A stretch of 46,229 nucleotides of DNA. Source: Sediminispirochaeta bajacaliforniensis DSM 16054 (GTDB lineage: Bacteria > Spirochaetota > Spirochaetia > DSM-16054 > Sediminispirochaetaceae). Shown one piece after another: positions 1 to 46,229 of the stretch. The DNA lies in contig NZ_KB899432.1 in the NCBI RefSeq assembly GCF_000378205.1, positions 1 through 46,229 on the forward strand, given 5' to 3'. The first letter of the stretch is position 1. Each line of letters opens with the position of its first letter. The position numbers were made by a program, and so were the translations under genes. The notes beneath the pieces are model-generated. The model was not told the origin of the DNA and did no database searches. It saw nothing but the letters and a program-made list of their open reading frames with translations.

Positions 1-383
1 CTTTCGAAGCCGTCGGCTACAAGGTCTTCGTGGATGTTCATGTCTGAGGTGAGGGAGGCTGAGGATGCGAGGCATTGGTGGGCAAGGCGGCGGATACGGT
101 CTGAGACGGTGGAGCAGGAGACGTTAAGGATACGAGAGAGGTCTCTGATGCCGGAGCTGGTGACGAGGTGAGCGAGGATGGTTTTGTAGGAAAGGTGGAA
201 ATGGGTCCAGTAGTCGATGCTGAAGGTGCGGGTGGAGAAGGAGAGGCGGCAGGTTTTGCATTTGAACTTTTGGATGCGGGGGGAGGTTTTGGTGGAGTAG
301 GAGCCTGCTCTAAAGAACCAGTGGCCTTTTGGAGAGAAGTGGTTGAGGCAATGGGGATTGGGGCAGAAGGGGGGATGGAACAT
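1..383 (-). CDS. IS transposase, N-terminal part (cut by window edge)
   Basis: This is the first 127 codons of a transposase that continues beyond the left edge. I translated it by hand from ATG at 383, which has AGGAG about 8 bases upstream. The protein starts MFHPPFCPNPHC and carries a zinc ribbon (CPNPHC near residues 7-12 and KCKTC near residues 44-48). A helix-turn-helix-like region follows (LSRILNVSCSTVSDRIRRLA), then an acidic DGFE motif at the cut, plausibly the first catalytic Asp of a DDE nuclease. The strongly C-ending codon usage differs from neighbouring genes, as expected for a mobile gene. Other frames here are also open but give low-complexity Pro/Ser/Ala or Gly-rich proteins. 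The C-terminal half of the same type of protein occurs at 45502-46229. Confidence 0.8.
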   Translation of the reverse strand, partial: MFHPPFCPNPHCLNHFSPKGHWFFRAGSYSTKTSPRIQKFKCKTCRLSFSTRTFSIDYWTHFHLSYKTILAHLVTSSGIRDLSRILNVSCSTVSDRIRRLAHQCLASSASLTSDMNIHEDLVADGFE

Positions 384-451
384 GGAAACACTCCTTTTTC
401 GTAGCGTTCTTACTATAAGTAACTACGAGAAAAGGAGATTTTATTCATTTT

Positions 452-473
452 TCACCACGATTCCGGACAGTAG
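452..473. repeat. IS terminal inverted repeat (left copy)
   Basis: Reading outward, the end of the IS is TCACCACGATTCC-G-GACAGTAG. The inverse complement at 45469-45490 has the same 22 bases except T in place of the G after TTCC. The two flanks diverge immediately after GACAGTAG, which fixes the element boundary to within a base or two. Confidence 0.8.
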
Positions 474-1610
474 TTACTGTTTACGGCCAGTAAGGATTGC
501 CACATAACGATCTCCCGGAAGCGGCTCCTCTTTATGCCGCTTCAACATGGCAATCAAACCCGCAGTAGACGCAGGAAGGACATTTAGCCCCTCTTTCTCC
601 CGGATGATCCTTGCAAAGGCAACCATCTCCTTATCGGTGGCATCCATAGCCCAGCCTCTGGAGTTGTAAATCGACGAAAGTGCCTGATCTCCGTCGATAG
701 AGTGCCAGTTTATCAGTGGTTCATTAACCGCCGACTCGTGTATCGAATCGGGAGCAAGATCGGAACATTCCGAAAAACCGCTTTTAAAGGCTTTGATGAT
801 CGGATTTTTTTTGGTTGCAGACCCTGCGATCAATTTCGGCATTCTACTTGTTTTTCCTCTTCTGTATAGACTGATAAAACCGCGTTGTATTCCCGCCAGG
901 GTTGATCCATTTGAAACGGGGATTGCAACGGCAGCGGGAGCATCACGAAGTTCGTCGTACAATTCATAGGCGATCTGGCCATAGGCTTCCATCTGTAGCA
1001 CTGAGTTTGTATCTCCCGGGTTTGCATCGTAGATGTCCTTTTCCGTAGCGTATTCCCGACATCGCTCTACAGCATCTTCGTAGTCTCCCGGCGTTCGGAT
1101 GATTTCCACGCCGTACCCCTGCATCTCGCTGATTCTACGGGTTTTATAGCTCTGAGGAATAAATGCCGTACAGGAAAGTCCCGCGAGCCGGGCGGCAAAG
1201 GCCATGGCTCCTCCGTAATTTCCGCAAGTTGCTATGGCGATACCGCTATAACCTCGACGCATCGCATCGCGAACATGGGCGAAGGCAATCCGGTCCTTTT
1301 GGGTTCCCGATGGATTTCCTCCCTCGAATTTTAGATAGAGCTGCCTGAGACCGAATTCCCGTTCGATGTTTCTCGCCCGAAGCAGAAGGGTATCTCCGAC
1401 TTCTGAATCGATGATATCTTCAAAAGCCGATATGCGTTCCTGAATGGGACGGTCATGATCTGAGGCGATAGCCGCTGCATCGTAGATGGCTTCCTGAATC
1501 TCCGGGAAGGCGTTCGATGCGTCTGCAAGGAGATCAAAGGTTTGATACTCCGATAGATTTTCCATGGGGCCGATTATATGGACTTTCTTCAATTTTGGCG
1601 AGATGATCAT
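474..1610 (-). CDS. Threonine-synthase-like PLP-dependent enzyme
   Basis: This is a fold-type II pyridoxal-phosphate enzyme of the threonine synthase / cysteine synthase superfamily, 378 residues. The PLP-lysine motif GGNPSGTQKDRIA places the Schiff-base Lys at about residue 105. ATCGNYGGAMA (about 128-138) is the substrate-loop region and IPVSNGSTLAG the glycine-rich phosphate-binding loop. The C-terminus YVAILTGRKQ is the usual family ending, so the gene is not truncated although the IS begins directly after its TAA. Family members convert phosphohomoserine to threonine, but the sequence resembles the looser threonine-synthase-like group, so the substrate is uncertain. No clear ribosome site precedes the chosen ATG; Met16 is an alternative start. 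It is divergent from the ATPase gene at 1682 across 71 bp. No other threonine gene is in the window. Confidence 0.8.
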   Translation of the reverse strand: MIISPKLKKVHIIGPMENLSEYQTFDLLADASNAFPEIQEAIYDAAAIASDHDRPIQERISAFEDIIDSEVGDTLLLRARNIEREFGLRQLYLKFEGGNPSGTQKDRIAFAHVRDAMRRGYSGIAIATCGNYGGAMAFAARLAGLSCTAFIPQSYKTRRISEMQGYGVEIIRTPGDYEDAVERCREYATEKDIYDANPGDTNSVLQMEAYGQIAYELYDELRDAPAAVAIPVSNGSTLAGIQRGFISLYRRGKTSRMPKLIAGSATKKNPIIKAFKSGFSECSDLAPDSIHESAVNEPLINWHSIDGDQALSSIYNSRGWAMDATDKEMVAFARIIREKEGLNVLPASTAGLIAMLKRHKEEPLPGDRYVAILTGRKQ

Positions 1611-1681
1611 GTTTGTACTTTGTTGTTTTTCTGCATTACTATTATCTGTAAGCTAAATGATTTCTTTGGAGGAGGTCCCAT

Positions 1682-2842
1682 ATGGCGCCGAAGATCATCT
1701 ATATTACCGGATTTCGACAACATGCGGGAAAAACGGTAACCAGTCTTGGCCTTATTCATCTTCTTAAGCGATGCTATCCACCGGAGAAGATAGGATATAT
1801 CAAGCCTGTGGGACAGGAGCTTGTCGAACTTTCGTCCGGGCTTACCGTTGATAAGGATGTGAAGATTGTGACGGCGTTTACCGGGATTGATGATACCGAG
1901 ACGGAATTTGCTTCTCCTGTTCAGCTTCGTTCCGGCTTTACGAAGGCCTATATCGCTAATCCCGATCGCGAGATGGTCACGATGGAACTTCGCGAGGATA
2001 TTATGAAAGCGATGGCCCATTTTGCCTCAATGGATGTCATTGTAGCCGAAGGAACGGGGCATCCCGGGGTTGGCGGCATCATAGGCCTTTCGAATGCGGA
2101 AGTCGGAAAGCTGCTTGGAGCGGATGTGGTCTTCCTTTCCGGGGGAGGGATCGGCAAGGCTCTGGATATGCTGGAGGTCGATCTCTCGTACTTTATGCAT
2201 AAAGGGTGCAATGTTCGAGGCATTATTTTTAATAAAATATTACCGGACAAGATTGATCAATCTCGCCGTTATCTCACTGAAGAGCTTCTGCGTAGGGCCT
2301 ACCCGGGTTTCCCGGAACCTCTTCGAATCCTTGGTTTTCTTCCTGTGATGTCGGATTTGCCAAACCCTTCAATGGACCTTATCAGGCGGAAGTTTAAGGA
2401 CGCAGAGGTCGTGGGGAATTTTGAAGAAAAAAGTTGGCACAGGCCCTGTCGAAGCGTCCGGATTATTAGTCTGCGTACCGAATACCTCGATCTCGCTCGC
2501 TATATCGGTTCCGGAGATCTCATCATTATAGGATCTGGCTCTACCGAAAGACTCCGAAAGGTCTTGGAACACAACGCGAAGCTTACCGATCCTGTCGGCG
2601 GGATCATCATAACCTGTAAGGATGATGCGACTCTTGATCCCGAGATCCACCGTATGCTTGAAGAGGCTGATATCCCAACACTTCTTATTGACCTTGATAC
2701 TGCCGGAACCGAACAGCAGGTGATGCAAGTCTTTGAGAATACGAAGCTGCAACTGTACGATAATGATAAGTATCAGAAAATATGTTCTCTTTTCGAAGAA
2801 TATTTCGACTTTGAAAAATTTCGGGAGTTGTTTCTCCCCTGA
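1682..2842 (+). CDS. BioD/Pta-N-like P-loop ATPase with DRTGG-like domain
   Basis: A cytoplasmic protein of 386 residues. The N-terminal half is a dethiobiotin-synthetase/CobQ-like P-loop domain: Walker A at residues 10-18 (GFRQHAGKT), and a second motif VIVAEGTGHPGVGG typical of the BioD-like part of phosphotransacetylases. The C-terminal 150 residues (from about RIISLRTEYLDLARYI) resemble the DRTGG regulatory domain, including GGIIIT. No phosphotransacetylase catalytic domain follows, so this is a stand-alone regulatory or ligase-like version; its reaction is unknown. GGAGGAGG lies 7 bases before the ATG. It is followed at 11 bp by the kinase gene at 2854, so the three plus-strand genes probably form one transcript. 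A weak promoter-like TTGTAC/TACTAT pair lies near 1615-1650. Confidence 0.75.
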   Translation: MAPKIIYITGFRQHAGKTVTSLGLIHLLKRCYPPEKIGYIKPVGQELVELSSGLTVDKDVKIVTAFTGIDDTETEFASPVQLRSGFTKAYIANPDREMVTMELREDIMKAMAHFASMDVIVAEGTGHPGVGGIIGLSNAEVGKLLGADVVFLSGGGIGKALDMLEVDLSYFMHKGCNVRGIIFNKILPDKIDQSRRYLTEELLRRAYPGFPEPLRILGFLPVMSDLPNPSMDLIRRKFKDAEVVGNFEEKSWHRPCRSVRIISLRTEYLDLARYIGSGDLIIIGSGSTERLRKVLEHNAKLTDPVGGIIITCKDDATLDPEIHRMLEEADIPTLLIDLDTAGTEQQVMQVFENTKLQLYDNDKYQKICSLFEEYFDFEKFRELFLP

Positions 2843-2853
2843 GGGGATAGAGC

Positions 2854-4956
2854 ATGAATCTGCTTTCCCTTGCTTCCTATACTGGATTTCTTGTTTCTAT
2901 GGTGGCGGGGATTGATGGGCTTCGGCGAAACTCCAGAACGATGAAGGGAGTTCTTTTTTTTCTTTTTTCGCTTTCGGTTGGGATATGGTGTTTGGGGTAT
3001 GCTTTTTTATATGCGGCCGACAACGAAACCGTCGCCTGGTTCTGGTATCGTCTGACCGCGCCTGGCTGGTGTTTTCTCCCTGCGCTGGTCTTTCATTTTG
3101 TCATGATACTTACCGAAACAAAAGACCTGAGAAAAGGTGTTACATCGTTTTTGTATCTGATTGCCCTGGTTTTTTCATGGAAGGCACTCACCGGCGTGCT
3201 TATGGCAAAAGAGTTTCTATTTCGTCCAGATGCTTTTGCCACTATTGAGGTCCATGCGGTAGAGTCCCCCTGGTACCGGGCATATCTTGTTTACCAGATT
3301 GGATCATTATCGGCAGGCTTCTTTCTTCTTATCAAATGGCGTATGCGGACTAATGTGCTACGCTTTAAGAAACAGGCCAATTTAATTATTGGTTTTTTTC
3401 TTGTTACGCTTCTGTTTTTGAATGCCTTTAGTTTTCTTCCTTCTTTTTTTTCTTCTCCTTGGCCGAATATCGCACCGGCCGTTTTAGTCCTTATCATGAT
3501 CGGTACATGGTATGCAATCACCCGCTACCGTATGCTCGATGTTACTCCTGAGCTTGCTGCCGGTTATATTCTGTCTAAAATGCTTGATGGAGTTTTGTTG
3601 GTGGATGCTGCCGGTACTATCCGTGATGCCAATAACCGTATCATTGAAATGCTTGGAATCCGTCGGAGAGCACTTATCGGGCAGAGGCTCATTCGTCTTT
3701 TCCCTGCAACGGATTCTTTTGATCCCATGACCGAATTTGATATCGATAAACTTGATTCAACTGCAACCCTGGAACGCGAGGTTTTATGCGGTTTTTCTCC
3801 GGAAGATGCAATACCGGTACTGGCTGCCTTTTCTCTGCTTCTTGATTCTGCCGGTGAAGTCGGAGGAGCCGTAGTTGTTGTTCACGACCTTCGGTTTCGT
3901 CGGGAACTGGAGACGGCTAAAATAGAGGCGGAGAAGGCCGATCGGGCAAAGGCGCGTTTTCTTGCTCATATGAGTCACGACATCAAAACTCCGCTGAACA
4001 GCATTATCGGATATGCACAGCTTTTGGTTTCCGATGATGAACTCTCTTCCCGTAATCGGCGTTTGAGTATCAGTATTTGTGAAAGTGGTAATCACCTGCT
4101 CGAGCTCCTTAGCGACATTCTTGATGCTACACAGATGGAAGCGGGAAGGATGGTCATAGAGCGAAAGGGTTTTCCCTTTAGGAACCTTCTGAGAGAGATA
4201 GCAATAGGCTACCGCCTTACGGCAAAAAGGCATGGTCTTGATTTTCGGGTTTGCCTCGGATCAAATCTTCCTATGTTTTTGCTTGGTGATAAAAAGAGGA
4301 TTTTACAGATATTAAACAATATTCTTTCGAATGCCGTGAAATATACCCCTGTGGGAGGGCGGGTGGAATGCAAGGTGGAAACCTCCTTCGATGAAACAAC
4401 TTCCATCCGAGTCCTCCGCATCATCGTGAGCGATACGGGGCCGGGTATTTCCGAAGAATTACAGAAAAGTATATTTGAGCCTTTTGCCCGGGGAGCGGAA
4501 TATGCCGGTAGGGTTGAAGGGCAGGGACTTGGACTGACCATCAGTCGTGAGCTTACCAGAATGATGGGGGGAATCCTTGAATATCGGGATGCCGAGATTG
4601 GGGGAAGCTCCTTCATCTTTACAATTCCTGTTGAAATCTGTGATGAAAAAAACGATGCTCAATGGTGTGAGGAGGCTTTTGTGCATAGCACCGAAAAATA
4701 TCGTATGGGAATTGACTCTCGTGTTCCCATCATAGACCTTTTGCCTTCGGAGATTCCTGCTGTCTCTGTTCTTGGGCAGATGCGTTCTCTTATCGGTGAT
4801 GGAGATATCGGTGCCTTTATTGAGTTTGTCGACGGACATGGAAAAAGTCGTTTCCCTGAATTTTTCAACTACTTTCGTACTTTGGCGGAAGGTTTCCAAA
4901 TTCACCGTATTCAGGATGAGCTTGAAATCTTTATGTCTTCGGAGAGAGCGCGATGA
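2854..4956 (+). CDS. 7TM-PAS sensor histidine kinase
   Basis: An inner-membrane sensor kinase of 700 residues. Residues 1-220 hold about seven hydrophobic helices of the histidine-kinase 7TM type. A PAS-like domain follows (about 235-345, LDGVLLVDAAGTIRDANNRI), then HisKA with FLAHMSHDIKTPLNS (phospho-acceptor His375). The HATPase region has N-box LNNILSNAVKYTP, G1 SDTGPGISEE and G2 GQGLGLTISREL. The last 90 residues (from about LLPSEIPAVSVLGQM) form a helical tail of the kind usually found at the end of hybrid kinases after a receiver. Here no receiver is fused; it is encoded by the next gene, which overlaps by 4 bases (ATGA). The pair therefore looks like a split hybrid kinase. Signal unknown. 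Confidence 0.9.
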   Translation: MNLLSLASYTGFLVSMVAGIDGLRRNSRTMKGVLFFLFSLSVGIWCLGYAFLYAADNETVAWFWYRLTAPGWCFLPALVFHFVMILTETKDLRKGVTSFLYLIALVFSWKALTGVLMAKEFLFRPDAFATIEVHAVESPWYRAYLVYQIGSLSAGFFLLIKWRMRTNVLRFKKQANLIIGFFLVTLLFLNAFSFLPSFFSSPWPNIAPAVLVLIMIGTWYAITRYRMLDVTPELAAGYILSKMLDGVLLVDAAGTIRDANNRIIEMLGIRRRALIGQRLIRLFPATDSFDPMTEFDIDKLDSTATLEREVLCGFSPEDAIPVLAAFSLLLDSAGEVGGAVVVVHDLRFRRELETAKIEAEKADRAKARFLAHMSHDIKTPLNSIIGYAQLLVSDDELSSRNRRLSISICESGNHLLELLSDILDATQMEAGRMVIERKGFPFRNLLREIAIGYRLTAKRHGLDFRVCLGSNLPMFLLGDKKRILQILNNILSNAVKYTPVGGRVECKVETSFDETTSIRVLRIIVSDTGPGISEELQKSIFEPFARGAEYAGRVEGQGLGLTISRELTRMMGGILEYRDAEIGGSSFIFTIPVEICDEKNDAQWCEEAFVHSTEKYRMGIDSRVPIIDLLPSEIPAVSVLGQMRSLIGDGDIGAFIEFVDGHGKSRFPEFFNYFRTLAEGFQIHRIQDELEIFMSSERAR

Positions 4957-5627
4957 ATGATGACATTATCAATGTTTTAATTATCGATGATACTCCGATT
5001 AACCTTGCCCTGCTATACGATGTGCTGGAGGTTAATGGCTGCAAGGTCTTTGTCGCTCAGGACGGACGAAAGGGGGCCGAACTTGCAAAGAATCGACAAC
5101 CGGACATTGTTCTTCTTGATGTCATGATGCCCGATTTTGACGGCTTTGAAACCTGCCGACTTTTACAAAGCGATGAACACACCAAGGATATTCCCGTGAT
5201 TTTTCTTTCTGCGCTTTCCGATATGGAAAGCACATTAAAAGGGTTTCGTGCTGGGGCCGTTGATTATGTAACCAAACCACTCAGGCAGGAAGAGGTCCTT
5301 GCACGGATACAGGTACAAGTTGAATTGAAGCGGAGTCGTGAGCGTATTCGTGAACTGGAACGAAAGAATACCGTTCTTGCGATGGCGGTCACAACGGCCC
5401 ATGAAATAACACAGCCCCTGACTATTTTGAAAGGCGCTCTTGATTTACTTTCCATGGAAATCGAGGTCCATGATATATCGAGAGCCATGGAATATGTCGG
5501 TCGCTGCCGGATGGCTGCGGCCCGTATAGAACGGCTTATGGAGAAGTATCGATCCGATGTAGGTGTCGGTATCGGAGAATATGGGGGCGGAAGTTCGATG
5601 GTCCTTTTCCCGGAAAAGTCGGATTAG
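4953..5627 (+). CDS. Response regulator with C-terminal HisKA-like H-box domain
   Basis: 224 residues. The receiver domain (1-120) has the acidic pair near residues 11-12 (IIDDTPIN), phospho-acceptor Asp56 (LLDVMMPDFDG), the Ser/Thr switch (FLSALSD) and Lys (YVTKPLRQEE). A coiled-coil linker (ELKRSRERIRELERKN) leads into TTAHEITQPLTILKGALDLL, which matches a HisKA H-box with His150, followed by a helical stretch to about residue 205. There is no HATPase domain and no DNA-binding or GGDEF output. It is translationally coupled (ATGA) to the kinase at 2854, its obvious partner. The H-box could be a dimerisation module, a phosphate relay site, or a remnant of a kinase; none of these is proven. 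Confidence 0.85.
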   Translation: MNDDIINVLIIDDTPINLALLYDVLEVNGCKVFVAQDGRKGAELAKNRQPDIVLLDVMMPDFDGFETCRLLQSDEHTKDIPVIFLSALSDMESTLKGFRAGAVDYVTKPLRQEEVLARIQVQVELKRSRERIRELERKNTVLAMAVTTAHEITQPLTILKGALDLLSMEIEVHDISRAMEYVGRCRMAAARIERLMEKYRSDVGVGIGEYGGGSSMVLFPEKSD

Positions 5628-5659
5628 CGTTTGAATGGTTGCTGAGTGCGATGGCTTGC

Positions 5660-5688
5660 TTGACACTGCCGGAGCAAGATTCTACTAT
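5660..5688 (+). promoter_or_regulatory. Sigma-70 type promoter of the PTS IIA-antiporter-hexokinase operon
   Basis: Perfect -35 TTGACA (5660-5665), 17-bp spacer, -10 TACTAT (5683-5688). The predicted transcript starts near 5695, at a small hairpin TCCCC-ATCT-GGGGA. Confidence 0.75.
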
Positions 5689-5726
5689 TTTCCAGTCCCC
5701 ATCTGGGGATGACAAGGGGTTTATAC

Positions 5727-6179
5727 ATGAAGAAGCTGTATGAGTATCTCGATGAGAAAAATATGCTCTTTACCGATTCATCGGTGAAGGATGACATTTT
5801 GGAAACAATGGTTGATGTCTGTTTCTCCGCGGGGAAGGTGAAGGACCTTGAGGAGTTCAAGACTGCCATCTTTGAACGAGAAGCGATCATGAGTACAGGG
5901 ATCGGTCTTGGAATAGCGGTCCCTCATGCAAAAATTGGGTGTGTTGAAGATTTTTTTATTACCGTCGCCATTCTTGGAGAAGAGGTGGACTGGGGTGCCA
6001 TCGATGATAAACCTGTCTCCATTGTCTTCCTTATTGGCGGACCGGAAAATCAGCAAACCGAGTATCTTGGGATTCTTTCGAAAATTGTTTTATTTACGAA
6101 GAGTGAAACAAGAAGAAAGGCCTTATCCTCGGCTACGACACCGGAAGAGGTTATCAAAATCTTTCGTCCTCTTAACTGA
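5727..6179 (+). CDS. PTS IIA (fructose/nitrogen type) domain protein
   Basis: A single-domain EIIA of the fructose/mannitol/PtsN family, 150 residues from the preferred ATG at 5727 (AAGGGG upstream). An in-frame ATG at 5709 would add six residues. The phosphorylation site is GIAVPHAK with His67. EIREAI-like FEREAIMSTGIG and the ending PEEVIKIFRPL fit the family. It accepts phosphate from HPr; no EIIB or EIIC sugar permease is encoded nearby, so a regulatory PtsN-like role is more likely than sugar transport. It is first in an operon with an antiporter, a PII-like protein and a hexokinase, which suggests control of ion transport by carbon/energy state. Confidence 0.85.
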   Translation: MKKLYEYLDEKNMLFTDSSVKDDILETMVDVCFSAGKVKDLEEFKTAIFEREAIMSTGIGLGIAVPHAKIGCVEDFFITVAILGEEVDWGAIDDKPVSIVFLIGGPENQQTEYLGILSKIVLFTKSETRRKALSSATTPEEVIKIFRPLN

Positions 6180-6194
6180 CGGGTATTGTTTGTT

Positions 6195-7427
6195 ATGGAA
6201 TTGAACGTATTTCTCTATCTGTCGGCAATATTTCTTGCCGCCTTCGTCATGAAAGGAGTTACAGGGAAGCTGAAAATTCCCGAAGTAACAGGATACGTAT
6301 TGGTCGGCGTCATGCTCGGTGTGTCGGTCTTACGGCTCCTCTCTTCCTCGGTCCTTGACCACCTCTCGTCGGTTTCCACCATTGCTCTTGGCATTATTGC
6401 CTTTATCATCGGTGTGGAGCTTCGGATTGACGTGATCAAGAAACTTGGAAAGACGATCCTTTTTATTGTTTTGTTTGAGTGTCTGACCGCCTTTGCCTTT
6501 GTTTACATCGGCATTATGCTGCTTTTCCCTGGGAACCCCGAGACGGCGCTTTTGTTGGGGGCTGTTGCCTCTGCCACGGCCCCGGCCGCCACGGTTGCCG
6601 TTATTAAGCAGTATGGTGCCCGCGGGCCGCTTACCAGTACCATTATGGCGGTGGTCGGTATTGATGACGCGATGGCGCTTATTATCTATGTTATCGCGTC
6701 CGCTTTTGTTAAGGCGTCTATCATTGGTGGACAGGTCCACGTATCGAAGATCATCCTTTCGACTCTCGTCTCAATCGGAGAATCTTTGGCCCTTGGCGTC
6801 TTCGCGGCTTTTCTGTTCGGTATTATATTGAAAAAGAGTAGAAGCACCGATTGGATCAGACTGTTACTTGCTGCTACGATTCTGGGGCTCCTGGGCCTAA
6901 GTGAACTACTGGGCTGTTCCGAGTTGCTGGCGGTTATGGTATTTGGTGCCATGATGATAAATCGTTTCCCGGTGCTTGGAAAAAAGAGTGGTTCAATCAT
7001 CGATGACTTAAGCCCTTACTTCCTTGCCGCTTTTTTTATCCTTGGAGGAGCTCATCTCGATCTCCGTTCGATCAGCAAGATTGGCGTCATGGGATTAGCC
7101 TATTTCGGACTGCGGAGCAGCGGTAAAATCGGGGGTGCTTCGCTGGGAGCGATACTTGGCAAAGCGCCGAAGAATGTTCGTAACAATATCGGTCTGGCGC
7201 TACTCCCTCAGGTGGGGGTAGCCCTTGCCCTTGCCTTGTCGATTAATAAAGAGTTCACCAAGCCTGAATATGGTTCGGCCGGTGCTGGGATGGCTAGTGC
7301 CATCATTAATATATTGCTTTTTACCACGGTGATAACCGAAGTGGTTGGGCCGTTGCTGACGCGTTTCGCCTTGCGAAGGTCCGGGGAAGCGAAGGGTTCT
7401 TCAGAGCACGCTCCCCAAGGAGGATGA
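6195..7427 (+). CDS. Cation/proton antiporter (CPA family)
   Basis: An integral membrane protein of about 410 residues with roughly 11-13 hydrophobic segments. It resembles the Na+/H+ exchanger (Kef/NapA-like CPA2) family: KLKIPEVTGYVLVGVMLG near the N-terminus, ASATAPAATVAVIKQY in the unwound helix region, and GIDDAMALIIY with the double-Asp that marks ion-binding sites of electrogenic antiporters. No TrkA-N domain is fused. I prefer ATG 6195 to the TTG at 6186; the ribosome site is weak (GGG). It lies 15 bp after the PTS IIA gene and 1 bp before the PII-like gene. The likely role is Na+ or K+/H+ exchange under osmotic or pH stress; the ion is not determined. Confidence 0.88.
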   Translation: MELNVFLYLSAIFLAAFVMKGVTGKLKIPEVTGYVLVGVMLGVSVLRLLSSSVLDHLSSVSTIALGIIAFIIGVELRIDVIKKLGKTILFIVLFECLTAFAFVYIGIMLLFPGNPETALLLGAVASATAPAATVAVIKQYGARGPLTSTIMAVVGIDDAMALIIYVIASAFVKASIIGGQVHVSKIILSTLVSIGESLALGVFAAFLFGIILKKSRSTDWIRLLLAATILGLLGLSELLGCSELLAVMVFGAMMINRFPVLGKKSGSIIDDLSPYFLAAFFILGGAHLDLRSISKIGVMGLAYFGLRSSGKIGGASLGAILGKAPKNVRNNIGLALLPQVGVALALALSINKEFTKPEYGSAGAGMASAIINILLFTTVITEVVGPLLTRFALRRSGEAKGSSEHAPQGG

Positions 7428-7428
7428 A

Positions 7429-7785
7429 ATGTACTATATGATTCTTGAGGTAGCCGATCCCGATTTGAAAGAGGATGTTTTTCTTGCTCTTCAGAGTATC
7501 GGGATCACTCATGCTTCCACTTTTGACGGACAGGATATTTCCGGAGCACTTTCCGATGAACTGAATCTTTTTTCGGGCTTTTTTCGCGGAGATAAGATCG
7601 AACGCGGAGAGCTGATGGTGATTACAGCCCAGGTTCGAACGAGGGAGCAGGTTCGGGACTTGCTTACCAACCTCCGGGAAGCGGAAATTGACATCGATCG
7701 TCAGGATATCATTAATCTGACACTTGTTCCCGCAGTCATGACTTTCTCAAGCCATCATGGCTTCTTCGAGGAAGGAGATAGCTGA
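7429..7785 (+). CDS. Small PII-like (ferredoxin-fold) regulatory protein, putative
   Basis: 118 residues, soluble, with no signal or membrane segment. The alternating pattern YYMILEVADPDLKEDVFLALQSIGITHASTFDG, then VITAQVRTREQVRDLLTNLREAEID, looks like the beta-alpha-beta arrangement of PII, CutA or ACT-type small regulators. I do not see the PII T-loop Tyr or a definite nucleotide motif, so this is a fold-level guess. AGGAGG precedes ATG 7429. It sits between an antiporter and a hexokinase and overlaps the latter by one base (TGATG), so it may be a sensor subunit for the antiporter. PII-like proteins next to transporters commonly act this way. Confidence 0.55.
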   Translation: MYYMILEVADPDLKEDVFLALQSIGITHASTFDGQDISGALSDELNLFSGFFRGDKIERGELMVITAQVRTREQVRDLLTNLREAEIDIDRQDIINLTLVPAVMTFSSHHGFFEEGDS

Positions 7786-9080
7786 TGAAGGATATCGACG
7801 GGTTCCTTGCCGAGAAGGGGCTGCTTCCCGAGAGCGTTTCTTTCGAAGAAGGGGTTGCGGGATTCCTCACTGAAATGGAAAGAGGGCTTCATGGCGACTC
7901 CTCGAGCCTTGCCATGATTCCCGCCTGGGTTGCCGCCGAGGGTGAGGTACCGAAGGAGAAGCCCGTAATCGTCCTTGATGCAGGTGGAACAAATTTTCGT
8001 TCGGCTACGTTTCATTTCAATAGCGATGGAGAGCCGGTGATGGAGCATTTCTCGAAGAGTGCGATGCCTGGAACCGGGGGACCTGTCGGACGGGAATCCT
8101 TTTTCGAGCAGATTGCCGAGAAAATGGAGGCTTCCGTAGCCGATGCCGATACCATCGGATTTTGTTTCTCCTATCCCACGGAAATTCTGCCCAATAGAGA
8201 CGGGCGTCTCATTCGTTTCACCAAGGAAGTTGAAGCGCCGGAGGTAGAGGGTGCTCTCATCGGAGAGTCCCTTAACCGGGCGTTGCTGAAGCGGTACGGT
8301 TCTTCGCCGAAGCAGATTACGGTCCTTAACGATACCGTTGCAACAATGCTTGCGGGGAAGGCCAGAAGCGGAGAAGGGCGTTACTCAGGGTATATCGGTT
8401 TTATCTTCGGGACGGGAACCAATTGTTCCTATCTTGAGAGGACCGATGCTATCGGAACCCTCAAGGCGCCTGCTACCGGGGCCTATATGGCCATCAACAT
8501 GGAGACCGGAGGATACGCCGGTTTCCTCGGAGGCGAGATCGATCGTGATTTTTTTGCCTCCACCGATAAACCTGATTTATTTCATTTTGAAAAAATGATA
8601 TCCGGAGCCTATTTGGGCCCTCTTTGCCTTGCCGCTGCGGTGCGTGCTTCGAGGGAGGGGTTTTTTTCCGCTTCCCTTGCGGATTTTTTTCAGGCAAAGC
8701 AATCAATGACTACGATGGAGATGGATCGTTACCTTCACGAACCACGGGATCGTGAGCATCCTTTTTATCAGAAGGCCTCAAACGATGAAGACCGGAAGAA
8801 TCTTTTCCTTTTGTTTGATTCCATTGTTGCCAGGGCCGCGAAGCTTGCCGCCATCAGTTTGGCTGCGGTTGTGTTGAAAACCGGAGAAGGGAAAGATCCA
8901 ACTGTTCCTGTCGCCATTGTTGCCGACGGAACCACCTTTTATAAGACCTGGGCCCTTGCCGAACGAACCCGGTGTTATCTTTTTCGTGAATTGACCGAAA
9001 AGCATGGCCGTTATGTACGATTTCTTTCTGTCGATAATGCACCGGTGATAGGTGCCGCCGTTGCTGGTTTGCTTAATTAG
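7785..9080 (+). CDS. Hexokinase-family sugar kinase
   Basis: 431 residues, cytoplasmic; it phosphorylates hexoses with ATP. Visible family motifs are phosphate-1 VLDAGGTNFRSA (about residues 63-74), the sugar-binding FCFSYPTEI, the catalytic-loop LNDTVATML, the phosphate-2 region GFIFGTGTNCSYLE, and an adenosine motif near the C-terminus (VAIVADGTTFYK). This is the eukaryote-like hexokinase type found in treponemes and relatives rather than ROK glucokinase. GAAGGAGA precedes the ATG. The start overlaps the preceding stop by one base, so translation is coupled. It is the last gene of the operon that starts with PTS IIA. No obvious terminator follows; an AT-rich 198-bp gap leads to fhs. Confidence 0.85.
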   Translation: MKDIDGFLAEKGLLPESVSFEEGVAGFLTEMERGLHGDSSSLAMIPAWVAAEGEVPKEKPVIVLDAGGTNFRSATFHFNSDGEPVMEHFSKSAMPGTGGPVGRESFFEQIAEKMEASVADADTIGFCFSYPTEILPNRDGRLIRFTKEVEAPEVEGALIGESLNRALLKRYGSSPKQITVLNDTVATMLAGKARSGEGRYSGYIGFIFGTGTNCSYLERTDAIGTLKAPATGAYMAINMETGGYAGFLGGEIDRDFFASTDKPDLFHFEKMISGAYLGPLCLAAAVRASREGFFSASLADFFQAKQSMTTMEMDRYLHEPRDREHPFYQKASNDEDRKNLFLLFDSIVARAAKLAAISLAAVVLKTGEGKDPTVPVAIVADGTTFYKTWALAERTRCYLFRELTEKHGRYVRFLSVDNAPVIGAAVAGLLN

Positions 9081-9170
9081 AGAATACGGTAAAAAAATAC
9101 TGGTAAATTATTGAAAATGTAAAAAAGTTTGTGTTTTTTTGATGTAAAATTCTTTTTTCTTATTTTTTTG

Positions 9171-9199
9171 TTGCCATTTGTCTCATTTTGTTGCATAAT
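9171..9199 (+). promoter_or_regulatory. Promoter of fhs
   Basis: -35 TTGCCA (9171-9176), 17-bp spacer, -10 CATAAT (9194-9199). The leader of about 70 bases contains a short hairpin TTCTCC-CATTGT-GGAGAA (about 9246-9263) just before the AAAGGAGG ribosome site. Confidence 0.65.
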
Positions 9200-9278
9200 T
9201 GACACTACATAACCCAAAGCAGGTGTATAGCGACCAATTGATTTGTTCTCCCATTGTGGAGAATCAAAAGGAGGCACT

Positions 9279-11048
9279 ATGGCGAAAAAGCTTGATCCGA
9301 CTATTATGCAAGATTGGGAGATTGCCGCAGAAGCTGAAAAAAGTATGAAACCTATTCAGCAGCTGGCTGACGAATTTGGGGTCTTAACCGAAGAGCTTCT
9401 TCCCTACGGCCATTATCTGGGAAAACTTGATTACCGAAAGATTCTTTCTCGTCTGGCCGATAGGCCGAATGGGAAGTATGTCGATGTTACCGCTATAACT
9501 CCGACACCCCTTGGGGAGGGGAAAACCACAACGACCATGGGCCTTGTCGAAGGGCTTGGCCTTCTCGGAAAAAAAGTTTCGGGAGCAATCAGACAGCCTT
9601 CCGGCGGACCCACCTTTAATATCAAGGGGTCGGCCGCCGGTGGCGGTTTAAGCCTTTGTGTGCCGATGACGGATTTCAGTCTCGGCCTTACCGGGGATAT
9701 CGATACCATCACGAATGCACACAATCTTGCTATGGTGGCAATGACGGCCAGAATGCAGCATGAGTTTAATTATGGTGATGATGTTTTAGAAAGAAAGAAC
9801 CTAAAGCGACTTAATATCGATCCCTATAATCCCGCAATTGGATGGGCCATCGATTTTTCCGCCCAGGCGCTCAGGGAGATCATCATTGGAATTGGTGGCA
9901 AGATGGACGGCTTTATGATGAAAAGCGGTTTTCAAATTACCGTCTCTTCGGAACTGATGGCGATTCTTGCCGTTGCCAAGGATTTAAAGGATCTTCGAAG
10001 TCGTATCGCCCGGATGCAGATTGCTTGGGACCGAAAAGGCAACCCTGTTACTGCCGCGGACCTCGAAGTGGACGGTGCCATGACGGCCATCATGGTGAAG
10101 GCGATGGATCCGACCCTTATGCAAACTATTGAAGGGCAGCCTGTACTTGTTCATGCCGGCCCCTTTGCCAACATTGCCATTGGGCAGTCCTCCATTATTG
10201 CGGATCGTATCGGCTTGAAACTTTCGGAATACCATGTAACCGAGAGCGGATTCGGTGCTGATATTGGGTTTGAGAAATTCTGGAACCTCAAGTGTCGCTA
10301 CAGTGGTTTCGTACCCGATGCCGCCGTTATCGTTGCCACGGTCAGGGCCCTAAAGATGCATGGCGGAGGCCCCAGGGTTACACCCGGAAAGCCCCTTGAT
10401 GAGGCCTACACCAGCGAAAATGTTGCGCTTGTTGAGAAGGGATGTGAGAATCTTATTGCTCATATTGAGAATGTCAAGAAAAGTGGAATCACGCCGGTGG
10501 TCTGCATCAACCATTTTTATATGGATAGTGAAAAGGAGATTGCTGCGGTTAGGAAAGCGGCCGAAGAAGCTGGTGCCAGAGTTGCTCTTTCCAGGCATTG
10601 GGAATTAGGGGGCGAAGGGGCCAAAGATCTTGCCGGTGCGGTTGTCGAGGCTTGCGAAGAGAAGAGCGATTTCCGGTTCCTGTATGAAACCTCTATGCCT
10701 CAAAAGCAGCGGATAGAACTCATTGCCCGAGAAATCTACGGTGCAGAGGCTGTCTCCTATACGCCGGAAGCGGATGCGAAGCTTCGTCGGATTCAGGAAG
10801 ATACCAAACTCGCTTCCATGGGAACCTGTATGGTGAAGACCCAGCTTAGTCTCTCTCACGATCCGGAACTGAAAGGCCGGCCAAAGGGGTGGACCCTTCC
10901 CGTTACGGATGTTCTTGTCTATCAGGGAGCCGAACTTATCGTTCCCGTTGCGGGCGGAATAAAGCTCTTACCGGGTACAGCATCGGACCCGGCCTTTCGC
11001 CGGATAGATGTAGATACCGAGACCGGCAAGGTTACCGGACTGTTCTGA
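9279..11048 (+). CDS. fhs: Formate-tetrahydrofolate ligase
   Basis: Formyltetrahydrofolate synthetase, joining formate to THF with ATP to feed one-carbon units into purine, serine and methyl pools. 589 residues from ATG 9279 (AAAGGAGG upstream); the family is usually about 555-560, and the extra length is partly N-terminal. The nucleotide-binding signature [13 protein letters not shown] (Lys82), the [19 protein letters not shown] region and the late motif [11 protein letters not shown] are intact. A longer frame from a TTG at 9243 exists but lacks a ribosome site. It is a single-gene transcript with its own promoter at 9171 and a strong terminator at 11056. It fits an anaerobe; no other Wood-Ljungdahl genes are in the window. 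Confidence 0.97.
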
Positions 11049-11055
11049 TCGTTTT

Positions 11056-11097
11056 GCGGGGGGAAAGCACTAATAACTGCTTTCTTCCCGCTTTTTC
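11056..11097 (+). terminator. Rho-independent terminator after fhs
   Basis: GCGGGGGGAAAGCA, an 8-base loop, then TGCTTTCTTCCCGC (a 14-bp stem with two G-U pairs), followed by TTTTTCTTT. Confidence 0.9.
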
Positions 11098-11127
11098 TTT
11101 CTCTTATTTGTTTACAGTACTAAATAA

Positions 11128-11156
11128 TTGACCTGCGTATGTTATTCCTATATACT
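11128..11156 (+). promoter_or_regulatory. Promoter of the ablA-ablB operon
   Basis: -35 TTGACC (11128-11133), 17-bp spacer, -10 TATACT (11151-11156). The predicted leader begins with GCTC-TCTAAG-GAGC (11157-11170), so the AAGGAG ribosome site lies partly in a small stem. Confidence 0.75.
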
Positions 11157-11174
11157 GCTCTCTAAGGAGCAAAT

Positions 11175-12485
11175 ATGATTAAATTCCCCAAGAAACAGAG
11201 TGATCTTGCTGAAAAAATAGATAATGGAGCAGGTTTTACCAAATGGAGAGACTGGCGATGGCAGTTGAAACATTCAATACGAAATATATCAAGTTTTGAG
11301 ACCCTTACCGGAATACAATTCGATAAAGATAAACGGCAAGAACTCGAGGCAACGGTGTCCCAATTTCCCCTTTCTATTACTCCCTATTACCTCAGTCTGA
11401 TTGAAAAGGATGATTACCAAAACGATCCCATTTTCCTTCAATCCTTTGCCGATCCCAGGGAGTTGGTGGTCCAGAAGTGGGAGCGGGAAGACCCTCTTCA
11501 TGAAGATAAGGACAGTCCTGTGGAGGGGCTGACCCACCGTTATCCCGATCGTGTTCTTTTCCATGTTAGTAATGTATGCTCTATGTATTGTCGTCACTGT
11601 ACCCGAAAACGAAAAGTAGGAGATGTCGATTCCATTCCAAACAAAAAGCAGATCATGAAGGGTATTGATTACATTCGAAATACTCCATCGGTCCGTGATG
11701 TCCTGCTTTCCGGTGGCGATCCCCTTATGCTTGACGACGACTATCTCGATTGGATTCTGACCGAACTGCGCAGAATCGAGCATGTTGAGATTGTTAGAAT
11801 TGGGAGCCGCATGCCTGTAGTTTTACCCTATCGTGTCACCGATGATCTGGTCTCGATGCTCAGAAAGCATCATCCGATTTGGCTCAATACCCATTTTAAT
11901 CATCCTAGAGAGCTGACACATGCAAGTCGAACCGCTCTCGCAAAGCTTGCCGACGCAGGAATTCCCCTGGGCAACCAATCGGTACTGCTTGCCGGGGTAA
12001 ACGATTGTCCCAGACTCATGAAAACCCTTGTGCAAAAGCTTGTCTATTCCAGAGTCAGGCCCTACTATCTGTATCAGTGCGATCTCTCCGAAGGCCTTAC
12101 CCATTTTCGTACACCGGTGGGAAAGGGGATTGAAATTCTCGAAAGTCTGATCGGACATACCTCCGGTTTTTCCGTTCCCACCTATGTGATTGATGCCCCG
12201 GGAGGCGGGGGAAAGATCCCGATCATGCCGAACTATCTTTTGAGCTGGTCTCCCAACAAGGTCGTGCTTCGTAATTATGAGGGGGTTATTACTACCTATC
12301 GTGAGCCCGAGCAATATCACAACCCAGGCTGTGACGGTACGTGTGAAGAGTGCACCCTTCAATTGAAATTTGCCGATGCCGAAGAGCGAAACGCCATCGG
12401 TATCGAAAAACTCCTTTCTGAATGGGATGAGACCTATTCTCTTACTCCCGAAGACAATGAAAGGATCGGCCGACGCAATGAATGA
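11175..12485 (+). CDS. ablA: L-lysine 2,3-aminomutase
   Basis: A radical-SAM, PLP-dependent enzyme that isomerises L-lysine to beta-lysine, 436 residues. The 4Fe-4S cluster ligands are CSMYCRHC (Cys135, Cys139, Cys142). LSGGDPL is the SAM-binding GGD motif, and [12 protein letters not shown] carries the PLP lysine. The C-terminal [11 protein letters not shown] is the Cys-rich tail seen in the lysine-aminomutase subfamily. In clostridia the enzyme starts lysine fermentation. Here the next gene, overlapping by 8 bases, is a beta-lysine acetyltransferase, so the pathway is synthesis of the compatible solute N-epsilon-acetyl-beta-lysine, hence the name ablA. AAGGAG precedes ATG 11175. Promoter at 11128. 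Confidence 0.95.
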
Positions 12486-13371
12486 TGTTATTCAGCAGCT
12501 TGAAGGGGCTCTGATCCAACACGGCCCCGACGGAGATCGTATCTATCTTATGGCCTTGGCTGACGAGGCCTCCGCCACGATAGCCATGCAGAAGGACGAG
12601 CGGCTGATAGCTTCGCTTTTGATTCTCTATCATAAACGTGGTTATTCAAAGATTTTTGCCAAGGTTCCCATGAAACGGATTGTCCCCTTCCTTCTGGCCG
12701 GCTTCTGCATTGAGTCAACCGTTCCGCGGCTTTTTCGCGGTCAGGACGATGTCGCCTTTCTTGCCTACTATGGTGACGAGGGGAAGGAGAGAGGTGTGTC
12801 GCAGCGTAGGCAGGTTGATAGAGAGGAAATGCGATCCTTCCAAAGCCTGCTTGCACAGGTGGAACAGGTATCATTCCCTCCTCTCGCTGGACGATATCGA
12901 TGGTTTCATTGTGTTCCCGATGATATTCCGGAAATGGCGAAACTGTACGGTCGGGTCTTTGACCGTTACCCGTTTCCAATTGATAGCCCCGCATATCTGA
13001 AGAAAACAATGGAAAGCCATGTCGAGTATTTGGGTATTAGAGATAGAGAAGACAGGAGACTGATCGCTCTTGCCTCGGTCGAATACCACGCTTTTTCCCG
13101 TTGTGTGGAAATGACTGATTTCGCAGTACTCCCCGAAGCCAGGGGGTCAGGCCTTGCTCTTTTTCTCCTCGGTCGCATGGAACAGGAAACAGTGGAAAAA
13201 AAGATACCGGTAGCTTACACCATCGCCAGGCTGAAGAGTCTCGGCATGAATGCAACTTTCCTCAAAGGGGGCTACCACTATGCCGGGACTCTACCCAATA
13301 ATACCTTCATCGGCGGCGGACTGGAAAGCATGAATGTCTATTATAAGGTTCTCCTGCCCGTTTGCCGATGA
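12478..13371 (+). CDS. ablB: Beta-lysine N6-acetyltransferase (putative)
   Basis: A GNAT-family acetyltransferase, about 297 residues, acetylating beta-lysine to the osmolyte N-epsilon-acetyl-beta-lysine. The acetyl-CoA-binding core is [23 protein letters not shown] (R/QxxGxG/A-like, about residues 220-240). The family-typical N-terminal region has DRIYLM and [11 protein letters not shown], and the C-terminal [30 protein letters not shown] matches AblB. The start is chosen at ATG 12478, which overlaps the end of ablA (ATGAATGA). The frame is open further upstream inside ablA (12370), but that would add 36 residues without family similarity that I recognise. Expression should rise with salt in known ablAB operons; no specific operator is visible. 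Confidence 0.88.
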
Positions 13372-13384
13372 CGCTCTTTCCCGC

Positions 13385-13591
13385 TTACTCTTTTTTCCCT
13401 TTTGTCGATATGCCGAGAGGAATGTAGAGTGGGCAGAAGGCGAAGATAGCGGTAGCAAGGAATATCACCCCGAGGACTCCAATAATTACGGCTAATGGGC
13501 CGTTAATCTGTCCCGTGAAGAGCAAAATCGCCGCAATAATCGCAAGAGCGATCCGTATGAGCCGGTCACTGGTTCCTATATTCTGTTTCAT
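13385..13591 (-). CDS. DUF2892-type small membrane protein
   Basis: 68 residues with two hydrophobic helices (about residues 12-29 and 34-52) and a short N-terminal motif MKQNIGTSDRLIRI, which is characteristic of the DUF2892 / YgaP-transmembrane group. The CPLY motif near residue 53 is also typical. Its function is unknown; related domains are often fused to rhodaneses. AGGAGG lies upstream of the ATG. It is convergent with ablB (13 bp apart) and divergent from the DUF1611 gene. Confidence 0.8.
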   Translation of the reverse strand: MKQNIGTSDRLIRIALAIIAAILLFTGQINGPLAVIIGVLGVIFLATAIFAFCPLYIPLGISTKGKKE

Positions 13592-13681
13592 CTGTGTTAT
13601 CCTCCTATATAATTAAAATAATATATTTATGAAATAAGGGCAATTTTTCTTCATACTCGTTTTCTGTTGCGCTTTTCTCCG

Positions 13682-13710
13682 TTGAATCAGCCCCGGCTTC
13701 ACGCTACAAT
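13682..13710 (+). promoter_or_regulatory. Promoter of the DUF1611-epimerase-Ktr operon
   Basis: -35 TTGAAT (13682-13687), 17-bp spacer, -10 TACAAT (13705-13710), about 26 bp before the ATG with an AAGGAGG ribosome site. Confidence 0.75.
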
Positions 13711-13736
13711 GTGTCGTATCCTGTTAAGGAGGATAT

Positions 13737-14816
13737 ATGGCTGAAAAAAGCGGTTTCGACGGCAATGCCGTTGTTTATTGCGAAGGCTTTTTTAATACCC
13801 CTTATGGCAAAACGGCCCATGGTTTGGTTCGTTTTACCAAACGCTACAAGGTAGTCGCTCTCCTTGATAGCCGCTATGCCGGAAGTGATGCCGGCTTGAT
13901 ACTCGATCGGAAGGCAAACGGCATTCCAATCTATGAAAGTCTTTCCCATGCACGGGAAGCGGCCGAAAAAAGCGGAACCCCCCTCACCCATTTTGTGATT
14001 GGCCTCGCTCCCGATGGGGGTGTCCTTTCCGAGAATGCAAGAGCAGCAGTGCTTGAGGCTGTCTCGGCCGGGCTCTGTGTTGATTCCGGACTCCACAGCT
14101 TTTTGTCGGATGATCCCGAAATCGCGTCTCTTGCGAGGAAAAACGGGGTTACGCTCCGGGATATTCGAAAGACCCCCGAACGGAAATACCTGCATCCCTT
14201 TACCGGTCGTATATCCGAGGTTGAGAGCTATCGGATTGCTTTGCTGGGAACGGACTCCGCGGTGGGAAAGCGAACCACGGCATGGAAGTTGAAAGATGCC
14301 TTGGATGCTGCCGATATCGATACCGCCTTCATAGGAACCGGCCAAACGGCTTGGCTCCAGGGGGCCCGCTATTCACTCATTATGGATAGTCTTATCAATG
14401 ATTTTGTTGCCGGAGAAATCGAACATGCCATTCTTTCTGCCTGGGATGCCGAACATCCCAGGGCCATGGTGATCGAAGGGCAGGGGAGTTTGATGAATCC
14501 GATTTATCCCGGTGGTTTTGAAATCCTTGCCGCAGGTAGACCCCAGGCCGTGGTGCTGCAGCATGCTCCCGCCCGCAAGGAGTATGATGGGCTGCCCGGT
14601 TACCCCTTGCATTCCCTTGAAACCCAAATTCAGGCGATCGAAATGCTTTCGGGGTGTCCCGTTGTGGCCATCACCATCAACCATGAGGGGCTTGAACCGG
14701 AGGCGGTTCCCTCTATATGCGAAGAGATCGCCGCGGCCACGGGATTGCCGACGGCCGATCCCCTGCTGCAAAAGCTCGATGCCTTGGTTGACCTTTTTAA
14801 GGGCCGGATCGCATGA
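13737..14816 (+). CDS. DUF1611 P-loop protein (DgcN-like)
   Basis: 359 residues, cytoplasmic. The N-terminal domain (about 1-160) has a Rossmann-like pattern, then the P-loop GTDSAVGKRTTAW with Lys178. The C-terminal half has VIEGQGSLMNP and VVLQHAPARKEYDG, features of the DUF1611 family. Members next to an enolase-superfamily epimerase have been described as DgcN, an acetyltransferase acting with the racemase DgcA in D-glutamate use. The same pairing is present here (next gene overlaps by 4 bases), so that role is plausible but rests on recalled literature. AAGGAGGATAT precedes ATG 13737. It is first in a five-gene, tightly spaced plus-strand cluster that continues into K+ uptake genes. Confidence 0.8.
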   Translation: MAEKSGFDGNAVVYCEGFFNTPYGKTAHGLVRFTKRYKVVALLDSRYAGSDAGLILDRKANGIPIYESLSHAREAAEKSGTPLTHFVIGLAPDGGVLSENARAAVLEAVSAGLCVDSGLHSFLSDDPEIASLARKNGVTLRDIRKTPERKYLHPFTGRISEVESYRIALLGTDSAVGKRTTAWKLKDALDAADIDTAFIGTGQTAWLQGARYSLIMDSLINDFVAGEIEHAILSAWDAEHPRAMVIEGQGSLMNPIYPGGFEILAAGRPQAVVLQHAPARKEYDGLPGYPLHSLETQIQAIEMLSGCPVVAITINHEGLEPEAVPSICEEIAAATGLPTADPLLQKLDALVDLFKGRIA

Positions 14817-15886
14817 AAATTCTTCGCTGTGAGGTGTGGCCGGTGACCCTTAAACTTCGGGCCCCTTTTACCATTGCCTACAGCACCCTTGATGAGACGG
14901 TGAATGTCTTTTTTCGCATTGTAACCGATACGGGGCTTACCGGTTGCGGGGTCGCGGCTCCCGATGAAATGGTAACGGGCGAAAACGAAACGACGATTTT
15001 GCCGGCCCTTCGTGAAACGGCAGAGCCGCTGCTGCGTGGCAGCGATCCTCTAAAGATGGGAATGCTTATCGAAAAGCTTGGAAAGGCCTTACCCAAGGAG
15101 CCGACGGCCCGGGCGGCCGTAGACATGGCCCTCTTCGATCTGCTTGGTAAAAAAGCCCATCTTCCCCTCTTTCAGCTACTGGGCGCTTGCCGCAGCAGCA
15201 TAAAAACCAGCGTCACCGTTGGTATCATGCCCCTCGAAGAGACCCTAGAAGAAACTCGTCGCTGGATCGCCAAGGGCTTTTCCGCGATTAAACTGAAGGG
15301 AGGGCTTAATCTGGAAGAGGACATTCGCAAGGTGCGCCGCCTGCGGGAGCTTCTGGGGCCGGGAGTCGGCCTGCGCTTTGATGCGAATCAAGGTTATAGC
15401 GTTGAAGAGGCCCAGCGTTTTATTGAAGAAACCGCCTCAGCAAAACTGGAGGCGATCGAACAGCCGACGCCGGCAGCATCTCCTGCGCTTCTCGGAGATG
15501 TTCGTGCCGGTGGTCGCGGGGTTGTTCCGGTTATGGCCGATGAAAGCTTGCTGAAACTTTCCGATGCTTTTCATCTTGCCCGTAAAAAGCTGGTGGATAT
15601 GCTTAACATCAAGCTCATGAAAACAGGGGGTATTCGCCCTGCCGAGCGCATTGCCGCTATCGCCCGGGCAGCCGGACAGGAGATCATGGTCGGCTGCATG
15701 GATGAGGCAGGCCTCGGTGTGGCTGCCGGCCTCCATTTCGCTCTTGCCCAGCCCGATGTTCGCTACGCCGATCTGGATGGCTGTTTCGACTTCACCAACG
15801 ATACCACGGCTGCGGCGGTGCGGGTGAAAAATGGACTTCTCTCTCCCACCGGAGAACCCGGCCTTGGCTTTGAGGTATCGATGTGA
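14813..15886 (+). CDS. Dipeptide epimerase / amino-acid racemase (enolase superfamily, DgcA-like)
   Basis: 357 residues of the muconate-lactonizing subgroup. Catalytic Lys pair in AIKLKGG (Lys160 and Lys162, KxK). Metal ligands: Asp in RFDANQGY, Glu in AIEQPTP, Asp in VMADES. The second catalytic Lys is in NIKLMKTGGI. The late motif is DLDGCFDF. The family includes L-Ala-D/L-Glu epimerases that recycle murein peptides; with a DUF1611 partner it may instead racemise free glutamate derivatives. The start overlaps the previous stop (ATGA), and its own stop overlaps the GTG start of the K+ transporter (GTGA), so the three genes are translationally coupled. Confidence 0.88.
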   Translation: MKILRCEVWPVTLKLRAPFTIAYSTLDETVNVFFRIVTDTGLTGCGVAAPDEMVTGENETTILPALRETAEPLLRGSDPLKMGMLIEKLGKALPKEPTARAAVDMALFDLLGKKAHLPLFQLLGACRSSIKTSVTVGIMPLEETLEETRRWIAKGFSAIKLKGGLNLEEDIRKVRRLRELLGPGVGLRFDANQGYSVEEAQRFIEETASAKLEAIEQPTPAASPALLGDVRAGGRGVVPVMADESLLKLSDAFHLARKKLVDMLNIKLMKTGGIRPAERIAAIARAAGQEIMVGCMDEAGLGVAAGLHFALAQPDVRYADLDGCFDFTNDTTAAAVRVKNGLLSPTGEPGLGFEVSM

Positions 15887-17619
15887 AAAAGCTTCGCTCC
15901 AATGTTCTTGTCGTCCTCACCCTTATTTTGAGTGTTATAACTCTTTTTGTGGAACAGAGCAGCCTTGCTGTTGATTTTGCCTTTTATTCGAATATCCTTG
16001 ATTTTATTGTTCTTTTCCTGCTTCTTTTCGAGGTGTATCGCGATTTTGCCGAGGCAAAGCTGAGATGGCTCTATTTTCGGCGAAACATCCTTTCCCTGCT
16101 CTTTGTTCTCGCTTTTGCCGTACTCTTTGTCTATAACAAGCTTATCTATGTCGGTCGGGCACCCGACGATCTCATGGGTCTAAGTCTCGGTGTTGTCATC
16201 GTGAGGAATATTTTTATTCTTTTAAAGACCTTCAGCAGAATCATGCGCCTGAATACCTTTGTAGAAAGCATCTCTGTTCATCCTGCCCAGACTATCCTGT
16301 TTAGCTTTCTGTTGGTGATCCTGACCGGAGCCCTTTATCTTATGGCTCCCTTCACTACCATCTCGCCGGGGGGGCTCGGTTTTCTTGATGCGCTTTTTAC
16401 CTCTACCAGTGCTGTTTGTGTTACCGGATTGATTGTGGTGGACACCGCTACGGTTTTTACCTTCTGGGGACATCTTGGTATCCTGATTCTGATTCAGATC
16501 GGCGGCCTCTCGATCATGATCATCAGCTATTTTACCATCTTCCTTTTTCGTCGTCAGGTGAGCCTGGAAGAAAAGCTGTTGATCAGTTATATGCTCAGCG
16601 AAAAGGATATGACCAATCTTGCCAGAAATCTACGAACAATCATCTTTTCCAGCTTTTTTTTAGAGGCGGCCGGCGCCCTTTTGCTCTATTTCCCCATGAA
16701 GGGAGCAGCTGGTGGAGGTTCTGAGAGTGCCGTGTTTCTCGCAGTTTTTCATGCCGTATCCGCCTTCTGTAATGCGGGTTTCGCCCTCTTTTCCGACAGC
16801 CTCGAGCAATTTCGCGGCATGCTTTCGGTGAACCTTGTGGTGGCGGCGCTTATTATCATCGGCGGAATCAGTTTTGCGGTGATTAGCGATCTCCGACATT
16901 TTTTTTCTGTCCGTATCGTTGCGCTTTTTCGCAGACGGCGACCGGGAATAGGCTCTATTAGTTTGAATAGTAGGCTGGTTCTCGTGGGAACGGCCGTTCT
17001 TCTGCTTTCCGGTACCTACCTTGTTTATGGTCTGGAGCATACGGGAGCCCTTGCGCAGCTTCCTCTTGCGCAACAGTACCTCTCTGCTTTTTTTCAGTCG
17101 GTAACCCTGCGAACGGCCGGCTTTAATACCATCCCCTTTGATTCTCTGAAGAGCCCCACCCTTTTAGTTATGATCGTGTTTATGTTTATCGGGGCTGCTT
17201 CGGGAAGTACGGCCGGCGGTGTGAAAATAAACAATATTGCAATTGTGTGGGCTTATATTCGTTCGGTACTTCGCGGAGGGGGGCAGGCGACGATCATGCG
17301 TCGTTCCATCGAACCGGAGCAGGTCAACAGCGCCTTTCTTGTGCTCCTTTTTGGGGTTTCCGCTGTTTTCGGGGGGACTATCCTGCTTTCCGCCAGCGAA
17401 CGTGCTCCGCTGGATCGGATTCTTTTCGAGGCGGTTTCTGCTTTTGGTACCGTCGGTCTTTCGACGGGAATCACCGCAGGGCTAAGCAGTATGGGGAAAT
17501 GGGTGATCATTTCTTTGATGTTTATGGGGCGTCTCGGTCCCTTGACGATTCTTGCCGCCGTTTCCAGGCAGGGGAAACGGTCCCCGGTTGCCTATCCTAC
17601 AGGTAATATTTCTACGTGA
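15883..17619 (+). CDS. ktrB: K+ (or Na+-coupled K+) uptake protein, TrkH/KtrB family
   Basis: The membrane channel subunit of a Ktr/Trk system, 578 residues. The four pore loops are visible: TSTSAVCVTGLIVV, AFCNAGFALFSDS, LRTAGFNTIPF and GTVGLSTGITAGL, each with the selectivity-filter Gly. Compared with typical KtrB (about 450 residues), about 110-120 extra N-terminal residues carry several additional hydrophobic helices and a basic segment. Start GTG 15883 overlaps the epimerase stop. The RCK regulatory partner KtrA follows 22 bp later. The subunits together import K+, the first response to osmotic upshift. TrkH is an alternative name; the single-RCK partner favours the Ktr type. Confidence 0.9.
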   Translation: MKKLRSNVLVVLTLILSVITLFVEQSSLAVDFAFYSNILDFIVLFLLLFEVYRDFAEAKLRWLYFRRNILSLLFVLAFAVLFVYNKLIYVGRAPDDLMGLSLGVVIVRNIFILLKTFSRIMRLNTFVESISVHPAQTILFSFLLVILTGALYLMAPFTTISPGGLGFLDALFTSTSAVCVTGLIVVDTATVFTFWGHLGILILIQIGGLSIMIISYFTIFLFRRQVSLEEKLLISYMLSEKDMTNLARNLRTIIFSSFFLEAAGALLLYFPMKGAAGGGSESAVFLAVFHAVSAFCNAGFALFSDSLEQFRGMLSVNLVVAALIIIGGISFAVISDLRHFFSVRIVALFRRRRPGIGSISLNSRLVLVGTAVLLLSGTYLVYGLEHTGALAQLPLAQQYLSAFFQSVTLRTAGFNTIPFDSLKSPTLLVMIVFMFIGAASGSTAGGVKINNIAIVWAYIRSVLRGGGQATIMRRSIEPEQVNSAFLVLLFGVSAVFGGTILLSASERAPLDRILFEAVSAFGTVGLSTGITAGLSSMGKWVIISLMFMGRLGPLTILAAVSRQGKRSPVAYPTGNIST

Positions 17620-17641
17620 TGTGTGACGAGAGGGAGGAAAT

Positions 17642-18334
17642 ATGGCACGAGAGCGTGTTTTTGCGGTAATCGGACTTGGTACCTTTGGTCGCCAGGTCTC
17701 TCTTGAACTTTCGGCTCGGGGAGGAAAGGTGATCGCCGTTGATAATCAGCCTAAACAGGTGGAGGCTGTGAAAGATGCGGTGACACAGGCCGTTTTGGTG
17801 GATGCCACCGACGAGGAGGGGCTCTCCGCTCTTAGCCTTGAAGAGGTGGATGTCGCCATCGTGGCAATAGGCGACGCCGTTGAATCGGGGATTCTTACCA
17901 CCGCCATACTCAAACGCAGCGGGGTTCCCTATATTGTGGCCAGGGCCATCAGTGAGATTCACGCCCAGGTTCTTCGGCAGGTAGGTGCCGACGAGGTGAT
18001 CAACCTTGAAGTCGATGAAGGAAGAAGGATTGCCCAGCGACTTATTGCCCCCCATGTTCTTGATCGAATCCCCATAAGCAGTTCCATCAGCTTTGCCGAG
18101 GTCTATGTCCCCCGCAGCTTCGTCAACAGTACCCTGGTTCGACTCGATCTTCGCAAACGCTTCTCCATCAACGTTATCGCCATAAAACGGACCACCCTTT
18201 CGGTGGATGAAGTAGGTAATCCCCTGAAAAATGAAGAGGTGATATTCCCGGACAGCGAAACGGTACTCCTCGAGCAGGATGTTTTGCTGGTAGTCGGAAA
18301 AAATGAGGATATAGAAGCGGTTAAAGATTATTAG
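17642..18334 (+). CDS. ktrA: K+ uptake regulatory subunit, TrkA/KtrA family
   Basis: A cytoplasmic gating ring subunit, 230 residues. The RCK-N Rossmann domain has GLGTFG (residues 11-16) and the acidic end of beta-2 (VIAVD), then DATDEEGL and VAIGD, for NAD(H)/ATP-ADP binding. The RCK-C domain (about 140-230) ends with QDVLLVVGKNEDIEAVKDY. The length equals a single RCK unit, as in KtrA, not the duplicated TrkA of enterics. GGGAGG lies upstream of the ATG. It pairs with KtrB at 15883. It is followed at 8 bp by a membrane PAS protein, which may sense conditions for the system. Confidence 0.93.
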   Translation: MARERVFAVIGLGTFGRQVSLELSARGGKVIAVDNQPKQVEAVKDAVTQAVLVDATDEEGLSALSLEEVDVAIVAIGDAVESGILTTAILKRSGVPYIVARAISEIHAQVLRQVGADEVINLEVDEGRRIAQRLIAPHVLDRIPISSSISFAEVYVPRSFVNSTLVRLDLRKRFSINVIAIKRTTLSVDEVGNPLKNEEVIFPDSETVLLEQDVLLVVGKNEDIEAVKDY

Positions 18335-18342
18335 GAGCTGAT

Positions 18343-19164
18343 ATGATCATTGTATCGAAGCGGAACATTCTTCTTCTTGGATTTTTAACGGTTTTGACCG
18401 TTCTTGTCCTCGGAGTAATCGGATATCGGTTTTTTCTCCACCCCGAGCTTGCTTCCCAGCTTGGTTTTAAACTGACGGCGGAGCGTTTTTTGTTTATTGC
18501 CGTGGTTGTGGCTACAATCCTTGCACTTTTTTACGGTGCCGCACTGATGCGAAGCCGCAACGTGAGTCGTGAAATCGAAAAGATGATCGAACATACCGGT
18601 TCCGATGATTACAAACCGGAAGTGAGCTTGAGAAAACTTGGGCGCCTGGGACGGCAGATCAGCCGTCTCTACACCAGGCTCAACGAACTCAACCGTAAAC
18701 TTGTGCTCAGAATCGGAGCCCAGTCTTCTCTCATCGGTTTTCTTGTCGGCAATATGAACCAACCCATCCTTATCACGGATATTCTTGGCCGTATTCAGTA
18801 CATCAGCAAAGGCTATGTGGAAAAAAAGAAGGCAAGCCGTTCCGAATTGCTAAGCGATTTTGTGGAGAATCTTTCTGCGGATATTGTGACCCAATCGATT
18901 TTGTCCAAGGCTGCAAACAGCCATGCGGCCGTCGATGTTTACCTTGAAAAGGAAAAAGAACAGATCACCGTTCATCCCGTCTATAATCGTGACGGGGATG
19001 TATCCTACCTTGTCTTTGATTTCAGCCATGAGCACTTCTTTTCCAGGGAAGCCCTCGTGCCCGAGACGCGGGATGCCGAGGGTGGACGACAACATCGGCC
19101 GAAAAAAGACTCTTTTTTCGGCGGGATTGGTGCTATCTTTAGACGCAATGGAAAGAAGGGCTAA
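18343..19164 (+). CDS. Membrane-anchored PAS-like protein, unknown function
   Basis: 273 residues. Two N-terminal transmembrane segments (about 6-26 and 45-65) are followed by a basic, helical linker, then a probable PAS domain (about 128-225: GNMNQPILITDILGRIQYISKGYVE, then VHPVYNRDGDVSYLVFDFS). The tail is charged and ends in a basic RRNGKKG. No kinase, cyclase or DNA-binding domain is attached, so it may act by binding a partner. It is last in the K+ uptake cluster (8 bp after ktrA), which suggests a sensor or accessory role there. I do not recognise a named family. Confidence 0.65.
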   Translation: MIIVSKRNILLLGFLTVLTVLVLGVIGYRFFLHPELASQLGFKLTAERFLFIAVVVATILALFYGAALMRSRNVSREIEKMIEHTGSDDYKPEVSLRKLGRLGRQISRLYTRLNELNRKLVLRIGAQSSLIGFLVGNMNQPILITDILGRIQYISKGYVEKKKASRSELLSDFVENLSADIVTQSILSKAANSHAAVDVYLEKEKEQITVHPVYNRDGDVSYLVFDFSHEHFFSREALVPETRDAEGGRQHRPKKDSFFGGIGAIFRRNGKKG

Positions 19165-19191
19165 GAAACAGCAATTGGAGATTTTTTTTCG

Positions 19192-19220
19192 TTGAATATC
19201 CTTCGCCTTTTCGTTAACCT
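19192..19220 (+). promoter_or_regulatory. Possible nrdJ promoter
   Basis: -35 TTGAAT (19192-19197), 17-bp spacer, -10 TAACCT (19215-19220); a moderate match. It would give a leader of about 90 bases containing the hairpin at 19244-19286. Confidence 0.4.
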
Positions 19221-19243
19221 TAGTGCTGTTTGAATTCATGAAT

Positions 19244-19286
19244 GCCTGTCCGGTGGAGTGGGGTGGTGTTCCACCGGCGGACAGGC
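19244..19286 (+). promoter_or_regulatory. Strong hairpin in the nrdJ leader
   Basis: Left arm GCCTGTCCGGTGG (19244-19256) pairs with CCACC-GGC-GGACAGGC (19271-19286), giving 13 pairs with a 3-base bulge and a 14-base G/T-rich loop. It is not followed by a T-run, so it is not an ordinary terminator. It lies 31 bases before ATG 19318 and 23 bases before the GGGAGG site. It is too small to be a complete cobalamin riboswitch. Confidence 0.6.
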
Positions 19287-19317
19287 GCTCTTAAGCGAAA
19301 CTATAACTGGGAGGACA

Positions 19318-21801
19318 ATGGTGTCGTTACAGAAGAATGCTCTCAACGATCTGGGAAGAAAAATCTTTCTTGATCGATATGCATTGAAAGACGGATCGAA
19401 GAAATCACTGAAAGTGGGGGATATTGTTGTCGTCGTTAGCAATCCCCAAACCGGTCAGCGGGAGATCGGTTCCGTCACTGCAATGGAAAACGGCACCGTT
19501 ATCGTCAAACTTGATACAGGCGAAGAGGTCGAGCGGAACCTTGAGCATGTAGATAAGCCTCTTGAAACGACCCCTGCTCAGATGATAAAGCGAGTGGCCT
19601 CCGGTATTGCCATGGAGGAGAGCGAAGAGAAGCGTGAAGAGTGGACGGAACGTTTTCGCTGGCTTCTCGAGGATTGGCGTTTTGTGCCCGGCGGACGTAT
19701 CCTGACAGGAGCGGGAACCGATCAGAATCTTACCTATTACAACTGCTACGTTATTCCCAGCCCCGAAGACAGCCGGGGCGGGATCATCAAAACCCTGGGA
19801 CACATGACCGAGATCATGAGCCGGGGCGGTGGGGTCGGTATCAATCTTACCTCGCTGCGGCCTCATCACGCTTATGTGAAAGGGGTAAACGGCCGTTCTT
19901 CCGGATCCGTAAGTTGGGGAGCCCTCTATAGCTTTGTTACAGGTCTGATCGAGCAGGGGGGCAGCCGTAGGGGGGCCTTGATGCTTATCCTCAATGTCTG
20001 GCATCCCGATATCCTCGAGTTTATTTCAAGTAAGCGGCAGATGGGGCAGATCACCAATGCGAATATCAGCGTCGGTATTACCGACGACTTTATGAAGGCC
20101 GTCAAAGAGGACCTTGATTGGGAACTGGTGTTTCCCGATACCAATTATCCCGGTTATGATAAGGAGTGGGACGGCGACTTCGTGGCCTGGAAGGCTGCGG
20201 GCAAGCCTGTTAATGTCTATCGTAAGGTGAAAGCTCGGGAGATTTGGAATTCCATTATCGAAAGCGCCTGGGCAAGCGCCGAGCCGGGAATCTTTTTCGT
20301 CGATCGCTACAATGCCATGAGCAATTCCGGTTATTACGCCAGGATCCAGTGTACCAATCCTTGTGGGGAGCAGGGACTGCCGAGTTGGGGGGTCTGCAAT
20401 CTCGGGGCGGTCAATCTATCGCGCTTTGCAAAAGGTAACGATGTGGATTGGGATAACCTTGGCCGCACCGTTCGCTATGCCGTCCGTTTTCTTGATGATG
20501 TAATCGACAATACTCCCTATTTTTTTGAGGCAAACAAAGAGCAGCAGCTTTCGGAACGAAGGGTGGGGCTCGGCACAATGGGCCTTGCGGAATTGATGAT
20601 CAAGCTGAAGATTCGCTATGGTAGTAAGGAATCCGAGGCTTTTCTTGATAAACTGTATCGCTTTATAGCTGTTGAGGCGTACCGTTCCAGCAGCGATACC
20701 GCCAAAGAGAAGGGAAGTTTCCCCAAGTTCGAGGTCGTACCATTTCTTGAAAGCGGCTTTATGAAAGGGATGCCTGAGGAAATTCGGAAAAAGATCACCG
20801 AGAATGGTATGAGAAATGTTACGCTTCTGACCCAGGCTCCTACCGGGACTACCGGAACAATGGTTGGAACTTCCACAGGAATCGAACCCTATTACTTTTG
20901 GGAATGGGAACGACGCGGAAGAATGGGGAGCAATATCGAGCGGGTTGGTGTCTATGACGAATGGCGGAAGGCCAATCCCGATGCGGAGCAGCTTCCCGAC
21001 TATTTTGTTTCTGCCATGGATCTTTCTCCGGAAGAGCATGTCAGGGTCCAGGCCTCCATCCAGCGCTGGGTCGATTCAAGTATCAGTAAAACCTGTAACG
21101 TCCCCAACCAGTACACCGTAGAGCAGACAAAGCAGCTCTATGAACTAATGTATGATCTTGGCTGTAAGGGTGGCACCATCTATCGTGACGGCAGCAGAGA
21201 CGAGCAGGTATTGAACCTGAAGAAAGAGGAAGAAAAGAAAGAAGGTCCGGTCGATGTGAAGCAGATCAAGCCGAGGGTCCGTCCTACGATGCTTCGCGGA
21301 GTCACCTATCGCAAACATACTCCCATCGGAACCGCGTACATTACCGTTAATGCCGACGGTGCCAGTATGGAAGAGCCCTTCGAGGTCTTTATCAACGTTG
21401 CAAAGGTGGGATCGGATGTTGCTGCCGATGCCGAAGGTCTGGGACGACTTATTAGTCTCATTCTGCGCATACCCAGCCCCCTGGGGCCGGTCGAGCGGGC
21501 AAAGGCAGTGATTGCTCAGTTACGGAGCATTGGCAGCGGCCGTCAGCGTGGTTTTGGAAAGAACCGGGTGATGAGCCTTCCCGATGCGGTGGCCCAGGCC
21601 CTGGAAGAACATATCGGTACGGTCTTCGGTGAAAGCAGCTATCCGGTACTGCCGGATGAGGAAGAAGAGGAGGCTGCAAAGCAGTTCGCCTTTTCCTTCG
21701 ATGCACTTCATGCCGATATCTGTCCCGTCTGCGGAAATGCTACCTTTATGTTTATCGAGGGCTGCAAGAAGTGTCACAGCTGCGGCCATAGCGAGTGCTG
21801 A
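19318..21801 (+). CDS. nrdJ: Class II (adenosylcobalamin-dependent) ribonucleoside-diphosphate reductase
   Basis: 827 residues; reduces ribonucleotides to deoxyribonucleotides for DNA synthesis, using B12 instead of a tyrosyl radical subunit, so it works with or without oxygen. Active-site motif NPCGEQ gives Asn347, Cys349 and Glu351. The first redox Cys is in YYNCYVIPSPED. The C-terminal CPVCGNATFMFIEGCKKCHSC is the zinc-ribbon/thiol-relay tail usual in NrdJ. An N-terminal beta-rich extension (first ~90 residues, VGDIVVVVSNPQTGQ) precedes the core. GGGAGG lies before ATG 19318; an in-frame ATG at 19258 falls inside the leader hairpin and is unlikely to be the start. A shared terminator with adhE follows. 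Confidence 0.95.
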   Translation: MVSLQKNALNDLGRKIFLDRYALKDGSKKSLKVGDIVVVVSNPQTGQREIGSVTAMENGTVIVKLDTGEEVERNLEHVDKPLETTPAQMIKRVASGIAMEESEEKREEWTERFRWLLEDWRFVPGGRILTGAGTDQNLTYYNCYVIPSPEDSRGGIIKTLGHMTEIMSRGGGVGINLTSLRPHHAYVKGVNGRSSGSVSWGALYSFVTGLIEQGGSRRGALMLILNVWHPDILEFISSKRQMGQITNANISVGITDDFMKAVKEDLDWELVFPDTNYPGYDKEWDGDFVAWKAAGKPVNVYRKVKAREIWNSIIESAWASAEPGIFFVDRYNAMSNSGYYARIQCTNPCGEQGLPSWGVCNLGAVNLSRFAKGNDVDWDNLGRTVRYAVRFLDDVIDNTPYFFEANKEQQLSERRVGLGTMGLAELMIKLKIRYGSKESEAFLDKLYRFIAVEAYRSSSDTAKEKGSFPKFEVVPFLESGFMKGMPEEIRKKITENGMRNVTLLTQAPTGTTGTMVGTSTGIEPYYFWEWERRGRMGSNIERVGVYDEWRKANPDAEQLPDYFVSAMDLSPEEHVRVQASIQRWVDSSISKTCNVPNQYTVEQTKQLYELMYDLGCKGGTIYRDGSRDEQVLNLKKEEEKKEGPVDVKQIKPRVRPTMLRGVTYRKHTPIGTAYITVNADGASMEEPFEVFINVAKVGSDVAADAEGLGRLISLILRIPSPLGPVERAKAVIAQLRSIGSGRQRGFGKNRVMSLPDAVAQALEEHIGTVFGESSYPVLPDEEEEEAAKQFAFSFDALHADICPVCGNATFMFIEGCKKCHSCGHSEC

Positions 21802-21855
21802 GCCCTTTGGGGAGCCATTGCCCATGGCTGCTTTTGATATGCATAAGCGAAAATG

Positions 21856-21900
21856 AAAAAGGCCGGCCGCAGTAAATGTCCTCGGCCGGCCCTGCCGTCT
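21856..21900. terminator. Bidirectional terminator between nrdJ and adhE
   Basis: GGCCGGCCG (21861-21869) and CGGCCGGCC (21883-21891) form a 9-bp GC stem. AAAATGAAAAA on the left gives a T-run for adhE on the minus strand; GTCTTTT on the right serves nrdJ less well. Confidence 0.85.
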
Positions 21901-21901
21901 T

Positions 21902-24556
21902 TTATGCTTCTGTTATGTATGCTGTTGTCACTGATTTTCCTGCAAAAGCAGCCATATAGAGATCTTTGATCTCATTGATGAGAGGGTAACGGGGATTTGC
22001 CCCGGTGCACTGATCGTCGAAGGCCGCCTCTGCCATGGCATCCAGCTCCTTCGTAAAGGCTTCTTCCTTGATACCCGCTTCAGCAATACTTTTCGGAATA
22101 TCCAGCTCCGCTTTTAGTTTTGTGATCGCATCAAGCAGCTTATCGACCTTTTCCTCCATTGTCCCTCCCCCGAGACCGAGATAATCGGCGAGCCTGGCGT
22201 AGCGCTCTGCCGCCTGGGGATGAGTGTACTGGGGAAAGGTACCTTGCTTTGCCGGAGCCTCCGAAGCGTTGAAACGCACTACCTGGTTGATCAGGAGGGC
22301 GTTTGCCAGCCCGTGGGGGAGGTGAAAAAAGCTGCCGAGCTTGTGGGCCATGGAATGACAAACCCCGAGAAAGGCATTTGCAAAAGCCATTCCTGCCATA
22401 TTCGAAGCATGGTGTACTTTTTCCCGTGCCTCCATATCGGCCGCACCGAATCGATAGGCCCTTGGCAGATATTCAAAGAGAAGGCGTATGGATTCCATAG
22501 CCAGAGGAGTTGTATATTCAGTGGCAAGCATACTTGCAATTGCCTCAAGTCCATGAGTGACTGCGTCGATACCGGAGTATGCTGTCAGCCTTGCGGGCAT
22601 CTGAGCGGCAAGTTCCGCATCGCAGATTGCCATGTCGGGGGTAAGGGCATAGTCGGCAATGGGATACTTGATGCCTGTTTCATCGTCGGTAATGACCGCA
22701 AAAGGGGTTACTTCGCTTCCCGTTCCACTGGTGGTGGGAATTGCGATGAGGCTCGCCTTTTGGCCCATCTCGGGAAAGCGGTACACCCGTTTTCGGATAT
22801 CCATAAAACGCGCCGCGAGATCCTGAAAGTGCACCTCCGGGTGTTCATAGAGAACCCACATGATTTTAGCAGCGTCCATGGGGCTTCCGCCGCCAAAGGC
22901 AATAATCAGATCCGGTTGAAAGGCGTCCATCCGCCTGACCCCCGTTCGGGCGTTGGAGAGGGTGGGATCGGCCTGTACCTCGCTGAAAATTTCCGTTTTG
23001 ATGCCCATCCTTTCAAGACGGTCGGTAAGCACCTTGGTCATTCCCGAGTCGAAAAGAAAGCGGTCGGTGACGATGAAGGCTTTCTTTTTCCCTTCAAGTT
23101 CTTCGAGGGCAACGGGAAGCGAACCTCTTTTGAAAAAAACCTTTTTTGGGGCACGAAACCACAACATGTTTTCCCTCCTTGCCGCAATGGTTTTATAGTT
23201 GAGTAATTGTTCCGGTCCGACATTCTTGCTTACGGAATTGCCTCCCCAACTCCCGCAGCCAAGGGTAAGGCTCGGCTCCAGTGAAAAATTATAGATATCG
23301 CCAATGGCACCCTGACTCGCCGGCATGTTGACCAGGGTCCTTCCCGTTTTCATGGTTGCTCCGAATCGTTCGATTCGTTCTCTGTTTGCAGGGTTGGTGT
23401 AAAGCACACTGGTATGACCAAGCCCTCCGAAGGTGACCAAAGCTGCGGCTGTTTCCAGGGCCTGTGAAAACTCTTTTTTCTTGTAGAGGGCCAAAACCGG
23501 GCTTAGTTTTTCAGCGCTCAGCGGCTCCTTGCTTCCCACTGCTTCGACTTCGGCAACCAGCACTTTAGTGGATTCGGGAACCGTGAAACCCGCCATTCCG
23601 GCAATAGTCGAGGCTTTCTGGCCGACTACTTTGGGAGATAGTTTTCCTTCGCCGAACATCAGCCGACCAAGCTTTTCTTTTTCCTCTTTGTCGAGAATGT
23701 AAGCGCCGCGGCACACCAGCTCGCTTTTTACCTCTCGGTAGATTTTCTCGACAACCACAACGGACTGTTCACTGGCGCAGATCATGCCGTTGTCGAAGGT
23801 TTTGCTCATCAAAATGGAACTCACCGCCATTTTGACATCCGCACTCTCGTCTATCAGTGCCGGAGTGTTACCGGCTCCGACACCTATGGCTGGGGTTCCG
23901 CTCGAATATGCCGCCTTTACCATGCCTGGGCCTCCTGTTGCGAGGATAAGGCTGATAGACGGGTGTTCCATCAGTTGCCTGCTTAGTTCGACCGAAGGTT
24001 CTTCGATCCAGCCGACGATATCTTTCGGTGCCCCTGCAGCCACCGCTGCTTCAAGAACGATCCTGGCGGCCTCTATGGTACACACCTTTGCCCGGGGATG
24101 GGGACTGAAGATGATACCGTTTCGTGTTTTAAGGGCAAGGAGGGCCTTGAAAATGGTTGTGCTTGTCGGGTTCGTTGTAGGCACTACACCGGCAATGACA
24201 CCAAGTGGTTCGGCAATTTTTGTGACCCCAAAGGTGAGGTCCTCCTCTATGATCCCACAGCTCTTCATGTCTTTATACTTATTGTAGATATATTCCGATG
24301 CAAAGTGGTTTTTGATCACCTTATCCTCGGTGACTCCCATTCCTGTTTCCTTGGCGGCAAGCTTAGCCAATTCGATTCTTGCCCCGGCCGCCGCCATGGC
24401 AGCGGCTCGGAAGATGGCGTCCACCTGCTGTTGATTGTATCGGGCATAGCGGGCTTGTGCCGCCGCTACCTTCCGAATACTGTCGTTAAGCATTGCTTCA
24501 CCGCCGATCGGCTGTGCTTTATGTGGTTCCCGCTTGAGTTTGCTTTCGATAGACAT
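21902..24556 (-). CDS. adhE: Bifunctional acetaldehyde/alcohol dehydrogenase
   Basis: 884 residues; reduces acetyl-CoA to ethanol in two NADH-dependent steps and disposes of fermentation electrons. The N-terminal CoA-acylating aldehyde dehydrogenase has catalytic Cys260 in NGMICASEQS and the GVGAGNTPALID nucleotide region. The C-terminal iron-type alcohol dehydrogenase has FGGGSPMDAAK and the His-rich metal site GVCHSMAHKLGSFFHLPHGLANA. It usually assembles into helical filaments (spirosomes). AAAGGAGG precedes the ATG. Its promoter at 24602-24630 is embedded in several TATCGA-type repeats, suggesting redox or carbon repression. Divergent from arcA. Confidence 0.97.
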   Translation of the reverse strand: MSIESKLKREPHKAQPIGGEAMLNDSIRKVAAAQARYARYNQQQVDAIFRAAAMAAAGARIELAKLAAKETGMGVTEDKVIKNHFASEYIYNKYKDMKSCGIIEEDLTFGVTKIAEPLGVIAGVVPTTNPTSTTIFKALLALKTRNGIIFSPHPRAKVCTIEAARIVLEAAVAAGAPKDIVGWIEEPSVELSRQLMEHPSISLILATGGPGMVKAAYSSGTPAIGVGAGNTPALIDESADVKMAVSSILMSKTFDNGMICASEQSVVVVEKIYREVKSELVCRGAYILDKEEKEKLGRLMFGEGKLSPKVVGQKASTIAGMAGFTVPESTKVLVAEVEAVGSKEPLSAEKLSPVLALYKKKEFSQALETAAALVTFGGLGHTSVLYTNPANRERIERFGATMKTGRTLVNMPASQGAIGDIYNFSLEPSLTLGCGSWGGNSVSKNVGPEQLLNYKTIAARRENMLWFRAPKKVFFKRGSLPVALEELEGKKKAFIVTDRFLFDSGMTKVLTDRLERMGIKTEIFSEVQADPTLSNARTGVRRMDAFQPDLIIAFGGGSPMDAAKIMWVLYEHPEVHFQDLAARFMDIRKRVYRFPEMGQKASLIAIPTTSGTGSEVTPFAVITDDETGIKYPIADYALTPDMAICDAELAAQMPARLTAYSGIDAVTHGLEAIASMLATEYTTPLAMESIRLLFEYLPRAYRFGAADMEAREKVHHASNMAGMAFANAFLGVCHSMAHKLGSFFHLPHGLANALLINQVVRFNASEAPAKQGTFPQYTHPQAAERYARLADYLGLGGGTMEEKVDKLLDAITKLKAELDIPKSIAEAGIKEEAFTKELDAMAEAAFDDQCTGANPRYPLINEIKDLYMAAFAGKSVTTAYITEA

Positions 24557-24572
24557 GGTTACCTCCTTTAAT

Positions 24573-24650
24573 CGATAAAAAAATATCTAAAAACTGTGTA
24601 TATAGTATCGAGTAATTATCGAAAAGGCAAGTATCGATAAATAAATATCG
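24573..24650 (-). promoter_or_regulatory. Putative operator array of adhE (CGATA-N6-TATC repeats)
   Basis: Two copies of the same dyad, CGATA-AAAAAA-TATCT (24573-24588) and CGATA-AATAAA-TATCG (24635-24650), flank the adhE promoter. A third, differently spaced pair of TATCGA units (24606-24622) lies between -10 and -35. Such placement would let a bound dimer block RNA polymerase. The regulator is unknown; Rex-like redox control is one possibility, but the half-site is not the usual Rex one. Confidence 0.6.
24602..24630 (-). promoter_or_regulatory. Promoter of adhE
   Basis: On the minus strand: -35 TTGCCT (24625-24630), 17-bp spacer, -10 TACTAT (24602-24607). The leader is about 40 bases and includes AAAGGAGG. 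Confidence 0.7.
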
Positions 24651-24717
24651 TGTTAAAAAGAACGAAATCTGCCAATAAAGAGAATATTTTTATTACTACT
24701 GTAATAGTTACTATGCG

Positions 24718-24746
24718 TTGCGTCATTTTAAAAAAATGTATACCAT
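24718..24746 (+). promoter_or_regulatory. Possible promoter of arcA
   Basis: -35 TTGCGT (24718-24723), 17-bp spacer, -10 TACCAT (24741-24746). Only 8 bases separate the -10 from ATG 24755, so the message would be leaderless or nearly so. Confidence 0.45.
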
Positions 24747-24754
24747 ATCTTCTC

Positions 24755-25981
24755 ATGATCAATGTGACCAATGAGATAGGAACGTTGCGGTCTGTGCTTG
24801 TACATCGCCCCGGCCGGGAGTTGGAGCGGCTTACCCCAAGATACCTGGAAGAGATGCTCTTTGAAGATATTCCGTGGTTGAAGAAGATCAGGGAAGAGCA
24901 CGACCTTTTTGCCCAGACACTTTCAAAACGAGGATGCAAGGTCTACTACTATCACGATCTCCTTGCCGATATTCTCAGGAAGGAGGTCGTCTGTCGTTCC
25001 ATGATCGACGACGTACTCTCTGCCTGCCGAATCGGATCGACCCTGCTGAAAGAGTCCATTCGGGATTATCTGCGTGGGATGGAGGCGGAACGGCTGGCAG
25101 AGGCTTTCATCTCCGGTTTGGAGAAAAAAGAGATCGATCGTTTGGCCGGTCGGTCACGTCTCTCGAGCTACATTCGGGAGGCTTACCCTTTCTACATCAA
25201 CCCTCTTACAAACCTCTACTTTACACGGGACCCCGGCGCTGTCATCGATTCGGGGCTTGTCGTCAGTGCAATGAAGACTCCGGCGAGAAACCGTGAATCG
25301 CTGATACTTCAATATCTTCATGATTATCATCCTCTGTTCGCCGATCCTCAGGGTGAGGGACAGATTCCGCTCTGGTACAAGCCTTCTGATCTGGATAGTA
25401 TTGAAGGGGGAGATATCTTGATGCTCTCTCCCGAAGTTGTCGCGGTGGGATGTAGCGCGAGAACTGGGACCGAAGGGATAGAGCGGCTTGCCGAGCGGCT
25501 TTTTTCCGGCCCCTCCGGGATACAAGAGGTCCTGGTAATACAGATCCCCTTTGCTCGTGCTTTTATGCACCTTGATACCGTCATTACCATGGTAGATCGG
25601 GACACATTTACTATTTTCCCCGATATTCGGGAGAAGATTACGCTCTTTCGCCTTAAGCCGACAAAAAGAGGAGGAATAAGCATCTCTCCTCTTGACAGTT
25701 TAGAGAAGAGCCTGAAAGAATCTCTCAGGCTTCCGGCGATCCGTTTGATTGAAAGTGGTGGTGGCGATGATTTGACCGCCGCCCGTGAACAATGGAATGA
25801 TAGTACCAACACCCTGGCCCTTGAGCCGGGAGTCGTCGTTACCTATGATCGAAACGTCGCCTCAAACGATACGCTTCGTGCTGCAGGCATCGAGGTGGTC
25901 GAGATAGAGGGATCGGAGCTTGTTAGGGGCCGGGGAGGCCCCCGCTGTATGAGCATGCCGCTTCAACGTGAAGCGATTTGA
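24755..25981 (+). CDS. arcA: Arginine deiminase
   Basis: 408 residues from ATG 24755; hydrolyses arginine to citrulline and ammonia, the first step of the ADI energy pathway. Family start [18 protein letters not shown]; substrate/catalytic region [32 protein letters not shown] with the catalytic His; C-terminal [13 protein letters not shown] with the nucleophile Cys. The open frame extends 35 codons upstream, but that segment is basic and hydrophobic and unlike the family, so the downstream ATG is preferred although no ribosome site precedes it. arcB begins 25 bp after the stop. Divergent from adhE with about 200 bp of shared regulatory DNA. Confidence 0.93.
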
Positions 25982-26006
25982 GAAGGCACGAGATAAGGAG
26001 GAACCC

Positions 26007-27002
26007 ATGCCTGTAAATTTGAAAGGAAGAAGCTTACTGACCTTGAAGGACTACACACCTGAGGAGATTCGCTATCTTCTCGACCTTTCTGTTGATCTAA
26101 AGCGTAAGAAACGTTCAGGAATTCGGGGGAACCTGCTTGTCGGAAAGAATATCGTTCTGCTTTTTGAGAAGGCCTCTACCCGTACCCGTTGTGCCTTTGA
26201 AGTTGCTGCCTTCGACGAGGGTGCCCAGGTGACCTTTCTCACCAATAGCCAGATGGGAAAAAAGGAATCGATCGAGGATACCGCCCTTGTACTTGGCCGT
26301 TTCTACGACGGTATCGAGTTCCGGGGATTTAAACAGGAAACGGTTGAGGCGCTTGCACGGTATTCCGGGGTTCCTGTATGGAACGGTTTGACAGACCTCT
26401 ATCATCCCACACAGATTCTTGCCGATTTTATGACCATTATGGAACATGTGGACAAGCCGCTTTCAAAGGTGAAGCTTGTTTTCGTAGGTGATGCCCGCAA
26501 TAACATGGGCAACAGCCTTATGCTTGCTTCGGCGAAAATGGGAATGACGTTTGTCGCCGTTGCTCCAAAGGAACTCCACCCTTCTGGTGAGATGGTTGAT
26601 TATGCCGCTTCGGTTGCGAAAGAGACCGGTGCCGTTATCTCCATGACCGACAATATCGCCGAAGGTGTAAAAGATGCGGATGTCATATACACCGATGTAT
26701 GGGTTTCGATGGGTGAGGAAGCCCAGTTCGCCGAGCGGATCAAGCTGCTGAAGCCGTATCAGGTCAATATGAAGATGATGAAATCGACAGGGAACCCCGA
26801 CACCCTTTTTATGCATTGCCTTCCTTCTTTTCACGACCTCGAAACCAGTATCGGAAAAGAGATTCACACTAAATTTGGTCTTGCCGAGATGGAGGTTACC
26901 GATGAGGTGTTCCGCAGCAAACAATCGGTAGTCTTTGACGAGGCTGAGAACAGAATGCACACCATCAAGGCTGTTATGGTCGCCACGATCGGGGCCCTAT
27001 AG
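26007..27002 (+). CDS. arcB: Ornithine carbamoyltransferase (catabolic type by context)
   Basis: 331 residues from ATG 26007 (AAGGAGG upstream). Carbamoyl-phosphate loop STRTRCAFE, second motif HPTQ, and the ornithine-binding HCLPSFHD (the Cys-Leu-Pro signature) are intact. It interconverts citrulline and phosphate with ornithine and carbamoyl phosphate. Next to arcA it should run in the catabolic direction. Carbamate kinase (arcC) and the arginine/ornithine antiporter (arcD) are not in the window, so the pathway must be completed elsewhere or the carbamoyl phosphate used for biosynthesis. An earlier in-frame ATG (25968) inside arcA is unlikely. A 12-bp hairpin follows. Confidence 0.93.
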
Positions 27003-27032
27003 CCATATAAGCCAAACCTATTCTTGCAGTAA

Positions 27033-27061
27033 GGCGTTTCAGCCAGGCAGGCTGAAACGCC
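27033..27061. terminator. Shared hairpin between arcB and the sensor kinase gene
   Basis: GGCGTTTCAGCC - AGGCA - GGCTGAAACGCC: a perfect 12-bp stem with a 5-base loop between two convergent genes. No T-run follows on either strand, so it may terminate weakly or protect 3' ends. Confidence 0.65.
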
Positions 27062-27102
27062 GATGTGAGCATTGATGGTGGTTTCCCTGGATTATCCTAT
27101 GA

Positions 27103-29163
27103 TTATCCTATCTCTCCGCCTTTGCCGGCCGAAACCAAGCTTGAATCCTTTATCTCGGGAAAGCTGATGAAAAAGGTCGTGCCCTCTTTTCCATAGCAAC
27201 AAACCGATCCATTGAGCTGTTCTACAAGCAGATGCACCAGCTGGAATCCCAAAGAGCGTTTTTCGCTGAACAAACTCCTCGGAAATCCCTTCCCATTGTC
27301 GGAGACCGTGAGCTCCACCATTTTCTGTTTATCGCGATTCCCTTTGATACTTATGCGTGCCTTCTTCTCGTCCGAAAAAGCATGACGAAGAGCATTGCAA
27401 ACCAGTTCGGTAAGGATAAGGCCGCAGGGCATGGCCTGCTCGACAGAAAGGTTGAGATTGTTTGCATCGACCGTGAAGGAAATAGCGCGGCCGTTTACCG
27501 TGTGCATTTCGGCAAGATGTCCCACAACGGCCAGAAGATAGGGTTCCAATTCTATATGGTCGAAACTATTACTCTGATATAGCTGTTCATGGACGAGGCT
27601 GATGGAATAGATATGAGCAATACTTTCGTGGAAACCTATAGCTTCTGCCGAACCGCGAAGCTGTGACTGCTTGAGATTGAGAAGGCTGATGATCAGCTGC
27701 AGATTGTTTTTTACCCTGTGATGGACCTCTTCAAGGAGTACCTCTTTTTCCCGAATTGCTTTTTGAAGACGAGTAATATCCGAGCCGACCGAAAGGATTT
27801 CGACGAGGTCTCCTTTTTCGTCTCGAAGCGGCATCGAGGTCCACTGAATCCATGCAAGCTCTCCGTTTCCCTTATGATTTATATTTTTATACGAGGAGAA
27901 GGATTCGGGATCATTCCAGATGTCGGCGGATAGGATAGGGTCGTTTGCTATTATTATGCGGGCGAGAGGAATAGGCTGTATGGTGCTGTCGAAATTGAAA
28001 AAACGGGCGGCAAATTCGTTGTAATAGGTGATGAAACCTTCCTTGTTCCAGCGAATGATGATGGTCTGAGCGTTTTCTACAAGCAGACGGTAGTTTTTCT
28101 CACTTTTCTGTAGTTCCAACTCTCTGGTTCGGATTCGTTCGGCCATGGTTTTCATTGCATTGAGAAGCGCCTCCGCTTCCCTGAAGCTCTTTTTGCCATT
28201 AACCTCGTACCTGCCGTCTGCTATCAATTGTGCTTGTCTGGTTAATGCTTCAATGGGGTTGACGATACGCTTGCCAAGGAAAAGGATGATCCCGATGAGG
28301 AAGATCGAAAATATGACGGTTACAATAATAACGGTGAAACCTAAGGTGTGTACCGGAGAAAAGAATTCATCTGCGGGAGAGAGGACATAAAGAGGCCAAC
28401 CCGTCTTTTCTATGACCAGCCGTCGGGAGAAGTACCGGGTTCCCGCGATCTTAAGAATTTCCGACGGCCGCTTTTGATGGTCCGAAAAGAGCTTATGCTG
28501 TTGTTCCACCAATGTTTTATTTTCAAAGGTGATGACCGTTCCCGTTTTATCGGTTATAAGGATCGACCGATTCCCTGATTGTCTGACATCCTGTACGAAA
28601 GCCGACAGAATGTCCAGGTTAAGATCTGCCATGAGCACTCCCGCTTCGAAGGGAACACCATAGCGGATTGTAGGTTTCGACGTAATCGAAGAGATGAAAG
28701 AGTTGCTCCAGTATCCGGTCTGATCTGCTTTCACGGTACGAAAGAACGTGGTGTTTCCCAAATTACTGCCGACAAAGTTCTCATCGTAGGGAACGGTGGT
28801 CACGACATCGCCGGAAGCATTTAAAATCGTTAGTCGTCTAAAAGGGGGAATCGTTTCAAGCAACGAGGAGAGGAGTTCTTCGTAGTCATTTGATCTCTTA
28901 TTTTGCAACCAGATACTCTCTTTTGTAATTGTTTGTGTCATGGCCGTCGCTCCCTCCAAAAAAAGTGAAATTTCCCTTTGAATAGAGCGGGCAAGGAATT
29001 CATTATCCTGTCGAATTTGCCGTAGTAAGATGTCCGATGTGGTTCTGTACATGATGATGGAGAAGAGTAAGATTGAGGGGACCAGCAGCGGAAAAAGTAC
29101 TAAGGTGAGCAAGCTTCTGATACCCCGCCGTCCCTTGCTACCGAATAGTGGCAATATGTCCAT
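27103..29163 (-). CDS. Sensor histidine kinase (Cache-HAMP-PAS-HisKA_2)
   Basis: A membrane sensor kinase of 686 residues. An N-terminal membrane helix (about 16-38) and a second (about 275-300) enclose an extracytoplasmic domain of roughly 235 residues that looks like a double Cache ligand sensor. A HAMP-like linker (NPIEALTRQAQLIADGRYE) follows, then PAS (about 355-470, NYRLLVENAQTIIIRWN). The HisKA_2 dimerisation motif EEVHHRVKNNLQLIISLLNL carries His481. The ATPase region has LTELVCNALRHAF and VSDNGKGFP. HisKA_2 kinases often signal to stand-alone regulators; no response regulator is adjacent, so it is an orphan. The proposed start has a poorly spaced AAGG. Convergent with arcB. Confidence 0.88.
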   Translation of the reverse strand: MDILPLFGSKGRRGIRSLLTLVLFPLLVPSILLFSIIMYRTTSDILLRQIRQDNEFLARSIQREISLFLEGATAMTQTITKESIWLQNKRSNDYEELLSSLLETIPPFRRLTILNASGDVVTTVPYDENFVGSNLGNTTFFRTVKADQTGYWSNSFISSITSKPTIRYGVPFEAGVLMADLNLDILSAFVQDVRQSGNRSILITDKTGTVITFENKTLVEQQHKLFSDHQKRPSEILKIAGTRYFSRRLVIEKTGWPLYVLSPADEFFSPVHTLGFTVIIVTVIFSIFLIGIILFLGKRIVNPIEALTRQAQLIADGRYEVNGKKSFREAEALLNAMKTMAERIRTRELELQKSEKNYRLLVENAQTIIIRWNKEGFITYYNEFAARFFNFDSTIQPIPLARIIIANDPILSADIWNDPESFSSYKNINHKGNGELAWIQWTSMPLRDEKGDLVEILSVGSDITRLQKAIREKEVLLEEVHHRVKNNLQLIISLLNLKQSQLRGSAEAIGFHESIAHIYSISLVHEQLYQSNSFDHIELEPYLLAVVGHLAEMHTVNGRAISFTVDANNLNLSVEQAMPCGLILTELVCNALRHAFSDEKKARISIKGNRDKQKMVELTVSDNGKGFPRSLFSEKRSLGFQLVHLLVEQLNGSVCCYGKEGTTFFISFPEIKDSSLVSAGKGGEIG

Positions 29164-29336
29164 CCTTTATGTTGCTGATGAGCACCGGAGTAATCGTTTT
29201 TTGCTTATAGAGCTGTTGTGCTGTATTACGGATGGTTAACCTGTTCCTATCCATGGGAAGATTATAGGGGATTCACCCGCTCCTGGAAAGAATTAATGCT
29301 GGAGAGAGACAGGTAAATGGGTTAGACTCTTCCTAT

Positions 29337-30272
29337 ATGAAACGATCTATTTTTTATGCAACGGCATGTTTCCTTGTGCCGCTTTCTTTCTTTATGACGG
29401 GGTGTGGTTCGAAGATGGCTGAAACCGCCGCTTTCGCCCCTATGGTCGAAAAGAGCGTTGGCAGTGCCGATTTGCGGCGCAGTGTGGAAAACTTCGCAAG
29501 CTTTGATACCGGCGGAGGGGCCCTTGCACAGGCGGCTCAGGAAGCTCCTGATACAAGTGATCGAAAGCTTGTAAGTACGGGTTCGATGGAACTTGAGGTC
29601 GACGACCTTGATATTGCCGAGAGCGCCGTTCGTAAGGCGACGGATTCGGCCGGCGGCTATGTGCAGTCTTCGAGCAGATATGAAGATACCCTTTCCATGG
29701 AATTGAAAATCCCCGCAGAGGCTTTTTCTTCGTTTCTTGATGCGGCAGAAGGATTCGGTCGGCTGGAGTCCCGCAGTATCAATGTAGAAGATGTTTCCGA
29801 TCGCTATTACGATCTGGAGCATCGGATCAAAAATAAGGAGATCCTCGTTGAACGCTATCAGAAGTATCTGCAGGATGCAGAAAGTGTTGAAGATCTTCTG
29901 ACAGTGGAACGGGAACTAAACGATGCAACAACGGAGCTCGAGCAGCTCAAGGGCTCTTTTCAGAACCTTGACCATCGGGTTTCTTTCTCGACCCTTCATA
30001 TGATGGCTCACTTACCCTCCTGGGAACAGCAGGAAGATCCGTTGCCCTCTATTCGGGCAGGCCTGAAACGTTTCGGACGAATGATCATTCAGGTCCTTTA
30101 TGTGATTCTTTTCCTTTTGCTTGGGATTATCGTCTTTGGGATTCCCGGCGTGCTTGTGGTCGGGGCCTTGTATTGGCTTGCCTTTGGAAGGGTCGGCCTG
30201 GTACGCCGATTCTGGCATAGACTACGGCCCAGCCGACGGACAAAGAAAACAACGGAAAAGGAAGAGAAATAG
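29337..30272 (+). CDS. DUF4349 lipoprotein
   Basis: 311 residues. Lipoprotein signal peptide with lipobox FMTGC (lipidated Cys23). The body has the DUF4349 pattern: STGSMELEVDDLDIAESAVRKATDSAGGYVQSSSR, a coiled-coil centre (about 165-215) and SFSTLHMM. One or two membrane helices near the C-terminus (about 245-285, LYVILFLLLGIIVFGIPG) are followed by a very basic tail. It is probably anchored at both ends in the cell envelope; the function of the family is not established. The next gene starts immediately after its stop. The 173 bp upstream contain no promoter I would rely on. Confidence 0.82.
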   Translation: MKRSIFYATACFLVPLSFFMTGCGSKMAETAAFAPMVEKSVGSADLRRSVENFASFDTGGGALAQAAQEAPDTSDRKLVSTGSMELEVDDLDIAESAVRKATDSAGGYVQSSSRYEDTLSMELKIPAEAFSSFLDAAEGFGRLESRSINVEDVSDRYYDLEHRIKNKEILVERYQKYLQDAESVEDLLTVERELNDATTELEQLKGSFQNLDHRVSFSTLHMMAHLPSWEQQEDPLPSIRAGLKRFGRMIIQVLYVILFLLLGIIVFGIPGVLVVGALYWLAFGRVGLVRRFWHRLRPSRRTKKTTEKEEK

Positions 30273-30611
30273 ATGGAAGATCGAATTGCTTACGCAACCC
30301 TCGATCATGCGATTCCCGCATCAGGACCGCAGGGAATTGTCCGAAGAACCCTTGCCTGGAATAAAGAGGCCATGACCTGCCATTTTCTACTCGAAAAGGG
30401 GGCTGTTATTCCGATGCACCGCCATTCGGCGGTACAAAGCGGTTATGTCATCCGCGGGAAAGCAAAATTTATGAGAGGAAACGGGGAGTCTTTTATCGGC
30501 GAAGCCGGAACGAGTTATGTGTTCGACCCGGATGAAGAACATGGGGTGGAGGTCTTCGAAGAGAGTGAAATCATCGAATTTTTCACTCCCGCACGGCCCG
30601 AATATCGATAG
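30273..30611 (+). CDS. Cupin-fold protein
   Basis: 112 residues, a single conserved-barrel cupin. Metal-binding motif 1 is PMHRHSAVQSGYVIRGKAKF (two His plus downstream Gln/Gly) and motif 2 is FDPDEEHGVEVFEES with the third His. Small cupins of this kind bind metal or sugar ligands or act as isomerases; no substrate can be assigned. Its ATG directly follows the stop of the DUF4349 gene, so translation is coupled. The stop codon is part of the hairpin shared with the convergent chorismate mutase gene. Confidence 0.8.
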   Translation: MEDRIAYATLDHAIPASGPQGIVRRTLAWNKEAMTCHFLLEKGAVIPMHRHSAVQSGYVIRGKAKFMRGNGESFIGEAGTSYVFDPDEEHGVEVFEESEIIEFFTPARPEYR

Positions 30612-30636
30612 TATTATGAGGAAGTCATAATACTAT
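30608..30636. terminator. Hairpin spanning the 3' ends of the cupin and chorismate mutase genes
   Basis: ATAGTATTATGA - GGAAG - TCATAATACTAT: a perfect 12-bp AT-rich stem. It contains the cupin TAG and the last codons (Met-Thr-Ser-Ser) and TAA of the minus-strand gene. It is probably a bidirectional 3'-end structure without a T-run. Confidence 0.6.
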
Positions 30637-30904
30637 GCTGGCCTTTCTTCGCCTCTTCGACGAGAAAAGCGTGGAGGCGGAGAGCCAGGGATTCGTCGAG
30701 TCCCGCTTCAAAAGCAATCCGTTTGTAACGTTCTATCTGCTCTTGTTCTCTGTCTGGATCTGCGATTGCCCTTTGCTCTTTCTTTTTTAGATTGCCTATC
30801 TTTTCCGTCGTTTTGAATCGTTCCGCCATGAGACGGAGTAAGGCGGCATCAATATTATCGATACTACGTCGTAAATCATTCAACTGATCGCTGCTCATAT
30901 GCAT
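30614..30904 (-). CDS. Chorismate mutase, AroQ class (or related small helical protein)
   Basis: 96 residues, all-helical. The N-terminal LNDLRRSIDNIDAALLRLMAERFKTTEKIGNLKK matches the AroQ chorismate mutase signature, with conserved Arg, Asp and Lys positions. The middle ADPDREQEQIERY fits the family's second helix region. Chorismate mutase converts chorismate to prephenate for Phe/Tyr synthesis; stand-alone copies also occur in salicylate-type lyases, so activity is inferred. It lies 9 bp downstream of the diguanylate cyclase gene, and its GGAGGG ribosome site is inside the end of that gene. The last codons lie in a 12-bp hairpin. Confidence 0.78.
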   Translation of the reverse strand: MHMSSDQLNDLRRSIDNIDAALLRLMAERFKTTEKIGNLKKKEQRAIADPDREQEQIERYKRIAFEAGLDESLALRLHAFLVEEAKKGQHSIMTSS

Positions 30905-30913
30905 GAGCTTATG

Positions 30914-32743
30914 CTAATTACCCTCCGGGGACAAGGGGTTTTCGTCTTCCGGGGAAATGGAAACCCTGTTCCTTCCACTCCTTTTTGCCGAATAGAGCGC
31001 CTGATCGGCCAGTTTGACAAGAATGTCCCTGTCGGTCCCAGGGCGTACATGTTTTTCCGCTATTCCCAGGCTTACGGTAACCACGGGAGCAACCTCCGAG
31101 TAGGCATGAACGATATTGAGATCCTGGATCCCCTGCCGCAATCTTTCCGCTACCTTTGCCGCACTTTCCAGCGGATGCCCCGGAAGAAGGATGATAAACT
31201 CCTCTCCACCATAGCGGGCGACAAAATCCTCACCCCGTTTTAGACTTTCCTGAACCAGGGTCGCAATTTTCTTTAGGCAGATATCTCCCGTAGGGTGGCC
31301 ATAGTTATCGTTATACGCCTTGAAATAGTCGACGTCCATCATAATAAGGGAAAGGGGCAGATCTTCCCGTTCACTGCGTCGCCATTCTCCCGTATATACC
31401 TCCTCAAAGTAACGTCGGTTTGGAATCTCCGTGAGAGGATCGATTCTTGAAAGCCGTTCTAATCTTTGATTCACCTGCCCAAGTTCCCAGGTCCGCTCTT
31501 CTATCTTTTCTTCGAGTTGATCATTGAAGAGTTTGACTTCTTTCGCCAGGTGCTCCGCCTTTTTGTAGGAACGGTCGAGCTTCCAAGAAAGAAAATACGC
31601 CTGCAACAATAAAAAGAAAAGGATTCCGAAGCTTAGAAGTTCCGGCATATTGATGTTATTGATTTCTCTAAAATAATCGGAAAGTGCAGCGGTCAAAACA
31701 ATGACGCCGCCGACCGTCAACAAAATCGTCCCCGTTTTACTCGTGAGTACCTTCCCGGAAAATATAACCACTATAACGTAACAGCCGAAGGCGATGGATA
31801 TGAAGAGTGCATACTGAAAAAACCAATCATAGATGCTCACAGGAAAAAAAAGCAGAAGTACACCGGAAGCAATAAGTAGCCCTCGTGCCAGCATGAGCGG
31901 CAGGCGGGATGCCTTATTGCCGGCAATACCCCAGATATAGAGAATGATGAGCGGCAATAAAAGGAAAACCGGCATATAGCCAAGTTTCATCATTACTTCA
32001 CCAGGCATGCCGGGCCATAACCGAACAAGAATTCGTTCGTCGACGATTCCTTCTCTCAATGCCGTTATGAACGCAATGATCGCAAAGTACAAAAGGGTTT
32101 TGTCCCTTCTGTATGTGAGGAAAAGGAGCATATGATAGAGCGAGAGCATAAGCAAGCTGCCGAAAAGGATGGCATCCCGGATGATATGGCGATGGGTCAT
32201 TTCCCGTATGGCTGTCTCTGTTCCAAACAGAATTCTATTCAGACTCATCCGACGATGGTGGTAGTTTGCGACTTGAATGACGATGTCAGCTCTTTTTCGC
32301 CTGGTCGAAAACTGAATAACCCGAGGGATATATCGAGGAATAAAGGGAGTGATGGAACCGGTGATCATCCGAAGGGAACCGTCGATCCATACCTTAGACG
32401 CCGCCCCGAAATAGGGCATTTTAAGGGCAAAATTGTGCATCCTGTTCCCATCGTTCATAGGAAGTTTCAGTCTCAGGCGTAGGGTCGCCGTACCCCGATA
32501 ACCGATCAGCTCCTTGGGAAGCATTAGGAAGCTGGGGGGCTCACTCTCGGTAAATTCTCCCGGTTTTAGGAGCATCTGAGGATAAAACTCCCACCTTCCA
32601 TCCAGGGGAACGATTCCCATAGTTTCATAGCGTCTCATGCTGAGGTCGACCATGGCGTCGTCGACCGTCTTTGACGCATATATCATAAGAGGGCTTATCA
32701 AAGAGATAAAAAATATAAGGCAAAGGCGACAACGATTATACAT
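30914..32743 (-). CDS. 7TMR-DISM membrane diguanylate cyclase
   Basis: 609 residues from ATG 32743, which gives a clean signal peptide (CLIFFISLISPLMIYAS). The alternative TTG at 32779 adds 12 residues. A periplasmic beta-rich DISM sensor (about 20-180, DGRWEFYPQ) and seven transmembrane helices (about 185-375) follow. A coiled coil (about 385-435) links to a C-terminal GGDEF domain. The active-site motif is GGEEF (residues 512-516), so cyclic di-GMP synthesis is expected. RxxD (RGED, 503-506) lies exactly five residues before it, the product-inhibition site. It is downstream of the XRE regulator by 51 bp and upstream of the chorismate mutase gene. Confidence 0.92.
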   Translation of the reverse strand: MYNRCRLCLIFFISLISPLMIYASKTVDDAMVDLSMRRYETMGIVPLDGRWEFYPQMLLKPGEFTESEPPSFLMLPKELIGYRGTATLRLRLKLPMNDGNRMHNFALKMPYFGAASKVWIDGSLRMITGSITPFIPRYIPRVIQFSTRRKRADIVIQVANYHHRRMSLNRILFGTETAIREMTHRHIIRDAILFGSLLMLSLYHMLLFLTYRRDKTLLYFAIIAFITALREGIVDERILVRLWPGMPGEVMMKLGYMPVFLLLPLIILYIWGIAGNKASRLPLMLARGLLIASGVLLLFFPVSIYDWFFQYALFISIAFGCYVIVVIFSGKVLTSKTGTILLTVGGVIVLTAALSDYFREINNINMPELLSFGILFFLLLQAYFLSWKLDRSYKKAEHLAKEVKLFNDQLEEKIEERTWELGQVNQRLERLSRIDPLTEIPNRRYFEEVYTGEWRRSEREDLPLSLIMMDVDYFKAYNDNYGHPTGDICLKKIATLVQESLKRGEDFVARYGGEEFIILLPGHPLESAAKVAERLRQGIQDLNIVHAYSEVAPVVTVSLGIAEKHVRPGTDRDILVKLADQALYSAKRSGRNRVSISPEDENPLSPEGN

Positions 32744-32794
32744 CACAAAAATGATAGCGAACGGGTTACTATCATGCAAGACGAAAAAGTAGCG

Positions 32795-33124
32795 CTATTT
32801 TTCTAGAAAGCCGGAAAATGCCGAATCGATTTCTTTTACAAGGGTACCCTGAAGTTCCTGTTTTAATTTGGTGATTTTGCGATAGTCACTGAGCAGATGT
32901 TGCTCTTTTTCCGGAAGAAGCAACTGATATGGTTCGAGCTGTAATGCCGAAGCCAGCCTTACAAAGGTATCTGCCCCCAACCAGCGTCTGGAACGTTCGA
33001 TATCGTTCATATGACCAGTAGAAATTTCAGCCCGTTCGGCAAGTTCCATCTGACTTAAGCCTTGAGATTTACGCGCATTGCGGATATTTATAGCCAATAA
33101 TTCCAGCAGTTGTTCCGATTTCAT
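32795..33124 (-). CDS. XRE-family transcriptional regulator
   Basis: 109 residues from ATG 33124. The helix-turn-helix of the Cro/C1 type is at about residues 10-65: NIRNARKSQGLSQMELAERAE, then STGHMNDIERSRRWLGADTFVRLASAL. A short helical C-terminus follows (KLKQELQGTLVKEIDSAF). The frame is open 23 codons further upstream, but the family starts near MKSEQLLELLAINIR. No ribosome site precedes ATG, and a TTGGCA-17-GATACT promoter ends 8 bases before it, suggesting a leaderless message. It probably regulates itself, the diguanylate cyclase downstream, or the divergent gene at 33242. Confidence 0.85.
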   Translation of the reverse strand: MKSEQLLELLAINIRNARKSQGLSQMELAERAEISTGHMNDIERSRRWLGADTFVRLASALQLEPYQLLLPEKEQHLLSDYRKITKLKQELQGTLVKEIDSAFSGFLEK

Positions 33125-33132
33125 TATGTATG

Positions 33133-33161
33133 AGTATCCGATCGTTGTCTTTGATTGCCAA
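33133..33161 (-). promoter_or_regulatory. Promoter of the XRE regulator gene
   Basis: On the minus strand: -35 TTGGCA (33156-33161), 17-bp spacer, -10 GATACT (33133-33138), then 8 bases to the ATG. Confidence 0.55.
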
Positions 33162-33241
33162 TAGTGTGTAAGCGTAAAAAATATGTAGCACATAACGGAT
33201 GACTTGTAGACACAAATCGTTTAATTTGATCAAATACTCCC

Positions 33242-33559
33242 ATGTCGTTATTGCCGAGAATGCAAACGTTTATCCTGGTAGAGCCGAACGAGCTTTATCG
33301 TCTTGGGCTGGCACTGCTTCTTCGGTCTGTGGGATGTGGGGTCTTCCCCGTTTCTTCGGGCGGTGCTGCCGTTACGCTCATGTACAGTAGGGAATTCTGC
33401 GACGGGATATTGATGAATAGCAACCTGGGGGCGGGGGTGAATGCCGCCGATGCAGTCTCCATGATTCGGAGCTTTTCACAGGTTCCCATTCTTCTTTTTG
33501 ATGCAACTTTTCATGTCAGGCCTTGTGATTCGTTTTGTTGTGAGAGTATGCCCTTTTGA
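33242..33559 (+). CDS. Degenerate receiver-domain protein
   Basis: 105 residues. The pattern TFILVEPNELYRLGLALLLRSVGCGVFPVSSGGAAVTLM, then CDGILMNSNLGAGVNAADAVSMIRSFSQVPILLFDA, follows a response-regulator receiver through beta-4. The acidic pocket is replaced (Glu14-Pro-Asn for Asp-Asp) and the phospho-acceptor Asp is Asn59. The C-terminal part with the conserved Lys is missing or diverged (HVRPCDSFCCESMPF). This suggests a phosphorylation-independent pseudo-receiver or a decaying fragment. No ribosome site is clear; Met7 (33260) is an alternative start. It is divergent from the XRE gene and 24 bp before corA. Confidence 0.55.
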   Translation: MSLLPRMQTFILVEPNELYRLGLALLLRSVGCGVFPVSSGGAAVTLMYSREFCDGILMNSNLGAGVNAADAVSMIRSFSQVPILLFDATFHVRPCDSFCCESMPF

Positions 33560-33583
33560 CTATACTGAAACCGGGGGTGCAAC

Positions 33584-34645
33584 ATGAAGATGATTTCCCG
33601 TTACACAAAGAAAATCGGGCTGCCTCCCGGAACGGTAGTACATACCGGAGACCAAAAGATCAAGGCGGCGAAGGTTTCCGTGATGCACTACTCCGGAGCC
33701 AGTTGCGAGGAGCACGTCCTTGATACAGAGACCGATTTCACTTCTTTGGCAACGTTGAAAGGGGTTACCTGGATCAATATTGATGGTCTGCACGATATTT
33801 CCCTGATTCAGCGTATCGGTACGGCCTTTGATCTTCACCCTTTAATTCTGGAGGATATTACCAACATTGGGCAACGGCCGAAGTTCGAGGAGTATGGCGA
33901 CCGCCTTTTTGTTATTCTGCCCATGATCAGTTTCGACGATCACAATATGGCTATTGACGTGGAGCAGATCAGTCTGGTCTTCGGGAAGGGGTTCGTCTTA
34001 TCGTTTCAAGAGCGAACCGGTGATGTACTCGACTGTGTCCGGGAGAGGATACGGCATGGGACAGGACGGCTCCGTAAGGAGGGGGCCGACTATCTTACCT
34101 ATGGACTGATCGATGCCATCGTCGACAATTATTATCTTGTCCTCGAGCGGATGGGTGATAAGATTGAGCTTCTTGAGGATGAGCTTATCGGTGAGCCCAA
34201 CGAAACAACGCTCCACCGAATTCACGATTTGAAGCGGGAGATGATAGGGCTCAGGCGTTCAATCTGGCCTCTTCGGGAGTTGGTAAACGGTCTGATACGT
34301 AGTGAATCGCTTTTGATCGGGAAAACTACCCGAATGTATGTACGAGATGTGTACGATCATACCGTCCAGATCATCGATACCCTCGAAAGCTATCGTGATA
34401 TGACCTCTTCTATGCTGGATATTTATCTTTCCAGTGTCAGCAATAAAATGAATGTGGTGATGAAGGTCCTCACCATCATCGCCACCCTCTTTATTCCCCT
34501 TAGCTTCATTGCCGGAGTATACGGCATGAATTTTCGTTACATGCCGGAGCTGCAGTGGCGGTGGGCCTATCCCATATTTTGGCTCGTCTGCTTTTTAATT
34601 TTGATCGGAATGGTGATTTTTTTCAGAAAAAAGCGATGGATATAA
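33584..34645 (+). CDS. corA: CorA-family Mg2+/divalent cation channel
   Basis: 353 residues. A large cytoplasmic domain (about 1-285) carries the family motifs LHPLILEDI and a long helix, then two C-terminal membrane helices. The selectivity motif YGMN (Gly314-Met315-Asn316) lies between them, followed by the acidic loop FRYMPELQWRWAYP. Forms a pentameric channel gated by intracellular Mg2+. A GGGGG stretch precedes ATG 33584. Ends with basic FRKKRWI. It is followed by the tetR promoter only 9 bp after its stop. Confidence 0.95.
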   Translation: MKMISRYTKKIGLPPGTVVHTGDQKIKAAKVSVMHYSGASCEEHVLDTETDFTSLATLKGVTWINIDGLHDISLIQRIGTAFDLHPLILEDITNIGQRPKFEEYGDRLFVILPMISFDDHNMAIDVEQISLVFGKGFVLSFQERTGDVLDCVRERIRHGTGRLRKEGADYLTYGLIDAIVDNYYLVLERMGDKIELLEDELIGEPNETTLHRIHDLKREMIGLRRSIWPLRELVNGLIRSESLLIGKTTRMYVRDVYDHTVQIIDTLESYRDMTSSMLDIYLSSVSNKMNVVMKVLTIIATLFIPLSFIAGVYGMNFRYMPELQWRWAYPIFWLVCFLILIGMVIFFRKKRWI

Positions 34646-34654
34646 GTTCTTTAC

Positions 34655-34683
34655 TTGACTTTTATGAACAATGTTCATAAAGA
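34655..34683 (+). promoter_or_regulatory. Promoter and palindromic operator of the tetR-MATE operon
   Basis: -35 TTGACT (34655-34660), 17-bp spacer, -10 TAAAGA (34678-34683). The spacer holds a perfect inverted repeat TTATGAAC-AAT-GTTCATAA (34662-34680), a classic TetR-type operator that would block the promoter when bound. ATG 34693 lies 9 bases after the -10. Confidence 0.75.
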
Positions 34684-34692
34684 TATAAGGGA

Positions 34693-35289
34693 ATGCCGAA
34701 GCTTATCAAGAATATTGAGTCTCGTCTTATAGATGAACTTGAGAACATGATTTTTACCGAGGGCCAGGAGCTGACGCTCCGGTCCCTTGCCGAACGTGCA
34801 GGAATTGCTGTCGGAACAATCTACAATTACTTTCCGGATAAAGACGATCTCCTGAAGGCTCTCTTCCAGCGGGAATGGTCCAACGTTATTGCCGAGATTG
34901 TGAAGGAGTTGGATTCTGTCGAGGCATCTCGCAACGATCAAATCCGGAAGATTGTCGGTATGATTTATTCGTTGAGTGAACAGGTTGGGCGAACGCTTCC
35001 CCAACGAAAGACGTTACTCGGCGGCTGCAAGGAAAAAGGTGCTTTTCGCCTGCCAAGCTATCCCCATCGGCCTGAGGGGTGGTTCTGGCTTAGGGAAGCA
35101 TTTCGTCCGATCTGGAATCGGGTATTTCCCGATTCCAATATTGATGTCGATCGGCTTACCATTATGGTAGTCTCGATCGTGCCCCGCCTTATTTTTCTTT
35201 TCCCTGAGCAGGGTGAGGAAAATATGCAATTTATTACGCAACTGATTCAGCGCGGGACAAAAGAAAATGGAGCGATAGATGGCAGATAA
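34693..35289 (+). CDS. TetR-family transcriptional regulator
   Basis: 198 residues. The N-terminal TetR helix-turn-helix is at about 10-55: LTLRSLAERAGIAVGTIYNYFPDKDDLLKALFQ. A divergent C-terminal ligand-binding domain follows. The palindrome in its own promoter makes it the likely autorepressor and repressor of the MATE efflux gene, which overlaps its 3' end by 11 bases. Inducer unknown. The start is ATG 34693, consistent with the family, but the predicted transcription start is only 2-3 bases away, so the message may be leaderless. Confidence 0.92.
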   Translation: MPKLIKNIESRLIDELENMIFTEGQELTLRSLAERAGIAVGTIYNYFPDKDDLLKALFQREWSNVIAEIVKELDSVEASRNDQIRKIVGMIYSLSEQVGRTLPQRKTLLGGCKEKGAFRLPSYPHRPEGWFWLREAFRPIWNRVFPDSNIDVDRLTIMVVSIVPRLIFLFPEQGEENMQFITQLIQRGTKENGAIDGR

Positions 35290-36658
35290 TTACAATAATG
35301 AACGAATCCAATTACTGGCAGAGGGAGACATCGGCTCGGCCCTTTTCAAGCTTTCGGCTCCGGCAGTGGCCGGAATGATGGTTATGGCAATCTATAATGT
35401 AGTGGATACGTTTTTCGTGAGCCTTTTGCGGGATACCACGGCAGTTGCCGCTACAGGGATTGTCTTTCCCCTTTTTCAGCTTATCGGTTCCATCGGCCTT
35501 ACCTTTGGGATGGGGGCCGCCAGCGTTATCAGCAGAAAACTGGGGGAAAATGATTACAAAGAGGCAAACCGCACCGCTGCTACCGCTCTTTATACCTCTT
35601 TGGGCGTCGGTATAGCATTTGCCCTTGTCGGTGCGACCTTTATAAAGCCACTTCTGGTTCTCTTTGGGGCCACGGACTCGATCCTGAGCACCGCAGACCT
35701 TTACGGCAGAGTCATTGTGGGTGGTTCCATCTTCCAGGTTACCAACATGACCCTCAATAATATTCTCCGTTCTGAGGGCGCTGCATTACATAGCAGTACC
35801 GGACAGATTATCGGTGCAGTTATGAATATTATCCTCGATCCACTTTTTATCTTTGCCTTGAATATGGGTATAACCGGAGCCGCAATTGCAACGGTGATTT
35901 CCCAGGGCATCTCGACACTCTATCTTGCCAGCTACTATTTTCGAGACAAGGGAGCCATTAATCCCTTCAAGCGTTCTTATTTTCACCCCAGGGTAAGGAC
36001 CTATCGAAATATTATGAACATGGGAATTCCCACCTTCGTACGGCAGATTTTGGGAAGCATCTCCTTTGGTATCGTCAATAACGCCGCAGGCGTCTACGGG
36101 GATTCCTCTATTGCGGCTGTGAGTATCAACTTTCGCCTTTTCAGCCTTCTGATGATGGCGCTTTTCGGATTGGCCCAGGGCCTGCAGCCTTTGGCCGGAT
36201 ACAACTATGGCGCTCGCCGTTTCGACAGGGTACGACAAACCATTAGGATTGTTTTCGGTGTTGCAAGTGGAATCGGCCTGTTTGCCGGAATCCTTTGTTT
36301 TATCTTTGCCCCGGCGATCATGCGGGTTTTTGCACCCCAGGACCCTGATGTCATTGCCATGGGCTCAGAGGCGATGCGCATGATGGCCCTTTCCCTTATT
36401 CCCGTGGGCTTGGTAATTATGTTCGGCGGGATTTTTCAGGCCCTTGGAAATGGACGGTATGCCTTGATTCTTGCGGCGGGTCAACAAGGGCTTTTCCTGA
36501 TTCCTCTGGTGCTTATCCTTCCCCGTTTTTTCGGCATCTCGGGCGTGTTCGCCGCCCAGCCTGCGGGATTTGTCTTTGCCCTCCTTGTAGGAGTGATACT
36601 CTTTCTCCGGCAAAGCAATGTTTTGAAGGCCCGAGAAACCAATATGCTGGAGGGATAA
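35279..36658 (+). CDS. MATE-family multidrug/cation efflux transporter
   Basis: 459 residues with about 12 membrane helices in two similar halves, a family feature. MatE motifs include LSAPAVAGMMVMAIYNVVDTFFVS, then FGMGAASVISRKLGEND, and in the second half GLAQGLQPLAGYNYGAR. Exports drugs or metabolites in exchange for Na+ or H+. ATG 35279 has GGAG upstream and overlaps the tetR stop region by 11 bases; both are expressed from the operator-controlled promoter at 34655. Convergent with the DHH gene, 13 bp apart. Confidence 0.93.
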   Translation: MADNYNNERIQLLAEGDIGSALFKLSAPAVAGMMVMAIYNVVDTFFVSLLRDTTAVAATGIVFPLFQLIGSIGLTFGMGAASVISRKLGENDYKEANRTAATALYTSLGVGIAFALVGATFIKPLLVLFGATDSILSTADLYGRVIVGGSIFQVTNMTLNNILRSEGAALHSSTGQIIGAVMNIILDPLFIFALNMGITGAAIATVISQGISTLYLASYYFRDKGAINPFKRSYFHPRVRTYRNIMNMGIPTFVRQILGSISFGIVNNAAGVYGDSSIAAVSINFRLFSLLMMALFGLAQGLQPLAGYNYGARRFDRVRQTIRIVFGVASGIGLFAGILCFIFAPAIMRVFAPQDPDVIAMGSEAMRMMALSLIPVGLVIMFGGIFQALGNGRYALILAAGQQGLFLIPLVLILPRFFGISGVFAAQPAGFVFALLVGVILFLRQSNVLKARETNMLEG

Positions 36659-36671
36659 AAAAGGAAATCAT

Positions 36672-38015
36672 TTAGGCGACGGGAATGCCTACTTCCTGCA
36701 TTGCCCGTTGCTGTTTCCGTTTTTCGTTTTTTGCGAAGTTCAAAAAATCGGTCCTGGTTACAATACCGGCGAGTTTTTCCGCTTTGATGATCGGAAGATG
36801 ACCAATGTTATTATCGAAAAGTTTCTCTTCGATTTCCCGGACCGTGGTTTCCGGAGCGGCGGTGATGAGGTTTCTTGTCATGTAGCCTTTCACCGGAGAG
36901 TGCATTTGTTCAGCCCTTCTTCCCTTCATGATGTCCCTAAGGGTGATGAAGCCGGCAAGGGCCCCGGTTTCGCATATCACGGGAATACCGGTGTGACCCA
37001 GCTTTTCCAGAAGTATTGAGGCCTCCAGCAGACTCGCCGTATCAAGTATCGTATGGACTGGGCTGCTCATAAGTTCCTCGGCAGTAATCGCCGGGGCAAG
37101 CATTTCCTCGAGGTGCTCGAGCAGCTTTTTGTGCACGAAACGTCCGTCTTCATGTTTTACCATGGCCGAACCCGCTTTCGGATGCCCTCCTCCACCGAAG
37201 ATTCTGAGGATGTCGTTAAGATCGATGGTATTCTTTTGATTTCGTGCAATGATAAGTGTTTTCTTCTTTTTGGGAAAATGAAATGTGGCGAAAAAAAGAT
37301 CTTGGTTTTCCACCTCGAATACCTTTTCCACCACTGCACCGAGCCCTTCCGTTTCCGTTTCTATCTCCCAATAACTGGTAATAACTTGATGTCCGTGAAT
37401 CGAATGATATGTCAGCCTGTTGAGAAGCTCGTGAAAGAGGGTTACCTGGTAGGTTCCCGACAAAGGCTTTAGAAATCGCTTTACCATGGGGAGGGAAGCG
37501 CCACAGGTTAGAAGATAGGAGGCAACGGAAAAATCGACCTCCTGGACATTCTCATGAGTGAAATTGCCGGTGTCTGCATAGATCCCCGCCAAAGCAACGG
37601 TGGCATCTTCCGGATCCACAGCAATCTTGCGTTGCATCAATTTCAGGCCTATCTGACTTGTATTCGCTCCGCAGGGCATGCTGTGGATAAGGGCGGCAGG
37701 AAAACCTTCCGCTTCTCCGGGGTGGTGGTCAAAGATTTCCACCTCATAGTTGTCGTTTTTGATGAACTGGAAATATTCCTTCACCCTCGACATTGCCCGT
37801 GTATCTACTATGACGATTTTTTCCACCGTTTCCCCCTCGAGATCCTTGGGGTTGAGAAAGGTAAGCTTATGCCGATAGATATTGTGCATCTTTCGTGCAA
37901 CGGGGTGGAGGAGTCTGCTACGTATCGCTTGATGGTCGGGAAAAAGATACTTTGCCAAGACGATCGAGCCGATACAGTCCAGGTCCATGTTGGTGTGCCC
38001 GATAATGATCTTCAT
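36672..38015 (-). CDS. DHH phosphoesterase with tandem CBS domains
   Basis: 447 residues. The N-terminal DHH domain has HTNMDLDCIGS (metal-binding Asp residues), VIVDTR and FDHHPG. The DHHA1 substrate domain ends in GGGGHPKAGSAMV. Two CBS domains follow (about 310-430, AEELMSSPVHTI and VKGYMTRNLITA), typically binding adenine nucleotides. The same DHH-CBS block is known as the N-terminal half of some tRNA nucleotidyltransferase/polyA polymerase-like proteins, but the transferase domain is absent here. It may be a nanoRNA/pAp phosphatase or a polyphosphatase-like enzyme gated by nucleotides. The AAGG ribosome site lies in a small stem CTACC/GGTAG just before the ATG. Confidence 0.88.
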   Translation of the reverse strand: MKIIIGHTNMDLDCIGSIVLAKYLFPDHQAIRSRLLHPVARKMHNIYRHKLTFLNPKDLEGETVEKIVIVDTRAMSRVKEYFQFIKNDNYEVEIFDHHPGEAEGFPAALIHSMPCGANTSQIGLKLMQRKIAVDPEDATVALAGIYADTGNFTHENVQEVDFSVASYLLTCGASLPMVKRFLKPLSGTYQVTLFHELLNRLTYHSIHGHQVITSYWEIETETEGLGAVVEKVFEVENQDLFFATFHFPKKKKTLIIARNQKNTIDLNDILRIFGGGGHPKAGSAMVKHEDGRFVHKKLLEHLEEMLAPAITAEELMSSPVHTILDTASLLEASILLEKLGHTGIPVICETGALAGFITLRDIMKGRRAEQMHSPVKGYMTRNLITAAPETTVREIEEKLFDNNIGHLPIIKAEKLAGIVTRTDFLNFAKNEKRKQQRAMQEVGIPVA

Positions 38016-38091
38016 CCTACCTTATATGGTAGCAAAATCCGGCAAGTTCGCAAGTAAAAAGATGGAAAGCGATAAAGAACTTTCAAGGGAT

Positions 38092-39561
38092 TTAAGTAGG
38101 CACTTCCTCGATCCTCTGTATTCCCTGGTGGGTGAGTATAAGCCGGTATCGGAAAAGTTGTTCTTCTTCTCCCTTGCTCGAAAGGACCAGAATGAGATTA
38201 ATATGGTAAACCCGCTTTCCCTTGATGGCCTGGACCTCTCCCCCGTACCAGGTTCTCAACAGCTTCTTGGATGCGTCCATCTCTTCCTGAAATCGGTCGA
38301 GCTTCAACCGAATAATTTCGGTTATCGCTTCCACACGGGAATGTTCTCTGAGCAGTTTGCGGCTGTCGATAACCACCTCTTTCCTGAAATGGATGACGTT
38401 TTCCGGAGGAAGAATCGAACGAAAAGGATTAGAGCCTGCCTGCCGTACCGTCCTTACATTTTGCGGAAGCTCTTCCGGGGAGATGATACGGACCATACTG
38501 CGTGTTTTCCCCACATGCCTGTCGACCGCCCGGTCTACCAATCGCTCTGTTCTGTCCGCTATGAATCGAGGCATTATTTTTACCAATATGCCTCGCAGAA
38601 TTTCCTTGATACGGTCTTTCAGCATGTAACTGACGACTACAATAAAGGCCCAGGGAACACTGTAACTTGCAAAAAGGGTATTTGCAAAAAAAGTGGCGAC
38701 AACCGAAAAAATCATAGCCGTTGCCGCTGCCATTGCCGCTAGTATATGTCCTATCTTGCGATTGGTACCTGTTTCCTCACTGGACATATAGAGAACGGTC
38801 TGGGACCATTTCTTCAGGATGCTTTCACGATAGAGCATCCCTTCAACCTCTACTTCCGTTCCGTTTGTGATAACCGACGGGTAACCCATTTCTTTGCGAT
38901 AATACTGCTCGTGCTCCATGAGTACCGTAATCTTTTCCACCAGTTCTTCCTGCCGGAGCATACCGTGAAGGTAAAAAAGCATTTTCTCCGCCGATAAGCT
39001 GATCGATTCGTCTGTCCACCGAAGGGCCGTTCTCAGCCGTTCGGTGATGGACGGTTCCATGAAACGGGCATGAAGAGCACGAAAGACATGGAGGAAGGTT
39101 TCGGTCTCCTTGAGAAACAATTCAATCTTCGTGATGACTGTCGGATTGGTTCCCTCTTTTGCGATACCGCTCAACAGTCTGTGGGTCGCTTTCATTTCCG
39201 CCGAAAAGAGGTTTGCAAGGGTCCGCAGTTCGTAGAGTATCCGGTTTTCGTCGATATCACTCGATAAATTCGCCTTATCCAGAAACTTCCCGATGCGTGC
39301 GATGGGACTGATGGCGCAGTCCGGATCCATCAGCCGCGAAAGGGGAATGTACGAGATGGAAAAACGAGTGTGGCTTTTAACGTCCGAGAAAAAATGGTCC
39401 ACCCCGTAACGCTTGGCCGTTATACCAAGTTGTGCCGGAGTGAACATATATGTTTCAAGTGTGTAGAATGCCCGATTCTCTTTTGGATCAAGAGGGTATC
39501 TGTTCTTTAACTCTAATTGGGTCTTCCCGTGGGCCCGAATTGAGGATTTATATTCGGTCAT
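38092..39561 (-). CDS. Conserved membrane protein of unknown function
   Basis: 489 residues from ATG 39561 (AAAGGAG upstream); the open frame continues 38 codons further into the ABC ATPase gene but without a ribosome site. A large soluble N-terminal region (about 1-265, rich in helices) is followed by two transmembrane helices (about 268-312, GHILAAMAAATAMIFSVVAT), then a basic amphipathic segment (RFIADRTERLVDRAVDRHVGK). A soluble beta-rich C-terminal domain ends YRLILTHQGIQRIEEVPT. I do not recognise the family. It begins 34 bp after the ABC transporter ATPase gene and is followed by the DHH gene, so it may share the transporter transcript. Confidence 0.7.
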   Translation of the reverse strand: MTEYKSSIRAHGKTQLELKNRYPLDPKENRAFYTLETYMFTPAQLGITAKRYGVDHFFSDVKSHTRFSISYIPLSRLMDPDCAISPIARIGKFLDKANLSSDIDENRILYELRTLANLFSAEMKATHRLLSGIAKEGTNPTVITKIELFLKETETFLHVFRALHARFMEPSITERLRTALRWTDESISLSAEKMLFYLHGMLRQEELVEKITVLMEHEQYYRKEMGYPSVITNGTEVEVEGMLYRESILKKWSQTVLYMSSEETGTNRKIGHILAAMAAATAMIFSVVATFFANTLFASYSVPWAFIVVVSYMLKDRIKEILRGILVKIMPRFIADRTERLVDRAVDRHVGKTRSMVRIISPEELPQNVRTVRQAGSNPFRSILPPENVIHFRKEVVIDSRKLLREHSRVEAITEIIRLKLDRFQEEMDASKKLLRTWYGGEVQAIKGKRVYHINLILVLSSKGEEEQLFRYRLILTHQGIQRIEEVPT

Positions 39562-39595
39562 TCCGTCTCCTTTCAATGCCTGACTTATTGAGCAC

Positions 39596-40687
39596 CTATC
39601 TCTTGTAAATTCTGAAGAACTCCTTTTTAAAGGAGAAAGCAATCTCCTGGCCATAACGATAATTATGGATCTCACCTTGGGTATTCGGCGTAATCGCCGT
39701 CATAAATCCGTCGGCGTACTCGATTTTGTATTCGGTAGTTGCCCCAAGAAAGCTACTAACCTCAATCTTACCGTTAAACGCTCCTTTTCCTGGTCTAACT
39801 TCAACCGCCTCCGGTTTTATGGCCAGGACAACTTCGTCTCCCTTTAAAAATGATTGTCCGGCGGTAGAGAGAGGAACTTGCACCTCGGATCCGAGTAGAG
39901 AGACCGAAATAAAACGACTGTCGATCTCCGTCACCACACCGTCGAAGAAATTTGCGTTACCGATAAAATCGGACACAAAGGGATCTGCGGGGTGATTGTA
40001 AATCTCCTCGGGGCTGCCGCTCTGAACAATTTTACCATTGTTCATAATAACAATAGTATCACTGATACTCAAGGCTTCACTTTGATCATGGGTAACGTAA
40101 AGTGCGGTGATACCCAAGAGTTGTTGTACCCGTTTGATTTCCGTTCGTGTCTGGATTCGTAGCTTTGCATCCAAATTCGAAAGAGGCTCATCGAAAAGAA
40201 TGATTTCCGGTTTTAAAACCAGAGCCCGGGCAAGAGCCACCCGTTGCTGCTGCCCTCCCGACAATTCTCCAGGATAACGATCTTCCAATCCCACAAGATT
40301 AACCATCTGTGCTGCCAGAGCAACGTCGTTTTTGATCACCTCTTTCGGTATTTTGCGTATTTTCAATCCGTAAGCGATATTTTCAAAAATGGTAAGATGT
40401 GGGAAGAGGGCGTAGCTCTGGAATACCATCGGCATGTTGCGGTCGAAAGCTGGAATTGTATTTATTTTCCTTCCGTCCAGGATGATGTCGCCGGTACTCT
40501 GCACCTCGAAACCTGCAACCATTCGAAGGGTTGTGGTCTTCCCGCATCCCGAGGGCCCAAGGAGTGTGACAAAATCCCCCTTGGCGATGGAGAGCGAAAT
40601 ATCATCTACAGCACGTACGGTATTGCCTCGTCCGTCGTGAAAGTCCTTGACCAAGTTTTTTAGCATCAGGTAATCGTTCTGTTTCAT
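39596..40687 (-). CDS. ABC transporter ATP-binding protein (Fbp/Pot type)
   Basis: 363 residues. Walker A GPSGCGKTT, Q-loop VFQSYALFPH, signature LSGGQQQRVALARAL, Walker B IILFDEPLSNLD and H-loop YVTHDQSEA are all intact. A C-terminal TOBE domain (about 280-363) is present. It powers the importer made of the double permease (40699-42384) and binding protein (42456-43484). AAAGGAAAAG lies before the ATG, 11 bp after the permease stop. The family serves ferric iron, polyamine, phosphoglycerate or sugar-phosphate uptake. Confidence 0.94.
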   Translation of the reverse strand: MKQNDYLMLKNLVKDFHDGRGNTVRAVDDISLSIAKGDFVTLLGPSGCGKTTTLRMVAGFEVQSTGDIILDGRKINTIPAFDRNMPMVFQSYALFPHLTIFENIAYGLKIRKIPKEVIKNDVALAAQMVNLVGLEDRYPGELSGGQQQRVALARALVLKPEIILFDEPLSNLDAKLRIQTRTEIKRVQQLLGITALYVTHDQSEALSISDTIVIMNNGKIVQSGSPEEIYNHPADPFVSDFIGNANFFDGVVTEIDSRFISVSLLGSEVQVPLSTAGQSFLKGDEVVLAIKPEAVEVRPGKGAFNGKIEVSSFLGATTEYKIEYADGFMTAITPNTQGEIHNYRYGQEIAFSFKKEFFRIYKR

Positions 40688-40698
40688 CTTCTTTTCCT

Positions 40699-42384
40699 TT
40701 ATTTCGTCGTTCCGAAAATTTGTTCGCGTCCCAGGCCCGTGAGTTTCATGATGATGAAGATGAACACCATGATGACTACAATCAGGGCGAAGGACATGAC
40801 CGAGGCGACTCCCAGTCGCATAATCTCCGTCTGGGCAAGAACAAGAACCGTCATATGGTTCCAGCGTGCAGATACAAGAAAAATAATAGCGCTTATGGCC
40901 GTCATGCTTCTGACAAAGGCAAAGGTCGCTCCGGAGAAAAAGGCCGGACGGATCAGCGGCAGGGTAATCTTTCTGAAGGTAAGGGCACTGGTTGCCCCCA
41001 GATTGATGGAGGATTCCTCGATTTCATTGGAAATCTGCTTCAGTGCCGCTATACCTCCTTCCACTCCGATCGGAACATTTCTAAAAACATAGCAGGTGAT
41101 CAGGATAAAGGCGGTTCCCGAAAGTTCGAAAGGCGCTTTATTGAAGGCTAAAATATAGCCGATACCGACGGCGGTTCCCGGGATGGCGTAGCTGAGCATG
41201 GAAAGGAACTCCATAAGATGTTTACCGGGGAAGTTTTTTCGCACGACGATGTAGGCAATGACCATGCCGAAGATGGCAGTGATAGGTGTGCTGATAATCG
41301 CAAGAAAGAGGGTATTCTTCATGGTTGTGCGCCCAACATCCCAGCTGTAGGCAAAGTGGTCGAGGGTAAGATGCCAGTTAATTCCCCACAATTTTACAAA
41401 GCTACCACTTATGATGGTGGCGTACAAAAGCAGGACAAAACCGGAGATGATGCCGCAGGCAAGGGTTAAAAGAATTGTAACCCCTTTTCCCGTTTGTGCG
41501 GTGCTTCGCCTGCTCGATTTACCGGTTACCGTGATGTAGCTTTTCTTTCTCATAATATACTTCTGAATAAAGAAAACACTAACCGTGGGAATCAACAACA
41601 GAATTGCAAGGGCCGTTCCCCGGGGAAGGTTCCCCATACCGGTGAATTCCATATAGGCCTGGACAGAGAGGACATCGAAGTTTCCGCCGATAATGATAGG
41701 ATTTCCGAAATCGGTGAGGCTGCTGACAAACACGAGCAGCCAGGAGGCGAAAATCCCCGGAAGAGCAAGGGGAAAGGTAACGGTCAAGAATGCCTTTCCC
41801 CGTTTTGCTCCAAGATTCATGGCACAGGTCTCGAGGTCCGGGTCGATACCCTGGAGGATGCCTGAAAGTGTCATGTAGGCTATGGGAAACATACTGATGG
41901 TCTGGACGATAATCAGGCCTTTTAGACCATAGACATTTGCCATGTCGATTCCCAATAGTTTTGCCGTGATAAGTCCGTTTCTTCCGAAAAGGAGAATAAC
42001 GGAAAGGGCAAACATGAAGGGTGGTGAGATGATCGGAAGAAGAGCCATCCCCTGGAAAAATTTCCTTCCGCCGATTCGGGCTCTTGTAAGGGCGAAGGCA
42101 AACAAAAAGCCGATGGCTGTTGCCAGCGTGGCTACGATCACCCCGAGGGTGACGCTGTTTCGTATCGCCCGCAAATATTGTGAATGGGTAAAAATCTGAC
42201 GGTATACGTCGCCGGTAAGTTTTCCCTCCGGGGCAAGGCTCAATTTTGCTGCAGAGGCGAGAGGGTAGAGGATGAACAATGCCAGCAGCGCAAAGATGAC
42301 TATTACGCCGATCATGAGGGCCGGTTCTCTTGTTAATTGGTAAAAACGATTATTTAGGTTCCGGCCGGTGGTCGTGTTTGTCAT
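40699..42384 (-). CDS. ABC transporter permease, fused double MetI-type (FbpB-like)
   Basis: 561 residues with about 12 membrane helices. It contains two binding-protein-dependent permease modules; the EAA loops are ETCAMNLGAKRGKAFLTVTFPL (first) and EESSINLGATSALTFRKITLPL (second), the ATPase docking sites. Such fused permeases are standard in Fbp/Afu/Sfu iron and sugar-phosphate systems. AAGGAGC precedes ATG. A strong hairpin lies between it and the binding-protein gene upstream, likely reducing its expression relative to that gene. Confidence 0.93.
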   Translation of the reverse strand: MTNTTTGRNLNNRFYQLTREPALMIGVIVIFALLALFILYPLASAAKLSLAPEGKLTGDVYRQIFTHSQYLRAIRNSVTLGVIVATLATAIGFLFAFALTRARIGGRKFFQGMALLPIISPPFMFALSVILLFGRNGLITAKLLGIDMANVYGLKGLIIVQTISMFPIAYMTLSGILQGIDPDLETCAMNLGAKRGKAFLTVTFPLALPGIFASWLLVFVSSLTDFGNPIIIGGNFDVLSVQAYMEFTGMGNLPRGTALAILLLIPTVSVFFIQKYIMRKKSYITVTGKSSRRSTAQTGKGVTILLTLACGIISGFVLLLYATIISGSFVKLWGINWHLTLDHFAYSWDVGRTTMKNTLFLAIISTPITAIFGMVIAYIVVRKNFPGKHLMEFLSMLSYAIPGTAVGIGYILAFNKAPFELSGTAFILITCYVFRNVPIGVEGGIAALKQISNEIEESSINLGATSALTFRKITLPLIRPAFFSGATFAFVRSMTAISAIIFLVSARWNHMTVLVLAQTEIMRLGVASVMSFALIVVIMVFIFIIMKLTGLGREQIFGTTK

Positions 42385-42412
42385 GCACGGTGCTCCTTAC
42401 GAATAAAGACGA

Positions 42413-42440
42413 CTATAGGGGCCGCTGAGGGCCCCTATAG
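42413..42440 (-). terminator. Intercistronic hairpin after the binding-protein gene
   Basis: CTATAGGGGCC - 6-base loop - GGCCCCTATAG, a perfect 11-bp stem, followed on the minus strand by TCGTCTTTATT. It fits a partial terminator or 3'-stabiliser that leaves more binding protein than permease. Confidence 0.7.
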
Positions 42441-42455
42441 CTTTCCGGTAAACTA

Positions 42456-43484
42456 TTATTTCTTTGGTTCGGTACGAGATTCACCGCCTATGACGGCGTT
42501 CCACTTTTCCACTAGGCGGGTTTTGTTGGCTGCGGCCCATTCATCGTCCTGATTGATGGTGTTGACCTTGCTGATGGGAAGGGCACCCTTGGGAAGGGGA
42601 ACATCAACAAAGGGAACGGTAAAGGCCGTGGTATAGATTTTTGCGGCGGTTTCACCAAGGGCCCAATCGTAGAGCTTCTTTGCATGTGCGAGCTCTTCGG
42701 CAGGACCGTTTTTGATCAGGCTGATGGAGGCAACCTCATAGCCTGTTCCTTCGGAGGGGAAGGTAATTTCCAGGGGATATCCTTCGGCAATCAAACGTAC
42801 ACCGTCGTGAGCGTATCCGATGGCAATCGTGGTTTCTCCAATGGCTGCATTCTTTCCGGGGGCCGAGCCGCTTCTTGTATACTGGGTGATATTGGAGTCC
42901 AGCCGCTTCATGTATTCAAAGGCCTTCTCCTCTCCGTAGAGCGTTACCATGGTGGCAAGAACGTTATAGGCCGTTCCCGAAGATCCGGGATTCGCCATCT
43001 GCACGTGTCCCTTATATTTGGGATCGGCAAGTTCTTCCCAGGATGTGGGAGCGGTGAGACCGTATTTTTCCAAGGCCTGGGTATTGCTCTCAAAACAGAG
43101 GGGCCCTGCGTAGATTCCCGACCAGTATCGATCCGGGTCTCTGAATTTTTCAGGCATTGTAGCGGCGGGGGAATCATAGGGCATGGTCAACCCTTTGTCC
43201 TTCGCCTCGATATGACCGAGACCTACACCTCCGTACCAGATGCTGGCCTGGGGGTTTTCTTTTTCCGCTTCCATCCTGGCGGTACATTCGCCGGTGGAAA
43301 GGCGTACCCAATCGACCTGAATGCCGGTCTCTTCGGTAAAGGCGTTGAACACCTTACGGGCAAGCTCTTCGTCGAGGGTGGTATAGGCGGTTACCTTTCC
43401 GGCGTTCTCCTTCTCTCCTCCTGCGAACAACGCAAATGAGGTAACAAGCAGCATCGCCAGGGCAATTGCTACAACTCGTTTCAT
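42456..43484 (-). CDS. ABC transporter substrate-binding protein (AfuA/FbpA-like)
   Basis: 342 residues from ATG 43484 (AGGAGGAG upstream). Type I signal peptide (MKRVVAIALAMLLVTSFALFA, cut probably after FA); no lipobox Cys. The mature start KVTAYTTLDEELARKVFNAF is typical of cluster D/F iron- or anion-binding proteins of the Fbp/Afu class; GYAHDGVRLIAEGYPLEITFPSEGTGYE is the conserved C-lobe motif. I do not see the double-Tyr Fe(III) site of classic FbpA, so phosphorylated sugars, phosphoglycerate or phosphonates are at least as likely as iron. It has its own promoter at 43527 and a phased repeat array upstream. Confidence 0.88.
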   Translation of the reverse strand: MKRVVAIALAMLLVTSFALFAGGEKENAGKVTAYTTLDEELARKVFNAFTEETGIQVDWVRLSTGECTARMEAEKENPQASIWYGGVGLGHIEAKDKGLTMPYDSPAATMPEKFRDPDRYWSGIYAGPLCFESNTQALEKYGLTAPTSWEELADPKYKGHVQMANPGSSGTAYNVLATMVTLYGEEKAFEYMKRLDSNITQYTRSGSAPGKNAAIGETTIAIGYAHDGVRLIAEGYPLEITFPSEGTGYEVASISLIKNGPAEELAHAKKLYDWALGETAAKIYTTAFTVPFVDVPLPKGALPISKVNTINQDDEWAAANKTRLVEKWNAVIGGESRTEPKK

Positions 43485-43526
43485 GACGGTTCTCCTCCTG
43501 TTTGGGTTTGTGACTATATCCCTTAC

Positions 43527-43555
43527 AGTGTAGGATCTCCCCCGAACGGAGACAA
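43527..43555 (-). promoter_or_regulatory. Promoter of the ABC importer
   Basis: On the minus strand: -35 TTGTCT (43550-43555), 17-bp spacer, -10 TACACT (43527-43532). The leader is about 35 bases with AGGAGGAG. Confidence 0.7.
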
Positions 43556-43593
43556 GAAACAATCCGGTTACAATGGAGTTACGAAATAGTAAC
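43556..43593 (-). promoter_or_regulatory. Four 11-bp phased repeats, candidate response-regulator binding array
   Basis: On the plus strand GAAAC (43556), GTTAC (43567), GTTAC (43578) and GTAAC (43589) start at exact 11-bp intervals. The last two overlap the 3' end of the response-regulator gene. In the transcription sense the units read CGTTAC, CGTAAC, TGTAAC, TGTTTC and directly abut the -35. Direct repeats at this spacing next to the -35 are typical of OmpR/PhoB-family activators. Confidence 0.65.
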
Positions 43594-44277
43594 GGGAAGA
43601 GCGAAGCGGTAACCGCGCCCCCACTGGTTGACGATGACCCGCGGATTATGGGGATCCTGTTCCACCTTGGTGCGAAGACGCTGAATGTTCACTTTAATCA
43701 TTTGGCGATATCCGTCCCACTCTTCGGTTCCCCACACTTCCCGAAGGATTTCTTCCCAGGTGACCACCGCTCCCTTTTGCTTCATCAGCAACACAAGAAG
43801 AAGATACTCGGTAGGAGTCAGTCGGACCCTTTCTCCCCTGCATAGCACCTCTTCGGAATCGAAGTTGACGGAAAGTCCTTCGCTGACTATCCTTTGCGGC
43901 TTTTCATCGCTGTCGTTTCTTCCAATCAGATTCGCCACCCGAAGGATTAACTCGCGGTGATTAAAGGGCTTGCGAACATAGTCCAGAGCTCCCAGCTCCA
44001 GGCCTGAAATGACGTAATCATCCTCGTCGTGACTGCTTAGTATCAAAATCGGAATGCCCTTGTCTCGGAGGGTTCGACAGACCGAAAAGCCGTCTATACC
44101 GGGTAAGGCCAGGTCCAGGACGACCAAATCGAAGTCTTCGCCGTCGGCGGTCTCTACTGCGGCTTCCCCCGTCTCCACGGTAGTAACCTGATACCCCTCG
44201 TCGGTCAGGAGAAAATGGAGGATCTGCAAAATATGCGGCTCATCGTCGACAACGAGAATATGTTTGTCGCTATTCAT
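43579..44277 (-). CDS. OmpR/PhoB-family response regulator
   Basis: 232 residues. Receiver domain with Asp11-Asp12 (VVDDEPH), phospho-acceptor Asp55 (LVVLDLALPGIDG), switch Ser (ILSSHDE) and Lys (YVRKPFNHRE). The C-terminal winged helix has VRLTPTEYLLLVLLM, the recognition helix region YRQMIKVNIQRLRTKVEQ, and the wing VNQWGRGYRFALP. It overlaps the kinase gene upstream by 8 bases. The likely target is the importer operon directly downstream, through the phased repeats at 43556-43593. Confidence 0.94.
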   Translation of the reverse strand: MNSDKHILVVDDEPHILQILHFLLTDEGYQVTTVETGEAAVETADGEDFDLVVLDLALPGIDGFSVCRTLRDKGIPILILSSHDEDDYVISGLELGALDYVRKPFNHRELILRVANLIGRNDSDEKPQRIVSEGLSVNFDSEEVLCRGERVRLTPTEYLLLVLLMKQKGAVVTWEEILREVWGTEEWDGYRQMIKVNIQRLRTKVEQDPHNPRVIVNQWGRGYRFALPVTIS

Positions 44278-45442
44278 TTTCGGTAACTACTCCGTCAAGG
44301 GGAAGCGTGAAGGAAACCGTGGTTCCCGAACCCTCCACCGATCCCACATAGACCTTCCCATTATGCTTTTCGATTACCCGCTTGACAATAGCTAAACCAA
44401 GCCCGGCCCCCTCGAGCTGGGCACCCGAGAGAATTCCACCCTGAAAAAACTCGGTAAATACCTGCGGCTGCTCTCCTGTTCGAATCCCGGAACCATTGTC
44501 GTTTACCGATACCACCACCGCCTGTTCGTTTTCGTTGACCGATATGATGACACTGCCCCCTCTTCGCATGTGCTTGACGGCGTTGTGCACCAGGTTGACT
44601 AAGACCTGATGTATCCATCCCTCATCGGCAGGGGGGCGGGAGAGCAGTTTCGGAAAAGAGTAACGCAGCTCGATTCCTTTAGCTTCGAGGATCGGCCGCA
44701 TGTGAAGGGCCACATTCTTGATGACCTTTCTGATGTCGATGGGCTTAACCTTGATGGTAAACCAGGCACTTTCTACTTTGATACTTGCCAGAATGGTATC
44801 GGAAAGGGTGACCAGCCTTTGTACATTGCTTCCTACCGAAGAGAGAAATTGGTGTTGGCGTTCTTCCAGGGGCCCAATCCTTTCTTCGATCAAAAGATCG
44901 ACGGTAGACTGAATGACGGTGAGGGGGGTGCGTATTTCGTGGGCCAGGGTGGAAAGAATTGCCTCTTTTGTTTTAAGGCGCTTCTCTATTTCCAGCCGTT
45001 TCGCTTCCTGATTCCGTATCAGAAGAAAGGTAAACAAGAGGGCCAACGGAGTGACAATTGCGGCTGCCACGAAGAACGGGAGAAGGGGAGAAAGCGATAG
45101 GAGGCCCGCCGCACAGGGACCGATCACGCTTACGGCAAAGGGGAGACGCAATTTCCAGCCGCTGTTTTGTGCTGCGTCGACGGCGATTCTTGATCCGATC
45201 AGAGGGGCGAAGAATAGAAGCGGAGTCAAACCGGATGCAGCCGCCCCGAAAACGATGAAAAGTAATTCTCCGAAAAGCGCCAAAGAGGAGGGGATAATGG
45301 GAAGAAAGCGTAATCCCATGGTTGCGAATGTCAGGGCAAGGGCAATGATTGAGGCTTTCGTCGAGAACGGGTAGGCGAAAGGTAAGGCGATGAGAACGGA
45401 CAGCGCCAGAATGCGGCATCGATAATGGTCGAAACGAAGCAT
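44270..45442 (-). CDS. Sensor histidine kinase of the importer-linked two-component system
   Basis: 390 residues from ATG 45442 (GGGAG six bases upstream). Five or six hydrophobic helices fill residues 1-140 with almost no extracytoplasmic loop, so it may sense within the membrane or via partner proteins. HisKA follows with STLAHEIRTPLTVIQ (His168). The ATPase region has N-box VNLVHNAVKHMRRGG, G1 VNDNGSGIR and G2 GAGLGLAIVKRVI. The frame is open further upstream to 45511, but that stretch is the end of the insertion sequence. A perfect TATAAT lies at 45453-45458 (minus strand), so the promoter and the IS end nearly touch. Confidence 0.9.
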   Translation of the reverse strand: MLRFDHYRCRILALSVLIALPFAYPFSTKASIIALALTFATMGLRFLPIIPSSLALFGELLFIVFGAAASGLTPLLFFAPLIGSRIAVDAAQNSGWKLRLPFAVSVIGPCAAGLLSLSPLLPFFVAAAIVTPLALLFTFLLIRNQEAKRLEIEKRLKTKEAILSTLAHEIRTPLTVIQSTVDLLIEERIGPLEERQHQFLSSVGSNVQRLVTLSDTILASIKVESAWFTIKVKPIDIRKVIKNVALHMRPILEAKGIELRYSFPKLLSRPPADEGWIHQVLVNLVHNAVKHMRRGGSVIISVNENEQAVVVSVNDNGSGIRTGEQPQVFTEFFQGGILSGAQLEGAGLGLAIVKRVIEKHNGKVYVGSVEGSGTTVSFTLPLDGVVTENE

Positions 45443-45452
45443 TACGGCTCCC

Positions 45453-45458
45453 ATTATA
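45453..45458 (-). promoter_or_regulatory. TATAAT -10 element before the kinase gene
   Basis: On the minus strand AGTATAATGGGAG: a consensus -10 only 10 bases before ATG 45442. A -35 would fall in the IS terminal repeat; CTGACA there is 14 bp away, too close for good spacing, so the true -35 is unclear. Confidence 0.45.
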
Positions 45459-45468
45459 CTACATTTAG

Positions 45469-45490
45469 CTACTGTCAGGAATCGTGGTGA
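45469..45490. repeat. IS terminal inverted repeat (right copy)
   Basis: The complement reads TCACCACGATTCC-T-GACAGTAG outward, 21 of 22 identical to the repeat at 452-473. The transposase stop lies 11 bp inside it. Confidence 0.8.
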
Positions 45491-45501
45491 TTCCTTTACC
45501 T

Positions 45502-46229
45502 TTAAGCCCATGCATAAGAAGGAAGATAGTCAATCATCCACCGTAAGGCCGTGGGAATGCACCTGACCCACAGCTCCCTCCCACTCCGATTCATGGGCTG
45601 GTTCCGTAAGAAAAACCTCCGCCTGGTATACAGACTCCTCAACTCGGATGCTATCCGCTTCCCCTCTATCCCAGCCACTATCCCATGTGTCAGCCCCCGC
45701 TTCTCATCCTTTCCCCCAACCCGATAGGGCTTCATAAAGTTGTGATAATATCGGTAGATCTCAAGCCGCTCCAGCATGTTCACCGTACTTCGGGCAAACT
45801 GTACCGTCTGCCTCACATGATCCGAGTCATCCTTCCGGATCTCCCGGTCAAGGTAGTTCACACTAAAGAGGGGATTACACAGATCCCGAACCCGCTTCGA
45901 GCTGATCCTGTGGTGCTCTATCATTCCGGCCACCCCAGCCGGTAGAGCTTTCATCACCCTTTTGTACTGCATGTGTTCATCGGTATAGAGCTTCACCCTA
46001 TCCCTTTCCGATTGTTCGGTCAGGGATAGGACCTTTTCAACGACATGCTGAAACGACTGATAAACACTTCCTCTATAGACCTTTAGCTGCTCTTTGATCA
46101 CCGTGTTTCTCTTCTTCTGATAGCAGGTCATACGTCCCTTTCTGGTCAGCTGAGCATAATCGGAGAGGAACCAGAACTGGGAGTCTTTTCCTGCCAGGAT
46201 CTGGATGTTGTTGGGAAGGTACTGGGAAC
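45502..46229 (-). CDS. IS transposase, C-terminal part (cut by window edge)
   Basis: 241 codons of a transposase whose start is beyond the right edge. The frame is open to the edge, beginning SQYLPNNIQILAGKDSQFW, and includes LTRKGRMTCYQKKRNTVIKE. An internal Met at 46131 could be mistaken for a start. VKLYTDEHMQY plausibly holds the second catalytic Asp and MLERLEIYRYYHNFMKP the Glu of a DDE nuclease, with the tyrosine/His-rich stretch usual near it. It ends WMIDYLPSYAWA. It complements the N-terminal piece at 1-383; the combined protein would be about 370 residues. The family name is not certain (zinc-ribbon, IS1-like/IS1595-like group considered). Confidence 0.8.
   Translation of the reverse strand, partial: SQYLPNNIQILAGKDSQFWFLSDYAQLTRKGRMTCYQKKRNTVIKEQLKVYRGSVYQSFQHVVEKVLSLTEQSERDRVKLYTDEHMQYKRVMKALPAGVAGMIEHHRISSKRVRDLCNPLFSVNYLDREIRKDDSDHVRQTVQFARSTVNMLERLEIYRYYHNFMKPYRVGGKDEKRGLTHGIVAGIEGKRIASELRSLYTRRRFFLRNQPMNRSGRELWVRCIPTALRWMIDYLPSYAWA

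Follow-up and report, generated by a model that had tools for sequence, protein, structure and literature searches.

The locus analysed here raises the question of what four short, evenly spaced repeats do between the genes of a two-component system and those of an ABC importer. The window, which is the whole stretch of 46,229 nucleotides that was analysed, carries them in the following setting, in which kinase, regulator, binding protein, permease and ATPase genes all run in the same direction:

44270 to 45442, minus strand: membrane histidine kinase (HisKA, HATPase_c), with its start taken from alignment with relatives.
43579 to 44277, minus strand: OmpR/PhoB-type response regulator (Response_reg, Trans_reg_C; best PDB match MtrA, 2gwr), the presumed ligand of the repeats.
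42456 to 43484, minus strand: AfuA-like solute-binding protein (SBP_bac_6; best PDB match AfuA, 4r72, E 1.6e-59).
40699 to 42384, minus strand: ABC permease of the fused two-copy type (BPD_transp_1 twice).
39596 to 40687, minus strand: ABC ATPase with a TOBE domain (ABC_tran, TOBE_2).

The longest open reading frame of the kinase begins at 45511, and comparison with relatives places its start probably at MLRFDHY. Another open reading frame (45502-46227, minus strand) runs off the window edge and ends about 60 bp before this probable start. It has no Pfam match and recurs in G001, a genome of the same genus with 95% identity over 33818-46229. The repeats are predicted to serve as operator for a regulator of the OmpR/PhoB type, and the adjacent one is the likeliest candidate. 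Very probably, the phosphorylated regulator encoded at 43579-44277 occupies the four units as two dimers and activates the AfuA-like importer operon.

On the plus strand the units are GAAAC (43556-43560), GTTAC (43567-43571), GTTAC (43578-43582) and GTAAC (43589-43593). Their starts at 43556, 43567, 43578 and 43589 confirm the exact 11-bp phase claimed in the sequence-only reading. On the minus strand, along which the genes are read, the order from distal to proximal is GTTAC, GTAAC, GTAAC, GTTTC. The gap between regulator and binding protein reads CCC GTTAC TATTTC GTAAC TCCATT GTAAC CGGATT GTTTC TTGTCT-17 bp-TACACT on this strand, followed by AGGAGG and the ATG. Its elements are:

43589 to 43593, minus strand: unit 1 (distal), GTTAC, within the regulator's final codons and kept in 19 gap-free loci.
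43578 to 43582, minus strand: unit 2, GTAAC, straddling the TAA stop codon of the regulator.
43567 to 43571, minus strand: unit 3, GTAAC, with a conserved ATT in front.
43556 to 43560, minus strand: unit 4 (proximal), GTTTC, with an invariant TT before and an invariant TTG after it.
43550 to 43555, minus strand: -35 element TTGTCT, of which TTG is invariant in the 19 gap-free loci and the remainder is degenerate.
43527 to 43532, minus strand: -10 element TACACT, 17 bp from the -35.
43494 to 43499, minus strand: ribosome-binding site AGGAGG of the importer's first gene, from the sequence.

Unit 4 runs straight into the -35-like TTGTCT, and the claim that the array abuts the importer -35 holds. 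Both distal units had been placed inside the end of the regulator gene. This is correct for 43589-43593, but 43578-43582 straddles the stop, taking in the third base of the Ser codon, the whole TAA and one base further. The promoter scanner did not report the importer promoter because only 8 of 12 consensus bases are matched, the -35 being weak. Likewise, the repeat finder did not detect the array because its units are only 5 bp long.

Loci were collected from relatives of the regulator in 60 sampled genomes and from relatives of the importer in the named genome collection, oriented, and then read around the start of the binding-protein gene. Array and promoter stand before the importer in the window and in 22 other loci (23 in total), all of them spirochaetal, including that of the named relative Candidatus Marispirochaeta associata (L026). 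The binding proteins of the 22 array loci are at least 66% identical to that of the window. The array persists even in species whose regulator has just 42-50% identity and in which no part of the array is coding. Over the 19 gap-free loci, the information per column is 1.54 bits for the units, 0.92 for the spacers, 2.0 for the TTG of the -35 and 0.96 for the -10; outside it is 0.24 upstream and about 0.38 elsewhere. Unit 4 is invariant in these loci at its G, T and C, as are the TT ahead of it and the TTG behind it. The step between units is 11 bp and sometimes 10 bp (in L022, L023 and L024), so the helical phase is kept. Four full units are not universal, the distal ones being degenerate in L035, L038, L039 and L042. 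Across the loci the array is fused to the TTG of the -35 and to the -10 at near-constant spacing. The 23 loci thus show conserved direct repeats of about 11 bp at a promoter with fixed spacing, as in a tandem operator.

Since GTTAC and GTAAC are reverse complements of each other, the direction of the repeat must come from its flanks. The invariant bases in and around unit 4 and the conserved ATT before unit 3 together define a directional unit (A)TTGTWAC. The unit had been written as G(T/A)(T/A)AC; its phasing stands, but (A)TTGTWAC on the reading strand, with GTTTC as the last unit, describes it better.

This geometry also bears on how the promoter would be controlled. In all loci the -35 fits the sigma-70 consensus in TTG only and is otherwise weak, as at activator-dependent promoters, which suggests activation. 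The neighbouring kinase would phosphorylate the regulator, and the phosphorylated regulator would bind the direct-repeat array as two head-to-tail dimers. By analogy with PHO boxes, four 11-bp half-sites on one helix face could hold these two dimers. The proximal dimer, sitting beside the degenerate -35, would then recruit RNA polymerase to an otherwise weak promoter, and the importer operon would be turned on. Alternatively, the regulator might bind the array but repress the importer promoter, with induction by release. The sign of regulation cannot be read from sequence alone, and an array that touches the -35 could place a bound protein where it also hinders polymerase. However, the array stops upstream of the -35 and leaves the spacer between -35 and -10 free, the bare TTG is typical of promoters that need an activator, and the nearly constant distance from array to -10 is as expected for polymerase contact. 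We therefore regard repression as improbable and activation as the preferred reading.

Which regulator would bind is addressed by its sequence and by genomic linkage. The adjacent regulator has the receiver and the Trans_reg_C winged helix of the OmpR/PhoB family (Pfam, 106.1 and 81.7 bits, above cut-off). Its best match in both PDB and NCBIfam is MtrA. Nevertheless it is rejected as an MtrA orthologue (185.9 bits versus the MtrA equivalog cut-off of 300) and as PhoB (149.4 versus 296.2 bits for TIGR02154, 165 versus 270 for NF053854). The array-linked regulators have a recognition helix [KR]V[NTG][IV]xRxRxKxE in common; ten further OmpR-type regulators from the same genome were aligned, and all lack it.

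When 395 genomes of the class were scanned with GTWAC-N6-GTWAC-N6-GTWNC-TTG, blind to location, 16 strict sites turned up in 15 of them, versus 3 sites for the reversed pattern. All but one of the 16 adjoin this kinase-regulator-importer system; 12 lie immediately ahead of the importer and 3 ahead of the kinase gene. There is one strict array per genome, with two in G062. In L106 (1501-1530), L111 and L112 the array before the kinase gene is divergent from a second AfuA-like binding-protein gene, and in L044 (2426-2465) an array likewise precedes the kinase gene. The only strict site without a recognisable importer is L114 (G019, contig C31:707-736; 2.2 kb viewed), and no regulator match was found in G019 at E 1e-40. 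In the 60-genome sample, importer (at least 60% identity) and regulator occur in the same genomes. The exception is G045, where the contig ends before the regulator. Around binding proteins of at most 61% identity, mostly from Bacillota, neither array nor adjacent regulator is found, except in L044, which has both.

Two loci deserve separate description. In L041 (74-120) a perfect four-unit GTTAC array precedes a second AfuA-like operon with genes for binding protein, ATPase and permease; the orthologue of the window's importer comes after this operon. In L040 (7137-8119) a regulator gene lies on the opposite strand directly after a truncated ATPase gene, and the binding protein is without its start; this copy of the system is either rearranged or misassembled.

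The array could also be an operator of the same general kind for another OmpR-type regulator, for example of phosphate or nitrogen control, while the neighbouring regulator has other targets. The genome encodes 14 Trans_reg_C proteins, and global regulators elsewhere have boxes that agree with the unit (GlnR/MtrA, PMC10704036). Counted against the adjacent regulator are also the strict site of L114, with no importer in view and no close regulator in its genome, the array before a different AfuA-like operon in L041, and the arrays before the kinase gene in L044, L106, L111 and L112. A global regulator should have many sites, whereas strict arrays are nearly always single in a genome and, in 15 of 16 cases, adjoin the system itself. 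Moreover, the array and the neighbouring regulator come, go and move as a pair, and the moves include those to a position before the kinase gene. Control by another regulator is thus very improbable. The earlier proposal, in which the adjacent regulator acts on the importer promoter through a phased operator, is supported by the phased-unit searches, the conservation and the co-occurrence, and this regulator presumably binds the array.

The overlap with the regulator gene provides a further view of the constraint on the array. In seven loci (window, G001, G033, G008, L021, L026 and L022) the first unit has its start exactly 12 bp ahead of the regulator stop, and there the array encodes the regulator tail V-T-(I/V/N)-(S/L)-stop. 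In L023-L025, L027-L030 and L032-L036 this unit lies 5 to 172 bp past the stop. The claim that operator and coding sequence coincide is therefore real for the seven loci with intact units, but the array is intergenic in other species. The Val codon is GTT in all seven overlap loci; its third base is free, and T is what the operator needs. GTT accounts for only 13-41% of the other Val codons in the same regulator genes, and the chance of an all-GTT Val is about 0.0004 (six loci, with the genes' own Val usage and shared ancestry ignored). Immediately beyond the unit, the wobble base of the Thr codon varies between T and C. In G008 a TGA stop makes unit 2 GTGAC. Conservation at freely variable positions, put forward earlier as a check, is thus found both in the noncoding arrays of most relatives and in the fixed free wobble base where the array is coding.

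In the window, GTWAC-N6-GTWAC-N6-GTWAC with at most one mismatch matches only the array (0 in 100 dinucleotide shuffles), and the array is also its sole match in the 4.57-Mb genome, where the control pattern read backward has 2 matches per strand. From base composition (GC assumed 0.49), about 0.04 exact and about 1.4 one-mismatch three-unit matches are expected per genome. Taken alone, the three-unit match within one genome is suggestive only. This background is not negligible, so the case for an operator rests on conservation. The proposed genome search for phased units supports the operator reading, with the array unique in its own genome and the strict sites of the class exceeding the control. 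As to a wider regulon, a search of the same genome for the two proximal units, allowing up to one mismatch, gave 10+9 matches versus 9+11 for the control, none of them prominent. A near match in L099 has no further units.

That the array arose by chance, or as a side effect of the coding constraint on the regulator's last codons, is hardly credible: one unit does lie in coding sequence with another overlapping it, and the single-genome match is not statistically extreme and would be insufficient alone, but the array is conserved in many relatives where it is entirely noncoding, which rules this out, and the Val third base is fixed while the neighbouring Thr wobble varies.

The importer looks AfuA-like, which is the sugar-phosphate type, rather than of the iron type. 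AfuABC imports hexose and heptose phosphates, and AfuA uses Ser37, Thr150, His205, Asp206 and Glu229 for sugar phosphates, of which the last three are critical (PMC4546632). In the PDB-match alignment these residues correspond to Thr64, Thr171, His226, Asp227 and Glu250, all invariant among eight spirochaete relatives, and the critical three are identical (H226, D227, E250). With AfuA as best match and the sugar-phosphate residues kept, the first candidate for the inducing signal is a phosphorylated sugar or a related ester, a possibility drawn from homology. An AfuA-like fold also binds pyridoxal phosphate (6wce). The top NCBIfam scores for the importer come from models of a putative 2-aminoethylphosphonate system, all under cut-off, and an assignment as PhnS2/T2/U2 is rejected (228.8 versus 392.75, 319.4 versus 593.25 and 362.9 versus 457.7 bits). 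Genes after the ATPase in the loci compared give no consistent clue to the substrate. In the window an uncharacterised open reading frame of about 489 aa (38092-39561, minus strand; no Pfam match) directly follows the ATPase gene; a similar one is present in L024 and L026, and it may be an extra operon member.

Taken jointly, these results allow a tentative and rather unlikely reading, that of a spirochaete-specific kinase-regulator-importer module. Its kinase, which has no evident periplasmic domain, would be told of an external phosphorylated sugar by the transporter or its binding protein, and each genome would keep about one private operator. In some lineages this operator would also encode the C-terminal tail of the regulator (VTIS-stop), and it would have grown to resemble the actinobacterial GlnR box. 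An operator (A)TTGTWAC at 11-bp steps, ending in GTTTC-TTG, makes the regulon readable from sequence, and the search for an inducer is directed to phosphorylated sugars and related esters. The locus is also a clean example of an operator that partly occupies the final stretch of the gene for its own regulator, where a third codon position is fixed to suit. In the literature searched, with subscription papers mostly outside it, no publication on this two-component system was found.

A comparison with AfuABC shows an AfuA-related binding protein with the residues mostly kept. Ser37 of AfuA is Thr here, specificity may differ, and the spirochaete importer has a dedicated two-component system ahead of it. 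The operators of AfsR/SARP regulators are 11-bp direct repeats at the -35 that overlap the spacer between -35 and -10, and RNA polymerase is contacted (PMC10936776). Both cases combine an OmpR-type DNA-binding domain with direct repeats of 11-bp pitch next to a -35, whereas the spirochaete array ends upstream of the -35. The PHO box of PhoB/PhoP consists of two head-to-tail 11-nt direct repeats, with CTGTCAT in E. coli and GTTCACC in Streptomyces (PMC4415409). The spirochaete array shares the head-to-tail arrangement, the 11-nt repeat, the OmpR/PhoB-type regulator and the position by the -10/-35 region. It differs in its unit (A)TTGTWAC and in the partial -35 kept downstream of the repeats; its regulator falls below the PhoB equivalog cut-offs and its importer is not a phosphate (Pst) transporter. 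The actinomycete GlnR box is gTnAC-n6-GaAAC, or GTnAC-n6-GTnAC in S. venezuelae, and is also bound by MtrA; with GTnAC units in tandem and a 6-bp spacer, the array agrees with this consensus (PMC10704036). The 5-bp unit, the 6-bp spacer, the 11-bp pitch, the tandem pairs and the OmpR-type regulator are all alike. In contrast to the global regulon of GlnR/MtrA, the spirochaete array has one local target and is linked to a kinase-importer cluster, whose regulator lies far under the MtrA equivalog cut-off. The spirochaete array is thus predicted to work like the GlnR/MtrA and PHO operators while belonging to neither regulon.
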